In this document: piece by piece, positions 1 to 64,000 of the stretch | Position numbering within the stretch: position 1 is the first letter of the stretch | How the letters are laid out: the number at the start of each line of letters is the position of its first letter | Assembly: GCF_007559335.1 (NCBI RefSeq) | Contig: NZ_VMBG01000001.1 | Location: forward strand, 558,001 to 622,000 | Direction: 5' to 3' | From: Rariglobus hedericola | Lineage (GTDB): Bacteria; Verrucomicrobiota; Verrucomicrobiia; Opitutales; Opitutaceae | Length of the DNA stretch: 64,000 nt | Position numbers and translations under genes: made by a program | Notes under the pieces: model-generated | The model's database searches: none | Told to the model about the DNA's origin: nothing | The model's input: the letters and a program-made list of their open reading frames with translations, nothing else

Positions 1-471
1 CGCCCGGCGTTCATGCTTTTCGGCGTGTTCCCCGAGCCCATGGTTGAGAAGCTCGCGGATGTATTTCAACTGTTGGGGACCAGCGCCGGACTGGCCGGCC
101 ATGGCATCCTTAATGACGGCCGCGGTATCGATGAAATCACTACGGCGACCGTGAATCACGTGCGCGGCTTTGGCCGTCTGCGGTCGACTGCGGGGGAGTG
201 GAGGGCGGCTGATTTCGGGCTGAAGCAATCGGCTTTCTCTGATTTGCAGGGCGGGGATCTCGCCATGAACATGGGTATTGTGGACGCATTGATCGAAGGC
301 CGGGCGCCGCAAGGATTGGTCGATACAATTTCACTGAATGCCGCGCTCGGACTCTGGATTACGGGACGGACTGGATCGGTGGCTGAAGGCGTGGAGCAGG
401 CCCGCGAATTATTGGTGGGTGGTGCGGTGAAGGCGAAGATCGCCGCAACCCGTGAGTTTTTCCAAAAATGA
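1..471 (+). CDS. trpD: Anthranilate phosphoribosyltransferase, C-terminal part (partial)
   Basis: The reading frame is open from base 1, so the 5' end lies outside the window; an internal ATG at 13 is not the true start. The visible 156 residues match the C-terminal half of TrpD: the ...GVF.P..VE.LA segment, a GIDEIT motif where TrpD has its conserved DE, an ADFGL segment, a GGD motif, and the final LNAA...G...S..EG...A helix. TrpD transfers anthranilate to PRPP in tryptophan synthesis. The usual VVHG is replaced by LAGHG, so a related phosphoribosyltransferase of the same fold cannot be fully excluded. The stop codon overlaps the glmM start (ATGA), suggesting translational coupling. Confidence 0.8.
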   Translation, partial: RPAFMLFGVFPEPMVEKLADVFQLLGTSAGLAGHGILNDGRGIDEITTATVNHVRGFGRLRSTAGEWRAADFGLKQSAFSDLQGGDLAMNMGIVDALIEGRAPQGLVDTISLNAALGLWITGRTGSVAEGVEQARELLVGGAVKAKIAATREFFQK

Positions 472-1790
472 AGCGTAACTATTTCGGCACCGACGGGGTG
501 CGCGGTCCTTATGGCGGTCATGTGGTGAACGAAGCGTTTGCCGCACGCCTGGCGGAAGCTGCGGGCCGCTGGGCGGGCGGGCGCGGTCGTGTGCTCATCG
601 GGCGCGATACGCGCGGCTCGGGTGAAGCGTTGATGAAGGCGGTGGCCGCCGGTCTCGTCGCGGCAGGAATGGAGCCGGTTTCGCTCGGTGTATTGCCCAC
701 GCCGGCGGTGGCTCGCGCGGTGCGGACATCCGGCGCGGCCTTGGGCGTGGTCATCACGGCTTCGCACAATCCGGCCTCGGATAACGGCATTAAATTTTTT
801 GCAGGCTCTGGTATCAAACTGACCGATGAGGATGAGGTTCGCATCGAGTCTTTGCTGCCGGATGCAGCCGCCGCGCCGGTGTTAACCGTGCCGGAAATCG
901 ATGGCGTGGCCGACTACATCGACGTTGCGCGCGGCGTATTGCCGGCCGGCTCGTTGGCTGGCTGGCGTATTATTTTGGATACAGCGCACGGCGCTACGAC
1001 CTCCACGAGTCCCGCGGTGTTGCGTGCCTTGGGCGCCGAAGTGATTGGTATCGGCGACCAACCGGACGGACGGAATATTAACGAAGGTGTGGGCAGCGAA
1101 CATCCCGAGAAACTGGCCGAAAAAGTTCTCACCGCCGGCGCACGTTTAGGCATCGCGCATGACGGCGATGGTGATCGCTGTATTTTGTGCGACGAAAACG
1201 GCTCCGTGTTGGATGGAGATGAAGTGTTGACCCTGCTGGGATTGCACGCTCTGGAAAAAGGCACGCTGGCCGCCTCGACACTCGTGATTACGGTGCAGAG
1301 CAACCTCGGGGTGGACTCCGCAATCAACGCCGCCGGCGGACGCGTGGTGCGCACCTCGGTGGGTGACCGTTATGTGATTGAACGCATGCTCGCGGATGGA
1401 GCGACGCTGGGCGGCGAATCCAGCGGGCATATCATTTGTGCGGATACATCGCCCACGGGTGACGGGTTAGTGGCAGCCCTCAAAGTGATCGAGGTCATGC
1501 TGGCGACGGGACGCCCGTTGTCGGCACTTCGCACCGGAATGAAAAAGTTTCCGCAAGGGACGCGGAATCTCAAGGTCCGTGACAAGCGTGAGCTGACGAC
1601 TTGCGCGACTCTTTCAGCGGCGATTTCAGCGTTGGAATCCGATCTCGGCTCCGAAGGCCGTGTTCTCGTGCGCTTCTCTGGAACCGAGCCAAAATTGCGT
1701 CTTTTGGTGGAAGGTCCGTCCGACGATGTGGTGACGGCGGGCTTGATGCGATTGGAGCAAGCGGCCCGCGCTGATTTGCAGGTGATTTGA
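468..1790 (+). CDS. glmM: Phosphoglucosamine mutase GlmM
   Basis: 440 residues, normal for GlmM. It converts glucosamine-6-phosphate to glucosamine-1-phosphate, the step before UDP-GlcNAc for peptidoglycan and LPS. Visible motifs are FGTDGVRG near residue 6, the phosphoserine loop TASHNP at 97-102 (Ser99 as the phosphorylated residue), the metal-binding loop DGDGDR at 232-237, a GGESSGH sugar-binding loop near 320, and the phosphate-binding RFSGTEP near 400. The last two are slightly divergent from the common GEQSGH and RPSGTEP. It overlaps trpD by four bases. A phosphomannomutase is less likely given FGTDGVRG and overall length. Confidence 0.95.
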   Translation: MKRNYFGTDGVRGPYGGHVVNEAFAARLAEAAGRWAGGRGRVLIGRDTRGSGEALMKAVAAGLVAAGMEPVSLGVLPTPAVARAVRTSGAALGVVITASHNPASDNGIKFFAGSGIKLTDEDEVRIESLLPDAAAAPVLTVPEIDGVADYIDVARGVLPAGSLAGWRIILDTAHGATTSTSPAVLRALGAEVIGIGDQPDGRNINEGVGSEHPEKLAEKVLTAGARLGIAHDGDGDRCILCDENGSVLDGDEVLTLLGLHALEKGTLAASTLVITVQSNLGVDSAINAAGGRVVRTSVGDRYVIERMLADGATLGGESSGHIICADTSPTGDGLVAALKVIEVMLATGRPLSALRTGMKKFPQGTRNLKVRDKRELTTCATLSAAISALESDLGSEGRVLVRFSGTEPKLRLLVEGPSDDVVTAGLMRLEQAARADLQVI

Positions 1791-1846
1791 AAGGCAATCT
1801 AGCGTTGACCCATGGGGTGTCGGTGAATTCGTTAATTCATCCCCTT

Positions 1847-3238
1847 ATGCCAGAAATCCCCGTTTCATCGCTAGACCCTCGCGTTCAGAAACAGATCGAG
1901 AATTCCCAGATCGCGCTGCAGCGCGGCAATCTCGATTATGTGCTGGATGTCACCACCCAAGTTTTGAAGGCCGCCCCCGGCTGTCTGCCGGTGCGTCGTT
2001 TGCAACGTGTTGCCCAGCTGCGCCAGCTTGGAACCAAGAACAAATTGTTCGCCAAGGCGTTTGGCTCCGTCACGCAGGCCGGCTTTATGTTTGGTGGCGG
2101 CAAAAAAGATCCATCCAAGGCGCTCGAAAATGCCGAGAAGATGCTCTCGGCTGATCCGACCAGCGTGCCTGCGCTCAAGCTCCTCGCCGAGGCCGCCCAC
2201 GGTCTCGATATGCCGGACACGGTGGCGTTCGCTTGGGAGGCGATTCACGAGCTGCACCCGACCGATCGCGAAGCCCTGTTGAATTTTGGTGAAGCCTGTC
2301 TTTTGGCCAAGCGTCCGAAGGATGCCCTGCGCGCCGCTGATGAGTTGCTCAAGCTCAAGCCGCAGGATGGCGACGCACTCGCGCTGATGCGCAAATCCGC
2401 CATTGCCCAGACGACCGAGAAGGGCAACTGGGAGGACAAGGGCTCCTTCCGCGATAAGCTCAAGGACGAAGCCGCCTCCACAATGCTGGAGCAGTCCGCG
2501 AAGATCGTCACCTCCGACGAGATGACGCAGAAGCTCATCGACGAGGCACTCGTTCGCATTCAGTCGCAGCCGGACAGCCTCAACCACTACCGCAGCGCGG
2601 CGGAAGGTTACAAGAAGTTGGGCAACCTGGAGCAGGCGCTGGTTTATGTGCGCAAGGCGCGTGAACTTCCCGCTGGCGCCGGTGATACCTCGCTCGGCAA
2701 GCAGGAGAGCGAACTGAAGACGGCGATTCTTGAAAAACGTATCAAAGATTTGGAGACGCAATCCGCGTTGGCTCCAGAGAACGCGGAATTCAAGCAAGGC
2801 TTGATCAAGGCGAAGTCCGAGTTTGCCGCCACGCAGCTCGTCGAGGCCAAGGATTACGTCGAGCGTTATCCCAATGATTACGCCGCCCGTTACACACTCG
2901 GAAATCTCTATTTCGAGGCCGGTGATTATCAGAACGCCATCGCCAACTATCAGCAGGCGCAAAAGAGTCCCAAGGTGCGCGTGCAAGCGATCACCGGCAT
3001 GGGCCGCTCACTCAAGGCCCGCAAGATGTTCGACCTTGCCGTGGCTCAGTTCCAGACCGCCAAGAGTGAACTCCAAGGCATGGATGATCAAAAGAAGGAT
3101 GTCATCTACGAGCTCGCTTCCTGCTACGAAGGCATGGGCAAGAAGGAAGAGGCCATCAACGAGTATAAGATCATTTACAGCGAAGACATCGGCTTCCGCG
3201 ATGTCGCCGACAAGATCAACGCGTTTTACTCGAGCTGA
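1847..3238 (+). CDS. TPR-repeat protein
   Basis: 463 residues from the ATG at 1847; a TTG-initiated extension back to 1787 would overlap glmM and adds residues that do not look like a leader. The protein is mostly helical with several tetratricopeptide-like units (for example residues near 120-190 and 350-430 with the A..Y..GD...A...Y pattern). Lys/Glu-rich helices lie between them. No signal peptide or catalytic motif is visible, so it is likely a cytoplasmic scaffold or adaptor. Function unknown. A strong terminator follows. Confidence 0.8.
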   Translation: MPEIPVSSLDPRVQKQIENSQIALQRGNLDYVLDVTTQVLKAAPGCLPVRRLQRVAQLRQLGTKNKLFAKAFGSVTQAGFMFGGGKKDPSKALENAEKMLSADPTSVPALKLLAEAAHGLDMPDTVAFAWEAIHELHPTDREALLNFGEACLLAKRPKDALRAADELLKLKPQDGDALALMRKSAIAQTTEKGNWEDKGSFRDKLKDEAASTMLEQSAKIVTSDEMTQKLIDEALVRIQSQPDSLNHYRSAAEGYKKLGNLEQALVYVRKARELPAGAGDTSLGKQESELKTAILEKRIKDLETQSALAPENAEFKQGLIKAKSEFAATQLVEAKDYVERYPNDYAARYTLGNLYFEAGDYQNAIANYQQAQKSPKVRVQAITGMGRSLKARKMFDLAVAQFQTAKSELQGMDDQKKDVIYELASCYEGMGKKEEAINEYKIIYSEDIGFRDVADKINAFYSS

Positions 3239-3262
3239 GCGACGAGTTCAGCCGTTTAGCGT

Positions 3263-3295
3263 CAGGCGGGCCGATTTATCGGTCCGCCTTTTTTG
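3263..3295 (+). terminator. Rho-independent terminator after the TPR gene
   Basis: A 10-bp stem (3265-3274 with 3279-3288, one G-T pair, four-base loop) is followed by a run of six T at 3289-3294. It lies between the convergent TPR gene and the DMT transporter gene and overlaps the 3' end of the latter. Confidence 0.85.
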
Positions 3296-4154
3296 TGGCC
3301 GCTGATCGTGGTTTCCACTCCGCGAGCAACACCGCGACGATGAGCAATGCGAGGCCGGTTAAAAGCCGCTCCAAGTGCGCGGGTTCGTGGAAGACGAGCA
3401 GACTGACCAGCACGCCGAGAGGGATTTTGGCGTTGTTGAGCGCGGCCAGCGTGCCTGCGTTGACTTGAGTGAGTCCGCGGTTCCAGACGAAGAAGCCGGC
3501 GCCGCTGGCGATCAAGCCAAGGAATGCGAGCACCAGCCATTGCAGCGGTGTCGGTGAAAATCGGGCGAAGGAAAATCCGAGTGAGGGAATGGCCACCAAC
3601 GCCGTGGTGATAAAGCCGCCGAGTGCGAGCCACGCGAACAGCACCTGATCCGTGATGTGCGCCAATGCCGGCCGGGTCTTTTTATAGGCGATCTGGCCGG
3701 CGGCGAAACACAGGTTGGCACCTTGAACGAGGAGGAAGCCGATCATGACGTTGGCGGTGCCGGCGCTTCGTTGGATCACGACACCGGCACCGGCGACGGA
3801 GAGCACGGCGGCCAGCATGTGGCGCACGCCGATTTGTTTGGTGAGCGCGGCATCGAGCAGCACCACATAGATCGGCGTGAAGATGGTGAACAGGTAGACC
3901 TCGTGGCCTTGCAGGAATTGGAATGCCTGCAGGTAGAGCAGATACATCATGCCGAACTGGATCGCCCCGATACCGGCGAGCCAGGCGGCGGTGCTGCGGG
4001 CGATTCCACGGGGATTCAGCAGCGGAGCAAATATGAGAAATGTCAGGCCCAGTCGCACCGTGGCCACCGCAGGGGAGGGCAGGTCGCCGAGGAAGTGTTT
4101 GATCAACCCGGGTGAAAACGCCCAAAGCAGCGAGACTAGCAAAAGCAGGACCAT
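3276..4154 (-). CDS. EamA/DMT-family transporter
   Basis: 292 residues forming about ten hydrophobic helices in two homologous halves of five, the layout of the drug/metabolite (EamA) superfamily. A Pro/Gly-rich second-half helix (G.FFVWN.GL..VNAG..A) is characteristic. Substrate cannot be predicted. The start is the ATG at 4154. It lies 25 bases downstream of the two-module ABC permease on the same strand and may be the last gene of a transcript that begins at the metal-transport operon. Confidence 0.85.
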   Translation of the reverse strand: MVLLLLVSLLWAFSPGLIKHFLGDLPSPAVATVRLGLTFLIFAPLLNPRGIARSTAAWLAGIGAIQFGMMYLLYLQAFQFLQGHEVYLFTIFTPIYVVLLDAALTKQIGVRHMLAAVLSVAGAGVVIQRSAGTANVMIGFLLVQGANLCFAAGQIAYKKTRPALAHITDQVLFAWLALGGFITTALVAIPSLGFSFARFSPTPLQWLVLAFLGLIASGAGFFVWNRGLTQVNAGTLAALNNAKIPLGVLVSLLVFHEPAHLERLLTGLALLIVAVLLAEWKPRSAATKKADR

Positions 4155-4179
4155 CGGCGTCGGTGCGTGGGGAACGGAT

Positions 4180-5874
4180 TTAAACGCGGAAGATGGCGCC
4201 CAGTTTCTTGCCGAGAATCAAGCTCATGCCGACAATGGTCACACCGAGGAAAACCATCGCCCATACGCCCAGTGCACTGGCGATGAACTTGCCGTCACCG
4301 AGCAACTGGAAGAGCTCGAGGATGGCCTTGGTGATCGGGTAGAACGCCTGTTTTTGCGCGAGAATCAGCGAGTCGCTGACTTCAAGCATCGCGAAGGCAA
4401 AGGCCAGCAGGCCGCCTGCGATGAGATTCGCGGCGATAAGTGGAAGCGTGATCTTGAAGACTGATTTCAAGGGCGGGCAGCCGAGATTCTGTGCGGCTTC
4501 CTCGAGTGTTTCGCTGGTCTGCTGGAAGCCGGCGGAGGCGGAGCGCACGACATAGGGCAGGCGTCGGACCGAATAGGCGATGATCAGCAGGATCGTCGGG
4601 TCTTTGATCGGATTGAGGAAGGCGAACAGCTTTCCCTCTTGGCTCATGGCGAGATAACCAAACGCGAGCACGAGACCGGGAACGGCGAGCGGCATCATCG
4701 CGAGAAAATCGAGAACCTGGCGGCCGGGAATCTTCGAGCGCACCACGACATAGGCGATGGCGATGCCGAGAACGACATCAACGAGTGTGGAGATGCTGGC
4801 GAACTTGAGGGAGTTTGCGATGGCCGAGACGGTCAGGTTGTGACCGAGGGCGAGTTCGAAGTTTTGCAGCGTGAAGTTCTTTGGCAGCACGCTCGCATAC
4901 CAGTCGCTGGAGAATGCTACGAGGATCACGCCGATGTGCGGCAGGACGGCGATAAACGTCACGCCGGCGAAGGCCGCGGTGCACAGCCAGGCTTGCAGGC
5001 GGGGCAAGTCCCGCGGGCCGCCGGAGCTGGTTGCCTTGGCCATCATGGCGTGATTCTGGCGTCCGAACAAACCCTTGCCGATCGCGTAGAGCAGCGTGGT
5101 GCTGGCGAGCATGATGGCGACCAGGGCGTAGGGCGCGGGGTTTCCGCTGATGTCCTTCAAGCCGTAGAAAATCTGCACGGCGATGACGCGCGGATAATCG
5201 AAGATGAGCGGCACGCCGAGCTCGGTGAACGCCCAGATGAAGACAATCGTGCCGCCGGCGAAGAGGCCGGATTTAATGAGCGGCAGGGTGATTTTGAAGA
5301 AGCGACGGAAGCCGGTGCAACCGAGGTTTTGCGCGGCTTCTTCCATCGCGGGATCGACGTTGGCGAGCGCGGCGACGGAGTTCAGATAAATGATTGGATA
5401 GAGCGAGAGTGCGTTGACCAAGGCGATGCCCCAGAACGGACTCGCGGCGAACCAGTCGTGGGTCCAGCCCTCGGGGCGCAGGCCGATGTCGATGAGCAAC
5501 GCGTTCAGCGCGCCGTATTGACCGAAGATTTGTTTGATGCCGATGGCGCCGACGAACGGCGGCAGGATCATCGGGATCAGCACGACGGAGCTGAGCAGGC
5601 CTTTGCCGGGAAACCGAAAACGATCGCTGATAAACGCCAGCGGCAGCGCGATGAGAAACGTCATCGTCGTGGTCGCGCAGGCCAGCAGGAAAGAGTTGCC
5701 GATGCCGCCCAGATAGATGGGGTCTGAAAGGAGCGCGGCTACGTATTCGAGAGTGACCTTGCCGTCGGCGTCGATGAAACCGCCTTTGAGGATCTGAAAG
5801 ATGGGCCAAAGGAAGAACGCGGCGAAAAAAACCGCCGTGAACGCAAACACGATACGGGCAAACGACTGCGACAT
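4180..5874 (-). CDS. Two-module ABC transporter permease, iron(III)/FbpB type
   Basis: 564 residues with about twelve membrane helices in two homologous halves. Each half carries an EAA loop for ATPase docking: EEAAQNLGC..FRRFFKITLP near residue 200 and EEAAQNLGC..LKSVFKITLP near 470. Fused permeases of this shape belong to the iron(III), thiamine and 2-aminoethylphosphonate importers, with the iron(III) FbpB type most common. No matching binding protein or ATPase is adjacent. It sits 64 bases after the manganese/iron permease genes, which favours a metal substrate, but this is inference. Confidence 0.85.
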   Translation of the reverse strand: MSQSFARIVFAFTAVFFAAFFLWPIFQILKGGFIDADGKVTLEYVAALLSDPIYLGGIGNSFLLACATTTMTFLIALPLAFISDRFRFPGKGLLSSVVLIPMILPPFVGAIGIKQIFGQYGALNALLIDIGLRPEGWTHDWFAASPFWGIALVNALSLYPIIYLNSVAALANVDPAMEEAAQNLGCTGFRRFFKITLPLIKSGLFAGGTIVFIWAFTELGVPLIFDYPRVIAVQIFYGLKDISGNPAPYALVAIMLASTTLLYAIGKGLFGRQNHAMMAKATSSGGPRDLPRLQAWLCTAAFAGVTFIAVLPHIGVILVAFSSDWYASVLPKNFTLQNFELALGHNLTVSAIANSLKFASISTLVDVVLGIAIAYVVVRSKIPGRQVLDFLAMMPLAVPGLVLAFGYLAMSQEGKLFAFLNPIKDPTILLIIAYSVRRLPYVVRSASAGFQQTSETLEEAAQNLGCPPLKSVFKITLPLIAANLIAGGLLAFAFAMLEVSDSLILAQKQAFYPITKAILELFQLLGDGKFIASALGVWAMVFLGVTIVGMSLILGKKLGAIFRV

Positions 5875-5938
5875 CGGCGCGAAGTGTGTTCACCTCGCAC
5901 GCACGTCCGCAAGGGGGAATTGCCGCAGAACCTGTTTG

Positions 5939-6772
5939 TTACTTGGCGACGGATACGTGCGGGGCCCGAATTCCACGCGTGATCAGGGTAATTACAAAAA
6001 CCAGGGCCTGAACGAGCACGATGCAGGCGGCGGGCGAGCCATCTGCAAAGAAACTGACATAGATGCCGGTGAGCGCTGATCCCACGGCAATCGACGTCGC
6101 CAGAATCAGCATACGGTCAAACCGTTTGGTTATCAGCAAGGCGGTTGCGCCGGGAGTGATCAGCATGGCGATCACAAGCACGAGGCCGACGGCCTTCATT
6201 GCCGCGACGATCGCCAGTGAGAGAAGAATCAAAAGCAGATAGGTGAGGGCGCGCACGCGCAGACCAAGCACGCGGGCATGCGTGGGATCAAAACAGACGA
6301 GCAGCAGGTCCCGGCGCAAAACGAGCACGGTCGCGAGCACGATGCCGGAAAGGATGCTTGTTTCCCAAATCTGATCCCGGGTGATGCCGAGAATGTTGCC
6401 GAAGAGGATGTGATCGAGATGCAGATCGCTCGGCGTCTTGGAATACAGCACGAGGCCGACCGCAAACATGCCGGTGAAAATCACGCCCATGACGGTATCT
6501 TCTTTGATACGGCTGTTGTTTTTTACCCAGCCGGTGGAAACCGCGCAAAAAAGGCCGCTGGCAAACGCGCCGATGGCGAGAGGAATGCCGGCGATGTAAG
6601 CGAGCACGATACCCGGCAGCACGGCATGTGAAATCGCGTCGCCCATCAGCGACCAGCCGCGCAACACGAGAAAGCAGGACAACACCGCGCCGACCGTTGC
6701 GACCAACGCGCCAATGGCGAAGGCTTGCAGCATGAAGTTGTAGTGAAACGGCTCGAGCAGCGTATCGATCAT
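5939..6772 (-). CDS. Metal ABC transporter permease (ABC-3 family), second subunit
   Basis: 277 residues from the ATG at 6772. A longer frame to 6895 would run into the preceding gene, whereas this start gives an ATGA overlap with it. About eight or nine membrane helices show the ABC-3 signature SLMGDAISHAVLPG near residue 37 and the conserved VGLVLVIAMLITPGATA helix near 185. It likely pairs as a heterodimer with the gene just upstream, as SitC/SitD or MtsC do, to import Mn(II), Fe(II) or Zn(II). The binding protein of the operon points to manganese or iron. Confidence 0.93.
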   Translation of the reverse strand: MIDTLLEPFHYNFMLQAFAIGALVATVGAVLSCFLVLRGWSLMGDAISHAVLPGIVLAYIAGIPLAIGAFASGLFCAVSTGWVKNNSRIKEDTVMGVIFTGMFAVGLVLYSKTPSDLHLDHILFGNILGITRDQIWETSILSGIVLATVLVLRRDLLLVCFDPTHARVLGLRVRALTYLLLILLSLAIVAAMKAVGLVLVIAMLITPGATALLITKRFDRMLILATSIAVGSALTGIYVSFFADGSPAACIVLVQALVFVITLITRGIRAPHVSVAK

Positions 6773-7638
6773 GACGGCATCACTCCGTTCGCGAGACAGG
6801 TTTGTTTGCGGGCACGACGCGCGGCGAGCAGGCCGTGCTTGGGTGCGAACACGAGTGCAGTGAGAAAGACGAGGGTTTGCAGCGTGACGATGCATCCGCC
6901 GGTTTCACCATTCAGGAAGTAGCTGGCGTAGGCGCCGACGAAGGACGTGACCGCACCGATACCCGAGCCGAGCAGAAGCATCACACCAAAGCGGTCGGTG
7001 AGCAGGTAGGCGGTGGCGCCGGGCGTGACGAGCACGGCAATGACGAGAATCGCACCGACCGCTTGCAGCGCAGCGACGGCGGTCGCGGACAGCAGAAGGA
7101 GTAAGAGAACGTGGAGAAACCCGACTCGCAGGCCGAGGGCACGCGCTTGATTCGGATCGAAGCAGAAGAGAAGTAAATCGCGCCATTTGAGCGCAATGAT
7201 CACGAGGCAGATCACGGCGACGATCACGACTTGGAGCACGTCGCCCGGTGCGATACCTAGGATGTTTCCGAAGATGATGCTCTTGAGGTCGACGCGCATC
7301 GGGTTGAGCGAGATGAGCAGCAGGCCGAGCGCAAAAAACGAGGTGAACACGATGCCGATCACGGAGTCTTCACGAACGGGGGTTTTCATTTTTACGAAGG
7401 CCATCGCGCCGGCGGCGAGGAGTCCGCTGGTGAACGCACCGAGGGCAAAAGGCACGCCGGCAAGGTAGGCGATGGCGACGCCCGGAACGACTGCGTGTGA
7501 GAGTGCGTCGCCCATGAGAGACCAGCCTTTGAGCGTGATGAAACCTGAGAGCAGTCCGCAGACGCCGCCGATTAGCGTGCACGTCCACAACGCCGTCACC
7601 ATGTAATCGTATTGGAAGGGAATGAGCCAGGTCTGCAT
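6769..7638 (-). CDS. Metal ABC transporter permease (ABC-3 family), first subunit
   Basis: 289 residues with the same architecture as its downstream neighbour: SLMGDALSHAVVPG near residue 39 and VGAILVIAVLVTPGATAY near 185. The C-terminal tail is Arg/Lys-rich and cytoplasmic. It begins three bases after the ATPase stop and overlaps the next permease by four bases. The two permeases are clearly paralogous but divergent, consistent with a heterodimeric membrane unit of a divalent-metal importer. Confidence 0.93.
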   Translation of the reverse strand: MQTWLIPFQYDYMVTALWTCTLIGGVCGLLSGFITLKGWSLMGDALSHAVVPGVAIAYLAGVPFALGAFTSGLLAAGAMAFVKMKTPVREDSVIGIVFTSFFALGLLLISLNPMRVDLKSIIFGNILGIAPGDVLQVVIVAVICLVIIALKWRDLLLFCFDPNQARALGLRVGFLHVLLLLLLSATAVAALQAVGAILVIAVLVTPGATAYLLTDRFGVMLLLGSGIGAVTSFVGAYASYFLNGETGGCIVTLQTLVFLTALVFAPKHGLLAARRARKQTCLANGVMPS

Positions 7639-7641
7639 TGC

Positions 7642-8550
7642 TCAGGATTCCTTTTCGCGTTCGTCGATGAGATTCTCGCGGCCCGTTCGATCACGGTATT
7701 CGAGGTGGCCTTTTTTGCCAAGAACCAGGGGGCGTTCGTCATCGGTGAGCACGGTGACCTGACGGCCGTCGTGATCGTTGACCGTGGAGCGATCGAGGTC
7801 GAAGTGACGCAGCGCACCACCGAAAGCTTGCGACAGATTCTCGGCGGTGAACACCGTATCGGTCGGGCCATAGGCCAGCACCGTGCGGTTGATCAACACG
7901 ACTTGATCGCAGAACTCCGGGACGGACCCGAGATTATGAGTCGATACGAGGATGAGCCGGCCCTCGGCACGAAGTTCGCGTAAGAGCGTGATGATGGCTT
8001 CCTCGGTTTTGACGTCCACGCCGGTGAAGGGTTCGTCCAGGAGGATGACGCGGCCGCGTTGGGCGAGGGCGCGAGCGACGAAGACACGTTTTTTTTGTCC
8101 ACCGGAAAGTTCGCCGATCTGGCGGTCACGAAAGTCCCACATGCCGACGCGGCGCAGGCTTTCCTCGACGGCGGTGCGGTCGGCGGGTTTGGGCATGCGC
8201 AGGAAATTCATGTATCCATAGCGGCCCATCATGACGACGTCATGCACGCTCACGGGGAACGACCAGTCGACTTCCTCGGCTTGAGGAACGTAGGCGACCC
8301 AGCTTTGTTTTTGGGCTTCGCGCACGGGGCGTCCGTTGATTTCAACGCGGCCTTGCGAAGGTGTGACGAAACCCATGAGGGATTTGAACAACGTGGACTT
8401 GCCGGAGCCATTGACGCCGACCAGCGCGCAAATGGTGCCGCCGGAGAGACGGAAGCTGGCGTCGCGAAGCGCGGTGTGGCCGTTGGGATAAGTCACGGCC
8501 ACGTTGATCGCTTCGAGCGTGAGCGATTCGATGGCGTCGGGTGTGATCAT
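7642..8550 (-). CDS. Metal ABC transporter ATP-binding protein
   Basis: 302 residues. Walker A (GVNGSGKST) lies near residue 44, the Q-loop region [12 protein letters not shown] near 90, the ABC signature LSGGQKKR near 145, and Walker B VILLDEP near 168 followed by the switch histidine in STHN. The [17 protein letters not shown] segment is characteristic of the Mn/Fe/Zn (SitB/MntA/ZnuC) subgroup. A polar 50-residue C-terminal tail extends beyond the usual domain. The gene lies 14 bases after the outer-membrane protein gene and 3 bases before the first permease. Confidence 0.93.
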
Positions 8551-8564
8551 TGGAATGCGAGTGA

Positions 8565-9401
8565 TTAGTAGCGAAGCGTGAGGCCAATGAAAGGCTGCAC
8601 ATCGGGCGCGTTGCGGGTGACACCGAAATTACAGCCGCAGTCGAGCTGCGTGTCGGCGTTAACGGCGTAGGTGAACCCGATGTCGGCTTGCGCCATCCAT
8701 TCGGTGCCGGATTCGTAGCTGTGGGCGGAGAAAAACTCAACGTATCCGCCGAGTCGTGACGTGATGTCGTGGCTGAACGTAATGGAGTTAATCCATTCGA
8801 GGTGGCGGTCGTTGCCAGTGGAGTCGGCGAGCCAATCGAACTCGGTCATCAAGCCGAGGCCCCAGCCTGCGGGCAGAGCGACGGCGAGAGGGAGGATAAG
8901 CCCGCCCTCGACGAGGTCGTTGCCTGCATCGCCGAGCTGAAGCGGAACTTTGACGAAAGGCATGGCGGCAAAAGCGGTGTCGCCGCTGTCGTTGCCCCAG
9001 ATGTTGTATTTGAGGCGGATGGTCAGATCGCCCCAATCGCGGGTCGTCGTAGTGACGCCAGCGGTGCGCACGCGCTCGCTCGTGTAGCTGTCGAAGATGA
9101 ACTGAATATCGCTATTGTTGGTGAGGCCGAGCTTCACGTTCACCGGCGCTATGTTAAACGTCTCCGTGCGCGTGCCGGCGTCGTGGTCGTAGGTGTAGTT
9201 GGCGAAATCGAATTCGATCTGCCAGTGGCCGGCGTCCACCGTGTAAGGGCTTTCGGTTTGATCAGGACGATCGGTGCTCAGCTCGCGCATCTGCTCGCGC
9301 GGCGTGGGATTGGAGAAAGTGTAGGCGGATTTATCGGTCTCGGCAGCGACGGCGAAAAACGTAGGAGCTAGAAGCGTGAGCGGAGCGAGCAGGCGTTTCA
9401 T
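8565..9401 (-). CDS. Outer-membrane beta-barrel protein in the metal operon (MetA-pathway/phenol-degradation type)
   Basis: 278 residues. An N-terminal signal peptide ([20 protein letters not shown], cleaved near residue 20) is followed by alternating polar/hydrophobic beta strands ending in an aromatic residue (GLTLRY), typical of outer-membrane barrels. [12 protein letters not shown] segment near residue 43 matches the family annotated as putative MetA-pathway of phenol degradation proteins. Its start overlaps the stop of the metal-binding protein gene (ATGA), and the ATPase follows after 14 bases, so it is an integral member of the operon. A role as a metal channel across the outer membrane is inferred from context only. 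Confidence 0.8.
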
Positions 9402-10309
9402 TGGGCGGCATCACCGAGAAAGGAGGTGACGAGGGTGCGGGCGTTGTAGTCGAGCAGCGCGAGGTAGGTGGGTGCGGGGCCTTTTTCATCGGTGAGCGAA
9501 TCGACATAGAGCACGCCGCCGTAACGAACGCCGGTTTCGCGGGCGACCTGACGGGCGGGTTTGTCGCTCACGGTGCTTTCGCTGAAGACGACGGGAATCT
9601 TGTTGGCACGAACTTGATCGATGACGTGGCGCACCTGTTGGGGCGTGCCCTGCGCATCGGCATTAATTGGCCAGAGATAAAGCGGACGCAGTCCGTAGTC
9701 GCGGCAGAGGTAGGAGAACGCACCTTCGCTGGTCACGAGCCAGCGCTGGGCTTCAGGAATGCGGGCAAGTTTGGCGCGAACCGGTGCATCGAGCGCACGG
9801 ATTTTCTCAATGTAAGCCGCGGCATTGGTGGCGTAGGCGGAGGCGTGCACGGGGTCGATTTTCGCAAGGGCAGCGCGAATGTTTTCAACATAGGTGACGG
9901 CGTTCGTCGGCGACATCCAGGCGTGCGGGTTGGGTTTTCCTGTGTAGGGACCTTCGGTGATGCCCATCGGTTCAATGCCTGTCGTGACGACGACCTGCGG
10001 AACGTTTTTGACGTTGGCGAAAAACGGCTCGAACCAGCGTTCGAGATTCATGCCGTTCCAGAGCACGAGGCTGGCGCGCTGGGTTTTCACGATGTCACGC
10101 GGCGTGGGCTCATAGCCGTGGATCTCGGCGCCCGGTTTGGTGAGCGAATCGACGTCGGCATGCTCACCGGCGACGTTGCGAGCCATGTCGGCCAGGATCG
10201 TGAACGTCGTGAGCACGCGCGGACGGTCGGGGGCGGCTTGCAATGAAATCGCAGCGCCCGTGAGGCAGGTGAAGGTGACCAAGAATCCAGCGAGTAGTTT
10301 GATTCTCAT
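9398..10309 (-). CDS. Metal ABC transporter substrate-binding protein (manganese/iron type)
   Basis: 303 residues from the ATG at 10309; the in-frame codons back to 10342 would run into the operator. A signal peptide covers about residues 1-26. Cluster A-I metal ligands are visible: His64 (EIHGYEPTP), His129 (NPHAWMSP), Glu195 (TSEGAFSY) and Asp270 (YVDSL). The His-His-Glu-Asp set is that of Mn/Fe binders such as PsaA and MntC; zinc-binding ZnuA proteins have a third His and a His-rich loop, absent here. First gene of a five-gene operon preceded by two DtxR/MntR-like palindromes. Confidence 0.93.
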   Translation of the reverse strand: MRIKLLAGFLVTFTCLTGAAISLQAAPDRPRVLTTFTILADMARNVAGEHADVDSLTKPGAEIHGYEPTPRDIVKTQRASLVLWNGMNLERWFEPFFANVKNVPQVVVTTGIEPMGITEGPYTGKPNPHAWMSPTNAVTYVENIRAALAKIDPVHASAYATNAAAYIEKIRALDAPVRAKLARIPEAQRWLVTSEGAFSYLCRDYGLRPLYLWPINADAQGTPQQVRHVIDQVRANKIPVVFSESTVSDKPARQVARETGVRYGGVLYVDSLTDEKGPAPTYLALLDYNARTLVTSFLGDAAQ

Positions 10310-10316
10310 ATAAAAG

Positions 10317-10330
10317 TTAGGCTCACCTAA
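10317..10330. promoter_or_regulatory. DtxR/MntR-like operator, site 1
   Basis: The inverted repeat TTAGGCTCACCTAA has perfect five-base arms and begins eight bases upstream of the metal-binding protein start. It fits the TTAGG...CCTAA palindromes bound by metal-sensing DtxR/MntR/IdeR repressors. A -10-like TATGAT on the minus strand (10343-10338) would put transcription start at this site. No regulator gene is in the window. Confidence 0.65.
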
Positions 10331-10346
10331 ATTCAGAATCATAGAA

Positions 10347-10360
10347 TTAGGGTCAACTAA
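10347..10360. promoter_or_regulatory. DtxR/MntR-like operator, site 2
   Basis: TTAGGGTCAACTAA shares the frame TTAGGNTCANCTAA with site 1 and lies exactly 30 bases further upstream, about three helical turns. Its arms are less perfect (TTAG/CTAA). The two sites bracket the TATGAT element. Confidence 0.55.
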
Positions 10361-10549
10361 TATTTATTGAGTAAGTTATTTTAGCTAAGGCCGCCGTGCA
10401 TTCGCAGGACAAGGCAGCGAACTGCTTGGAAAGGCAGGGCATTCGAAGCACTCCGACGCAATCCGCCGGCTGGTTTTCAGCGTCGAGGCGTGTGACCTGC
10501 AAAATCTTCGACATTTCGCGGGACGTGCTTTCTGTTTCCCCTTCCGCCC

Positions 10550-12088
10550 ATGAAGAACTTCTACATCACGACCGCCATCGACTACGTGAACGGTTCGCCA
10601 CACCTAGGCCATGCCTACGAAAAGGTGCTGACGGACGTTATCGCCCGATTCCGCCGGTTGATGGGTGACAACGTCTATTTCCTGACCGGCGTTGATGAGC
10701 ACGGTCAGAAGGTCCAGCAGAGCGCCAAAAAACGCGGCATTCCGCCCCAACAGTTTTGCGACGAGGTGTCCGAAGAATTCCGCGCGCTGTGCAAGAAACT
10801 CAATATCTCCAACAACGACTTCATCCGCACCACCGAGGAGCGCCACAAGAAGGTCGTGTGCGAACTGCTCCAGAAGCTTTACGACAAGGGCGAGATCTAC
10901 AAAGCCGAATACAAGGGCTTTTACTCCACGCGTCAGGAGCAGTTCCTTCAGGACAAAGACCGCAATCCCGATGGCACCTGGCCCGAGATTTTCGGCGAAG
11001 TCACCGAAATCATCGAGGCGAACTACTTCTTCAAACTGCAGCAGTATCAGACGTGGCTGGTCGACCACCTCAAGGCCAACGAGAACTTCGTGTTCCCTCG
11101 CTATCGCCAGAAGCAGGTCCTCGAGTTCCTGTCCGAGCCTCTCAACGACCTGTGTATCTCTCGTCCGAAGAGCCGTCTCGAATGGGGTATCACGCTTCCT
11201 TTCGATGAGGATTTTGTGACCTACGTCTGGTTCGACGCGCTGGTGAACTACTACACGGCCGTCATCGACAAACCCGAGTTCTGGCCGGCCGATTTCCATG
11301 TGATCGGCAAGGACATCCTGGTGCCGCCGCACGCTGTTTACTGGCCGATCATGCTCAAGGCCGCCGGCATCGAGCCGCCGAAATCGCTGCTCGCCCACGG
11401 TTGGTGGTCGATCAACGGCAGCAAAATGTCCAAGAGCACCGGCAACTTCGTCGATGCCGCCGAGTTTGCCGACAAATACGGCGTGGACGCGCTGCGCTAT
11501 TTCATGATCCGCGAGATGAGCGTGGGTCAGGACAGCGATTTCTCCCTCGCGCAATTTCTCGCGCGCTACAACGCCGAGCTCGCCAACAATCTGGGCAACC
11601 TCGTCAACCGTGTGTTGAATATGACCACGCGTTTCAGCGCCGGCGTGTTGCCCGCCCCCGAGGTCTCCGAACAACCCGAGCAGGATTTGCAGGCACTCTG
11701 GATCAAGACGCGCGACGAGGTGATCACGCTACACGAAGGTTTCCAGTTCCACAGCGCGCTGGAGCGCACCTTTGGGTTCATCACCGCGACCAACGCCTAC
11801 ATCCAGACGCGCGCGCCGTGGACGCTTGCGAAATCCACCGAGGCGAAGGATGCCGTGCTCCTGCGCACCACGCTCGCAACGATCGCCGAGGCGCTGCGTC
11901 TTGGTGTGACGCTGTTGCAGGCGGTCATGCCCGGCACGACGGAAAAAATTCAATCGGTCCTCGGTTACACCGCCGGTGCCGTGTGGAAAGACGAACTCGA
12001 GTGGGGCTCGCGTCTCACCGGTTCGAAGGTCGCCGAGACGGCGATCCTCTTCCCTCGTCCCGAGGGCGATAAGGCCGCGAAGAAGTAA
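10550..12088 (+). CDS. metG: Methionyl-tRNA synthetase
   Basis: 512 residues, the short form lacking a C-terminal tRNA-binding domain. The class I HIGH motif appears as HLGH at residues 18-21, and the KMSKS loop is exact near 292 (SKMSKSTGNF). The protein charges tRNA-Met and formyl-initiator tRNA precursors. No knuckle with paired CxxC motifs is visible, consistent with the zinc-free MetG subgroup. The start codon ATG at 10550 gives the canonical N-terminus MKNFYITTAI. The gene diverges from the metal-uptake operon, with 240 bases between them holding the paired operators near the other gene. Confidence 0.96.
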   Translation: MKNFYITTAIDYVNGSPHLGHAYEKVLTDVIARFRRLMGDNVYFLTGVDEHGQKVQQSAKKRGIPPQQFCDEVSEEFRALCKKLNISNNDFIRTTEERHKKVVCELLQKLYDKGEIYKAEYKGFYSTRQEQFLQDKDRNPDGTWPEIFGEVTEIIEANYFFKLQQYQTWLVDHLKANENFVFPRYRQKQVLEFLSEPLNDLCISRPKSRLEWGITLPFDEDFVTYVWFDALVNYYTAVIDKPEFWPADFHVIGKDILVPPHAVYWPIMLKAAGIEPPKSLLAHGWWSINGSKMSKSTGNFVDAAEFADKYGVDALRYFMIREMSVGQDSDFSLAQFLARYNAELANNLGNLVNRVLNMTTRFSAGVLPAPEVSEQPEQDLQALWIKTRDEVITLHEGFQFHSALERTFGFITATNAYIQTRAPWTLAKSTEAKDAVLLRTTLATIAEALRLGVTLLQAVMPGTTEKIQSVLGYTAGAVWKDELEWGSRLTGSKVAETAILFPRPEGDKAAKK

Positions 12089-12114
12089 GGCCACGGCGTT
12101 CGCTGGCGCAGCGC

Positions 12115-13533
12115 ATGACCATCCTCCCGATCAACCCCACTGAGAACGCCTCGCCGGATGCGTTGATCGGCTTCCTGCGTCAATGCCGCGAGGCGGCGCG
12201 AGGCGACGGACGCGAGCGGTTGGTGAGCATTTCCATTCAGGTTGGCGCGCTTGATCCGCTGGCGGTGCTTGAGGCAATTTTCGAGTCGGGCGAACTGCAT
12301 TTCTACGCCGAGCGCCCCAATATCCACACTGCGATCGCGGGGGCCGAGGCGGTGCTCGTTCACGAGGCTTCGGGCCCGGAGCGCTTTGAGTCCGCGCAGC
12401 GTTTCATCGACGACGTGCTGGCCCGCACTATTGCGGTGGGTGACGTGGATGCGCCGTTTGGCGGACCGCATTTTTTCAGCGCGTTCACCTTTCTCGACCA
12501 AGTGGAACAGGGAGAGGCATTCCCGGCGGCGCGCGTGTTCGTGCCTCGCTGGCAAGTCGCGCGGGCGGGCGAAGTCACCACGGCGGTCGCCAACCTGCTG
12601 GTCGCGCCTGATTCCGATCTGGCGACACTGGCGGAGCGTGTCCTGCGCGCACACGGAAAATTCAAGCACATCGACTACGACGCAAAACCGGCGGTGCCGG
12701 TCACGTCGCAACCTTGCGTATTTCAAACCACGGAGGCGGGGGATTTCCGCACGACGGTCAAAGGCGGATTGGCGGCCATTGCGGCCGGTGTCGTAAAAAA
12801 AATCGTGCTCGCTCGCGTGCAGGACATGCAGACTAACGCGCCATTACATCCGCTGCGCCTGTTGAACGGACTGCGCGAGCGCTTTCCCGAGTGTTACAGT
12901 TTTTCAGTCGCGAACGGGAGAGGGCAGAGCTTCATCGGCGCGAGTCCGGAGCGGCTGGTGCGAGTGAGCAAGGGAGTGCTCGAGACTGAGGCGCTTGCGG
13001 GATCCGCCCGTCGCGGACAAAGCGCGAGCGAAGACGCCGCCTTGGGGGCCGAGTTGCTGGCGAGCGAGAAGGACCGCCGTGAGCAGGGCCATGTGTTGGA
13101 GTCGATCGTCCGCCGATTGGAGCCGCTGGGGTTCGCCCCGCAATTTCCTTCGCAACCGGTGCTGCGCAAACTGGCCAATGTTCAACATCTTCATACGCCA
13201 GTAAGCGCGGTAATGCCGGCGGGTATTCATTTGCTGGATGCGCTGGCCCGCCTGCACCCGACGCCGGCCGTCGGCGGTTCGCCGCGTGAAGAAGCGGTCG
13301 CCCGCATCCGCGACCTCGAGGGGTTTCCGCGCGGTCTCTACGCCGGCGCGATCGGTTGGCTGAATGCGCGTGGCGGCGGAGAGTTCCTGGTCGGCATCCG
13401 CTCTGCACTCGTAGAGGGACGCAATGCCCGCGTGTATGCCGGCGCGGGGATCGTTGCCGGCTCGGATCCCGAGCGGGAATTTGCCGAGACCGAGTTGAAG
13501 TTCCGCGCTATGCGCGAAGCGTTGCTCGGTTAA
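12115..13533 (+). CDS. menF: Isochorismate synthase (menaquinone pathway)
   Basis: 472 residues of the chorismate-binding family. The C-terminal catalytic domain shows ETEALAGSARRG near residue 290, QHLHTPV near 360, LHPTPAVGG near 380 and the final YAGAGIVAGSDPE..E..ET..K. The HPTPAVGG signature is typical of isochorismate synthases rather than anthranilate or aminodeoxychorismate synthases. It converts chorismate to isochorismate, the first step to menaquinone; menD and menB further on support this over a siderophore role. It begins 26 bases after metG. Confidence 0.88.
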   Translation: MTILPINPTENASPDALIGFLRQCREAARGDGRERLVSISIQVGALDPLAVLEAIFESGELHFYAERPNIHTAIAGAEAVLVHEASGPERFESAQRFIDDVLARTIAVGDVDAPFGGPHFFSAFTFLDQVEQGEAFPAARVFVPRWQVARAGEVTTAVANLLVAPDSDLATLAERVLRAHGKFKHIDYDAKPAVPVTSQPCVFQTTEAGDFRTTVKGGLAAIAAGVVKKIVLARVQDMQTNAPLHPLRLLNGLRERFPECYSFSVANGRGQSFIGASPERLVRVSKGVLETEALAGSARRGQSASEDAALGAELLASEKDRREQGHVLESIVRRLEPLGFAPQFPSQPVLRKLANVQHLHTPVSAVMPAGIHLLDALARLHPTPAVGGSPREEAVARIRDLEGFPRGLYAGAIGWLNARGGGEFLVGIRSALVEGRNARVYAGAGIVAGSDPEREFAETELKFRAMREALLG

Positions 13534-13568
13534 TTTTTAATCACTCACACTTAACACGACCACCGACC

Positions 13569-13814
13569 ATGAGCGACACCGCACCCGACCAGAATTTCGT
13601 TAACTACAAAAAAGCCGAGAAGCAGGCGCTGGAGATCGTTGCCACGATGAAGACGGCCAGCACCAACAAAGTGGACATCGAACTCGCGCTACTCGTCGCG
13701 GTTTTTGAGCTGCACAAGGACACCGCGCCGGCCGCGACCATCGCCTCGATCATCCAGGGACATCTCAAGCAGATCGTGCCGCACTACGCTTCGAAGAACC
13801 AGCCGCACGGCTGA
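13569..13814 (+). CDS. Small conserved-looking protein, function unknown
   Basis: 81 residues from the ATG at 13569, which follows menF after 35 bases. The sequence is charged at the N-terminus and predicted largely helical (KKAEKQALEIVATMK, then ALLVAVFELHKDTAP). No motif, signal peptide or membrane segment is recognised. The frame has good coding character for this genome and continues the strand of menF, so it is probably real. Confidence 0.65.
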   Translation: MSDTAPDQNFVNYKKAEKQALEIVATMKTASTNKVDIELALLVAVFELHKDTAPAATIASIIQGHLKQIVPHYASKNQPHG

Positions 13815-13844
13815 GTTTTCGAGCGGGCCGGTGTGCGGGTTGGT

Positions 13845-14888
13845 TTAAACGTGACGTCCCGGCCAGGTTTGCGTGCGGCTCCAGAACGCATCGGTGCGGC
13901 CGCCGTAGTAGTCGTCGAGCACGGCGTCCATGACGGCCGAGGTGCGCCGGGCGCTTTCGCCGGTGCTCGGGCATTCGCCGCGGCCAAGCAGGGCATCGAC
14001 CATGGTTTGGATGAGCGGTTGCTGGACGTGCGGCGGATTAGGACGGTCGAAGGTTTTTTCGCAGTCGCGAGTTTGGAGGCGGAGCGGTTCGTTGCCGAAG
14101 ACGGAGAACGAGAGTCGTCCGGCCGTGCCCTCGATCACGACTTCATCGGTGCCGATGGCGCTGGCGAAATTCCACGTAGCGGCACCGAGCGCGCCGGCCT
14201 GGGTGGTGAAGGTCAGCGCGACGGCGTCTTCAATGGGGAGTGGCGTAGCGAGATTCGCGGCGCGTCCGTCGACGTTGAGCAATGGTCCGAAGAGGAAATC
14301 GAACAGGTCGAGCGCGTGTGACCCAAGATCGAGGAACAGGCCCGCGCCGGCGTTGGCCGCGTCGAGGCGCCACGGCGGACTGGCGGGATCGGCGATCACA
14401 GGCGCAGGGCAGGCGAAGTGCAGACGGATGTTGGTGACGGTTCCAAGGGCGTTGTCGGCGAGGAGGGCTTTGACCTGCGTGAAGCGGGGCAGGCAGCGGC
14501 GATAGTAGGCAACGAAGACCGGGACGCCGGCGGTGCGAAACGCGGAGACGATGGCGTCACATTCGACAGTGCTGCGGGCGAAGGGTTTTTCGACGTAGCA
14601 GGGTTTGCCGGCGGCAGCCGCGAGCGAGGCACCGTCGAGGTGCGCGCCGGGCGGAGTGGCGACGTAGATCGCATCGACCTCGGGATCGGCGACGAGGGCG
14701 CGAGCATCGTCATACCAGCGGGCCACGCCGTGACGGCGGGCGTAGTCGGCGGCTTTGGCTCCGTCGCGGCGCATGACGGCGACCAGCGAGGAGTCGGGCA
14801 CCTTGGAGAAAGCGGGGCCACTTTTGATTTCGGTGACATCACCGCAGCCGATGATGCCCCAGCGGATGCGGGTCGGGGTGGAAGACAT
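13845..14888 (-). CDS. Gfo/Idh/MocA-family oxidoreductase
   Basis: 347 residues from the ATG at 14888; the frame continues to 14981 but the Rossmann strand begins right after this start (IRWGIIGCGDVTE). The glycine-rich NAD(P) motif GIIGCGDV lies at residues 10-17. ATPPGAH near 75 and the EKPFA motif near 100 are diagnostic of the family. The C-terminal part is the alpha/beta substrate domain with an HALDLFDFL segment. The family oxidises or reduces sugars and cyclitols with NAD(P); the specific substrate cannot be told. It is transcribed toward the small gene at 13569. Confidence 0.9.
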   Translation of the reverse strand: MSSTPTRIRWGIIGCGDVTEIKSGPAFSKVPDSSLVAVMRRDGAKAADYARRHGVARWYDDARALVADPEVDAIYVATPPGAHLDGASLAAAAGKPCYVEKPFARSTVECDAIVSAFRTAGVPVFVAYYRRCLPRFTQVKALLADNALGTVTNIRLHFACPAPVIADPASPPWRLDAANAGAGLFLDLGSHALDLFDFLFGPLLNVDGRAANLATPLPIEDAVALTFTTQAGALGAATWNFASAIGTDEVVIEGTAGRLSFSVFGNEPLRLQTRDCEKTFDRPNPPHVQQPLIQTMVDALLGRGECPSTGESARRTSAVMDAVLDDYYGGRTDAFWSRTQTWPGRHV

Positions 14889-14989
14889 GGGGCCACGTTG
14901 AAAACAGGTCGTGCGCGCGGCAAGGCTGCGGAAACAGATAAAGCACTCCGGTCGCTTGCTGTGCACGCCGGTTAATCTCAATTGAGTGT

Positions 14990-15433
14990 ATGTTCACGCG
15001 TGCGGAAAAAATCGAACTGGGGCTGATTGCACTCGCGACGGGCGCACTCGCGTTGGTGGCCGGGCGTCTGCCCAAGGAACTGGAGATCGGATCGTTTTTA
15101 GCGATCGGAGCGCTGGCGTTGCTCGGGCAAGGGTTGTTGCGGGATATCTGGTTGCTCACGAAACAACGCAGGGCGGGGGCGGGAGTTCATCGCGAAGAAG
15201 CGCGATGCATATGCATGGAATCGACCGTGGGCCTCGGCGGTGTGTTGACCGGCATTTTGCTGACGGCGCTGGCTGTTCCGTTTGCGGTGACGATGGCGGA
15301 GTGGGCGTGGCCGCTGGCGGGCGGACTCGTGTGGTGCGCCGGATTCGCGGTCAAAGATGTGGTGATTCAATGGACGCCGTGGAAATTACGGCGGGTGAAG
15401 GATCACGGTTCCATTTTGGTGCGCTGGCGGTAG
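14990..15433 (+). CDS. Hypothetical membrane protein
   Basis: 147 residues with four apparent membrane helices in two pairs: about 10-25, 33-48, 80-100 and 105-122. A basic cytoplasmic loop (KQRRAGAGVHREEARC) separates the pairs. No family recognised. It starts about 100 bases from the divergent Gfo/Idh gene and is followed after 10 bases by the methyltransferase-like gene, so the two are probably co-transcribed. Confidence 0.65.
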   Translation: MFTRAEKIELGLIALATGALALVAGRLPKELEIGSFLAIGALALLGQGLLRDIWLLTKQRRAGAGVHREEARCICMESTVGLGGVLTGILLTALAVPFAVTMAEWAWPLAGGLVWCAGFAVKDVVIQWTPWKLRRVKDHGSILVRWR

Positions 15434-15443
15434 TGATTGCGGC

Positions 15444-16109
15444 ATGAGTGAACCGATTTCGTCGCCGATGCGCGAAGTGCACCAAGCCGATGCGATTCCG
15501 TGGATGCGGGAGCGCGGGCGGATTGACGGGGCGTGCGCGGTGACGTCGCTGCCCGATGTGTCGGAGGTGAACATGACGCTGCCGGCGTGGCGTGCTTGGT
15601 TTCTCGGTGCGGTCGAGTTGGTCGTGAATGCCGTGCCGGATGAGAGCGCGGCCTTGTTTTTCCAGTCGGATATCAAGCGTGATGGCGCGTGGATCGATAA
15701 AGGCGCGATGGTCGTGCGCGCGGCGGAGGATGCGGGCGCGCGAGTATTGTTTCACAAGATCGTCGCGCGACGTCCGCCGGGGATGCTCACGTATGGCCGG
15801 CCCGGGTTCACGCATCTGATCGCGGTGTCGCGGGCGATGAACTGCCCCGAAGTGCTGCCGCTGCCGGACATAATCACGGACGCGGGCGAACTGAAATGGA
15901 TTCGCGCGATGGGCGTGCGCGCGGCGGGGCATGCGGTGCGTTTCGCGAAGGAGCAGGTGGGAGCGAAGGTGATATTCGATCCGTTCTGCGGCGTGGGCAC
16001 CGTGCTGGCGGTTGCTAACGCGATGGGGCTCGACGCGCTCGGCGTGGAGTTGTCCCGCAAACGCTGTGAGCAGTCGCGGGTGCTGACGGTGAGGCCGGAC
16101 GAACTCTGA
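15444..16109 (+). CDS. SAM-dependent methyltransferase-like protein, permuted motif order
   Basis: 221 residues. A SAM-binding segment FDPFCGVGTVLAVA is at residues 178-191, close to the C-terminus, followed by ALGVELSRKRC, as in N6/N4 amino-methyltransferases where D.F.G.GT is followed by an acidic residue. Near the N-terminus (34-38) is TSLPD, placed where beta-class enzymes of this fold carry the catalytic (D/N/S)PP(Y/W) loop. A central basic region (FHKIVARRPPGMLTYGRPGFTHL) could bind nucleic acid. The substrate (DNA, RNA or small molecule) is unknown. The gene follows the membrane-protein gene by 10 bases. Confidence 0.75.
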   Translation: MSEPISSPMREVHQADAIPWMRERGRIDGACAVTSLPDVSEVNMTLPAWRAWFLGAVELVVNAVPDESAALFFQSDIKRDGAWIDKGAMVVRAAEDAGARVLFHKIVARRPPGMLTYGRPGFTHLIAVSRAMNCPEVLPLPDIITDAGELKWIRAMGVRAAGHAVRFAKEQVGAKVIFDPFCGVGTVLAVANAMGLDALGVELSRKRCEQSRVLTVRPDEL

Positions 16110-16115
16110 TCGGGA

Positions 16116-17345
16116 TCAGCTGGCGGTCTCTGCTTCGAGGCGGATCAGCACGATTTCGGAGCGCGTGCCGACGCGGATGGGCGGGCCCCACGTGCCGACG
16201 CCGCTGCTGGTGAGCACTTGGAGGGAGTTGAGGCGATTCAGGCCGTAGGCGAAACGTCCGTGAACGCGTGAAACGACATGCGTCCACGGCCAGAACTGGC
16301 CGCCGTGGGTGTGACCCGAGACTTGCAGAGAAACGCCGGCAGCTTCGGGAATCGTGAGGTTCGATGGCTGATGCGTGAGGAGAATGCTGGCGCGGTCGTG
16401 AGCGATGCTCAGGCGTTCGAGAATCTTGCGGAAACGCACGGGCTCACCGGCTTCGCCATCATGAACGCCGATGAGTTGAAGACCTCCCGAGAGGTCCAGT
16501 TTTTCATTATGCAGCACGCGCACGCCAGCGCGGGTGAGCGCGGTAATAAATTTGGAACGATCAGAAAATTCGTCGTGGTTGCCCGTTGCGAAATAGGCGC
16601 CCTGCGGTGCTGCCAGTTTTTCCCAAGATTGCGCAACGGTCTTAAGATCGACTTCGGCACCGTCGAACATGTCGCCGGCGAGTAGCACTGCATCGGGCTT
16701 GAGTGCGTTGAGGCGCGAAACGATGCGGCGGACAAAGGCATTGCCGCGGACGTTGCCAAGGTGGACGTCGCTCACGAGGGCGAGGGTGCGACCTCGCCAG
16801 GTCGGCGGGAGGTTCGGCAGTGCGACGGTGGCGCGCGTGGTGCGAATCCAATAGGCGTTGATCAACCCGTATGCGGTGACGACGACGGCGAGACCATAGA
16901 GTGAAAACGCCAGCAGGCGGGAATTGAGTGACGTTCCGAGCAGCGTGGTGATGCCGCAGGCAATCCAGCAAACGAGGGCGGCGATAAGCGCGAAATTGAG
17001 AAACGCCAACGCCGTAGCCGACAACCGATACAATGCGGTAATCGCAGCGTTTCGGCGACGAAAGCCGAGGAGCATCGCGGGCACAAAACCCAGCGTGAGC
17101 AACGGTGGTATTACCAACGAGGTCCAGCCGGTGATGCCGGCGAAGTGGCGAAAGGTGACACTTACCAACGCCGTCGCGAGGAGCAGGATGAGCGAAAAAA
17201 GCCCGACAAAAATAACCATGCGGTTGGGCATGAGGCCGTCATTACTCGGGGCTGCTTCCTCGGTGCTCGCTTCATCAATGGACGGAACTGCGCTGCGCTC
17301 TTGGGACGACATGGAAGTTTTAACGGATGCAGGAATTGCTCCCAT
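16116..17345 (-). CDS. Membrane-anchored metallophosphoesterase
   Basis: 409 residues. An acidic N-terminal tail is followed by about four to five membrane helices (roughly residues 45-165). A calcineurin-like phosphoesterase domain then shows all five metal motifs in order: SDVHLGN, AGDMFDG, GNHDE, LTHQP and SGHTHGGQ. This layout resembles YkuE/YaeI-type phosphodiesterases acting at the membrane; the substrate is unknown. An alternative start is the ATG at 17312. It converges with the methyltransferase-like gene and diverges from the ParB-like gene. Confidence 0.9.
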   Translation of the reverse strand: MGAIPASVKTSMSSQERSAVPSIDEASTEEAAPSNDGLMPNRMVIFVGLFSLILLLATALVSVTFRHFAGITGWTSLVIPPLLTLGFVPAMLLGFRRRNAAITALYRLSATALAFLNFALIAALVCWIACGITTLLGTSLNSRLLAFSLYGLAVVVTAYGLINAYWIRTTRATVALPNLPPTWRGRTLALVSDVHLGNVRGNAFVRRIVSRLNALKPDAVLLAGDMFDGAEVDLKTVAQSWEKLAAPQGAYFATGNHDEFSDRSKFITALTRAGVRVLHNEKLDLSGGLQLIGVHDGEAGEPVRFRKILERLSIAHDRASILLTHQPSNLTIPEAAGVSLQVSGHTHGGQFWPWTHVVSRVHGRFAYGLNRLNSLQVLTSSGVGTWGPPIRVGTRSEIVLIRLEAETAS

Positions 17346-17435
17346 GCAAATACAGATAGCCGATGGCCGTAAAAATGACGGTGATTTGCCCTTGCAGATG
17401 CCGCTGGATGGGCGTCAGTAACGGCCCCTTTTCTT

Positions 17436-18296
17436 ATGCCGATCCAAACCCTCTCCCTTGATTCGATTGATATCTACAGCGGCACGCAGACCCGCGTGAA
17501 AACGAGCGAAGAAGCGATTGAAAGTTATGCCGAGGAGATGAAGAACGGCGCCGAGTTTCCGCCGATCTCGGTTTATTTCGACGGGGCGACTTACTGGCTG
17601 GCGGACGGGTTTCATCGTTACCTCGCGACGAAGCGGAATGAGTCGCTGACGATTCGCGCCGAGGTGCAGCCGGGCGGGCGGGGTGATGCGCTGAAGCACG
17701 CCCTCGGAGCGAATGCCACCAATGGTCTGCATCGCAACAACAGCGACAAGCGTAACGTCGTGGAGATCGCGCTCGAAGAATGGCCGGGCATGGCGAATCC
17801 GGTCATCGCGGAAATTTGCAAAGTGTCGCCCGAACTCGTGCGCACGCGTCGTAACGAAATGGTTCAGTCGGGTCGGATTGAAAAAGCCGGCAAGGTCACC
17901 GGTCGCGACGGGAAGGAATATCCAGCGGAAGTGGAAAAGGTTGCGCGCGGGAAGGAAGAGAAACGTTCAAGTGAAGGGGAAGGTGGCGGCGGGCGTCCGC
18001 AAGGTGGCGGCGATGGTCCGGGCTCGCTCGGTGGTTCCAACATGGAGCTGGAACGCGAAGCTCGTGAAATGATTCGTCGCGGGGAGATCAATCCGTTCGA
18101 GCTCAAGACGCTGACGACAGCGAACGCGCATGATTACGCGGCGACGGTGATCAATCTTCTCGGCACGATGAAGCCGGGTGATCCGCAACGCCGGGCGGGG
18201 TTGCAACGCATCAAGCGATGGGTGGAAAAAGCGCTCGCGGGTGAAGTGGATACCACGGCGGCGGTGGACGGGGTCGAGGCCGCGATGCTGGCGTGA
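17436..18296 (+). CDS. Orphan ParB-like nuclease-fold protein
   Basis: 286 residues. The N-terminal ParB/sulfiredoxin-fold domain (1-100) has P.I.V..DG..YWLADGFHR, with DGFHR at 57-61 in place of the canonical GERR box, then a long ALGANATNGLHRNNSDKR helix. A helix-turn-helix-like stretch follows (VIAEICKVSPELVRTRRNEM, about 118-137). A low-complexity Gly-rich linker (about 180-200) leads to a helical C-terminal domain. No parA is adjacent, and there is no parS-like repeat nearby, so this is not the chromosome partition pair. Such solitary ParB-like proteins are often DNA-binding regulators; function here unknown. Confidence 0.8.
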   Translation: MPIQTLSLDSIDIYSGTQTRVKTSEEAIESYAEEMKNGAEFPPISVYFDGATYWLADGFHRYLATKRNESLTIRAEVQPGGRGDALKHALGANATNGLHRNNSDKRNVVEIALEEWPGMANPVIAEICKVSPELVRTRRNEMVQSGRIEKAGKVTGRDGKEYPAEVEKVARGKEEKRSSEGEGGGGRPQGGGDGPGSLGGSNMELEREAREMIRRGEINPFELKTLTTANAHDYAATVINLLGTMKPGDPQRRAGLQRIKRWVEKALAGEVDTTAAVDGVEAAMLA

Positions 18297-18305
18297 GCAA
18301 ACACG

Positions 18306-19724
18306 TCAGATCCGCTTCTGCTTCCACTTGCCGCGGCGGAAGAGCACGCCGCTCCACAGTGTGAGCACGGTGAACGAGACAGGCACGGCGATGTAAACGC
18401 CGAGGGGGCCGAGTCCGAGTGGTTGTGCGAGGAGCCAGGCGAGCGGGACTTGTCCGCACCAAAAACAGAAAAAATTGAGGCGCGTGGGTGTGGCGGTGTC
18501 GCCGGAGCCGTTGAACGCGCCTTCGAGGCACATGCCGATCGCGTAGAGCGGGAAGGCGACGCTCACGATCCAGAGCGCGCGCACGCCGTGGGCGAAAACC
18601 TCGGGGTCTTGCGTGAAGAGACCGACGATGGGGCGGGCGAAAACGATGAACACGAGGCCGACGATGCCGAGGAGGGCGGCGTTGAACTTGGCGGCGATTT
18701 TCACGGCGGCGGCGGCGCGGTCGGGTTGGTTGGCGCCGAGGTTTTGGCCGACGAGGGTTGAGCCGGCGTTGGCGAGTCCCCAGGCGGGCATGAGGGCGAA
18801 GATGATCACGCGGATGGCGATGGTGTAGCCGGCAAGCACGGGGCTGCCGAAGATCGCGAGGATTTTGAAGAGGCCGACCCAACTGGTCGTGGCGATGAGC
18901 ATTTGAGCGATGCCGTTGCCGGACGTGCGGATGATGACGAGGAGGCTCTCGGCGCGCGGGCGGAGGTCGGACCAACGAATGCGGATGTGGCTGGGTTTGC
19001 CGGTGAGGTGCCAGAGTTGGTAAAGCACGCCGATACCGCGACCGATGTTGGTGGCGACGGCGGCGCCGGTGACGCCCAGCTCGGGGAACGGGCCCCAGCC
19101 GAAGATGACGCACGGATCGAGAATGAGGTTGAGACTGTTCGCCAGAATGAGCGTGCGCATGGCGAGCGAGGCGTCGCCGGCTCCGCGGAAAATGGCGTTG
19201 ATGACGAAGATCAGGAAGACGGTGGCGTTGCCGCCGAGCATGACGCGGGCGTAGTCGGTGCCTTGCGCGACGACGGCGGGGTCGGCTCCCATCAAGCGCA
19301 GGATGTCGCCGGCAAACCAGCCGCCGACGAGGCCGATGCCGGAGGCGAGCGTGATGCCGAGGACGAGGATTTGGCCGGCGGCCTGCGCGGCGAGGGCGGG
19401 ATTTTTTTCACCGATGCGGCGGGAGACGATGGCGGTGGCGGCGAAGGAGATGCCGATGGCGACCGCGAAGATGAGCGACATGACCGACTCGGTGAGGCCG
19501 ACGACGGCGATGGCGTCGCGTCCGAGACGGGCGACCCAAAAGATGTCCACAACGGTGAAGAGCGACTCCATGAGCATCTCCAGGATCATGGGGACGGCGA
19601 GGAGCAGGACGGCGCGGTTGAGCGGGAGCGCGGTGTAGTCGTGTTGTTCGCCACGGAGGGCCTGGGCGACGCTGCGCCAGAAGGATTGCGCGGGCGGGGA
19701 GGACGAGATGGCGGGGGCGGACAT
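18306..19724 (-). CDS. MATE-family efflux transporter
   Basis: 472 residues from the ATG at 19724; the frame runs back to 19802 but that would overlap the sigma-factor gene by many codons. Twelve membrane helices form two halves, with the typical first-helix segment PL...AVPMILEMLMESLF and WVARLGRDAIAVVGL. The family exports drugs or metabolites using Na+ or H+ gradients. It begins 10 bases after the ECF42-type sigma gene and is probably in the same transcript (DGPF protein, sigma factor, MATE). Confidence 0.92.
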   Translation of the reverse strand: MSAPAISSSPPAQSFWRSVAQALRGEQHDYTALPLNRAVLLLAVPMILEMLMESLFTVVDIFWVARLGRDAIAVVGLTESVMSLIFAVAIGISFAATAIVSRRIGEKNPALAAQAAGQILVLGITLASGIGLVGGWFAGDILRLMGADPAVVAQGTDYARVMLGGNATVFLIFVINAIFRGAGDASLAMRTLILANSLNLILDPCVIFGWGPFPELGVTGAAVATNIGRGIGVLYQLWHLTGKPSHIRIRWSDLRPRAESLLVIIRTSGNGIAQMLIATTSWVGLFKILAIFGSPVLAGYTIAIRVIIFALMPAWGLANAGSTLVGQNLGANQPDRAAAAVKIAAKFNAALLGIVGLVFIVFARPIVGLFTQDPEVFAHGVRALWIVSVAFPLYAIGMCLEGAFNGSGDTATPTRLNFFCFWCGQVPLAWLLAQPLGLGPLGVYIAVPVSFTVLTLWSGVLFRRGKWKQKRI

Positions 19725-19734
19725 GGAGATTGTA

Positions 19735-21033
19735 TCAGGCGTAGTCTTCGGCGCGTTCGAGTAGGCGGGCGAGATGGGATTGTTCGGGGCCGACTTGGGC
19801 AAGGGCGAGGGCGCGGCGATAACTCTCGGCCGCGGCGCGGTGATTGTTCAGGCGGGTGTGGAGTTCGCCGGCCACGGCATGGAATAGATGAAGCGAGTCC
19901 AGGCGGTCCGAGTGGGCGATGGATTCAAGCGCGTCGAGTCCGGCTTGCGGGCCGTGGACGTGGGCGACGGCGACCGCGCGATTGAGCTCAATCACGGGCG
20001 ACGGTTTCAGGGTGAGGAGGAGATCGTAGTGGGCGAGGATGCGCGGCCAGTCGGTCGAGGCGGCGTCGGGCGCGGTGCAATGGAGCGCGGCGATGCCGGC
20101 TTGGAGGTGGTATTCGCTGGCGGTTTCGCCCTGCGCGGCGGAGGCGAGGTGTTGGAGACCTTCGTTGAGGAGACGGGCGTCCCACTTGGAACGGTCCTGT
20201 TCATCAAGGCGGAGGAGTGCGCCTTGGTCGTCGAGACGCGAAGGGAAGCGGGCGCTGGTGAGCAGCATGAGGGCGAGCAACGCGTGGGTGCGCGGCGTGC
20301 GGCCGGCGGGGTGGGAGAGCAGCAGCGTGGTCAGGCGGATGGATTCGCGGCAGAGGTCTTCGCGAAGCAAGCGATCGCCGGAGGAGGCTTTGTAGCCCTC
20401 GTTGAAGAGGAGGTAGAGCGCGGCGAGGACTCCGTCGAGACGTGGGGCAAGATTTTCGGCTTCGGGGAGTTCGAAGGCGATATTGGATTCCTGGATACGC
20501 TGTTTGGTGCGGGTCAGTTGTTTCTCGATAGCGGGTTCGCTGGCGAAGAAAGCGCGGGCAATTTCGCCGGTGCTAAAACCGCAGAGGACTTTGAGGGCGA
20601 GGATAACCTGGGCGTCGGGCGCGATGGACTGATGGCAACAGACGAATAGGAGGCGCAGGGCGTCGTCGCGGATCGTGTGTGATGAATCGCTGGCGACTGC
20701 GGCGGGCGACGGGAGGGTCTGCTCGATGTGCGTGATGATCGCCGGTTCCTTGGCGGCCGACATGTTGCGGTGGCGCAGGTGGTCCTTGGCGAGGTTCATG
20801 GCCACGCGAGTGATCCACGCGGATGGGTTGGGCGGGATGCCGCCCATTGACCATGTGCGCAGGGCGCGAAGAAGGGCTTCCTGCGCGATGTCCTCGGCGA
20901 GCGAGAGGTGGTTGACGCCGAGCAGGCGCACGAGCGCGCCATGGAGGCGTCCGGTTTCGTGGCGGAAGAAATGCTCCACGAGGCCCGACGGCGTGTGGGA
21001 CGCGAGCGGCGGAATGGGGTCCGGGAAAGCCAC
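19735..21033 (-). CDS. ECF42-type sigma factor with C-terminal TPR-like extension
   Basis: 432 residues. Sigma region 2 lies at about 20-90 (AEDIAQEALLRALRTW, then PSAWITRVAMNLAKDHLR) and region 4 at about 130-185 (GFSTGEIARAFF.SEPAIEKQLTRTKQRI). A long helical extension of about 240 residues with TPR-like repeats follows (LNRAVAVAHVHGPQAGLDAL). This architecture, plus a DGPF-domain gene immediately upstream, is diagnostic of group ECF42, where the extension is needed for activity and no anti-sigma factor is used. It starts 8 bases after the DGPF gene. Three matching promoter motifs are found in this locus. Confidence 0.93.
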   Translation of the reverse strand: MAFPDPIPPLASHTPSGLVEHFFRHETGRLHGALVRLLGVNHLSLAEDIAQEALLRALRTWSMGGIPPNPSAWITRVAMNLAKDHLRHRNMSAAKEPAIITHIEQTLPSPAAVASDSSHTIRDDALRLLFVCCHQSIAPDAQVILALKVLCGFSTGEIARAFFASEPAIEKQLTRTKQRIQESNIAFELPEAENLAPRLDGVLAALYLLFNEGYKASSGDRLLREDLCRESIRLTTLLLSHPAGRTPRTHALLALMLLTSARFPSRLDDQGALLRLDEQDRSKWDARLLNEGLQHLASAAQGETASEYHLQAGIAALHCTAPDAASTDWPRILAHYDLLLTLKPSPVIELNRAVAVAHVHGPQAGLDALESIAHSDRLDSLHLFHAVAGELHTRLNNHRAAAESYRRALALAQVGPEQSHLARLLERAEDYA

Positions 21034-21041
21034 GGAGGTTT

Positions 21042-21431
21042 TCAGGATTTCTCCGAAGTCGTGGTCACGCCGAGATGGCAGTCGGCCACCATGGAGCGGA
21101 CCTCGATGACGAGACCGTATTCGAGACCGGGGTGGGCGTTCGCGATGGCAATGGCTTCGTCGAGTCCGCTGACGCGGAGTTTTACGTAGCCGCCGACGGA
21201 TTCCTTGGTTTCGGAAAACGGGCCGTCCACGACGCGTTGGTGCGCGGGGCCGGAAACAACGTGGATTTGCGCTTCGAGCGGTTGGCCCTCGGTGGCTTTA
21301 CCCTGCTTCAGGAGGCCTTCGAACCAGGCGTTCCAGCGGGTGATGAGTTGCTGGCGTTGATCGGGCGAGAGGTGCTGGTGGTTCTCCGGGCCGGTGTTCC
21401 GGAAGAGAAGCATGTAAGGTTGGGTTTCCAT
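21042..21431 (-). CDS. DGPF/YCII-related domain protein
   Basis: 129 residues from the ATG at 21431. The typical N-terminus (PYMLLFRN) and the name-giving motif VVDGPFSETKESVGGY near residue 70 are present. The fold is the dimeric alpha/beta barrel of YCII proteins, with unknown biochemical role. DGPF genes are the hallmark partner and target of ECF42 sigma factors. The motif matching the locus promoter (-10 at 21443-21438) would start transcription almost at the ATG, so the transcript may be leaderless. Confidence 0.9.
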   Translation of the reverse strand: METQPYMLLFRNTGPENHQHLSPDQRQQLITRWNAWFEGLLKQGKATEGQPLEAQIHVVSGPAHQRVVDGPFSETKESVGGYVKLRVSGLDEAIAIANAHPGLEYGLVIEVRSMVADCHLGVTTTSEKS

Positions 21432-21437
21432 GTGATT

Positions 21438-21466
21438 ACAACGAGTCAGGGAGGCTGGAATGGACA
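21438..21466 (-). promoter_or_regulatory. Putative ECF42 promoter, minus strand
   Basis: On the minus strand TGTCCA (21466-21461), a 17-base spacer, then CGTTGT (21443-21438). The same bipartite motif with the same spacing occurs twice on the plus strand in this locus. It directs transcription into the DGPF-sigma-MATE operon, which would make the sigma factor self-activating. Confidence 0.65.
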
Positions 21467-21492
21467 CGAATTCAGGGAAAGGGTAAGTTTTG

Positions 21493-21521
21493 TGTCCGGA
21501 ACGTCGGACGCCGTTCGTTGA
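21493..21521 (+). promoter_or_regulatory. Putative ECF42 promoter, before DUF1428 gene
   Basis: TGTCCG (21493-21498), a 17-base spacer, then CGTTGA (21516-21521). It shares the longer frame TGTCCGG-N12-CGTTCGTTGA with the site at 22144. Transcription would start about 50 bases before the DUF1428 start. Confidence 0.7.
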
Positions 21522-21575
21522 CTATTTGAAGACGTCATTACGACACACGAAAAACCTCAAACCAAGGAGATCATC

Positions 21576-21938
21576 ATGGCTCGCTACGTAGATGGATTTG
21601 TCATTCCCGTTCCGAAGAAAAAACTCGCGGCATATTTCCGCATCGCGGCAAAAGCGTCCAAGATATGGAAGGAGCATGGCGCTTTGGATTATGTGGAGGC
21701 GGCGGGCGACGACTTGAATATCAAGATGTGCATGACCTTCACCAAAGGTATCAAAACCAAGGCGGGCGAAACCGTGGTGTTTTCTTACATTACGTTTAAA
21801 TCGCGCGCCCATCGCGACAAGGTGAACGCCAAGGTCATGAAAGACCCGCGCGTTCATGAGATGTGCAACCCCAAGGATATGCCGTTCGACTGCGCGCGCA
21901 TGCTTTACGGTGGTTTTAAAGTCATGGTGTCGGCCTGA
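21576..21938 (+). CDS. DUF1428 (YbaA-like) protein
   Basis: 120 residues. The N-terminus ARYVDGFVIPVPKKKLAAY and the later KDPRVHEM and MPFDCARMLYGGF segments are characteristic of DUF1428, a small dimeric alpha/beta-barrel family related to the YCII/DGPF fold. The ribosome-binding site AAGGAG at 21564-21569 sits six bases before the ATG and fixes the start. First gene of the plus-strand arm of the ECF42 locus, divergent from the DGPF-sigma operon. Confidence 0.9.
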   Translation: MARYVDGFVIPVPKKKLAAYFRIAAKASKIWKEHGALDYVEAAGDDLNIKMCMTFTKGIKTKAGETVVFSYITFKSRAHRDKVNAKVMKDPRVHEMCNPKDMPFDCARMLYGGFKVMVSA

Positions 21939-21949
21939 GCGGGCATGGC

Positions 21950-22159
21950 ATGAACACGGCGAAGGCACGGAACTTGATGACCGAACTCGGGGCGTTTCAG
22001 CGTGAGCTGGAAACGCTGGGTTTTGCGCTGGATTCGCGCGGAAGCCGGGAGGCGGCCGATGTCGCTTTGACGGCTTCGGCGCGCATCGGAGCGTTGCGTG
22101 AAGAGTGCGAAGCTGAAGATTATCCGGAAAACGATGTCTGCGCTGTCCGGATTGCGTAG
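21950..22159 (+). CDS. Small hypothetical protein
   Basis: 69 residues beginning 12 bases after DUF1428. The sequence is helical (ARNLMTELGAFQRELETLGFAL) with a Glu/Asp-rich C-terminus. No family recognised. Its 3' end contains the -35 part of the next putative ECF42 promoter. Confidence 0.5.
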   Translation: MNTAKARNLMTELGAFQRELETLGFALDSRGSREAADVALTASARIGALREECEAEDYPENDVCAVRIA

Positions 22160-22172
22160 GGTCGTTCGTTGA
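22144..22172 (+). promoter_or_regulatory. Putative ECF42 promoter, before DoxX-like gene
   Basis: TGTCCG (22144-22149), a 17-base spacer, then CGTTGA (22167-22172). The extended match to the site at 21493 is seven bases on the left and ten on the right, with identical spacing. It implies a leader of about 13 bases for the DoxX-like gene. Confidence 0.7.
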
Positions 22173-22191
22173 ACTTGCACGAAACCTTATC

Positions 22192-22590
22192 ATGAAAATC
22201 TCACGTATCCTTCCTGTGGTCGCGCGCTGGCTGCTCGGCTTACCGCTGGTGGTCTTTGGACTGAATCTGTTCTTTAATTTTATTCCGCAACCGGAAGTTC
22301 AGCTGCCCGAAAAAGCGGCGGCATTTGCCGGAGCACTGGCGGCGAGCGGCTATATGATGCCGATGATCGGACTCACGCAGCTCGTCGTAGGCGCGCTGTT
22401 GCTGGTCAACCGGTGCGTGCCGCTGGCGCTGCTGTTGTTTGCCCCGTTCATCGTGAACAGCGTCGCGTTTCACGTTTTCCTAGAGCCGTCCGGCCTTCCG
22501 ATGGCGTGCGTGTTTCTCGCCGTGCATCTTTACCTCGCGTGGGTTTATCGGGCCGCGTGGCGTCCGCTGTTCGGGAAAACGGAAGTCTGA
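22192..22590 (+). CDS. DoxX-like membrane protein
   Basis: 132 residues with four membrane helices (about 7-25, 42-66, 72-92, 100-120) and the family-type segments LLGLPLVVFGLNLFF and GLTQLVVGALLL. DoxX/DoxD-like proteins are common members of oxidative-stress and ECF-controlled loci; no enzymatic role can be assigned here. It is followed 12 bases later by an SRPBCC gene. Confidence 0.8.
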   Translation: MKISRILPVVARWLLGLPLVVFGLNLFFNFIPQPEVQLPEKAAAFAGALAASGYMMPMIGLTQLVVGALLLVNRCVPLALLLFAPFIVNSVAFHVFLEPSGLPMACVFLAVHLYLAWVYRAAWRPLFGKTEV

Positions 22591-22602
22591 AAACTAGAAT
22601 TT

Positions 22603-23142
22603 ATGCTTAAGAAAATACTCTTGGTCGCGGCTGTGCTTGTGACGGTGTTTATCGTCGTGGTGGCGATGCAGCCCGCCGAATTTCGCGTCGCGCGCACCAC
22701 GGTGATCGCGGCGTCGCCTGCGACGGTGTTTGCGAAAGTCAACGATCTGCGCACGTGGCAGGAGTTCTCGCCTTGGGCCAAGATTGATCCGAATGCCAAG
22801 GCGACGTTTGCGGGACCGCAGACGGGAACAGGTTCGTCGTTTACATGGGTGGGCAATAGCGAGGTGGGCGAGGGCACGATGACCATCGTCGAGAGCCGTC
22901 CGCATGAACTGATCCGGTTCAAACTGGAGTTCGTGAAACCATTTGAGGGGACGAACGATGCGGAGTTTACGTTCAAGCCGGTCGATGCTCAAACCGAAGT
23001 CACGTGGAGCATGAGCGGGAAGAACAACTTTTTCTTCAAGGCGGTCGGGCTGTTCATCGACTGCGAGAAGATGATCGGGCCGCAGTTCGAGGAGGGGCTG
23101 GCGAATCTCAAGGCGTTGTCGGAGGCGCCGGCAAAACCGTGA
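22603..23142 (+). CDS. SRPBCC-family protein with N-terminal membrane anchor
   Basis: 179 residues. An uncleaved signal-anchor helix lies at about 5-22. A START/SRPBCC fold follows: ASPATVFAKVNDLRTWQEFSPW near 38, GTMTIVESRPHELIRFKLEF near 92, and a terminal helix FEEGLANLKAL. SRPBCC proteins bind hydrophobic ligands. Such genes are frequent targets in ECF42 loci. Probably co-transcribed with the DoxX-like gene. Confidence 0.85.
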   Translation: MLKKILLVAAVLVTVFIVVVAMQPAEFRVARTTVIAASPATVFAKVNDLRTWQEFSPWAKIDPNAKATFAGPQTGTGSSFTWVGNSEVGEGTMTIVESRPHELIRFKLEFVKPFEGTNDAEFTFKPVDAQTEVTWSMSGKNNFFFKAVGLFIDCEKMIGPQFEEGLANLKALSEAPAKP

Positions 23143-23151
23143 GAGCCCCGA

Positions 23152-23607
23152 TCACGTTTGATTGAAGAGTCGGGAGACGGCCTGCCGACGGTAGTCGAAG
23201 ATGCGATGCAGCGTGCGATGCACCCACAGGGCGTGAACGAGATCGCCCAGCAGTCCGAAGCGGAGGGCGTAGGTGACGCGGTCGGTCATCTGCACGCCAC
23301 CGTCAACCGGCGTGAAGTGATGTTCATGATACCAGAGCCGGTAGGGGCCGGCGCGTTGTTCATCGACGAAGAACGCGCCTTCGCGCACGTGGCGGATTTC
23401 GGTGAGCCAGCGCACGCGCACGCTGGGGGCGACGCGGATGCGATAGGCGATCAGCTGGCCTTGATACATGGCGGGTGGCGCACCGAGGATTTCGAAATGC
23501 ATCTCGGGAGGTGTGAGAGCATTCAGATTTTCGGGAGTAGAGAAGTAGAGCCAGACGCGCTCGATGGGCGCGGGAATGAACTGAGTGCGCTCGAGGGTGT
23601 GGATCAT
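23152..23607 (-). CDS. SRPBCC-family protein (ligand-binding/cyclase-like)
   Basis: 151 residues from the ATG at 23607, which overlaps the preceding stop (ATGA); the frame extends to 23745 only as a shadow of the upstream gene. The start MIHTLERTQFIPAPIERVWLYFS...NL..LTPP is the standard N-terminus of cell-division-inhibitor-like SRPBCC proteins. It has LTEIRHVREGAFFVDEQRAGPY and a closing helix with RTLHRIFDYRR. It resembles the N-terminal half of the fusion protein at 37008. Convergent with the membrane-anchored SRPBCC gene. Confidence 0.85.
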   Translation of the reverse strand: MIHTLERTQFIPAPIERVWLYFSTPENLNALTPPEMHFEILGAPPAMYQGQLIAYRIRVAPSVRVRWLTEIRHVREGAFFVDEQRAGPYRLWYHEHHFTPVDGGVQMTDRVTYALRFGLLGDLVHALWVHRTLHRIFDYRRQAVSRLFNQT

Positions 23608-24095
23608 GGCTTGTCGCCATAGAGGGAGTGCGTGCGGATTTTTTCCGCAAGCTCCCAAGAGCGTTTGATCTGCGTGGCCTCTTGTTTGGCGCTGCTGACG
23701 TAGTGCAGCAACGAACGTTGACGGCCTATTGTGAAGGTTTCCCACCGGGCGAGGGCGGCTTCGTCCTGGTCAAGAACGAGCGCAAAGACTTCCGGCATGT
23801 CGAGTGCGTCGGGCGTGGGATCGGGTGAAAGCGAAACCGTGGCCGTGGATCGAAGCTTGAGGCCGCAAGTTTTGAGCAATTCGCCGCCGACGATGAGAAA
23901 ACTACCGCCGTCGGCGTGGTTTTGAAGGGCACGTCTGCAGGTGTGTCCATTGATGACGGCGATGAGACGGCGGACACCAGCGGATTTAAACGTGGCCGCC
24001 ACATCATCCGGCACCGGCAGCGCGTGATAGCGCATACCGGTGTCGAGACGAATAATAGTCGATATGAACTGAACAGAGGAGGTGCGTTTCGGCAT
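23604..24095 (-). CDS. DUF1905 + YdeI/OmpD-associated two-domain protein
   Basis: 163 residues from the ATG at 24095; an ATG at 24119 is possible but overlaps purL. The N-terminal half is a DUF1905 beta-barrel (YHALPVPDDVAATFKSAGVRRLIAVING). The C-terminal half resembles the YdeI/OmpD-associated domain (ALARWETFTIGRQRSLLHYVSSAKQEATQIKR). The combination is seen in bacterial proteins of unknown role. It lies just downstream of purL and overlaps the SRPBCC gene by four bases. Confidence 0.8.
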   Translation of the reverse strand: MPKRTSSVQFISTIIRLDTGMRYHALPVPDDVAATFKSAGVRRLIAVINGHTCRRALQNHADGGSFLIVGGELLKTCGLKLRSTATVSLSPDPTPDALDMPEVFALVLDQDEAALARWETFTIGRQRSLLHYVSSAKQEATQIKRSWELAEKIRTHSLYGDKP

Positions 24096-24111
24096 GGCTC
24101 CAGTCGGTCCG

Positions 24112-28014
<3,903 letters not shown>

Positions 28015-28137
28015 GGTCGAAAAAATGAGCTTTATCTGAACAGGGCGCGGGGGCGCTTGGCGATAGGGAAAACGCGGCAAATTTAACGGGTTTGGCGATT
28101 GAGCTGTGCGCAGAGTGGCTTCATGGTCCGCGTCTTC

Positions 28138-29853
28138 ATGACGCCTCTGGATTTTCGCAATACCAACGCTTTGTGGTGCAGCGTGCTGGCGGAAACGCTG
28201 GTTCGCTGCGGAGTGACGCAAGCGGTGATTTCGCCCGGTTCGCGGTCGACTCCGCTGACGATGGCGCTGGCCAGGCATCCGGGCGTCGAAGCCGTTCCGG
28301 TGCTCGATGAGCGGTCGGCGGCGTTTTTTGCACTCGGGCTGGCCAAACAAAAAGGCCGTCCCGTGGTGCTGGTGTGCACCAGCGGCACGGCGGGGGCCAA
28401 CTATTATCCGGCGGTGATCGAGGCGCATGAAAGCGGCGTGCCCCTGATCGTGATCACGGCGGACCGTCCGGCGGAGATGCGCGACTGCTCGTCGGGACAG
28501 ACCATCGACCAGCAAAAACTCTTTGGCGGCTTTGTGACGTTTTACCACGAGTTAGCCGTGCCGCAGGCCGACGTGACGCTGTTGCGTTATCTGCGCCAGA
28601 CGGTGGTGCATGCGACGGATCGGGCGCTGCGCGGCCCGGTTCACTTGAACGCTCCGTTTCGTGACCCGCTGCCTCCGATTGCGGACGAAACGGCCAAGGC
28701 GCTGGAGTCGCACGATTGGGAGGCATTCTTCACGGAGTTTCTGGCGCCGAAGCCGGAGCCTTTCATGGGCGTGACGCTGCCGCACAAAGGGCGCGGCATC
28801 GTGATCGCGGGCCCGGCGCAATCCACGGATGCGGAGGCTTGGAGCGAAGCGGTCTGGCGCTTTGCGAAGCAACGCGGCTGGCCGGTGCTCGCGGATGCGT
28901 TGAACCCGTTGCGGTCGCACGCCTCGCACGAGACGACGATGATCACGGCTTACGATGCGATTCTGCGTTCGGGCACGATGGCGGAAAAACTGAAGCCTGA
29001 CTTTATCGTGTGTGTTGAAAACTGGCCGACCAGCAAAGTGCTGCGCACGTGGATCGACGGCCTTGGCGTGCCGGTGCTGCTGCTGACCGCGAGCGATCGC
29101 AATGGCGATGCGCTCCATGCGCCGACGCGTTGGGTGCGCTGCGGCATCGAGGATGTCTTGAGCGCTCCGGCGGGCGACATCGCGGCCGATGTTCGCACCT
29201 ACACGGCGGTGTGGGGCGCAGCGGAACGCGCGGCGCGGCGGGTGATCGACGCAAGCATGGCGGATGCGGCCGCTTTCGAGGGACGCATCGTATGGGAACT
29301 CGCGCAAAAACTGCCGGGCGGGACGCCGTTGTTTATCGCGAACAGCATGCCGGTGCGCGATGCCGAGTATTTCTGGCCGGCGAATGACCGGGAGTTGCGA
29401 GTCTTCGTGAATCGCGGGGCCAACGGCATCGATGGAACGCTCTCGACCGCAATGGGCGTGGCCCACGGCAATGCGCCTGCTGTGCTGCTCACCGGTGACC
29501 TCGCGTTGCTGCATGATGCGAACGGCTTTCTGTCGGTGCCTCGTTTCAATGGTTCGCTGACCATCGTGCTGGTGAACAATAATGGCGGCGGAATTTTTAA
29601 TCATCTGCCGATCGCGCAATTCGAGCAGGAGTTCGAAAAATATTGGGCGACTCCGCAGTCAGTTGATTTTGCGCGGCTCTGCGCGGCTTACGGCGTGAGT
29701 CACACGCTGGTCGCGGATGCGGCCTCGCTGGCGGAGATCGCGGTCAAACTGCCGGTGCGCGGCGTGCGGGTGCTGGAAGTTTGCACCGATCGCAACCAAG
29801 ACGCGGCGTTTCGCAAAAAGCTGTTTGCGGACGTCGCCGCGGCGTTGGGTTGA
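28138..29853 (+). CDS. menD: SEPHCHC synthase MenD
   Basis: 571 residues from the ATG at 28138; an ATG at 28123 and a TTG at 28099 are also in frame, and no clear ribosome-binding site decides. A thiamine diphosphate enzyme: [10 protein letters not shown] near residue 31, the cofactor motif [14 protein letters not shown] near 450, and the diagnostic [15 protein letters not shown] near 477. It condenses isochorismate with 2-oxoglutarate, using the product of the menF gene upstream in the window. It converges with the MFS gene. Confidence 0.95.
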
Positions 29854-29860
29854 TCAAGCG

Positions 29861-31105
29861 TTAGTCCGCCGGAGCCTCGTGAACCAAAGGAATCGCGTTC
29901 CTACGGTCGCGCGGGTGTCGCTGCAGGGCGGACGCAAAAAGCACTGCGACGAACAATAAAAGCGAGGCGATCATCGCGGCAATCGCCACGCCCTCCAGCC
30001 GGCCTCCCGCCGGATGTTGGATGCAGAAACCCGCGATCAGAAAACCGATGCCGCAGGCCGCCTGTTGGGTCACCGCGCTCAGGCCGAAATAGCGGGAGAT
30101 GTAACGAGGCTTGAGGTGCAGGTTGATGAGCGCGGATGCCGGCGAGAAGCGCGCATTGTTCATCCACATGAAGAGCGTCGCGACGAGCACGGTCCCCGTG
30201 AAACCCACGGAGGGCTTGAGTCCGGCGATGAGGAAATAAATCGAGGCGGCGATCAGTGAGATCACGCCGAAGACCACGAACGGTTCCCGGCCTTTCGTGA
30301 GGCGTTCGCTCAATGGCATGAGCAGCACCGTGAGTGATCCGCCGGTTATAAAAAACACCGGCAGATCCGCTTCGGTGAACCCGGCGTTGAGGACAAGAAT
30401 GCCGGAGAAAAACGTGACCATCACGGCACTGGATGCAGCCAGTAATCCGCCGACGACGAGAGCGATCCGATTGCGGGCATGCCGTGACAACACGCGCAGT
30501 TGACGCTCGGAGGCGAGACGTTCGAAAGCCGGCTGATCGAGTGCAGGCAGCCGTGCGACGAACGGCAAAATGCCGGCCATGATTACGCCGAGCAGGACAA
30601 AGCCGGCGTGCCATCCGTAGTGGGTTGCGACAAAGATCATGACCGGCAGTGCGAACGCGATCGTCATGGCGGGCTGCCAGGCGAGCGCGCGACGCAAAGC
30701 CGGACTGCGCAGCCCGGGTTGAGCAGAACGTGTGACCAGAATCGGCAACCAAGCGCAGAGAAGTCCGCCCAATACTCCGGACGTAATCCGGCCTAAAAGC
30801 AGTTCTTGGAAATTACCGGCGAGGGCGCACGCGAACAGGCTGGCGGCATACCCTGCGCAGACGATCAGCAGGCTTTTACGACCGGCGAAGGTTTCAGTGA
30901 AGAACAACGCGACGAGCCCGCATAGTCCCGCGGCCAGAGGATAAGCGGCCGACAATATCCCATGCTGGATCGTGGACAGATCCAGCACGCGGGCGAATTG
31001 CGGGCCGAGCGGCATGACCAAGGCGAAGGTCAGCACGTGGACCGATTTGACGGAGGCCAGCACCCGAAGAGCGAAACGCCCGTGTGTGTCGGTCGGGTCG
31101 CTCAC
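29861..31105 (-). CDS. MFS transporter
   Basis: 414 residues with twelve predicted membrane helices split by a basic central loop (about 195-215: ERLASERQLRVLSRHARNR). The helix 2-3 loop carries FAGRKSLL, a degenerate version of the MFS motif A. Substrate unknown. The start lies three bases after the kup stop, so the two genes are likely co-transcribed. Confidence 0.85.
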   Translation of the reverse strand: MSDPTDTHGRFALRVLASVKSVHVLTFALVMPLGPQFARVLDLSTIQHGILSAAYPLAAGLCGLVALFFTETFAGRKSLLIVCAGYAASLFACALAGNFQELLLGRITSGVLGGLLCAWLPILVTRSAQPGLRSPALRRALAWQPAMTIAFALPVMIFVATHYGWHAGFVLLGVIMAGILPFVARLPALDQPAFERLASERQLRVLSRHARNRIALVVGGLLAASSAVMVTFFSGILVLNAGFTEADLPVFFITGGSLTVLLMPLSERLTKGREPFVVFGVISLIAASIYFLIAGLKPSVGFTGTVLVATLFMWMNNARFSPASALINLHLKPRYISRYFGLSAVTQQAACGIGFLIAGFCIQHPAGGRLEGVAIAAMIASLLLFVAVLFASALQRHPRDRRNAIPLVHEAPAD

Positions 31106-31108
31106 GGA

Positions 31109-33028
31109 CTACAACTGCACCGGCAGGCCGATCTCGATGATCTGCGTGGGCTGGATCTGGTAATAATCCTTCACCGGACGGGCATTGCGGCTGAGGAACG
31201 CGTAGAGGCTCTTTTGCCATTCGAACATCTTGGCATTGCCGCCGGTGATGATCATTTCGCGGTTAAAATAATACGTGGTGCTCTGCGGGTTGACCGGCAC
31301 GCCCTGAGCCTTGATGCGGTCGATGAGTTTGCTGACGGAAGGCGACTCCATGTAGCCGTAACGGCCGACTGCGCGCCACACGCCTTCGCCGAGACTTTCG
31401 AGCGTCATGCGTTCCTCTTCGTCGATGGTCGGCACTTCCACCGTGCCAATGGTCAGCAGCACCACAGTCTGCTGAAGGCACTTGTTGGCTTTGAGATGGT
31501 GCAGCAAGGCGAGGGGCGTGCCCTTCGGAGTGGCCACCATGAACACGGCGCTGCCGGGCACGCGCACGATGTTTTTGCTCTTCGCCACCTGCGACAGTTC
31601 GAGCTCGGTGATGGCGCCGCCGTAGATTTTTTCCTGGATCTCGTTACGGCCGCTTTTCCACGTGTGCATGATCGCAACGACGAGGGCGGCGATCAACATG
31701 GGGAGCCATCCGCCGTCGGTGAACTTGTGGAGCGTCGAAGCGAACAGCGCCACGTCGATCACGATGAATACGCTGCACAACGAAAGGGATTTCCAGAGAG
31801 GCCAATGCCAGTGGCGTTGGGTCACCAGATAGAAGGCATACGTTGTCACGACCATCGTGCCGGTGACGGCGATACCATAGGCCGCCGCGAGACGTTCACT
31901 GGAGCCGAACATAGCCACGATGCCAATGGCGAGAATGGCGAGCGACATGTTGATCAGCGGAACGTAGATCTGCCCGGCTTGCTCCGCGCTGGTGTGCATG
32001 ACGCGCAGGCGGGGGAAATAACCGAGCTGGATGGCCGAGCGCGTGAGCGAGAATGCACCTGAGATCACCGCCTGGCTGGCGATGATGGCGGCGGCGATGG
32101 AGAGCAGCGTGAGCGCACCCTGCGGCCAACCTTCGGGAACGAGATCGAAAAACGGATTGGTGGTGCCGGGGTGGTTGATGACGTAGGCGCCCTGACCGAA
32201 GTAGTTCAAAAGCAGTCCGGGAAATGCAAACCACAGCCAGGCGCGCGCAATGGCTTTGCGACCAAAGTGGCCCATGTCGGCATAGATCGCCTCGGCACCG
32301 GTCACGGCCAGCACAACCGAACCGAGCAACGTGGCGGCTCCGTGGGGATGCGTGGCGATGAGGCGCACGCCATGCATGGGATTAAGCGCCTGAAAGATTT
32401 CCGGAGCCTGCCAGATGTGCCAGATGCCGAGTGCGCCGATGACGCCGAACCAGATCATCATTACGGGACCGAAGATGTCGCCGATGAGTTTGGTGCCTTT
32501 GTGCTGCACCCAGAAAATGCCGGCGAGAATGACGCAGGCGATGAGGATGATCGTATTGTGCGCATCCTCCGAAGCGAAGTAATCGTTCACGCCGCGCAGA
32601 CCTTCCGCCGCGCTGAGCACCGTGATCGCGGGAGTGATGGCGCTGTCGCCATAAAGCAAGGCGGCGCCGAACAGCATGACGAGCAGCGACGGGCCGATGC
32701 GGCGGCTGGTTTTGCGATCATCGGTTTCTTTGACGTGGCCGAGTGCCATGAGCGCAAAGATGCCGCCTTCGCCGTGATTGTCGGCACGCAGTATAAACCA
32801 GATGTATTTGACGCAGACCACGAGGATCAGCGCCCAGAAAATGAGTGAAAGCACCCCGAGCACGCCCTCGGCACGTTCGTCGAGACGGAGCGTCGCGAGG
32901 CACTCCTTCATAGTATAAAGCGGGCTGGTGCCGATATCACCAAAGACCACACCAAGCGCGCCGACGCAGAGGCCGAGCTTTACAGCGGAGGGTGCGTGCG
33001 ACGAGGGATCAGCCGAAGAGCTGTGCAT
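31109..33028 (-). CDS. kup: Low-affinity potassium transporter Kup
   Basis: 639 residues from the ATG at 33028; the frame reaches 33085 but the residues before this start do not resemble Kup. The N-terminal signature VFGDIGTSPLYT is near residue 30. About twelve membrane helices are followed by a cytoplasmic C-terminal domain of about 200 residues ending in EIGLPVQL. It imports K+ with protons. The MFS gene follows three bases later. Confidence 0.95.
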   Translation of the reverse strand: MHSSSADPSSHAPSAVKLGLCVGALGVVFGDIGTSPLYTMKECLATLRLDERAEGVLGVLSLIFWALILVVCVKYIWFILRADNHGEGGIFALMALGHVKETDDRKTSRRIGPSLLVMLFGAALLYGDSAITPAITVLSAAEGLRGVNDYFASEDAHNTIILIACVILAGIFWVQHKGTKLIGDIFGPVMMIWFGVIGALGIWHIWQAPEIFQALNPMHGVRLIATHPHGAATLLGSVVLAVTGAEAIYADMGHFGRKAIARAWLWFAFPGLLLNYFGQGAYVINHPGTTNPFFDLVPEGWPQGALTLLSIAAAIIASQAVISGAFSLTRSAIQLGYFPRLRVMHTSAEQAGQIYVPLINMSLAILAIGIVAMFGSSERLAAAYGIAVTGTMVVTTYAFYLVTQRHWHWPLWKSLSLCSVFIVIDVALFASTLHKFTDGGWLPMLIAALVVAIMHTWKSGRNEIQEKIYGGAITELELSQVAKSKNIVRVPGSAVFMVATPKGTPLALLHHLKANKCLQQTVVLLTIGTVEVPTIDEEERMTLESLGEGVWRAVGRYGYMESPSVSKLIDRIKAQGVPVNPQSTTYYFNREMIITGGNAKMFEWQKSLYAFLSRNARPVKDYYQIQPTQIIEIGLPVQL

Positions 33029-33150
33029 GAATCGGGCAGTCTCACTCACGATGACGGCGACAGTCCAACTCGTTTTTGCGATCAAGGAAAATGGCTTGCA
33101 TGTCTTCCCTGCGTTGACGCGGAGGGCTGGATAAACACCGTAACGCCATC

Positions 33151-33987
33151 ATGAGTCTACCCGCCTGGAAGGTCGCCAAGACCTACACCGACATCCTTTA
33201 TCACAAAGCCGAGGGCATTGCCAAAATCACCATCAACCGGCCCGAGAAGCGCAACGCGTTCCGACCCGAAACGGTCATGGAGATGCACGACGCCCTCATC
33301 GATGCGCGCGAGGATTTGACGGTCGGCGTGATCCTGCTCACCGGCGCCGGTCCGCATGCCGATGGCAAATACGCCTTCTGCGCCGGCGGTGACCAAAGCG
33401 TTCGCGGCCATGCTGGCTATGTTGGCGGCGACGGCGTGCCGCGCCTTAATATTCTGGATGTGCAGAAGCTCATCCGCTCCATGCCGAAAGTCGTGATCGC
33501 GCTCGTCGCCGGTTATGCCATCGGTGGCGGCCACGTTCTCCATATTGTGTGCGATCTCTCGATCGCGGCGGACAACGCGATCTGCGGCCAGGTCGGCCCT
33601 AAAATGGGCAGTTTCGATGGCGGTTTTGGCTCCAGCTATCTGGCGCGCATCGTCGGCCAGAAAAAGGCCCGAGAGATCTGGTATCTCTGCCGCCAATATA
33701 ACGCGCAGCAGGCGCTCGACATGGGACTCGTCAACACCGTCGTACCCATCGCCGAGCTTGAAGCCGAAGGCGTCAAATGGGCGCGTGAAATCATGGGACA
33801 CAGTCCGCTGGCGATCCGCTGCCTGAAGAGCGCTTTCAATGCCGACGTGGACGGCCAAAGCGGTCTGCAGGAACTGGCCGGCAACGCCACGTTGCTCTAT
33901 TACATGAGCGAAGAGGCCAAGGAATTCCACGGCGCCCAGCGCGAGAAGCGCAAGCCCGACGCCCGCAAATTTCCCTGGTTGCCGTAA
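33151..33987 (+). CDS. menB: 1,4-dihydroxy-2-naphthoyl-CoA synthase MenB
   Basis: 278 residues of the crotonase fold. Motifs specific to MenB are the oxyanion/active-site stretch [12 protein letters not shown] near residue 76, [21 protein letters not shown] near 122, [12 protein letters not shown] near 149 and the [10 protein letters not shown] segment near 170. It closes the second ring of the naphthoquinone in menaquinone synthesis. The first 12 residues form a short N-terminal extension before the typical YTDILYH start. It diverges from kup and is not clustered with other men genes apart from menD 5 kb away. Confidence 0.96.
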
Positions 33988-33997
33988 CGCGCTCCGC

Positions 33998-34534
33998 TCA
34001 AGCCACCGGTCGCGAGGGCGGGACGGCGTTGCGCTCGGCCAGTGCGGCCGTGACCTTCGCCTTGCGCGATTTGTAATACAGCGCGAGCCCGCCCTGAAAG
34101 AGCAGGGTCACGCCCATGACGATCAGATAAAACCCGAAAAACACCGGTTTTATCATTGGGCGCAGGTCATCGACAGAGATGCCGGACTGGCTGAGGTAGC
34201 TGCGCATCTCCGGCGTGAGTTGCGCCAACAGGGCGGCTTCGTCGTAGGCCAGCATGTTCTCCAAAGAATACAGGAGAATCGTCGCGAGGATGATCACCTG
34301 CGCGCGCACCAGCCACTTCATGCCATCGGCTTTTCCGGTAATCAGCTGTTTGCGACCGCGCAATTCCAGGACGCCGCAAGACGTGATGATCGCGCCGATA
34401 AACACGCCGATCCATTCGCCCATCAAAAGGGAGATCACCGTGCATAACCCGGCAAAGAGCGCCACGCTCCAGCCGTCGATGGCGGCGATAACAAGCACAC
34501 GACGCAGGGATTTTTCGTTGGGGGTATCGGGCAT
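33998..34534 (-). CDS. Hypothetical membrane protein
   Basis: 178 residues with four membrane helices: about 12-30 and 32-52, then 72-92 and, after a long polar loop (LTPEMRSYLSQSGISVDDL), 125-148. The C-terminal tail is basic. No family recognised. It converges with menB, 10 bases apart, and diverges from yqeY. Confidence 0.7.
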   Translation of the reverse strand: MPDTPNEKSLRRVLVIAAIDGWSVALFAGLCTVISLLMGEWIGVFIGAIITSCGVLELRGRKQLITGKADGMKWLVRAQVIILATILLYSLENMLAYDEAALLAQLTPEMRSYLSQSGISVDDLRPMIKPVFFGFYLIVMGVTLLFQGGLALYYKSRKAKVTAALAERNAVPPSRPVA

Positions 34535-34668
34535 GACGAGGGGATGAGGTTTCGAAGCGTCGTCGCAGTTGCCTTAATCGGCAAGGGTGCACGTCGATAA
34601 TCGCCGGGGTCGTTCCGCTTTGCCTGCTCGACACGCCTACCGCTCCGTTCACGCTCAGGGCCAATCCC

Positions 34669-35118
34669 ATGCCCACGATCTACGAAACCCTCCGCGCCGA
34701 TATCATCACCGCCGTCAAAGCGCGCGATACGCCGCTGGCCACCATTTTGCGCACCAATGACGGCGCCATCCAGCGTGCCGCGATGGACCTCAACAAGCCC
34801 ATCGACGACGAACTCGTGCTGGCGACATTGCGCAAGGCCGTGAAAAACCTGGTCGGCGCCAACGTCGAATTCGAGAAGGGCGGGCGCCAGGATTTGATCG
34901 ATGCAAACCTCAAGGAAATCGCAATTATTGAGAAATACCTGCCGGCCGGTCTTGATGCGGCGAAACTGGAAGCCCTGGTGGTTGAAGCCATCGCCACGAC
35001 CGGAGCACAGAGCAAAAAAGACATGGGCAAGGTGATTGGCGCGCTTAAACAGCATCCTCAGGCCGGCCTCATTGACTTCGGTTCCGTCAGCAAGCTGATC
35101 CAATCGAAGCTGCCTTGA
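34669..35118 (+). CDS. GatB/YqeY domain protein
   Basis: 149 residues, the whole length of a YqeY protein. Typical segments are LRADIITAVKARDT near residue 8, LRKAVKN near 52, EIAIIEKYLP near 80 and the terminal KKDMGKVIGALKQHP...FGSVSKLIQSKL. The family shares the tail domain of the amidotransferase subunit GatB and may bind tRNA; physiological role unsettled. Confidence 0.9.
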   Translation: MPTIYETLRADIITAVKARDTPLATILRTNDGAIQRAAMDLNKPIDDELVLATLRKAVKNLVGANVEFEKGGRQDLIDANLKEIAIIEKYLPAGLDAAKLEALVVEAIATTGAQSKKDMGKVIGALKQHPQAGLIDFGSVSKLIQSKLP

Positions 35119-35230
35119 TCGGAAGGCGAGCACCCATTTAAGGGCGTTGAACAACGTGAAAAGGGCGGGTGGTCGGGAGTTTTCCATCGCGGATAAATAT
35201 GCTCCCACATCCGGAGCCCTGAGTTGCGCG

Positions 35231-35262
35231 TAGGATGATCGCGAGCAAGCTCGCTCCCTGAA
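35231..35262. repeat. REP-like hairpin
   Basis: GTAG (35230-35233) is followed by a hairpin with GCGAG/CTCGC arms around a CAAG loop (35241-35254). This resembles repetitive extragenic palindromes described in other bacteria. Only one copy of this exact sequence was noticed in the window, so its repeat nature is not shown here. Confidence 0.35.
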
Positions 35263-35268
35263 TTTTCC

Positions 35269-36738
35269 ATGAACGCTTCTCCCGTCATTCTTTGGTTTCG
35301 CCAGGACCTGCGCTTGCAGGACAACGCCGCGCTTCACGCTGCTTTGGCGCGAGGTGGGCCGGTGATTCCGGTTTATATTTGGGACGAGGCGGGCGAGGGC
35401 GACTGGACGGCGGGCGGGGCGACCAAGTGGTGGCTGCATCATTCGTTGGTCGCGCTCGATGCCTCGCTTCAAACACGCGGATCGCGGCTGATCGTGGCGA
35501 GTGGCGACAGCGGCGAGGTGTTGAGTGATTTGATCACAGAGACAGGGGCGGAGGCGGTGTATTGGAATCGTCGTTACGAGCCGGCGGTCATCGCTCGCGA
35601 CAAGATCATCAAAGCCGATCTCATCGCGGCGAAGATCGAGGCGAAGAGTTTTAATTCGGCTCTGCTGTTTGAACCGCACACGATTCAGAACAAGCAGGGC
35701 AAGCCGTTTCAGGTGTTCACGCCTTACTGGCGGCATTGTCTCACGCTGCCGATGGCTCCGGCGGTGGTGATTCGCAAGGGGGACTTTCCGGCTCCGGCGG
35801 AGTGGCCGGCCTCGTTGGAGATTTCTAAGCTGAAACTGCTGCCGACGATCAAGTGGGACGGTGGATTTTACGAGGCGTGGACGCCGGGCGAGACCGGAGC
35901 GCAGGCGCAGTTGAAGCGTTTTATCGCGAAGGCGATGGAGGCGTATTCGGATCAGCGCAACACGCCGGGGATCGAGGGCACCTCGCGGTTGTCGCCACAT
36001 TTTCATTTTGGCGAGATTGGTCCGCGACAGGTGTGGGCAGCGGTGCAGGCGTTGTCGAAGGACAGCGGGGTGTTCCCGCCGAACAAGGGCTCGCAGACGT
36101 TTTTGAGCGAGGTGGGCTGGCGCGAGTTTGCGCATCATCTGCTGTTTCATTTTCCGCAGACGCCGACCGAGCCGTTGCGCGAGGATTTTAAAAAATTCCC
36201 GTGGGCGAAGGACAAGGACGGAGCGTTGTTGCGGGCGTGGCAGCGTGGGCAGACGGGTTATCCGATCGTCGACGCGGGGATGCGAGAGTTGTGGCACACG
36301 GGCTGGATGCACAATCGCGTGCGCATGGTGGTCGCGTCGTTTTTGGTGAAACACCTGCGTCTGCCGTGGCAGCACGGGGCGGAGTGGTTTTGGGATACGC
36401 TGGTCGATGCCGACCTCGCGCAGAACACGCTGGGCTGGCAATGGAGTGCGGGGTGCGGGGCGGATGCGGCGCCGTATTTTCGGATTTTCGCGCCGGTAAC
36501 ACAGGGCGAGCGTTTTGACGGCTCGGGCGAGTATGTGCGCCAGTGGGTGCCTGAGATTGCGAAGTTGCCGGACAAGTTTTTGCACGCGCCGTGGACCGCG
36601 CCGGAGAATGTGCGCGAGTATGCGAAAATCGGCGGGAATTATCCGGATCCGGTTGTCGATCACGCGCAGGCGCGTGAGGCGGCGTTGGCGGCGTTTAAGA
36701 GTCTGCGCGGTGACAGCATCGTCGAGCGTGACGCGTGA
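35269..36738 (+). CDS. phr: Deoxyribodipyrimidine photolyase (cryptochrome/photolyase family)
   Basis: 489 residues. The N-terminal alpha/beta antenna domain starts with ILWFRQDLRLQDNAAL. The FAD-binding helical domain has GTSRLSPHFHFGEI (about 238-251), WREFAHHLL (about 284-292), MRELWHTGWMHNRVRM near 340 and the conserved DADLAQNTLGWQWSAGCG near 382. It repairs UV-induced cyclobutane dimers using light. First gene of a cluster with DUF2256, an SRPBCC-epimerase fusion and an FAD oxidoreductase. Confidence 0.95.
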   Translation: MNASPVILWFRQDLRLQDNAALHAALARGGPVIPVYIWDEAGEGDWTAGGATKWWLHHSLVALDASLQTRGSRLIVASGDSGEVLSDLITETGAEAVYWNRRYEPAVIARDKIIKADLIAAKIEAKSFNSALLFEPHTIQNKQGKPFQVFTPYWRHCLTLPMAPAVVIRKGDFPAPAEWPASLEISKLKLLPTIKWDGGFYEAWTPGETGAQAQLKRFIAKAMEAYSDQRNTPGIEGTSRLSPHFHFGEIGPRQVWAAVQALSKDSGVFPPNKGSQTFLSEVGWREFAHHLLFHFPQTPTEPLREDFKKFPWAKDKDGALLRAWQRGQTGYPIVDAGMRELWHTGWMHNRVRMVVASFLVKHLRLPWQHGAEWFWDTLVDADLAQNTLGWQWSAGCGADAAPYFRIFAPVTQGERFDGSGEYVRQWVPEIAKLPDKFLHAPWTAPENVREYAKIGGNYPDPVVDHAQAREAALAAFKSLRGDSIVERDA

Positions 36739-36855
36739 GCGACGCACGAGTGAGCATGCGAAATCTCGTTCTCGTTTGCGGCGATCATCCAGGCGCGGGT
36801 GAAGCAATCCGAGTCAAAGGTGGTGCGCTCAACCGTGAAGAGTTGATTTTCTGAT

Positions 36856-37011
36856 ATGCCGAGGATGCGTAAAAAGTCTGACCTTCCGAAGAAAACCTGC
36901 GTGGTCTGCGGGCGTCCGTTCACGTGGCGGAAGAAATGGGAAAAGGTGTGGGATGATGTGAAGTATTGCTCCGATGCGTGCCGGATGCGAAAGGGACGGG
37001 CTACGAAATGA
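36856..37011 (+). CDS. DUF2256 small zinc-ribbon-like protein
   Basis: 51 residues. The sequence has four cysteines in two pairs, [14 protein letters not shown] near residue 15 and [10 protein letters not shown] near 39, and is Lys/Arg-rich, matching DUF2256, a family often encoded beside photolyase or cryptochrome genes. Probably a zinc-binding protein. Its stop overlaps the start of the next gene (ATGA). The 117 bases between it and the photolyase hold no convincing gene. Confidence 0.88.
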
Positions 37012-38414
37012 GTTTATCCACGTTTACACGCAGTGTTCGCATCGAGTGTCCGGCGGAAAAAGTATTTGCCTGGCATGAGCGGCCAGGGGCGTTTACACGA
37101 CTTGCGCCGCCGTGGCAGAAGCTGGAAGTGATCTCCCAGATCGGCGGGATTCGCGACGGCGCACGGGTGAGTCTACGCACGAAAATCGGGCCTGTGTGGG
37201 TGCGCTGGGATGTGGAGCACCGGAACTATGTCGAAGGCGTGCAGTTTCGTGACGTGCAGCTGCGCGGACCGTTTGCGCATTGGGAGCATGTGCACCGTGT
37301 GGAGCCCGTGGACGGCGGACGGGCGTGTGTGCTGACGGACGAGATCAAATATGAGCTGCCGTTTGGCGTGCTCGGGCGGATGGGCGGCGGGGCGTTTGCC
37401 CGGAGGGAATTGGAGCGATTGTTCACCTATCGACATGCGGTGACGAAGATGGATTTGGAAAATGAAGCGCGCTATATTTCGGTGCGACCGATGCGTTTTT
37501 TAATCGCCGGTGCATCGGGATTGGTGGGGCGGGCGCTGACTGCGTTTTTGCAGACGCAAGGTCATACGGTGCTCAGGCTGGTGCGTCGTGCGACCCGGGA
37601 ACGCGACGAGGTGTTTTGGAATCCGGCGAAAGGCGAGGTCGACCCGCAGGCCATGCGCGGAGTGGACGGGGTGATTAATTTATCCGGCGAAGGCGTGGCG
37701 GATAGGCGGTGGTCTGCGGAGCGCAAAGCAGCGATCCTGCGCAGTCGCATCGACAGCACGCGCACGGTGGTGTCGGCGATAGGCGCGGTGCAAAGCGAGC
37801 GGTTGCGACCGTTTGTCTTCGTGTCGGCCTCGGCCATTGGAATCTACGGCAACCGCGGGGACGAAGTGCTCGACGAAAGCGCTGTTACGGGGAGCGGATT
37901 CCTTGCAGACGTCTGCACGGCGTGGGAACGAGAGGCGGTGGCGGCGGATGCGCTCGGCGTGCGTGTGGTCGAGTTGCGCACGGGGGTGGTGCTCACACCG
38001 GCGGGCGGGGCGCTGGCGAAGTTGCTGCCGGTTTTCAAAGCGGGCCTCGGCGGTAGGCTGGGCAATGGCAAGATGTGGATGAGCTGGATCTCGCTCGATG
38101 ATTTGGTGGGAGTGATTTACCACGCGGTGCTCGACCGGCGTTGTGCCGGTCCGGTGAATGCCGTGGCACCGCAGGCGGTGACGAATGCGGATTTTACCCG
38201 CGTGCTCGGTCGGGTGTTATGCAGGACGGCCGTGTTGCCGGTGCCGGCGGTGGTGTTGCGCACGGTGTTTGGAGAGATGGCGGATGAAACGCTGTTGTCG
38301 AGCGCACGGGTGGTGCCGGCGAAACTCGCGGAAGCGGGCTATGGGTTTCGCCACGAAAGTGTGGAGGTGGCGTTGCACCATCTGCTCGGGCAATCCGGTT
38401 CCAAGCTTACATGA
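37008..38414 (+). CDS. SRPBCC domain fused to TIGR01777-type NAD-dependent epimerase
   Basis: 468 residues from the ATG at 37008. Residues 1-150 form an SRPBCC ligand-binding domain ([26 protein letters not shown]). Residues 163-468 are a Rossmann epimerase of the TIGR01777 group: [22 protein letters not shown]-like [21 protein letters not shown] near 222, and [18 protein letters not shown] near 274. The C-terminal domain is the DUF1731-like tail. Such fusions occur with photolyase genes in several phyla. It overlaps both neighbours by four bases. Confidence 0.9.
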
Positions 38415-39352
38415 ACAGCACTACGGTTATCATCGGCGCAGGTATTTCGGGGCTCGTGCTGGCGCGTGAATTGGTAACGGCGGGCGTGCATGTGACGGTG
38501 CTTGAAAAGAGCCGCGGCTATGGCGGCCGTATGGCGACCAAGCGGGTGGGGGAGGCGGTCTTCGATCAAGGCGCGCAGTATTTCACCGTGCGTGATGCGA
38601 AGTTTATCGAACTGACCCAGAACTGGCGCAACGCGGGGCTGATTAAAAACTGGCCGGATACACCGCATCGACGGGTGGTCGGAAATCCCAGCATGACGGC
38701 GGTGCCGAAGGCTCTGGCGGAAGGCTTGGAAATTTTGCGTGAGCATAAGGTCACGGCGGCGCGCCGTATCGCCGGCGGTTATTGGGATCTCGATGTTGAA
38801 AACCACGGTGTCATTCGGGCCGATCGTTTGCTGTTCACCTGTCCGGTGCCGCAGGCGCTGGCGGTGCTGGCGGCGGGTGAAGTGGAGCTGCCCGCCGGCG
38901 AGGCGGCTTCGCTGGCGGCGCTCCAGTATCATCCGTGTCTGGCCTTGCTCGTCACGCTAGCCGGTCCCAGCGCAGTGCCGGCGGAGGGTCTCGTGTTGAC
39001 GGAAGGTCCGGTGCGCTGGATCGCGGACAATGTCAAAAAAGGCATCGCTCAAGGCGCAGCTGCCGCCGTGACCATTCATGCATCCGCCGAGTTTTCGGCT
39101 GCGAACTACGGAATGCCGGAGGCTGAAGTCGCGGCGCGGTTGTTGCCCGTGGTCCAAGCGTGGTTGGGCTCACCGGCGGTCTCGACGACGTTGCATCGGT
39201 GGAAATTCAGCGAACCGGTGACGACGCACGCGGAGCGTTGCGTGTGGTTGCCTGAACTGGCGCTCGGATTGGCGGGCGATGCGTTTGCCGGATCCAAAGT
39301 CGAGGGTGCGGTCATGTCCGCCCTGGCCATGGCGGAACGTTTGCGCGGGTGA
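38411..39352 (+). CDS. Renalase-like FAD-dependent oxidoreductase
   Basis: 313 residues. An N-terminal dinucleotide motif VIIGAGISGLVLARELV at residues 6-22 is followed by the EKSRGYGGRMATKR segment typical of renalase/amine-oxidase-like flavoproteins and by FDQGAQYF. The closing GLAGDAFAGSKVEGAVMSALAMAERL is the C-terminal FAD-binding motif. Substrate unknown. Last gene of the photolyase cluster; the start overlaps the preceding stop. Confidence 0.88.
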   Translation: MNSTTVIIGAGISGLVLARELVTAGVHVTVLEKSRGYGGRMATKRVGEAVFDQGAQYFTVRDAKFIELTQNWRNAGLIKNWPDTPHRRVVGNPSMTAVPKALAEGLEILREHKVTAARRIAGGYWDLDVENHGVIRADRLLFTCPVPQALAVLAAGEVELPAGEAASLAALQYHPCLALLVTLAGPSAVPAEGLVLTEGPVRWIADNVKKGIAQGAAAAVTIHASAEFSAANYGMPEAEVAARLLPVVQAWLGSPAVSTTLHRWKFSEPVTTHAERCVWLPELALGLAGDAFAGSKVEGAVMSALAMAERLRG

Positions 39353-39397
39353 TGCGATTATCTTGCCCGAATGAGGGCGAAGGCGTTTGAGTGCGGC

Positions 39398-40348
39398 ATG
39401 TCCGCGAACGCCTACACCGACATCGTTGCAACCATCGGCCACACGCCGCTGATCAAACTCAATCGCATCGCCGCGGGAGTGCCGGCGACCATTTACCTGA
39501 AGGCGGAATTTTTCAACCCGTTGGGCAGCGTCAAGGATCGCATCGGACGCGCGATGATCGAGGCGGCGGAACGTGACGGGAAACTAAAACCCGGTGCGAC
39601 GGTGATCGAGCCCACCTCGGGCAACACGGGCATCGCGCTGGCTTTCGTGTGTGCACAACGTGGATACAAGTTGATTCTTACCATGCCCGAGACGATGTCC
39701 CTCGAGCGCCGGGTTTTGTTGCGCATGCTCGGTGCGGAGATCGTGCTCACGCCCGGTGCGGAAGGCATGCCGGGCGCGATTCGCAAAGCATCGGAGTTGC
39801 TCGCACACCATGGCGAAGGCGGCTTCATTCCGCAGCAGTTTGAGAATCCCGCGAATCCGGAAATCCATCGGCTCACCACGGCGGAGGAAATCTGGACGGC
39901 GACGGGCGGAAACATTGATGCCTTTGTGGCGGGCGTCGGCACGGGCGGGACCATTACGGGTGTGTCGGAGGTGATCAAAGCGCGACGCGAGCTGCGGAGC
40001 ATCGCGGTGGAGCCGACGGGCAGTCCGGTTTTATCCGGTGGCAAACCCGGGCGTCACCGCATTCAGGGCATTGGCGCGGGCTTCATTCCCAAGAACTGCA
40101 ATACCTCGATCATTGATGAAGTCATCACCGTCAGCGATGACGATGCCTTGGAGACGGCGCGTCAGCTCGCGTTGCAAGATGGTATCTTGGGCGGGATTTC
40201 GACGGGAGCCAATGTCTGGGCTGCGCTGCAAGTTGCCAAACGCCCTGAATTTTCCGGAAAGACCATTGTGACTGTAGGTTGCAGCTTTGGGGAGCGCTAC
40301 ATTTCGACCGCTCTGGCTGAAAAAGCCCGACAGGAAGTAGCCGTTTGA
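39398..40348 (+). CDS. cysK: Cysteine synthase A
   Basis: 316 residues from the ATG at 39398; an ATG at 39371 in the same frame would add nine residues. Pyridoxal-phosphate enzyme making cysteine from O-acetylserine and sulfide. The cofactor lysine lies in NPLGSVKDR near residue 43, with TSGNTG near 72, the phosphate loop [10 protein letters not shown] near 178 and GISTGANV near 266. The MSLERR stretch and length (about 310-320) fit CysK; a cystathionine beta-synthase is unlikely without a CBS domain. Confidence 0.93.
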
Positions 40349-40349
40349 A

Positions 40350-40421
40350 CCTAGGGTATGCTGGGTAGTTCACCCATGGGGGCCCAGGTAAAACCTGTGG
40401 ATACCCCAGCGACACCCTAGG
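40350..40421. repeat. Large imperfect palindrome after cysK
   Basis: Outer arms CCTAGGGT (40350-40357) and ACCCTAGG (40414-40421) are exact complements. Inner arms GCTGGGTA (40360-40367) and TACCCCAGC (40402-40410) pair with one bulge, and an inner CAGGT/ACCTG hairpin has an AAA loop. About 16 bp of outer stem can form. No T-run follows, so it is not a standard terminator. It may be an extragenic palindromic element. Confidence 0.6.
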
Positions 40422-40503
40422 GCGCATAATGAGGTAACGCGCTTGAGGGAGATGGGTAGAGGGCTCGATGGTGGGAGAATCGGGATTCCTCTAGAGTGTG
40501 GTC

Positions 40504-41010
40504 ATGAAAACCACCCGCACTCTCAGCCGACTGCTGCTCGCTCTTGCGGGTTTTGCATTCGCATTCGCGGGTGAGGCCAACGCAGCCAATCCGGTTTCGG
40601 GTGTGTCGCTGATTACGGCTTTGAAAGATGCTCACTCCTTGGCTGCCAATCGCAGCGACCTGAAGGTGTTGCGCGTGGAAGGCACTTCGATGCTGCCCTA
40701 TTTTGGAACGGGTGCGGTCTTGGTTGTTAAAACACTGGCTGCTGAAAAACTTCGTTCGGGCATGGTGGTTGTTTATACCAACCGTTTTAACGAAATCATC
40801 GCCCATCGTCTGGTGTCCGTAACGGCGAATGGTTGGACTGCTGCGGGTTACAACAACAGTAGTGATGACACGACCCCCGTTACCAGCGAAAATCTGATCG
40901 GAGTAGTTTACGCGACGTTCCATTCGGACGCGCAGGCATCGGCTCCTCTGGTCGCCTCCACTTCGGTGGAAGCCGGCACTCTGGTTGCCATGGCGGGTCC
41001 GGCCCGCTGA
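40504..41010 (+). CDS. Exported S24/S26 signal-peptidase-like protein
   Basis: 168 residues from the ATG at 40504 (a GTG at 40498 adds two). A Sec signal peptide ends with an AxA site near residue 27 (GEANA). The mature part carries the peptidase S26 core: EGTSMLPYFG with candidate catalytic Ser62, then SGMVVVY and IAHRLV with His101, where ER/archaeal-type signal peptidases use His in place of the bacterial Lys. It ends with GYNN...NLIGVVYATF. It is clearly paralogous to the lipoprotein at 59107. Proteolytic activity is inferred only. Confidence 0.75.
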   Translation: MKTTRTLSRLLLALAGFAFAFAGEANAANPVSGVSLITALKDAHSLAANRSDLKVLRVEGTSMLPYFGTGAVLVVKTLAAEKLRSGMVVVYTNRFNEIIAHRLVSVTANGWTAAGYNNSSDDTTPVTSENLIGVVYATFHSDAQASAPLVASTSVEAGTLVAMAGPAR

Positions 41011-41120
41011 TCGTTAGCTGATCGCTGCGAGCTGACTCGCTAATACGATCCATGTAGGGAGGCAGGCATCCAAAATCAGGCTTCCCTCTACCAATGATGA
41101 TGGCCTAAGGTAACCTGTTT

Positions 41121-41537
41121 ATGCAGAAAACCCTCGTTATTCTTAAACCCGATTGCATGGCTAATAAACATGCGGGCAGCGTCATCGACCGCTTTGAAAA
41201 AGCCGGTTTCGAGATCGTTGGAGCCAAAATGATCCGCCTCTCCTCCGAGGTGCTGCGCTCCCATTACGCGCACGTGGCTGACAAACCTTTCTATCCCGAG
41301 ATCGAAGCTTTCATGAGCTCGCGGCCCGTGATCGTTGTCGCGCTGCAGGGCGACGATGTGGTGGCAAAGATCCGCGAACTGCTCGGCCCGACCGACTCCC
41401 GCAAGGCCGCCAAGGGCACCATCCGTGGCGATTTCGGCACCGAGATGATGAAGAACGTTGTTCACGCTTCTGATAGTGATGAAAACGCCCGCATCGAACT
41501 GGCCCGTTTCTTCAAGTCGGACGAGATCTTCGCTTAA
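41121..41537 (+). CDS. ndk: Nucleoside diphosphate kinase
   Basis: 138 residues, typical length. TLVILKPDC at the N-terminus, the GTIRGDFG segment near residue 95 and the phosphate-carrying histidine in NVVHASDS near 114 are diagnostic. It balances nucleoside triphosphate pools by phosphate transfer from ATP. A strong terminator follows within 30 bases. Confidence 0.96.
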   Translation: MQKTLVILKPDCMANKHAGSVIDRFEKAGFEIVGAKMIRLSSEVLRSHYAHVADKPFYPEIEAFMSSRPVIVVALQGDDVVAKIRELLGPTDSRKAAKGTIRGDFGTEMMKNVVHASDSDENARIELARFFKSDEIFA

Positions 41538-41562
41538 AAAACGAAGTCTGCTTGATTTAAAA

Positions 41563-41605
41563 ACAAAGGCCGTCCGGAGAAATCCGGGCGGCCTTTGTTT
41601 TTTTA
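41563..41605 (+). terminator. Rho-independent terminator after ndk
   Basis: A 13-bp stem (41565-41577 with 41584-41596, one G-T pair, six-base loop) followed by GTTTTTTT. It separates ndk from the small minus-strand gene. Confidence 0.9.
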
Positions 41606-41637
41606 ACCTCATCGAGATTATCGAGAGGGATAATGCT

Positions 41638-41760
41638 TCAGGTGCAGCCGCGCAGAAAAAACAGAATCAAGAGCACGGGAACGGGCACACCAACGAGCCA
41701 CAGGAAAATCCATCCGATTTTACCGGCGTGTTTGTTTTTGGATTTGAATAAAAGGTTCAT
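41638..41760 (-). CDS. Small single-pass membrane protein (40 residues)
   Basis: The minus-strand frame from ATG at 41760 to TGA at 41638 encodes a basic head (MNLLFKSKNKHAGKIG) and one membrane helix (WIFLWLVGVPVPVLLILFFL) ending in RGCT. The head-helix-RGCT layout with a VPVP kink resembles short membrane proteins I have seen annotated as hypothetical in other bacteria. Function unknown. It converges with ndk. Confidence 0.65.
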   Translation of the reverse strand: MNLLFKSKNKHAGKIGWIFLWLVGVPVPVLLILFFLRGCT

Positions 41761-42073
41761 GGTATTTTACGGGGTTGAATTAACGGAATCGAAGACGCGG
41801 GTGCGGGTGTGTAAATAGGTAATCCAGTGCGTCCTAAATCCATTAACGCATCTCGCGTGCCACGAGTTGGGTTCGGTTATAAGCTTATTTAATCAAGTGA
41901 GATACGCGTATTTTATATATTTTCGTATTAGGCGGGCATACATAACCTGCACGATGGGCACGCGGGAGAGTGTGCCTTTTGCAACGAGTCAAAACACGCG
42001 GCTTAGCGAAAAACCGCTAAACTCACGCTTGACGGATTTGGATAAAACCAAACTGTCTTCCGCTCCAACAGAC
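41761..42073. other. Non-coding stretch before tRNA-Glu
   Basis: About 310 bases, more AT-rich than its surroundings and with no supportable gene. A TTGACG hexamer at 42029-42034 could be the -35 of the tRNA promoter, but no good -10 was found at proper spacing. Confidence 0.5.
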
Positions 42074-42148
42074 GCCCTCATCGTCTATCGGTTAGGACAA
42101 GGGATTCTCAATCCTTAAAGCGGGGTTCAACTCCCCGTGGGGGCACCA
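42074..42148 (+). tRNA. tRNA-Glu (anticodon CTC)
   Basis: A cloverleaf can be drawn: acceptor GCCCTCA/TGGGGGC, D arm from GTC/GAC, anticodon loop TTCTCAA with anticodon CTC (reads GAG), T arm CGGGG-TTCAACT-CCCCG. The CCA end is encoded at 42146-42148. A terminator follows. Confidence 0.93.
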
Positions 42149-42157
42149 CTCTAAATC

Positions 42158-42192
42158 AAACCCGTAGGCTCTTGTAGCTTACGGGTTTTTTG
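42158..42192 (+). terminator. Terminator after tRNA-Glu
   Basis: An 11-bp stem (42160-42170 with 42176-42186, one G-T pair, loop of five) followed by a T-run to 42191. Confidence 0.88.
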
Positions 42193-42481
42193 TTGGCTCG
42201 TGGAGTAACCTTCGCTCACTTCGCGTTGTTCGCATAATTTCCTGCGTCAGGTAATCAATTTTAAATGGCTGGTAGCCAAGTCCCGTAGCTGTGCTCCAAC
42301 TCTTTTCTTTGACGGAAAACTAATGCAAAGCTGATCGAATGCCCGCTGGTGCCTAGCCTTTTCTGTAAACGAAAACCTAGGTCACGGCTGGCAAAAGAAG
42401 CTCTGAAGGGTCGACAATTTAAAGTAGTAAAAGCCACTCGAAAACAGCGGCTTTTAATGAATCACTCCACGACCTTATTTC
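42193..42481. other. Intergenic region before glcD
   Basis: About 290 bases without a supportable gene. A hairpin with AAAAGCC/GGCTTTT arms (42429-42455) lies near the 3' end. No integrase remnant or tRNA-end duplication was seen beside the tRNA. Confidence 0.45.
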
Positions 42482-43873
42482 ATGTCTCCAGGAAACCCTG
42501 AATTGGTAAACGCTTTGGTGCAGGTGCTCGGTTCCGAGAATGTGCTCACAGCCCTGGAGGATATTTTACCCTATGGGTTTGATGGGACGGCAACATTTAA
42601 GCAGCGGCCCGTCGCTGTCGTGTTTGCGCACGATGCCGCGCAGGTTTCCGCCGTCATCAAACTCGCGCGGACTCATCGTGCGCCGGTGGTGACGCGAGGC
42701 AGCGGCACCGGGCTTTCCGGTGGCAGTGTGCCGGTTCCGGGGGCGGTGGTGTTGTGTCTGGTGAAGATGGACCGCATCCTCGAAGTGGATCCGGCCAATC
42801 TCACGCTGCGCGCCGAGGCGGGGGCGATTACTCAAAAGATCTTTGATGCAGCCGATGCCACGGGGCTTTTTTATCCGCCCGATCCCGGTTCGATGAAAAT
42901 CAGCACCATCGGCGGTAATGTTGCGGAAAACTCCGGCGGTCTGCGCGGGCTCAAATATGGAGTCACCCGCGATTATGTCATGGGACTCGAGGTTGTTCTG
43001 GCCGACGGTTCCATCTGCTGGCTCGGAAGCAAGTGCGTGAAGGATGTCGCCGGCTACAACCTTCGTGACTTGTTCATCGGCAGCGAAGGCACGTTGGGCG
43101 TGGTGACGCAGGTGCTTTTGAAGCTGCTGCCTAAGCCGGCGGCGCGGCAGACGTTGCTGGCGACCTATGCACGCATGGACTCGGCGGCGGAGACAGTGTC
43201 GGCGATCATCGCTGCGAAGATCATTCCGTGCACGCTGGAGTTTCTTGATCGCAAGACTATCCAGTGCGTTGAGGACTTTGCGAAGGTCGGTCTGCCGCGC
43301 GATGCCGAGGCGATTCTTCTCATCGAAACGGACGGACACCCTGCGGCCGTTGCCGACGAGGCGGCCAAGATCGAGGAGCTTTGCCGAGCCCACGGCGCGA
43401 CCTCGGTGCGTCGTGCCGCCACGGCGGCCGAGGCGGCGCAACTGGCTACGGCGCGCCGGAGTGCGTTCAGTGCCTTGGCCCGGTTGCGCCCGACGACGAT
43501 CCTTGAGGATGTCACGGTTCCGCGCAGCGAACTCGCCGGCATGATTCGTGAGGTCGAGGCCATCGCGACGCGACATCAGCTGAACATCGCCACCTTCGGT
43601 CATTTTGGTGACGGTAATCTGCATCCGACCATTCTCACCGACGAACGCGATACGGCCGAGATGCACCGCGTGGAGCTGGCGTTTGCCGACATCGTTCAGG
43701 CGACGCTTGCCCGCGGCGGCACGATCACTGGCGAACATGGCGTAGGCCTGGCCAAGAAACCGTTTCTCAAGAGTCAGCTGGGCGATGCCTCTTACGAGTT
43801 GTTGCGGTTGGTAAAGCGCTCGCTTGATCCCGACGGATTGCTGAACCCAGGCAAAATTTTCGACCAGTCATGA
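42482..43873 (+). CDS. glcD: Glycolate oxidase FAD subunit GlcD-like
   Basis: 463 residues of the FAD-binding type 4 (VAO) family. FAD motifs are TRGSGTGLSGGSVPVPGAVV near residue 62 and NVAENSGGLRGLKYG near 141. FIGSEGTLGVVT lies near 198. The C-terminal metal and substrate region has FGHFGDGNLHPT near 371 and GGTITGEHGVG near 415. It oxidises glycolate (or D-lactate) to the 2-oxo acid. The following iron-sulfur subunit overlaps it by four bases. A D-lactate dehydrogenase role cannot be excluded. Confidence 0.92.
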   Translation: MSPGNPELVNALVQVLGSENVLTALEDILPYGFDGTATFKQRPVAVVFAHDAAQVSAVIKLARTHRAPVVTRGSGTGLSGGSVPVPGAVVLCLVKMDRILEVDPANLTLRAEAGAITQKIFDAADATGLFYPPDPGSMKISTIGGNVAENSGGLRGLKYGVTRDYVMGLEVVLADGSICWLGSKCVKDVAGYNLRDLFIGSEGTLGVVTQVLLKLLPKPAARQTLLATYARMDSAAETVSAIIAAKIIPCTLEFLDRKTIQCVEDFAKVGLPRDAEAILLIETDGHPAAVADEAAKIEELCRAHGATSVRRAATAAEAAQLATARRSAFSALARLRPTTILEDVTVPRSELAGMIREVEAIATRHQLNIATFGHFGDGNLHPTILTDERDTAEMHRVELAFADIVQATLARGGTITGEHGVGLAKKPFLKSQLGDASYELLRLVKRSLDPDGLLNPGKIFDQS

Positions 43874-45171
43874 AGACCCTCGCCGAAATGGATTACTCGG
43901 TGCTGCAGCAATGCATGCACTGCGGCATATGTCTGCCGACTTGTCCGACCTACCTTGAGACGAAAGAAGAGCGCAATTCACCGCGCGGCCGTATCGCTCT
44001 GATGCGCGCTGTCGCGGACGAGGAGCTGGACATCACCAAGGCGTTTGGCGACGAGATGTATTATTGCCTGGGTTGTCTGGCGTGCACGACCGCGTGTCCG
44101 GCGGGAGTGAATTATGCGGAGCTGTTTGAAACGGCCCGTGCCGATGTCGAAAAGAAGGGCGTGCTGGCTTCGCCCAAACGCGATGCGATCCGCTGGTTTG
44201 CGTTGAGATTGATTTTCACGCGTCCGCGGTTGCTGCGTGCGATGGGACGGATGCTTTGGCTTTGGCAGGCCAGCGGCGCGCAAATGGCATTTAGAAAACT
44301 CAAACTTACGCGGTTGCTGCCGGCGAATTTGCGTCAGCTTGAACCGCAGGCGCCGACGGTTCTGGCGAAGTTTTCGCATCAGCTCATCAAGCCCGTGGAG
44401 AAACCGGCGTCGGTGAAACGCCGCGTGGCCGTGCTGACCGGTTGCGTGCAGGATCTGGTGTTCGCTGATGTGAACCGCGCGACCGTGGACGTGTTGCTGG
44501 CCAATGGCTGCGAGGTGCACACGCCTCCGGTGCAGCCCTGCTGTGGTTCATTGCATGCACACAATGGCGACACGGATACGGCAGGGGAGTTGGCGCGGCG
44601 TCAGTTGGACCTGTTCGATCCATTTGTTTTTGACGCGATCATTTCAAATGCGGGTGGCTGCGGGTCACATCTACGGCATTACGATCACTTGCTGGCCGAA
44701 GATCCGGTGTATGCCGCGCGTGCGGCGGAGTGGTCGCGGAAACTTAAAGATATCTCCGAGTATCTGGTCGAAATCGGATTCCGTAAGCCGACCGGTGCGG
44801 CCACTGCATCAACCGAGGTGACCTATCACGAGTCCTGCCATCTGTGCCACGGGCAGAAGGTGAGCAAGCAACCGCGAGAGATTTTGAACGCCATTCCCGG
44901 TGTCAAATTGAGCGAGTGTGCCGAGGCAACGATGTGCTGCGGTAGCGCGGGCATCTATAACATCACCCAGCCCGAAACCTCCGGCTGGCTGCAAGAGCGC
45001 AAGCTCGGCCATCTACGTGCAACGGGGGCCGAAGTGGTCGCGACGGCGAATCCGGGGTGTCACTTGCAGATCGCCAACGGGTTTGCGCAGAGCGGTGAAA
45101 AAACAACCGTGGTTCATCCGGTCGTGCTGCTGGCCCAGGCCTATCGAAACGAAACCGGCGCAGCCCGCTGA
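43870..45171 (+). CDS. glcF: Glycolate oxidase iron-sulfur subunit GlcF-like
   Basis: 433 residues. Two 4Fe-4S motifs near the N-terminus are CMHCGICLPTCPTY (about 15-28) and CLGCLACTTACP (about 65-76). Two CCG domains follow (PCCGSLHAHNG near 226 and MCCGSAGIYN near 356), together with YHESCHLCHGQ near 318. It passes electrons from the GlcD flavin to the quinone pool. No glcE subunit is adjacent, so the system is a two-subunit form or recruits one elsewhere. Confidence 0.92.
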   Translation: MKTLAEMDYSVLQQCMHCGICLPTCPTYLETKEERNSPRGRIALMRAVADEELDITKAFGDEMYYCLGCLACTTACPAGVNYAELFETARADVEKKGVLASPKRDAIRWFALRLIFTRPRLLRAMGRMLWLWQASGAQMAFRKLKLTRLLPANLRQLEPQAPTVLAKFSHQLIKPVEKPASVKRRVAVLTGCVQDLVFADVNRATVDVLLANGCEVHTPPVQPCCGSLHAHNGDTDTAGELARRQLDLFDPFVFDAIISNAGGCGSHLRHYDHLLAEDPVYAARAAEWSRKLKDISEYLVEIGFRKPTGAATASTEVTYHESCHLCHGQKVSKQPREILNAIPGVKLSECAEATMCCGSAGIYNITQPETSGWLQERKLGHLRATGAEVVATANPGCHLQIANGFAQSGEKTTVVHPVVLLAQAYRNETGAAR

Positions 45172-45195
45172 GACGTTTCACTGATGGCTTTCCTT

Positions 45196-45221
45196 CGCGG
45201 GCATTCCTTGGGATGCTCGCG
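45196..45221. repeat. REP-like hairpin between glcF and the phosphatase gene
   Basis: CGCG-G-GCAT-t-CC (45196-45207) pairs with GGATGC-T-CGCG (45211-45221) around a TTG loop, with a G-T pair and one bulged base. It sits just before the start codon at 45226 and could lower translation or end transcription; no T-run follows. Confidence 0.4.
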
Positions 45222-45225
45222 AGTG

Positions 45226-46023
45226 ATGTCATCTGTTGAACTCCTCGCCCGTATCGAAGCAGGTAAAGCCGCCGTCCTCGCGCAGACGGAATTCATGCAC
45301 CGCGAGTTCGGCCGTGTTAAAAGCGAATGGAAATACGACGGCACGCGCGTGACCGCCGCCGACATCGCGATTTCCGAAAACATTTTTAAAGAGCTCGGTG
45401 CGCAGTTTCCCGACGATCATTATTTCAGTGAGGAGTTGGCGGAGACCGACGTGCCCGCGCCGCTCACTCAGCGTTTCGCCTGGGTGCTTGATCCGATCGA
45501 CGGCACCAACAACTACGCGACCGGCATTCCTTACTGCGCGATTTCCCTGGCTCTGCTGGAGAATGGCACGCCGGTTTATGGTGTCGTTTATGATCTAGCC
45601 CGCCGCGTGCTGATTCATGGCGGACCCGGTTTTGGTTTGTGGGATGGAGAGCGCGAGGCGCACGTGAAGACCTCGCCTCCGGACGCGCAGAGCATGCTTG
45701 GGTTCCACAGTCCCCATGACAAAGGGTTCTCGCACCATGCGACCGCTCTGGTGGAAAATTTTAAACTACGCGGACTGGGCAGCAGCACGCTGCATCTGGC
45801 GTATGTCGCGGTCGGATTACTCGACGCGACGGTCGATCACAATGTGCGCATCTGGGATATCGCCGCAGCTGTGCCGCTCGTGTGGGCCGGTGGCGGCCAG
45901 GTTCAATTTCTAAACGGCGAACAATTCCCCATGAAAGTCTTCAACTTGAAGATGGACCGTATTCAGTTTGTCGCGGGCAATGCGTCGGCCTGCGCAACGC
46001 TGAGAACCTTGCTCAAGGTTTAA
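45226..46023 (+). CDS. Inositol-monophosphatase-family phosphatase
   Basis: 265 residues from the ATG at 45226; the upstream ATG at 45184 would place the start before a hairpin. IMPase motifs are present: the EE pair in SEELAE near residue 68, the metal-binding DPIDGTNNY near 89, and the C-terminal WDIAAAVPLV near 212. Mg2+-dependent. Members dephosphorylate inositol phosphates, histidinol phosphate or PAP; the substrate is not decided here. A terminator follows the stop. Confidence 0.88.
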   Translation: MSSVELLARIEAGKAAVLAQTEFMHREFGRVKSEWKYDGTRVTAADIAISENIFKELGAQFPDDHYFSEELAETDVPAPLTQRFAWVLDPIDGTNNYATGIPYCAISLALLENGTPVYGVVYDLARRVLIHGGPGFGLWDGEREAHVKTSPPDAQSMLGFHSPHDKGFSHHATALVENFKLRGLGSSTLHLAYVAVGLLDATVDHNVRIWDIAAAVPLVWAGGGQVQFLNGEQFPMKVFNLKMDRIQFVAGNASACATLRTLLKV

Positions 46024-46077
46024 CAACTACCGCCTGGCTCTTCGTCCTGGAAGGCGAGTGTCGCGCGGGACACGCAC

Positions 46078-46112
46078 AAAAAAAGCGCTCCGTTACAGGA
46101 GCGCTTTTTTTG
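46078..46112. terminator. Bidirectional terminator
   Basis: AGCGCTCC/GGAGCGCT (46084-46091 with 46098-46105), loop of six, flanked by an A-run on the left and T-run on the right. It serves the phosphatase gene and the convergent beta-CASP gene. Confidence 0.9.
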
Positions 46113-46137
46113 CGGCTGGATAGGAGCCGAGGGGAGC

Positions 46138-47496
46138 TCAGAGCTCGTAGGTCTTCAAGGGGACCGGATCGATGATCTTGCTGCCGGGCATCTTGGACTC
46201 GAGTTCCTTGGTGAACCAGTCGCGCGCGGCCTGGTCGCCATGGGTCAGGACCACGCTGCGGGCCTGCGTCTGGATGGCGAACTCGGCGAGCTCTTCGCGG
46301 TCGGCGTGGCCGCTCAACTCGAAGCGCTCGACGCGAGCCTGGAGCTTCGTGGTGACGTTGGCCGTGGCGAAGGTGAAGTCTTCACCCTGCTTCGCCTGAA
46401 GGAGCTGGCCGCCGGGTGTATCGGGATCGCAGTAGCCGACGAAGCCGATGGTGTTTTTGTCGCTGCCGATCAGGCCGGAAGCGAGCGTGTAGCTGGGCGT
46501 GCGCTCGACCAGCATGCCGGAGCTGATGATGTAGAGAGCGTTTTGCTTGAGATCCTTGCCGGCATCGAGCTTGCGCGCGGTGGGCTGGATATTGAGCTCT
46601 TTGATGATGTTACGGTTGAACTGGACGTGCTGATACTTGCGCGAGATTTCGTCGAAGTAGTCGGCCAGTGCCATGCCCATACCGGCGGCGTAGATCGGGC
46701 ATTTCACGAGGCGGCCGAATTTACGGGCGTCGTGGATGATCGAGAGGATTTCCTGCATGCGGCCGAGGGCGAACACGGGAAGGAGGAACGAACCGCCGCG
46801 GTTGATCGTGTCGTTGATCGAAGCGATCAGGCGGGAGACTTCATTGACGCGCTCCTTGCCGACCTGGCGCTCGGTGGTGCCACGGGTCGTCTCCATGATG
46901 ACGGTGTCGAAGTGGCCGGAGGGGAACTGCGCGCCGCGGAGGGTGCGCTGGTTCTCGAACAGCACGTCGCCAGTCACGAAGATGTGGCGGTCCTTGTGGT
47001 GGAGCTCGACGGCGCAGGCACCGGCAACGTGGCCGGCGTGGTGCATCATGATCTCGACCTCATCGGTCTTGCCCTTGAACTTTTGGGGCTGGAGGAACTC
47101 CATGCCGGTGAAACGCGGCACGCAGCGGTCCACTTCTTCGTGGGTGAAGAGCGGGTAATCGGGGATGTTGTTCTCCTCCTTCTGGCGCAACATGACGTTG
47201 GCCGAGTTATGGAGCATGCGATCCAGGATCATCTTGCTCGAATGGGTCATGACGACCTTGGCATTCGGGTGCTGACGCATGATCACCGGCAAGCTGCCGA
47301 TATGATCCAAGTGACAGTGGGTGATGATGATGAGATCGAGGCTGATATCCTTGATTAAGGAAAAATCAGGCATGGCCAGCCGACCCGCTTGCTTGGGGTT
47401 CAACCCGGAGTCGATGAGGATATTTACATCACCAATCTGCAGGTAGATAGAGTTGGCACCGATCCCTCCTTGGGGATTCAAATCAATTAACTTCAT
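46138..47496 (-). CDS. Beta-CASP metallo-beta-lactamase-fold protein (RNase J/CPSF-like)
   Basis: 452 residues. The metallo-beta-lactamase motif THCHLDHIG is near residue 59 (a HxHxDH variant read as HCHLDH). A later metal histidine is in HHAGHVAGA near 152 and FVTGD near 174. A beta-CASP domain follows and the C-terminal ELSGHADREEL near 395 is typical of CPSF73-like RNA nucleases. Probably a zinc-dependent RNase or exonuclease in RNA processing. Mid-length for this group, with no KH domains. Confidence 0.88.
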   Translation of the reverse strand: MKLIDLNPQGGIGANSIYLQIGDVNILIDSGLNPKQAGRLAMPDFSLIKDISLDLIIITHCHLDHIGSLPVIMRQHPNAKVVMTHSSKMILDRMLHNSANVMLRQKEENNIPDYPLFTHEEVDRCVPRFTGMEFLQPQKFKGKTDEVEIMMHHAGHVAGACAVELHHKDRHIFVTGDVLFENQRTLRGAQFPSGHFDTVIMETTRGTTERQVGKERVNEVSRLIASINDTINRGGSFLLPVFALGRMQEILSIIHDARKFGRLVKCPIYAAGMGMALADYFDEISRKYQHVQFNRNIIKELNIQPTARKLDAGKDLKQNALYIISSGMLVERTPSYTLASGLIGSDKNTIGFVGYCDPDTPGGQLLQAKQGEDFTFATANVTTKLQARVERFELSGHADREELAEFAIQTQARSVVLTHGDQAARDWFTKELESKMPGSKIIDPVPLKTYEL

Positions 47497-47571
47497 TTAT
47501 AAACGGTCAGACAGACAAACGCCTTGGGTGGGCGCAAGCGCAACTTTGCCTAGTTGATAAACGTGCCGCTT

Positions 47572-47982
47572 TTAAATGTCGCACGAGTCTTTGCCGCCCG
47601 AACCGTCGGGGATGGCCATTTCGAAGGCCGGCAACACCACATGGATGTGCCGACCAAGATCATCCACGCCGTGAAAACTGCCGTGTGAGCGGGCAGGGCA
47701 GGCCGTGACATGATAGCTGTTGTAAGAAAATTGTTCACCCGGGGACAGCCGTGGGGTTTCACCGACGATTTTGTCGCCCTCGATCACGAGCTGGCTGCCA
47801 TCAGCATGCGAAACCACCCATTTGCGGCCCAGCAAGGTCACCGTGTGATCGGAGCCGTTGTGAATCGTGATGAAATACACGAACGCATGCGGTTTGTCCG
47901 GCGGCAGGCTCTTGCCCCCGTGGTGATACACGAGCTTGTCGAGGCGGGCGGTGAGGCCGGGAAGGGCGAGGGAAGCGGACAC
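47572..47982 (-). CDS. apaG: ApaG domain protein
   Basis: 136 residues from a proposed GTG at 47982. An ATG at 48162 opens the same frame but would lie across the purH start and adds residues that look antisense, so the GTG start fits the 125-residue family size. The ApaG fold is visible: [46 protein letters not shown] and [14 protein letters not shown]. The family is tied to Co2+/Mg2+ homeostasis; mechanism unclear. Divergent from purH. Confidence 0.8.
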
Positions 47983-48091
47983 GGCTGACAACCAACCCAA
48001 CGGATGCCGCTTTGCAACCGCTTTGGCCTTGGACGGTGTTACGCACTGCGGGCTTGCCTCTGTTTTTGCGCGCCCGCACAAAGCACCTTTT

Positions 48092-49639
48092 ATGGAAAAA
48101 CTGGCCCTTCTTTCGGTGAGCGACAAAACCGGTCTGGTCGACTTCGCGACCGCCCTCGTCAAGCAACACGGCTACAAGCTGCTTTCCACCGGCGGCACCG
48201 CCAAACTGCTCGCTGAAAAAGGCCTTCCGGTCACCGAGGTGAGCCAGCACACCGGTTTTCCCGAGATGATGGAAGGCCGCGTGAAAACCCTGCACCCGAA
48301 AATCCACGGCGGTTTGCTGGCCCGTCGCGACAAGGCCGACCACCAGGCGGCCGCCAAGGCCCACGGCATCGACATGATCGATCTCGTTGTGGTGAACCTG
48401 TATCCGTTTGAGCAGACCGTCGCCAAGAAGGACGTCCACTTCGAGGAAGCCATCGAGAATATCGACATCGGCGGTCCTTCGATGCTGCGCAGCGCCGCTA
48501 AAAACCACGAGAGCGTCACCGTCGTCGTGGATCACAACGACTACGCTGCCGTGCTCGCCGCGTTCGCCGATCCGGCCTCGCTCTCCGCCCTTCGTCGCAA
48601 GCTCGCCCTCAAGGTTTTCCAGCGCACCGGCGCCTACGACACCGCGATAGCCAAGTATCTCGAATCCCAGGCCGATGAGCCGAACCTCGATGCATTGAGC
48701 GGTTTGCCCGCCACGCTCACGCTCTCCTACAAGAAGGCCCAGTCGCTGCGTTACGGTGAGAATCCCCACCAGCAAGCCGCGCTTTACGGCACTTTTCATG
48801 ACCATTTCGAGCAGCTCCAGGGCAAGGAGCTTTCGTATAACAACATTCTCGATATCACGTCCGCCACCTATCTGATTGGCGAGTTTGAGAAGCCCACGCT
48901 GGCCATCCTCAAGCACACCAATCCGTGCGGCGTCGCCTGTGCTGATGATTTGGATACGGCTTGGGAAAAGGCTTATTCCACGGACCGCCAGGCGCCGTTC
49001 GGCGGCATCATCGTCGTCAACCGCACGCTTGAGGCTTCGCTCGCAACCAAGATCGCCGATATCTTCACCGAGGTCATCATCGCCCCCAGCTTCAGTCCCG
49101 AAGCCCTCGCGATTTTCGCCAAGAAGAAAAATCTGCGTCTGATGATCGCCAAAGAAGGTCTCGGTGCCGATTCCTTGCAGGACATCCGCTCGGTCGTTGG
49201 CGGCCTGCTGGTGCAGGATCGCAACAAGCTCCTCGGCAATCCGCGCGACTTCAAAGTCGTCACGAAGCGTCAGCCCACGGCGGAAGAGTGGGACACCATG
49301 ATGTTCGGCTGGCGCGTGTGCAAACACGTCAAATCGAACGCCATCGTCTATGTGAAAAACGAGCAGACGCTCGGTGTCGGCGCCGGCCAGATGGCCCGCG
49401 TGGACAGCTCGCGCATCGCCATCTGGAAAGCCGGTGAGGCCAAGCTCGATCTCTCGGGTTCTGTGGTCGTTTCAGAGGCCTTGTTCCCGTTTGCAGACGG
49501 CTTGATCGCCGCGGCTGACGCCGGCGCCACCGCCGCGATTCAGCCGGGCGGCAGCGTGCGCGATGAAGAAGTCATCAAAGCCGCCGACGAGCGCGGCATG
49601 GCGATGGTCTTCACGAGCATTCGCCATTTCAAACATTGA
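48092..49639 (+). CDS. purH: Bifunctional AICAR formyltransferase/IMP cyclohydrolase
   Basis: 515 residues from the ATG at 48092 (the frame extends upstream to 47936 without a family match). The N-terminal IMP cyclohydrolase shows [24 protein letters not shown] and [25 protein letters not shown]. The C-terminal formyltransferase shows [12 protein letters not shown] near 228, [17 protein letters not shown] and the closing [12 protein letters not shown]. It does the last two steps to IMP and so joins purL in the purine pathway, though the two genes are 20 kb apart. Confidence 0.97.
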
Positions 49640-49651
49640 TCGAGCAGCCGG

Positions 49652-49692
49652 ATGCCGCGTTGTCCCGATCGGCGACAACGCGGCTGGCTTTT
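49652..49692 (+). terminator. Hairpin terminator after purH
   Basis: A perfect 11-bp stem (49654-49664 with 49674-49684), loop of nine, followed by TGGCTTTTAATTT. The T-run is weak, so termination strength is uncertain. Confidence 0.6.
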
Positions 49693-49695
49693 AAT

Positions 49696-50043
49696 TTAAG
49701 GAAACTCGACCAGCGCGGGCGCGGGAGTGCGTGGCCGCGGAAGAGTCAACGTGAGGAGTTTTGACGGGGCGGTCGTGTGGTTGCGCACTGAATGGGTTTT
49801 ACCCGTCGCAATATGCAGGGCTTCGTCTTTGCGCAGGATGAAGTTCGAGAGGCCCACGGTCGCGGTCAGGCTGCCTTCACATACGAACAGAATCAGGTTC
49901 TGCGTGGCGGGCTGATCCGACGCGGGTGTTTCGACGCCGGGACCAATCAAGGTGAGGCCCGCTTCGAGTCCGGACTCGGAGAGGATTTTGCGGGAGAGCA
50001 GCCAGGTTTCAGTGGAAGACGCGGTGTAATCTGAGGTTTTCAT
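49696..50043 (-). CDS. Cupin-domain protein
   Basis: 115 residues. The small beta-barrel with an N-terminal extension and a conserved G-rich strand pair (NLILFVCEGSLTATVG, DEALHIATGKTHSVRN) fits a single-domain cupin. Only one metal-type histidine stretch (KTHSVRN) is clear, so metal binding is uncertain. Function unknown. Followed upstream by the Rnk-like gene on the same strand. Confidence 0.75.
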   Translation of the reverse strand: MKTSDYTASSTETWLLSRKILSESGLEAGLTLIGPGVETPASDQPATQNLILFVCEGSLTATVGLSNFILRKDEALHIATGKTHSVRNHTTAPSKLLTLTLPRPRTPAPALVEFP

Positions 50044-50079
50044 TTCGCGATTAATTTAAGGATTCGGAGTTGAGGTTGT

Positions 50080-50490
50080 TTATGCGCGGATCGGCTCAGG
50101 GCCGGTGGTCTGTCTTACGGTAACGATGCGCAGTTGGCGCAGGCCGCCGGGCATCTGCCAGGTGAACTCGTCACCGGAGGCATAACCGAGCAGCGCGGTG
50201 CCCAGCGGTGAGAATACCGAGATGCGATTCAGCGCTGCGTTGGCGGTGTCGGGCAGCGTCAGCGTGTAGAGTTCGCATTCGCCGGAGACTAGGTCGGCCA
50301 CCTCGACCACAGAGTCGAGCGCGACGACGTCGGGCGAGAGCGTGTGGTCATTGACGAGCACGGCGCGGTTGAGCTCGGCGAGTAGGTTTGCGACGGCCTC
50401 GCGAAAGCGTTTATGGTCGGCAAACGCCGGTATGCGTCGGCGGATCTGCTGATTGTCGGTTTGTGAGATATAAATGGGTTTTGAATTCAT
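50080..50490 (-). CDS. rnk: Rnk/GreA-GreB C-terminal domain protein
   Basis: 136 residues from the ATG at 50490; upstream residues to 50526 do not match. The C-terminal FKBP-like domain of Gre factors is clear: ISVFSPLGTALLGYASGDEFTWQMPGG with a preceding CELYTLTLP strand. The short N-terminal helical region lacks the acidic coiled coil of GreA, so it matches Rnk, named a regulator of nucleoside diphosphate kinase, which binds RNA polymerase. Which polymerase activity it affects is unknown. Confidence 0.85.
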   Translation of the reverse strand: MNSKPIYISQTDNQQIRRRIPAFADHKRFREAVANLLAELNRAVLVNDHTLSPDVVALDSVVEVADLVSGECELYTLTLPDTANAALNRISVFSPLGTALLGYASGDEFTWQMPGGLRQLRIVTVRQTTGPEPIRA

Positions 50491-50879
50491 GATGTTTTGA
50501 GTCGAGTGCGTGCGATGCCCGCGCACGGACGCATCGCGAGAAGCCTCGCGGGCGGTCGCTGCGGTTGGGCGTGAGTCCGAATGCGTGCGCGCAAAAACGC
50601 ACGTGAGGGACGTGATTTTAAAGTTCGGGAGTTCACCTGCGATCAGGCTGAACTTCTCCGAAGAACCGGCGGCTGTATTGACTTAGCGGACGCTTGGTTC
50701 CACGCGATGCGCGGACGGTATCCGTCGTCTTTCAGCAGACGCCGGATAAGCCAGGGAAGACCACAATCACAGAGCCAGCCAGCAAGTGGCTGTGAGTGTT
50801 GTTGAAAGTGGTCATGACGGCGAAAGCTATCGGTTCATTTGCATGCTCTGTCAAGTGGCCGGAGCACTTGCAGGCGGGT
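50491..50879. other. Intergenic region without a supportable gene
   Basis: About 390 bases. A 74-codon frame on plus at 50581-50805 has poor composition (SRRRISQGRPQSQSQ) and no homologue I recognise. The region may hold promoters of the Rnk-like and lipoprotein genes. No repeat or RNA gene was seen. Confidence 0.4.
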
Positions 50880-51296
50880 TCACTTTTCCATGCGCAGAAG
50901 CACCGTGTCTTTCACACGGCCCGCTTCGTCGTAGTTCACTTGAACGGTGAGTTTTTTTCCGGAAAGTGCGGCGAGCGGGGAAGTGCCATTCTGTTCCAAC
51001 AGTGCGAGCATCTCAGTCTGTTCAGCCTGCTCGGGCTCGACGGGACGCGGCGCTTTTTTGCTGGCTGCGGTGCCCTGCACAAAAGTGAAGACGTCCATTT
51101 GCAGACCGGCGCGGCTCGTGGATGTCGTGGCGGGAATGCCCAGTTCGTCGATCACCACGGCGCGCGTTGTGCCGGGCTGGAGGACATTCAAGTCCTTGCG
51201 CGTGGCCGACGAGGTCGAGGAGGCGCAGCCGGTCAAAAATAGAATAGCGGCGAGGGAACCGGTGGTGAAAAGCGAAAGCGGGGTGGGGCGATGCAT
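50880..51296 (-). CDS. Small lipoprotein, BamE/SmpA-like pattern
   Basis: 138 residues. A lipobox FLTGC puts the lipidated cysteine at residue 24. The mature part has KDLNVLQPGTTRAVVIDELGIP, resembling the GMT..V...LG.P motif of the BamE/SmpA fold, followed by a strand TFVQG and a low-complexity segment (SKKAPRPVEPEQAEQ). Outer-membrane lipoprotein likely; a role in BAM is not shown. It diverges from the spermidine-synthase-like gene. Confidence 0.7.
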   Translation of the reverse strand: MHRPTPLSLFTTGSLAAILFLTGCASSTSSATRKDLNVLQPGTTRAVVIDELGIPATTSTSRAGLQMDVFTFVQGTAASKKAPRPVEPEQAEQTEMLALLEQNGTSPLAALSGKKLTVQVNYDEAGRVKDTVLLRMEK

Positions 51297-51391
51297 GGGA
51301 AAGTGGGTGTGTGGTTACCCGACCGGTCAAACTTGCAGCAGTTCCGTGTCTTGCATGGATGACCGACAATCGCATCGTAGCCGCTTCATCG

Positions 51392-52126
51392 ATGAAACCG
51401 CATTACAACTTGGCCGAGACCCGCACGCCCGACGGGGCACGTCTGTCGCTCCACGAGCATGACGGCACCTATTGCATCCGACTGAACGGCCAGGATTTGA
51501 TGCACTCGATGACGAGCTCTTCCGAAGTGCTCTTGGGCGAGCTGGCCGCGGATCGTCTCGCCACGAAAAACCCGACCCGTGTTATCATCGGTGGCATGGG
51601 GCTCGGCTATACTTTGAAAGCGGTCATCGCCAAGGCCGGTGCCAAAGCCGTAATTGAAGTGGCGGAGCTTATGACCGAGGTCGTCGAGTGGAACCGCACG
51701 CACATGGCGAAGCTCAATGGTCACCTGCTGGCTGATCCGCGGGTGCAGGTGCGTCTCGGTGATGTCGTCGACACCATCGCGAGTGCCCGTCCCAACTCTT
51801 ACGACGCGATCCTGCTCGATGTGGATAACGGTCCCATTCCGATGGTGCGCGCCGGCAACTTCCGGCTCTATAGCCCGCGCGGCCTTGAGACGATGAAGGG
51901 CAAACTCAAGCCGGGCGGACGGCTCGCCATCTGGTCGGCGAGTCCCGACCACACCTTTGAGGCGCGGCTGCGTGCTGCGGGTTTCACCGCACAGGCGATT
52001 CCGGCCAAACTTTTTCCAACCGCCAAACGCAGCGCGTATGTGATCTACGTGGGCGACAAGCCTGCGCTGGATTCAGAGGAATGGGTTCCTAAGACCGAGC
52101 GTAGCAAGCCGCCGCGCCGTCGCTGA
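51392..52126 (+). CDS. Spermidine-synthase-like methyltransferase-fold protein
   Basis: 244 residues from the ATG at 51392. A Rossmann core with VIIGGMGLGYTLKAV near residue 67, an acidic residue in IEVAELMTEVVEWNR and DVVDTI...YDAILLDVDNGP near 125-150. The pattern fits the spermine/spermidine synthase superfamily, but the catalytic Asp motif of polyamine synthases is not clear. It may be a SAM-dependent methyltransferase of that fold. Basic C-terminus (KPPRRR). Confidence 0.75.
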   Translation: MKPHYNLAETRTPDGARLSLHEHDGTYCIRLNGQDLMHSMTSSSEVLLGELAADRLATKNPTRVIIGGMGLGYTLKAVIAKAGAKAVIEVAELMTEVVEWNRTHMAKLNGHLLADPRVQVRLGDVVDTIASARPNSYDAILLDVDNGPIPMVRAGNFRLYSPRGLETMKGKLKPGGRLAIWSASPDHTFEARLRAAGFTAQAIPAKLFPTAKRSAYVIYVGDKPALDSEEWVPKTERSKPPRRR

Positions 52127-52132
52127 GCACGA

Positions 52133-52564
52133 TCACGCCAGCGCTTTTCGCAGTTCAGCGATCAGCGCTGCGTAAGCGTCGTCTGTTAGGAGTTGTTTGG
52201 GCTCGGGCATCATCGTGAACGTGGTGCCCCACGACGGGCCGTCCACGTATTTAGGGACGAGATGCATGTGGAGATGCGGCAGTTTATCGGAATATGCGCC
52301 GTAGTTGATCTTGGCCGGATTAAAGGCGGTTTTCATCGCACGCGCGGCACGGGCCACGTCTTGCGTGAACAAGCTGAGCTCGGCGTCGGACAGCTCGAAA
52401 AGTTCGTTTACGTGATCGCGGTAAGCGACGACGCAACGGCCGCGGTAGGTTTGCTCCTTGAAGAGATAAAGCGTCGAAACCTGCAGCGGCACGATTTCGA
52501 TCATTAGATCGGTGAGGCGCTGATCTTTGCGGCAATACAGGCAATCGGGCAGGGGCGATGTCAT
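52133..52564 (-). CDS. HIT-family hydrolase
   Basis: 143 residues from the ATG at 52564. The histidine triad HLHMHLVPK is near residue 97, with the N-terminal CLYCRKD (CxxC) and the RDHVNELFELSD segment, both typical of HIT proteins. Members hydrolyse AMP-linked nucleotides such as Ap4A, AMP-N-epsilon-lysine or ADP-sulfate. The substrate is not known. Converges with the spermidine-synthase-like gene. Confidence 0.9.
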   Translation of the reverse strand: MTSPLPDCLYCRKDQRLTDLMIEIVPLQVSTLYLFKEQTYRGRCVVAYRDHVNELFELSDAELSLFTQDVARAARAMKTAFNPAKINYGAYSDKLPHLHMHLVPKYVDGPSWGTTFTMMPEPKQLLTDDAYAALIAELRKALA

Positions 52565-52684
52565 GGGAGCGAGTTTAGGCCGGCGGGCACGGTGACGTGA
52601 CATACGTGAGCTGGAATCAGTTTCAGAGGCGTGCAGCCACGAAGCGTGTGAACCAGAAAGCGAAACCCAGGTCTGCCCCGCCAG

Positions 52685-53425
52685 ATGATTTCCTTCCTGC
52701 GACGCTTAACTCCGAAGCAATATGCCATGATTGGCGGCGGCGTGATCGTCTTGGTGCTGGTCATGTTATTTTACCGGCAGATCGATATCGAAGCGATCCA
52801 GGAGCACGCTAATGAGTTGAACGGTTTTGTGGTGTTCGCGGGCATGGTTGTGCTGCCACTGCTGGGATTTCCAGTGAGTGTTGTTCACGCGGTCGCCGGC
52901 CTGCGTTTTGGACTCGGGTTTGGATCGCTACTCGTCGCACTGGCGACCCTGCTCCAATTGCTGGCTGCCTATGGACTAGTGAAGCTAATGCCGGGATTTT
53001 TTAATCGTAAACTGGAGCCGTTGCGCAAGCGCCTGCCGAAAGGTGCGCATACACCGGTGACGTTGTTTACCATGTTACTCCCGGGCGTTCCCTATTTTTC
53101 TCAAATCTACGTGCTTCCTTTGATCGGGGTGCCGCTGGGCACATTCATCATGTGGAGTCTGCCAATCAATGTCGCACGTTCGATCGTCGGCGTGACCTTT
53201 GGTGATATTTGCGACGAGCTTACACCTCTGAGCATCGCGGGGTTTGGCGCTTATTTTATCGGTATTTTGCTGCTGTGCGGCTGGTCTTTCCGGCGACTGC
53301 GAAAAATCATGCTGGCGAAGCAACCGGCCTCCGAAGGCGGACCCACGCCTTTGTCTGAACCGGTGGGTGGCTGGGATCGCTTTTGGGAGCACCGTAAGCA
53401 CCGCAAAACGGATAGTCGCTTTTAA
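52685..53425 (+). CDS. TVP38/TMEM64 family membrane protein (DedA-like)
   Basis: 246 residues with about five to six membrane helices (near 13-32, 45-60, 66-98, 120-140, 145-165 and 180-200). The LLPGVPYFSQIYVLPLIGVPLGTFIMWSLP stretch is the SNARE-associated/TVP38 signature region (G..P....N/Y......V....F). DedA-like proteins are implicated in lipid and membrane homeostasis. The C-terminal tail is polar and charged. Confidence 0.8.
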   Translation: MISFLRRLTPKQYAMIGGGVIVLVLVMLFYRQIDIEAIQEHANELNGFVVFAGMVVLPLLGFPVSVVHAVAGLRFGLGFGSLLVALATLLQLLAAYGLVKLMPGFFNRKLEPLRKRLPKGAHTPVTLFTMLLPGVPYFSQIYVLPLIGVPLGTFIMWSLPINVARSIVGVTFGDICDELTPLSIAGFGAYFIGILLLCGWSFRRLRKIMLAKQPASEGGPTPLSEPVGGWDRFWEHRKHRKTDSRF

Positions 53426-53497
53426 TGCGTTGAGGTAAGGGCCGCCATAATGACGGGCGGTATCAGTGGCGGTATCACCAAACTAATTTAATGGCCT

Positions 53498-54211
53498 TTA
53501 AGAACCGTAAGCCGTGACGCGTTTGAAGTCGCTCCACTTGTATTCGACGGGGTTGCCGAATTTGGAAAACAGAACCTTCGCCGTGCTGCCGGGCTTCACG
53601 ACAGCGGTGGGTTCACTGTCCTTGTTTTTGTCCGAGTCGGGCTCCACGTGAACATCCAGATCGACGTCCGTGACTTTTGCCAGGCCGAGGGCAATTTTCA
53701 TGGGTTCGCGCAGCAATGCAGCGATGTGGGCGATGTCACCTTTCGCTTTGTCCACGGTGACAATCACGGAGAGTTTATCGATGGCGACCAGCCGTGCTGC
53801 TTCCGGTTTAATGCTGATCTCGAAGCGGGCGGTCTTGTCGTTTTCGTCGATCAATTTGGAGTCATCCAGATTCAGGTATTCTGACAGCGACTTGGTCGCT
53901 TTTTTCCGAGGACGATTATTCTTTTTGGATTCCCATTTGGTGCGCTCGGCATCCGTGGGCTGCTTGCCGTTCAACTCGATCAGTTTCCAGCGTTGGTTGT
54001 CGGGCAACGACGGGTCGTAACGCTCAACCCATGTTTTCACCACCTCGTCTTTATCTCCGAATTGGGTGGTGTGCTGGGTGAAGGCGAGATCCCGGCGCCC
54101 TTCGTCCCAATGCTCCACCGCTTTCACAAGGAGAGGCGATGGTGCCGCCTGCAGCACGCCGCCGATCAAAAGGCCGATGGATACCATTCTAATGAAAAAG
54201 TGAGTGCTCAT
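53498..54211 (-). CDS. Exported protein, function unknown
   Basis: 237 residues from the ATG at 54211. A signal peptide ending near residue 22 (IGGVLQAAPSP) is followed by a mature beta-rich region. A basic stretch RPRKKATKSLSEYL near 100 and a Pro/Lys-rich tail are present. The AARLVAIDKLSVIVTVDKAKGDI region has no family I recognise. Periplasmic or secreted. It converges with the TVP38 gene and diverges from the M48 gene. Confidence 0.7.
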   Translation of the reverse strand: MSTHFFIRMVSIGLLIGGVLQAAPSPLLVKAVEHWDEGRRDLAFTQHTTQFGDKDEVVKTWVERYDPSLPDNQRWKLIELNGKQPTDAERTKWESKKNNRPRKKATKSLSEYLNLDDSKLIDENDKTARFEISIKPEAARLVAIDKLSVIVTVDKAKGDIAHIAALLREPMKIALGLAKVTDVDLDVHVEPDSDKNKDSEPTAVVKPGSTAKVLFSKFGNPVEYKWSDFKRVTAYGS

Positions 54212-54336
54212 GATTATTAACAATGACAGGTTAATCCCCGTCCGGTTCGCCGTAGGTGAGGTGGGAATTAATCAGCTAGCAATCGGTGCGCAGAGCAAAG
54301 TTGCGGTTTGGCCGGCATTTGTATCCCATCCCGCGC

Positions 54337-55188
54337 ATGAAATCCCCTTTGATCGTGATCGGTGTGCTGTCGGTATGCGCTTTGATTACGGGCTGCACCA
54401 CGGTCAATGAGACCGGTCGCTCCCAACTGATGCTCGTCTCGCCTTCGCAGGAAGCGCAGATGGGTCTCTCGACTTTTGATCAGATTAAAAAAGAGGAAAA
54501 GATTTCCAAGGATCCGGCGATTAACGCCCGCATCCAACGCATCGGCGTTCGTATCGCCGCCTCGGTGGGCCGCGATGTGCCCAATGCCCAATGGGAGTTT
54601 GTCGTGTTCGATTCGGCGACGGTGAACGCGTTCGCTCTCCCCGGCGGCAAGGTCGGCGTCTATACCGGCCTCATCAAACTGGCGGCCAGCGATGACGAAC
54701 TCGCCATCGTCATGGGCCATGAGATTGCGCACGTGACTTCACGCCATGGCGCCGAACGCACCTCGCAAAACTATGCGATCGCCGGCGTGGGCCTGGCCGC
54801 CGCCATCGGCATGGAGGTCAAGAATGTCGATCCCGCCAAACGCAACATGGCGCTGGCCGCTTATGGACTCGGTTCACAGGTGGGCGTCGCGCTGCCTTTC
54901 TCGCGTTTGCATGAGAGCGAGGCCGACGCCGTGGGACTTCGTTTCGCAGCAGGTGCCGGTTATGATCCGCGCGCAGGCGCGACCTTCTGGCAGAAGATGT
55001 CGAAGCAGGGCGGAGCGAAGCCGCCGGAGTTCCTTTCCACGCATCCGTCGGACGCCACGCGTATCGCCAACCTTCAGAAACTCGCACCGCAATACATGCC
55101 TCTCTACGAGCAGAGCAAAGCGAAGTATCAAACCGCATCCAAGTCCGCCGAACAGGCCGAGGCTGATGCGTTTTTGAAAGGAAAGTGA
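54337..55188 (+). CDS. M48-family metallopeptidase lipoprotein
   Basis: 283 residues from the ATG at 54337. The lipobox LITGC gives Cys20. The zinc motif HEIAH is at 128-132 within MGHEIAHVTSRH. A third ligand lies in HESEADAVG (ESEAD at 193-197). This is the periplasmic BepA/LoiP-like group that handles misfolded outer-membrane proteins or activates proteins in the envelope. Tail is helical and acidic. Confidence 0.92.
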   Translation: MKSPLIVIGVLSVCALITGCTTVNETGRSQLMLVSPSQEAQMGLSTFDQIKKEEKISKDPAINARIQRIGVRIAASVGRDVPNAQWEFVVFDSATVNAFALPGGKVGVYTGLIKLAASDDELAIVMGHEIAHVTSRHGAERTSQNYAIAGVGLAAAIGMEVKNVDPAKRNMALAAYGLGSQVGVALPFSRLHESEADAVGLRFAAGAGYDPRAGATFWQKMSKQGGAKPPEFLSTHPSDATRIANLQKLAPQYMPLYEQSKAKYQTASKSAEQAEADAFLKGK

Positions 55189-55258
55189 GTCGCTGCTTTT
55201 GGCGGAGGTAAGGCTTTTCTGTCTGGCCGAAGCGAATACGGGCGTTCACATTCGGGGC

Positions 55259-56635
55259 ATGTTTGATCCCGTCGAAAAGCTGAAGGAATTCATCCGTCAC
55301 CCCAGTGTTTCCGCCGACCCGGCTTTCAAGGCCGGCATGAAAGGCGCGCTTGATTTCGCCTCGGGCCTGCTGGGCTCGATCGGCTTCAAAGTCGAGGTGG
55401 TGAAAACCGATCTCCACCCGATCATCCTCGCGTCGCGCGGTGACAACACCGACTGGCCGCACGTGATTATCTACGGACATTATGACGTGCAGCCGGCCGA
55501 CCCGCTCAACTTGTGGAACTCGCCCGCCTTTGAGCCTGAGATTCGCGGCAACCGTCTCTATGGACGCGGCGCGGCGGATAACAAAGGTCCGCTGATGGTG
55601 CACATCGCGGCAGTCGGTCGCTTGCTCGAGCGCCGCCCCGATCTGCCCTTGCGCATCACGTTTATGATCGAGGGCGAAGAGGAGATGGGCAGCCCCAGTT
55701 TCGGCAAGTTTCTCGAAACGTATGGCGACCGGTTGCGCGAAGCCGATCTGGTGTATCTGTCGGACACCTTGCTCCCGAGTGAAGACCAGGTGGTCATCAC
55801 CTGCGGCCTGCGCGGCTTGGTGCTGTGCGACGTCGTCGTAACCGGATCAAAAGGAGACCTGCATTCGGGCCTGCACGGCGGCGTGTTGCGCAATCCGATT
55901 CAGGCGGTGTCCGAACTATGTGCGTCGCTGCACAAGCCTGATGGTTTTGTGAACATCGACGGCTTCTATGATGACGTGATGCCGGTGGAACCGTGGGAGC
56001 GTGAGCAGATCCAGAAGCTCGGTGCGGACACGGAAGAATACCGGAAATTCCTTGGTATCCCCGCATTCCATACACCGCCTGGCTACACGCCTTTTGAAGC
56101 GATCCGCGTGCTGCCGACATTGGAATTTAACGGCATCGGTGGTGGTTATCAGGGCGAGGGCAGCAAGACGGTTATCCCGAGCAAGGCGTTCGTGAAAATC
56201 AGCTGTCGCCTCGTGGCCAACCAGACTCCGGAAAAAATCCGCGAGCTGCTTTACGCGGCCATTCGTGCACGCATGCCAGCCGACGTGACCTACGAGATCA
56301 TCGATCAACATACCGGCACGCCCTACGTCGTCGTGCCGCCGGATCGTTCGAATACGCCCGCGGATCAATCGCCCGTGCTGGCGGATGCATTCCGCGCGGC
56401 GGACAAGGTCATCGCCGACGTGTTTGGCAAACCGCCGCTGTATCTACGCGAAGGCGGCAGTGTGCCGATCATTGCCGAAATCAAGCGCGTGACCGGTCTG
56501 GATTCCGTAATGATGGGCCTGTTCCTGCCCGAGGATAATCTGCACGCGCCCAACGAGAGTTTTAATCTCGATGTGATGGAGAAGGGCATGCGCACCTCGG
56601 AACGTATTCTCGAGGCGATCGCTGATCGCAAATAA
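55259..56635 (+). CDS. M20-family dipeptidase/deacetylase-type metallopeptidase
   Basis: 458 residues from the ATG at 55259; 20 residues of upstream frame lack support. M20 motifs in order: IYGHYDVQP near residue 76, RGAADNKGPLM near 103, EGEEEMGSPSF near 139 (metal and base Glu), and HSGLHGG in the dimerisation region near 203. The zinc family includes dipeptidases (CNDP, PepV) and desuccinylases; this length and DVQP motif favour a dipeptidase. It follows the M48 gene by 70 bases on the same strand. Confidence 0.9.
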   Translation: MFDPVEKLKEFIRHPSVSADPAFKAGMKGALDFASGLLGSIGFKVEVVKTDLHPIILASRGDNTDWPHVIIYGHYDVQPADPLNLWNSPAFEPEIRGNRLYGRGAADNKGPLMVHIAAVGRLLERRPDLPLRITFMIEGEEEMGSPSFGKFLETYGDRLREADLVYLSDTLLPSEDQVVITCGLRGLVLCDVVVTGSKGDLHSGLHGGVLRNPIQAVSELCASLHKPDGFVNIDGFYDDVMPVEPWEREQIQKLGADTEEYRKFLGIPAFHTPPGYTPFEAIRVLPTLEFNGIGGGYQGEGSKTVIPSKAFVKISCRLVANQTPEKIRELLYAAIRARMPADVTYEIIDQHTGTPYVVVPPDRSNTPADQSPVLADAFRAADKVIADVFGKPPLYLREGGSVPIIAEIKRVTGLDSVMMGLFLPEDNLHAPNESFNLDVMEKGMRTSERILEAIADRK

Positions 56636-56668
56636 CCAAAAGGCGGCTGCAAGCCGCCGGAGATGGAC

Positions 56669-56705
56669 GCAAAAAAAGCCCCGGATTTCTCCGGGGCTTT
56701 TTGTA
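56669..56705. terminator. Bidirectional terminator after M20 gene
   Basis: AGCCCCGGA (56678-56686) pairs with TCCGGGGCT, with an A-run on the left and T-run on the right. A second 7-bp hairpin without a T-run (GGCGGCT/AGCCGCC, 56643-56659) precedes it. The site serves both the M20 gene and the convergent pal-like gene. Confidence 0.9.
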
Positions 56706-56717
56706 GTTGGAAACCGA

Positions 56718-57287
56718 TTACGGCTTCAGAACAACGAGATCGACGCGGCGATCCTTGGCAGCGGTGGCCTCGTCGCTGTTTTCGACGGCATCGAGGTCGC
56801 CCTTGGAGAGGACTTCGAGCTTGTCGGCGGCGACACCGGAGGTGGTCAGGTATTGCTTGGCGGCGTTGGCGCGGCGGTCACCGAGGCCGAGGTTGTATTC
56901 GGCGGTGCCCTTCCAGTCGCAGTGGCCTTCGAGGAGAAGACGGGCGGTGGGATTGGCTTCGAGGTAGGCCTTGGCTGCGTCGAGCTTGGAGCGCTCGGAG
57001 GCCTTGATGCCGGACTGGTCGAAGTCGAAATAGACGGTTTCGCCAGCGAGGGCGGTGCGGTCGCCGTTGGCGAGGTCGTTGGCGCCACGGCCATCGAGAG
57101 CGGTGCCGGGGGCGAGATCGGTGCCGACACCACCGCCGAGGCCGATATCGGAGCCGGAAAGGCCGCCGCCATCCGGGCCGATCACGGTGCGGGAAGGATC
57201 AGGACGCTTGGGTTTCTTGGAGCAGCCGGCGAGTGCGACTGCGGCGGCGATGATGACGAAGCTGAGTTTCTTGGTGGAGAGGTTCAT
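56718..57287 (-). CDS. Pal-like OmpA-domain lipoprotein
   Basis: 189 residues from the ATG at 57287. The lipobox ALAGC gives Cys22. A Gly/Asp-rich linker leads to an OmpA-C domain with VYFDFDQSGIK near residue 84 and the peptidoglycan-binding region GHCDWKGTAEYNLGLGDRRA near 122. It is anchored in the outer membrane and holds peptidoglycan, as Pal of the Tol-Pal system does. The usual GHTDERGT motif reads GHCDWKGT. No tol genes are adjacent. Confidence 0.92.
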   Translation of the reverse strand: MNLSTKKLSFVIIAAAVALAGCSKKPKRPDPSRTVIGPDGGGLSGSDIGLGGGVGTDLAPGTALDGRGANDLANGDRTALAGETVYFDFDQSGIKASERSKLDAAKAYLEANPTARLLLEGHCDWKGTAEYNLGLGDRRANAAKQYLTTSGVAADKLEVLSKGDLDAVENSDEATAAKDRRVDLVVLKP

Positions 57288-57374
57288 GGGTGAACGATAA
57301 AAAATACGAGGTGATTTGACCTTATCGGCCATTCAAATTGGGTCGCAAGTTATTTAACGCCGTCTTTGCAAACC

Positions 57375-58223
57375 ATGTCATCTTCCTCTCGCACCGCATG
57401 GTTTCTCTTTGATAACGGCTCGGTGCGGGCGGATTCCACGCTCAGCTTGCGACGGGTGGCCGTAACCTTGGCTGAACGGACGGGCCTGCCGGTGCAGGCA
57501 GTGTCGCTCTTGCATTCCAGCAAGGTGCCGGCCGAGTCGCTGGACGGAGAACCGGCAAGGCTGCTGGAACCGGCGCTGATGGAGCATTTCGCGACGTTTC
57601 CCGACGGAGAGGCGGTGTTACTGCCGTTATTTTTCGGTCCGAGCGCGGCGTTGACCGAGTATGTGCCGTCGCGACTGGCTAGCGTGCGCGCACGGTTTCC
57701 GCGCGCACGACTACGGATGGCGCCCTGGCTGGTAAATCCTGAGGATGGCGACTGCCGGCTGGCAGGCATGTTGGCGAATCAGGTGCGGGCGACCGCTAAA
57801 TTGCGTGGATGGAACCGTCCCAATGTCGTATTGGTTGATCACGGGTCGCCGCAAGCAGCCGTGGCCGCAGTGCGCAACCACTTGGGCGAACAGGTGCGCC
57901 GTGAATTAGGCGCTGAAGTGGTCGCGTTGTCCGTGGCCTCGATGGAACGGCGGGAAGGCGATGCCTACGCCTTCAACGAGCCCTTGCTGGCTACCGCGTT
58001 GCGCACGCCGCCGTTTAATCAGGGAGACGTGATCGTAGCGCTGCAGTTCTTGTCGCCCGGACGACATGCGGGACCCGGCGGGGATATTGCGGAGATCTGC
58101 GCGGCGGCCGAGGCGGAAAACGCTGGCCTGCACACCCAAATGACCCAGCCGATCGCAGGTGAAAGCGGGTTGATCGATTTGCTCGCCGAGCGACTGTCGC
58201 AGGCGGTGCAGGTGTCGAGCTAA
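57375..58223 (+). CDS. Two-domain CbiX-like protein
   Basis: 282 residues from the ATG at 57375; a TTG at 57366 would add three. Two CbiX-like halves: N-terminal (1-120) and C-terminal (150-282). The C-terminal half keeps the chelatase-like histidines His156 (LVDHGSPQ) and His231 (SPGRHAGPGGDI). The matching places of the N-terminal half are Asn14 (LFDNGS) and GPSAAL, so it has lost both. CbiX and SirB enzymes insert metal into sirohydrochlorin, but no cobalamin or siroheme gene lies nearby. Other roles are possible. Confidence 0.8.
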   Translation: MSSSSRTAWFLFDNGSVRADSTLSLRRVAVTLAERTGLPVQAVSLLHSSKVPAESLDGEPARLLEPALMEHFATFPDGEAVLLPLFFGPSAALTEYVPSRLASVRARFPRARLRMAPWLVNPEDGDCRLAGMLANQVRATAKLRGWNRPNVVLVDHGSPQAAVAAVRNHLGEQVRRELGAEVVALSVASMERREGDAYAFNEPLLATALRTPPFNQGDVIVALQFLSPGRHAGPGGDIAEICAAAEAENAGLHTQMTQPIAGESGLIDLLAERLSQAVQVSS

Positions 58224-58251
58224 GGCGTTCGCACCCACTCGGAATCCGACA

Positions 58252-58288
58252 ATAAAAAAACGCCGGCCCGAAAACGGGCAGGCGTTAA
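58252..58288 (-). terminator. Terminator of the response-regulator gene
   Basis: AACGCC-G-GCCCG (58259-58270) pairs with CGGGC-A-GGCGTT (58275-58286), loop AAAA. On the minus strand a run of T follows, so it stops the response-regulator transcript; on plus only AATT follows. Confidence 0.85.
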
Positions 58289-58313
58289 TTCAAAGGCAGC
58301 GTTTGCCTAAAAG

Positions 58314-58961
58314 TTAAACGGGCTTCTTTGGCTCGATGAGACCGACCTCGAGGGCGTAGCGAGTGAGGCTGGCGACGTCGTGCAGGTTCAGCTTGCGCAT
58401 CAGGTTGGTGCGGTGGTTGTCCACCGTCTTCACGCTGATATCGAGGCGGGAAGCGATTTCCTTGGTGCTGTTACTCTCGGCAACGAGTTGGAGGATCTCG
58501 CGTTCGCGATCGGTCAGGAAATCAGCCGTGGCGCTGGAGGCGGGATTAGCGACGACGTTGCGGAGCAGGGAGGCAACGGCCGGTCCGAAATAGGTGCCGC
58601 CATTGGCGACGGTTTCCAGGCCCTTCTTAAACTCGAAGAGACCGGCGGTTTTTTCGACAAAGCCATGGGCGCCGGCTTCGAGCATTTCACGGACGAGCAC
58701 GGGATTCTCGTGGCCCGAGAAAACGAGCACGCGGACGTTTTTAAGCTGTTTCGTCAGGCGGCGAAGCAAATCCACGCCATTAAGGCCGGGGAGCTTGGCA
58801 TCGAGGACCAACAGGTCGGGCTTTACATCCAAGCAGAGGGTGAGGGCGCTTTGGCCGTCACCGCTTTCACCCACCAGCTTATAGTTGGGATCGAGTCGGA
58901 GGATTTCCACCAGCATTTCGCGGATGGCGGTCTGGTCTTCAATGATAACGAGTCGTTTCAT
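58314..58961 (-). CDS. NarL/FixJ-type response regulator
   Basis: 215 residues from the ATG at 58961. The receiver domain (1-120) has acidic pocket EDQ at 8-10, the phosphorylation aspartate in [10 protein letters not shown] near 54 and the lysine in VEKTAG near 103. The C-terminal LuxR helix-turn-helix (150-215) has [14 protein letters not shown] and [16 protein letters not shown]. It binds DNA upon phosphorylation. No histidine kinase is adjacent, so its partner and targets are unknown. Confidence 0.92.
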
Positions 58962-59106
58962 GCGTGCTGGACAAAAAATGAATAATGCAATCGGGCTGAG
59001 GCTGGCCCGCAGATAACGGCACACAACAAGGCGGCATGGAGTCTGACGCGATAACTTTTTGTAAAATCAGCTCAGGTTTTCATAATTGTTCCGTATTCTA
59101 AGTTCT

Positions 59107-59562
59107 ATGAAGCGCCTAGCTCCTGTGATCTTTTGGTTGGGACTGCCCCTTCTTTTGGGGTGGGCAGGGTGTGCGGAGGTTCCGGTTGCAAAGCCTTATC
59201 AGGCTGCTCCCGCCACCGACGTGGGGAAAGTCCAGGCTTGGAGCGATGCGGAACAAGTGGCCGGAACCAACACGGATCGCATCACGGTGATTGGCACCGG
59301 TGAATCGATGCGACCGATTTACGGAGAAAACACGGTGCTCGTTCTTAGCAAGATCGAGTATGATAATCTCAAGCCCGGGATGCAGGTGGCTTATTTGAGC
59401 CAGGCCGGAAGCCGGGTGGTGCATGTTTTGCTCGAAAAAGATACGGGCGGTTGGCGGGTGCAGGGTCTAAATAACCAGCACGAGGATCGGGAGCGCGTGA
59501 CGCGCTACAACTTGATCGGCGTCGTTTACGCCTCGTTTGCGACCGATGAGGCGCTGAAATAA
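59107..59562 (+). CDS. Lipoprotein with S24/S26 signal-peptidase-like domain
   Basis: 151 residues from the ATG at 59107. The lipobox GWAGC gives Cys22. The domain has GESMRPIYG with Ser67, PGMQVAYL, VVHVLL with His106, GLNN and NLIGVVYASF. It is paralogous to the Sec-secreted protein at 40504 (identical Ser-to-His spacing of 39 residues). Retained Ser and His suggest a catalytic dyad, but the residue after His is Val rather than Arg. Activity unproven. Confidence 0.75.
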   Translation: MKRLAPVIFWLGLPLLLGWAGCAEVPVAKPYQAAPATDVGKVQAWSDAEQVAGTNTDRITVIGTGESMRPIYGENTVLVLSKIEYDNLKPGMQVAYLSQAGSRVVHVLLEKDTGGWRVQGLNNQHEDRERVTRYNLIGVVYASFATDEALK

Positions 59563-59598
59563 CCGCCGGGCGTGACGCCCTCTGCTTCGTGTGTCCGG

Positions 59599-59673
59599 TG
59601 GTGGGTCGACCGGGATTCGAACCCGGAACCAACAACTTAAAAGGATGCTGCTCTACCATTGAGCTATCGACCC
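59599..59673 (-). tRNA. tRNA-Lys (anticodon TTT)
   Basis: On the minus strand: acceptor GGGTCGA/TCGACCC, D arm GCTC/GAGC, anticodon loop CTTTTAA with anticodon TTT, T arm CCGGG/CCCGG with TTCGAAT loop, CCA encoded at 59601-59599. The anticodon stem GCATC/GTTGT has one T-T mismatch and one G-T pair. Confidence 0.9.
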
Positions 59674-59893
59674 CCAGACCAGAAGAGGGTCTGAATTGGT
59701 TTCCGCCGTCGGGTTTGGCAAGCGTTTTTTCCTTCGAAAAGTCTTTGCCGTTTGACACTTTCAACACGGAGGCAACGTCTGGTTGCCTGCACGCCTCGCA
59801 CTTGCGACCCAGCCGGCCCCATCGCCCTGCCAACCTTCACGGATAAATTTGGGAACAATCCAAAACTATACGAATCACACTTCCTCTGAACGT

Positions 59894-60496
59894 ATGTCTA
59901 CGAAAGCACAGGAAGTAGCCTTGGATCGCCTCCTTGTTGATCGTTTTAAAGGCGGCGATGAAGCCGCGTTTAACGAAATGGTGAGCCGTTACTGGGACCG
60001 TATCTATGGTATGGTTCATCAGTTGCTGCGCAATCAACAGGACGCCGAGGAAGTGACTCAGGACGCGTTCATCCGCGCGCATCGTGGTCTCGTGAATTTC
60101 CGGGGAGATTCCGCGTTTTCGACGTGGCTTTACCAGATCGCCACCAATCTCGCCCGCAATCGCTACTGGTATTGGTGGCGCCGCAAGCGGGATAAGACGG
60201 TTTCGTTCGATCAACCAGTAAGTGCCGACAACGACACGCCGCTTTCCGAGGTGTTCGCCACCGAAATGGCCACGCCCGGCGATATCACCGTCACACAGGA
60301 ACTCGTCGACCACATCGCGGTCGGCATGGAAAAGATCAGTGCTAAACACCGCGAAATTTTGATTTTGAGAAACGTTAAAAACATGGCCTACGAAGAAATC
60401 GCCGAGGTGCTCTCGATTTCGGTCGGCACGGTGAAAAGCCGTATTGCCCGCGCCCGCGAAAGCCTTCGCTCTGCAATCGGGGAGGAATTCCAATGA
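59894..60496 (+). CDS. ECF-family RNA polymerase sigma factor
   Basis: 200 residues from the ATG at 59894. Region 2: DAEEVTQDAFIRAHRGL near residue 50 with YQIATNLARNRYWYWWRRKR. Region 4: ILRNVKNMAYEEIAEVLSISVGTVKSRIARARESLR near 157. Next gene is a candidate membrane anti-sigma factor, overlapping by four bases, so the pair likely forms a stress-response switch. A GGAAC box at 59852-59856 could be an autoregulated -35, but the -10 is not clear. Confidence 0.92.
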   Translation: MSTKAQEVALDRLLVDRFKGGDEAAFNEMVSRYWDRIYGMVHQLLRNQQDAEEVTQDAFIRAHRGLVNFRGDSAFSTWLYQIATNLARNRYWYWWRRKRDKTVSFDQPVSADNDTPLSEVFATEMATPGDITVTQELVDHIAVGMEKISAKHREILILRNVKNMAYEEIAEVLSISVGTVKSRIARARESLRSAIGEEFQ

Positions 60497-61245
60497 ACGA
60501 CCGCCGGTTCATCGAACTGCTCAATCTCTACGTCGATCATCAGATCGATCCATCGGAGGCGGCTGAACTCGAAGCAGAGGTGCTGCGCAATCCCTCGCGC
60601 CGTCGGGCTTATGATCAATATTGCCGCCTGCAACGCGGGTGTTCGCTACTCGGTGCGCATGCGCGCTCCGCCGCTCCGGCCTCTCAAGGCTTTGCTCGTT
60701 CGGTGCGCGATGCCGAGCGCAAGATCGCCGCGCCGCGTCGGGCGGTTCCGATCTGGCGCACGGCGTATTCAGGGGCTTTTGCCACGGCGGCGATGGCCGC
60801 TTGCGTGGTCGTGATTGTGGTGGTGAACCGCCAGTCCTCCGCACCCGATGCACTCGCTTCGGAACAGGTGTTAACCGCCACGTCCAATCAGGAGCCGGTG
60901 GCAGCAACCGTGGCTCCGGTTGTAGTCGCTTCGAACCAAGCGCCGTCCGTCCCGGCAATGAGTGCCACGGGGCCGTCCGCGTTTGAGTTTCAACCGGTCA
61001 TGACTGCCGCCGCACTCACCGTGGCGCGCACGCCACGTGAGGCAGAAATCGCTTCCAATGATCGCGACGCCCTAGAGTGGATGCAGCGCGTTGATGCATT
61101 GCAGTTGTCGCGAGTGGTGGTCGATGAGCAGGCTTTTGAAGCGCGCCCGACGCTTCAGCCCGACAACCGCGTGTTCCGTAGCCGTCACTCACTCCAAGGC
61201 AACAACAGCGCCGCCGAATTCACGGCGTTTCAGTTCCAACGCTAA
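60493..61245 (+). CDS. Candidate membrane anti-sigma factor
   Basis: 250 residues. The N-terminal cytoplasmic region LLNLYVDHQIDPSEAAELEAEVLRN resembles the anti-sigma zinc-finger (ZAS) helix bundle, but the HxxxCxxC ligand set is not present (only His16 and a lone Cys in DQYC). One membrane helix lies at about 93-112. A Ser/Ala/Val-rich periplasmic linker and a tail without a clear domain follow. Position after an ECF sigma gene with an ATGA overlap supports the call. Confidence 0.75.
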   Translation: MNDRRFIELLNLYVDHQIDPSEAAELEAEVLRNPSRRRAYDQYCRLQRGCSLLGAHARSAAPASQGFARSVRDAERKIAAPRRAVPIWRTAYSGAFATAAMAACVVVIVVVNRQSSAPDALASEQVLTATSNQEPVAATVAPVVVASNQAPSVPAMSATGPSAFEFQPVMTAAALTVARTPREAEIASNDRDALEWMQRVDALQLSRVVVDEQAFEARPTLQPDNRVFRSRHSLQGNNSAAEFTAFQFQR

Positions 61246-61278
61246 GCGATTTTTCGCATTTCCCGCCCGTGTGCGGAT

Positions 61279-61312
61279 CGAAGCCCTCGGTTAAGAGCCG
61301 AGGGCTTTTTTA
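61279..61312. terminator. Bidirectional terminator between anti-sigma and ruvA
   Basis: AAGCCCTCGG (61281-61290) pairs with CCGAGGGCTT (61298-61307), then T-run. The ruvA stop codon (61293-61291, minus) overlaps the hairpin. Confidence 0.9.
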
Positions 61313-61908
61313 ATGAGCTGCTCCGTCGTGGCCTTGGGGCCGATGGCAAGTATGGCGCGGCGGATTGCTTCGTCGGCATCGGCGGTTTTGTAGCCGAGTG
61401 CGTTGAGCGCAAGAATCGCGTCGCGCATTTTGTTATCCGCGGGCGCGGCGGAATCCTCACTGGAGATGCCACTGGCCGATAAGACGCTCTCGGCGGAGCC
61501 GGTGACGCCAACCTTGGAGCGGAGTTCGATCACGAGGCGTTCGGCGGTTTTTTTGCCGATACCGGGGCACTTCGAAAGCGTCGCCACGTCGCCGTTGGCG
61601 ATCGTGCTTTGGAGCAGCGGCAGTGACAGCTTGCTCATGATGGTGAGAGCCATCTTCGGACCCACGCCGGTGACGTGCTCGATCATGAGGCGGAAAAAAT
61701 CGCGCTCCGCCGGCGTGGCGAAACCGTAGAGCGTCTGTGCGTCCTCGCGATAAATCACGAGTGTGTGCAGCTTCACGGTGGAGCCGGTCTGTGGAAGTTT
61801 TTCCGCCGTGGTGACAGGAATGTTCACCTCGTAGCCAAGGCCGTTGAGCTCGATTATCGCATGCAGCGGAGTTGCCGCGGTGAGCAGGCCTTGGATGGAA
61901 GTGATCAT
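61291..61908 (-). CDS. ruvA: Holliday junction helicase subunit RuvA
   Basis: 205 residues. MITSIQGLLT start, HVTGVGPKMALTIMS near residue 78 and KCPGIGKKTAERLVIELRSKV near 113 are the helix-hairpin-helix DNA contacts; the C-terminal RuvB-binding domain (NALGYKTADADEAIRRAI) closes the protein. It forms the tetramer that holds the junction. No ruvB or ruvC in the window. It follows dapB by three bases, so it is probably read from the dap transcript. Confidence 0.95.
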   Translation of the reverse strand: MITSIQGLLTAATPLHAIIELNGLGYEVNIPVTTAEKLPQTGSTVKLHTLVIYREDAQTLYGFATPAERDFFRLMIEHVTGVGPKMALTIMSKLSLPLLQSTIANGDVATLSKCPGIGKKTAERLVIELRSKVGVTGSAESVLSASGISSEDSAAPADNKMRDAILALNALGYKTADADEAIRRAILAIGPKATTEQLIKKALGS

Positions 61909-61911
61909 CTA

Positions 61912-62643
61912 TTATTTCAGACCGAGCACGTCCTGCATGTCGTAAACGCCGGCGGGGCGACCGACCACCCATTGCGCGGCGCGAATCGCTCCGCGGGCGA
62001 AGATTCCGCGGTCGGACGCTTTGTGGGTGAGCTCGATGCGTTCGCCGAGCGCGGCAAACATCACGGTGTGATCACCGACGACGTCACCGCCGCGCAGCGC
62101 ATGGATACCGACCTCGGTCGAGGTGCGTTCGCCCGTGATGCCTTCGCGGCCGTGGCGCAGCGCGTCGGCGGTGAGCTTGCGTTCATCGAGGATGATTTCG
62201 AGAAGGCGTGCCGCGGTGCCGCTGGGGGCATCCTTTTTGAAACGGTGGTGCATCTCAATCACCTCGGCGTCGTAGTCGGAGCCGAGCACGGCCGAGGCGC
62301 GACGGGTGAGGGCGAAGAGCAAGTTGACGCCTACGGAGTAGTTGCCCGACCAGACGCAGGGGATTTTGGCGGCTTCGACGAGGAGGTGCTTTTTTTCGTC
62401 GGCGGAGTGACCGGTCGTGCCGATGACGAGCGCCTTGTTGTGCTGGGCGCAGAGGCTGATGACGTTGGCCGTGGCGGCGTGGAAGCTGAAGTCAATAACG
62501 GCGTCAGCCTGAGAGATGCCGGCGGCAAGATCGTCGCCTTGGTCAAGGGCGGCGACGACGGTGGCCCCGGCTTCTTTGGCGGCGGCAGTGATGGCCTGGC
62601 CCATACGGCCGCGGGCCCCGATGAGAGCAATGCGAAGGGACAT
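61912..62643 (-). CDS. dapB: 4-hydroxy-tetrahydrodipicolinate reductase
   Basis: 243 residues, normal for the family. The NAD(P)H-binding loop GARGRMGQAI is near residue 8, and the DFSFHAAT and GTTGHS segments near 70-100 and MHHRFKKDAPSGTA near 136 are diagnostic, including the substrate-binding KK/KDAPSGT motif. It reduces the DapA product toward lysine and diaminopimelate for peptidoglycan. Five bases after dapA. Confidence 0.96.
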   Translation of the reverse strand: MSLRIALIGARGRMGQAITAAAKEAGATVVAALDQGDDLAAGISQADAVIDFSFHAATANVISLCAQHNKALVIGTTGHSADEKKHLLVEAAKIPCVWSGNYSVGVNLLFALTRRASAVLGSDYDAEVIEMHHRFKKDAPSGTAARLLEIILDERKLTADALRHGREGITGERTSTEVGIHALRGGDVVGDHTVMFAALGERIELTHKASDRGIFARGAIRAAQWVVGRPAGVYDMQDVLGLK

Positions 62644-62648
62644 GGAAA

Positions 62649-63539
62649 TTACTTGCCGAGGGACTTGAGGACAGCGACGAGCGTTTGCTCGCTGGCCTTG
62701 GTGAGTTCGGAGAGCGGTTCGCGAACGAGCGCCTCGCGAATGATACCTGCGCGCACGAGCGCGTGTTTCACCGGAACAGGATTGGGCTCGATGAAGAGAG
62801 CCTTAAAAATTGGGTAGAGCTTGCGGTGGAGCTTCGTGGCCTTGGCGAGATCGCCGGCGAGTCCGGCGTTCACCAGTTGCACGACTTCCTTCGCGAACAG
62901 GTTGGATGCCACGCTGATCACGCCCTCGGCGCCGACGGCGATGAAGGGCAGGGTGAGGCTGTCGTCGCCGCTGAGCACGGTGATATCCTTGCCAAGCGCG
63001 GACTTCAGTTGGTCAACGCGATCGACGGAACCGCCGGCTTCCTTGATGTAGCGAACGTGGGGATACTTTGCGCGCAGGCGTTCGACGACCGGCACGCTGA
63101 TCTCGATACCACAGCGACCGGGAATCGAGTAGAGGATGACGGGCTTGTCGGTGGCCTCGGCCACGGACGAGAAATAACGAAACACGCCCTCCTGGGATGG
63201 CTTGTTGTAATAAGGCGCGACGACCAGCACGGCATCGGAACCTGCCTCGGTGGCCAGAGAAGTGAGTTCGACGGCTTCCTTGGTGGAATTGGAGCCGGTG
63301 CCGGCGATGACAGGAACACGACCGCGCGTCGTCTCAACCACGGCGCGGATGACGTCGAGATGTTCCTCGTGCGAAAGAGTAGGGGACTCGCCGGTTGTGC
63401 CGACGGGAACCAAGCCGTTGATGCCGGATTTGATCTGAAACTCCACGAGCTTGCGCAGATCGTCATAAGCGACGGACTGGTCTTTCTGAAAGGGAGTCAC
63501 CAGAGCGGTGATCGTGCCGGTAAGTGGGCGGAGTTTCAT
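62649..63539 (-). CDS. dapA: 4-hydroxy-tetrahydrodipicolinate synthase
   Basis: 296 residues from the ATG at 63539. TIM-barrel aldolase with GTTGESPTLSHEEH near residue 48, the tyrosine-bearing PYYNKPSQEG near 110, IPGRCG near 140 (Tyr precedes) and the Schiff-base lysine in RYIKEAGGS near 165. It condenses pyruvate and aspartate semialdehyde. First gene of the dapA-dapB-ruvA operon, divergent from pilT. Confidence 0.96.
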   Translation of the reverse strand: MKLRPLTGTITALVTPFQKDQSVAYDDLRKLVEFQIKSGINGLVPVGTTGESPTLSHEEHLDVIRAVVETTRGRVPVIAGTGSNSTKEAVELTSLATEAGSDAVLVVAPYYNKPSQEGVFRYFSSVAEATDKPVILYSIPGRCGIEISVPVVERLRAKYPHVRYIKEAGGSVDRVDQLKSALGKDITVLSGDDSLTLPFIAVGAEGVISVASNLFAKEVVQLVNAGLAGDLAKATKLHRKLYPIFKALFIEPNPVPVKHALVRAGIIREALVREPLSELTKASEQTLVAVLKSLGK

Positions 63540-63620
63540 GGAGGGATTTCTGAAGATACCTTGCACAGCACAGCACCCCACTTTACCAAATCCGCAACGT
63601 TTTTCATCTGCTCCAACTTC

Positions 63621-64000
63621 ATGTCGCAAACCACCGAAATCTTTAACGACTTGCTTAAACTGGCCGTGGAAAGCGGCGCCAGCGACATCGTTATCAAATC
63701 CAACAAGCCGGGCTATGTGCGTATGTCAGGCCGCTTGAAGCCCGTGGACATGGACCCGATCTCGGCCGATGAGGTGCGCGAGTTCGTGGATACACACGTC
63801 CCGCGCGTATTCAAAGCACGTTGGGAAGAGGAGGGGCAGGTCGACTTCGCCTATTCGGCGGAAGGCATCGGCCGTTTTCGCGTCAACGGCTTTCATCAAC
63901 GCGGCACGGCCAGCATCGTTTTACGTCACATCAAGAGCCGTGTGCCCACGTTCGCCAATCTCGGGCTCAATCCTGAGCCGCTCCTGAATCTCGCGAAATG
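63621..64000 (+). CDS. pilT: Twitching-motility ATPase PilT/PilU, N-terminal part (partial)
   Basis: The frame runs from ATG at 63621 to the window edge without a stop (126 codons). Start MSQTTEIFNDLLKLAVESGASDIVIKSNKPGYVRMSGRL is characteristic of PilT-type pilus retraction ATPases: the SGASD(I/L) motif and the PAS-like N-terminal domain with DFAYS, GRFRVN and QRG. The nucleotide-binding half lies outside, so PilT and PilU cannot be separated. Confidence 0.9.
   Translation, partial: MSQTTEIFNDLLKLAVESGASDIVIKSNKPGYVRMSGRLKPVDMDPISADEVREFVDTHVPRVFKARWEEEGQVDFAYSAEGIGRFRVNGFHQRGTASIVLRHIKSRVPTFANLGLNPEPLLNLAK

Follow-up and report, generated by a model that had tools for sequence, protein, structure and literature searches.

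Three copies of a promoter-like motif lie around the gene for an ECF42 sigma factor of Rariglobus hedericola (Opitutaceae), which raises the question of which factor reads these sites and how far the corresponding regulon extends. The DNA analyzed here (hereafter, the window) is a stretch of 64,000 nucleotides; positions count from its first letter. The relevant features are:

18306..19724, minus strand: MATE efflux transporter, third and final operon gene (start ATG placed at 19724 by reading)
19735..21033, minus strand: ECF42 sigma factor with sigma-2, sigma-4, DUF6596 and a C-terminal extension
21042..21431, minus strand: YCII (DGPF) protein, leading gene of the operon (PF03795, 8.2e-9; residues VVDGPF)
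21438..21466, minus strand: putative promoter of the YCII-sigma-MATE operon (-35 TGTCC, 21466-21462; -10 CGTTGT, 21443-21438; predicted start 21431)
21493..21521, plus strand: putative promoter of the DUF1428 gene (-35 TGTCCGG; -10 CGTTCGTTGA; predicted start ~21528)
21576..21938, plus strand: DUF1428 protein (PF07237, 1.2e-37)
22144..22172, plus strand: putative promoter of the DoxX-SRPBCC operon (-35 TGTCCGG; -10 CGTTCGTTGA; predicted start ~22179)
22192..22590, plus strand: DoxX-like membrane protein (PF07681, 2.7e-4, just under the curated cut-off)
22603..23142, plus strand: SRPBCC (Polyketide_cyc2) protein (PF10604, 1.8e-13; 12 nt after the DoxX gene)

The sigma factor and the three sites

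The sigma factor matches PF04542 (2.8e-10), PF08281 (1e-5, just under its cut-off) and the NCBIfam sigma70-ECF model (above cut-off). Residues 198-300 of its 432 match PF20239 (DUF6596; 2.3e-36), which we take to be the marker of ECF42, and this is the sole DUF6596 match in the genome. A C-terminal extension of about 200 residues, present here, characterizes ECF42 factors, whose activity depends on it and in which it is rich in TPRs; Pfam at 0.001 reported no TPR family for the window's protein. The YCII gene, with its DGPF residues, adjoins the sigma gene. Of the 56 sigma loci examined, 5 have a MATE gene after the sigma gene, so this gene is not a fixed part of the operon.

An exact search for TGTCCR-N17-CGTTGW recovered the three occurrences reported by a previous sequence-only reading of this DNA, at the positions and on the strands listed above; in 100 dinucleotide shuffles of the window the motif appeared 0.04 times on average and never three times. 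The longer frame TGTCCGG-N12-CGTTCGTTGA, said to be common to both plus-strand sites, was likewise found by a search of the window, and comparison with gene starts places the three sites, as claimed, before the DUF1428 gene, the DoxX-SRPBCC operon and the YCII(DGPF)-sigma-MATE operon. A sigma-70 scan of 21300-23300 returned no promoter-like site (0.6 expected), so no housekeeping alternative is seen in this region.

Two other features of the locus deserve mention. A possible 69-codon ORF (21950-22159, plus strand) lies between the DUF1428 and DoxX genes, its end overlapping the -35 element of the third site; the alignment with the relative G010 differs at the beginning of this ORF. Beside the predicted regulon, SRPBCC-like and OmdA/DUF1905 genes (23152-24119, minus strand) belong to similar families, with no exact motif match upstream.

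As detailed below, these three sites are very probably promoters read by RNA polymerase with the adjoining ECF42 sigma factor, which would transcribe its own operon, the DUF1428 gene, the DoxX-SRPBCC operon and at least three distant genes.

Further sites in the genome

A scan of the 4.15 Mb genome with TGTCCR-N17-CGTTGW gave six matches, compared to none for the pattern read backwards. Apart from the sites in the window, matches at C3:157455 and C3:143962 precede VOC (glyoxalase-like) genes by 24 and 30 nt, respectively, and the match at C1:2114244, inside a long ORF, is probably due to chance. With TGTCCY also permitted, one more site appears at C1:354573; an AHSA1 gene begins 45 nt further on. 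Thus, the genome holds six good sites: those of the sigma factor's own operon, DUF1428, DoxX-SRPBCC, AHSA1 and two VOC genes. Two of the nine Glyoxalase domain matches in the genome, and one of the five AHSA1 matches, lie directly behind a site; another of these five, under the cut-off, is the SRPBCC gene behind DoxX in the window.

Several looser matches were set aside. The pattern TGTC-N(18-20)-CGTTGW, with 60 genome matches against 25 for its backward control, was rejected as too loose. TGTCC-N17-TCGTYGW yielded nine matches (2 in the backward control). The matches with CGTC at C1:404687, C2:288617 and C2:917283 were not counted because inspection by eye (ORFs of at least 100 codons) revealed no gene of a target family downstream; nor was C1:373020, with a spacing of 20, where the next ORF resembles, on visual inspection, a PEP-CTERM protein.

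Conservation of the sites and their predicted target genes

All three sites of the window recur in G010, which is 88% identical over 4.6 kb. The 29-base sites differ at 3, 0 and 6 positions, respectively, all of them in the spacer, so that the DoxX-SRPBCC site keeps its boxes amid six spacer changes. In the DUF1428 site, TGTCCGGAACG and CGTTCGTTGACT are identical in four genomes (the window, G010, G004 and G009), and the minus-strand site has a homologous site in G010, G004 and G009.

Across 56 relatives, TGTCCR-N17-CGTTGW had 100 matches versus 52 in the backward control (sums of the table), an approximately twofold and therefore noisy excess, and accordingly a stricter form, TGTCCR-N15-TTCGTTGW (the strict motif), was used for counts across genomes. 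In 120 genomes of the family, the strict motif occurs at 79 sites, compared to 2 for the backward control, and 29 genomes have it.

The enrichment near similar genes, whose absence would have counted against the sequence-only reading, was found: 63 of the 78 strict sites with a testable downstream gene (the remaining one, L175, is at a contig end) precede the same few families, namely VOC, AHSA1/DoxX, YCII, DUF1428, RibD_C and SRPBCC sequence clusters. In 200 trials with random positions in the same loci, the average was 5.3 and the highest count 13; this control has some circularity, as the reference proteins were drawn from the observed sites and served for the random positions as well. The median distance from the -10 element to the ORF start over the 63 sites is 30 nt; where this distance is -4 or 4 nt, the start used is an alternative codon lying in the motif or next to it. 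The other 15 sites precede genes for MFS (two) and GFA (two) proteins and one each for MATE, DUF899, an ABC transporter, SDR, an aldo-keto reductase, DUF1801 and a BNR-repeat protein, and four (L123 at 10969, L124, L129 and L184) have no family match. In one locus (L015:1575-3029), an AHSA1 target gene is followed by a DUF899 gene on the opposite strand; a DUF899 gene also follows a site in L160.

Association with one clade of ECF42 sigma factors

DUF6596 was detected in 45 of the 120 genomes (62 matches). The strict motif is present in 26 of these 45 genomes versus 3 of the 75 without DUF6596 (p = 3e-11, with related genomes entering as non-independent samples, as they do in all motif-sigma tables). 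In a tree built from 56 of the 62 sigma genes (four of the six left out were fetched later; G034, which is partial, and a second gene of G032 stayed outside the examination), all 27 TGTCC-type operons fell in one clade and four of the five TGTCG calls in the other, the fifth (L215) being an isolated match. The window's clade, assigned by hand, comprises 30 rows and 31 genomes, G018 being included on the strength of its second gene, which shares 72% identity with a clade member. The strict motif was found in 25 of the 31 genomes of this clade, and so is missing from six, versus 4 of the 89 others.

The four genomes with the strict motif and no detected clade sigma factor are G068, G069, G084 and G104. 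For three of them, G084 (L139/L227), G068 (L144/L229) and G104 (L190/L228), no DUF6596 sigma factor was detected at all; other members of the genera of G084, where a site precedes a YCII gene, and of G104 have one. Possible readings are loss of the gene, an assembly gap or cross-talk.

Proposed autoregulation and two types of -10 element

The proposal that the sigma factor activates its own operon together with two other transcripts is supported as a prediction by a motif that tracks ECF42, by recurrent target families and by conserved sites. The autoregulatory part of this proposal is backed by position and conservation. A YCII gene lies just upstream of 44 of the 56 sigma ORFs according to a seed search that overlooked G010; in that genome (locus L185), the YCII frame before the sigma gene is interrupted by one in-frame stop, and the sigma gene is open. 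Within 250 nt before YCII, TGTC-N19-CGT occurs in 30 of these 44 operons in the sense orientation and in 24 on the divergent strand; 500 base shuffles averaged 0.7 and never exceeded 5. Smaller spacing peaks were seen at N15 (13) and N22 (11), of which the N15 peak corresponds to the first CGT in CGTTCGT.

The 30 own-operon promoters favour TTT/CGTCGT and the 24 divergent target promoters GGA/CGTTGA. The ratios for own-operon versus divergent sites are 15:10 versus 1:21 for T:G at position 7 (p = 5e-5), 19:9 versus 5:18 for C:T after CGT (p = 0.002) and 22:5 versus 3:19 for T:A at the last -10 base (p = 2e-6), where rows with other bases are left out of each comparison and the p values are optimistic because the sequences are related. 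The minus-strand site of the window is mixed in type (ATT, CGTTGT), does not fit the stricter TTCGTTGW form and is the least like the other two (CTCGTTGT).

Only 6 nt separate the end of this site from the YCII start codon (A at 21431). For SMc01149 of Sinorhizobium meliloti, transcription was mapped to begin at the ninth base past CGTC (PMC6180224, Table 1); the same offset, applied to the minus-strand site, makes position 21431, the A of the YCII start codon, the predicted first base of the transcript. By this projection, the YCII transcript of the window should be leaderless, and the predicted leaders of the DoxX and DUF1428 transcripts would measure 13 and 48 nt, respectively; in G004 and G009, extra bases between the -10 element and the YCII gene predict a leader.

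It could be that the two plus-strand sites are targets of the sigma factor and that the minus-strand site, the least typical of the three and leaving no leader, is not used for autoregulation. The S. meliloti YCII-sigma operon did not respond to RpoE10 overexpression (PMC6180224); since the YCII gene was not raised there, autoregulation is less sure than the other parts of our proposal. Nevertheless, the homologous sites in three relatives and the sense-strand matches in 30 of 44 YCII operons make an unused minus-strand site unlikely.

Other possible readers of the motif

If not the adjoining ECF42 protein, another ECF sigma factor, above all ECF41, might use these promoters, and the genome does hold an ECF41-like gene. 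We find this highly improbable. The sigma factor of the window scores 34.8 bits against TIGR02957, which we take to be the ECF41/SigJ model and whose cut-off is 323.25. The genome's own ECF41/SigJ-like gene (G000:C3:111017-111868; L230:1518-2369) contains one in-frame TAG and so is probably broken or affected by an assembly error. Within the window's clade, the motif is present in 10 of the 11 genomes without a strong ECF41 match and in 15 of the 20 with one, whereas it was found in none of the five genomes (hand count) that have a strong ECF41 match and no clade sigma factor. The S. meliloti ECF41 promoter does have the same TGTC-N19-CGTC layout (PMC6180224, Table 1), but the published ECF41 -35 element, TGTCACA, is called group-specific (PMC3426412) and differs from the TGTCCR of the window sites.

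That the motif is the binding site of a DNA-binding regulator instead of a promoter is hardly credible: no inverted repeats were found in 21380-22260, the strand relative to the gene and the spacing are fixed, with the median distance to the ORF start given above, and the layout equals that of S. meliloti ECF42 promoters (PMC6180224). Chance matches, suggested by the one genome match inside a long ORF and the noise of the looser form in relatives, are already refuted by the expectation of 0.04 in the window and by the strict motif, with 79 sites versus 2 control sites across the 120 genomes.

The fifth -35 base and the sigma-4 helix

The -35 element of the window sites is TGTCC, with C as the fifth base. 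In the sigma-4 helix, the window's clade mostly has E170-K171-Q172 and the other clade mostly A-Q-R. Residue 171 was compared with the fifth base in 133 sigma genes from the family and from a cross-phylum set, the latter being the best 80 of a longer list (L232-L234, whose contigs match those of L122, L134 and L211 in length, were dropped as duplicates). The promoter dyad was found in the stretch from -620 to -330 for 46 of the 133 genes and for none of the other 87. Among these 46, Lys171 goes with C in 33 cases and with G in one, and Gln171 with G in nine and with C in one; two further rows combine K with T and A with G, and the exceptions are L215, L243, L283 and L308. The Lys171/TGTCC side includes the window's clade, other Verrucomicrobiota and Bacteroidota (Chitinophaga, Mucilaginibacter, Pedobacter, Dyadobacter); the Gln171/TGTCG side includes Pseudomonadota, Acidobacteriota, Chloroflexota and the second sigma clade of the window's family. 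Because the tree of this sample has one deep split, the association is consistent and not replicated, one event being seen many times.

We tentatively consider a broader scheme, possible though rather doubtful as a whole, in which ECF42 promoters come in two dialects set largely by residue 171, Lys171 reading TGTCC and Gln171 reading TGTCG, and a single sigma factor of the window's clade would additionally read two -10 dialects, mostly CGTCGT at its own operon and CGTTGA at its targets, yielding graded output. A single helix residue linked to a promoter base is directly testable.

The predicted regulon

When activated, this ECF42 factor would drive its own YCII-sigma-MATE operon, creating what we infer to be positive feedback. 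It would also transcribe the DoxX-SRPBCC pair, the DUF1428 gene on the divergent strand and, farther away in the genome, at least two VOC genes and one AHSA1 gene. The sigma-4 helix (...AIEKQLTRTK...) would read the -35 TGTCC and sigma-2 would read CGTT(G), and the C-terminal extension, perhaps with the YCII protein, may restrain the sigma factor. Judging from the families of the targets (VOC, SRPBCC, DoxX and efflux), the signal may be a toxic small compound, hydrophobic or reactive. In this way, YCII, DUF1428, DoxX-like, VOC and AHSA1 proteins, many of them of unknown role, would be tied into one response, and ECF42, a widespread and poorly understood group, gains a concrete and broad predicted regulon in Opitutaceae.

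Comparison with known systems

A literature search on the motif, on an Opitutaceae ECF regulon and on YCII/DGPF regulons found no earlier description besides PMC6180224, and passages of PMC8103513, PMC9205884, PMC10880074, PMC9023288 and PMC5507510 contain nothing on the motif. Such an ECF42 subgroup may already be listed in the 2021 ECF reclassification. Compared with the ECF42 promoter TGTC-N19-CG(T/A)C, the window sites have the same layout and spacing, with C as the fifth -35 base and CGTT as the -10 element. For Streptomyces venezuelae ECF42, work by Liu from 2018 reportedly gave the promoter TGTCGA...CG(A/T)C and essentially DGPF targets, unlike the TGTCC element and broad target set predicted here. 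The S. venezuelae factor also has a long C-terminal extension and lies beside YCII/DGPF genes (PMC8999054).

ECF41 regulons resemble the one described here in a C-terminally extended sigma factor, a -10 CGTC and a neighbouring target gene, and differ in the -35 TGTCACA and the COE target (PMC3426412) and in the SnoaL-like extension (PMC9023288). The closest counterpart is RpoE10 (ECF42) of S. meliloti, with promoters of the form TGTCGG-N17-CGTC, that is, TGTC-N19-CGTC, which bears out the statement in the sequence-only reading that published ECF42 promoters have a TGTC-type -35 element; six responding genes are reported, and genes whose expression rose when RpoE10 was overexpressed encode glyoxalase-like and hydrophobic-ligand domains (PMC6180224). 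The two systems share the TGTC-N19-CGT layout, a YCII gene before the sigma gene and similar target domains, and differ in the boxes themselves, TGTCGG/CGTC in S. meliloti and TGTCC/CGTT here (PMC6180224). Collectively, this is a known kind of system, an ECF42 sigma factor with its regulon, that has a variant -35 element and a target set broader than in the literature found.
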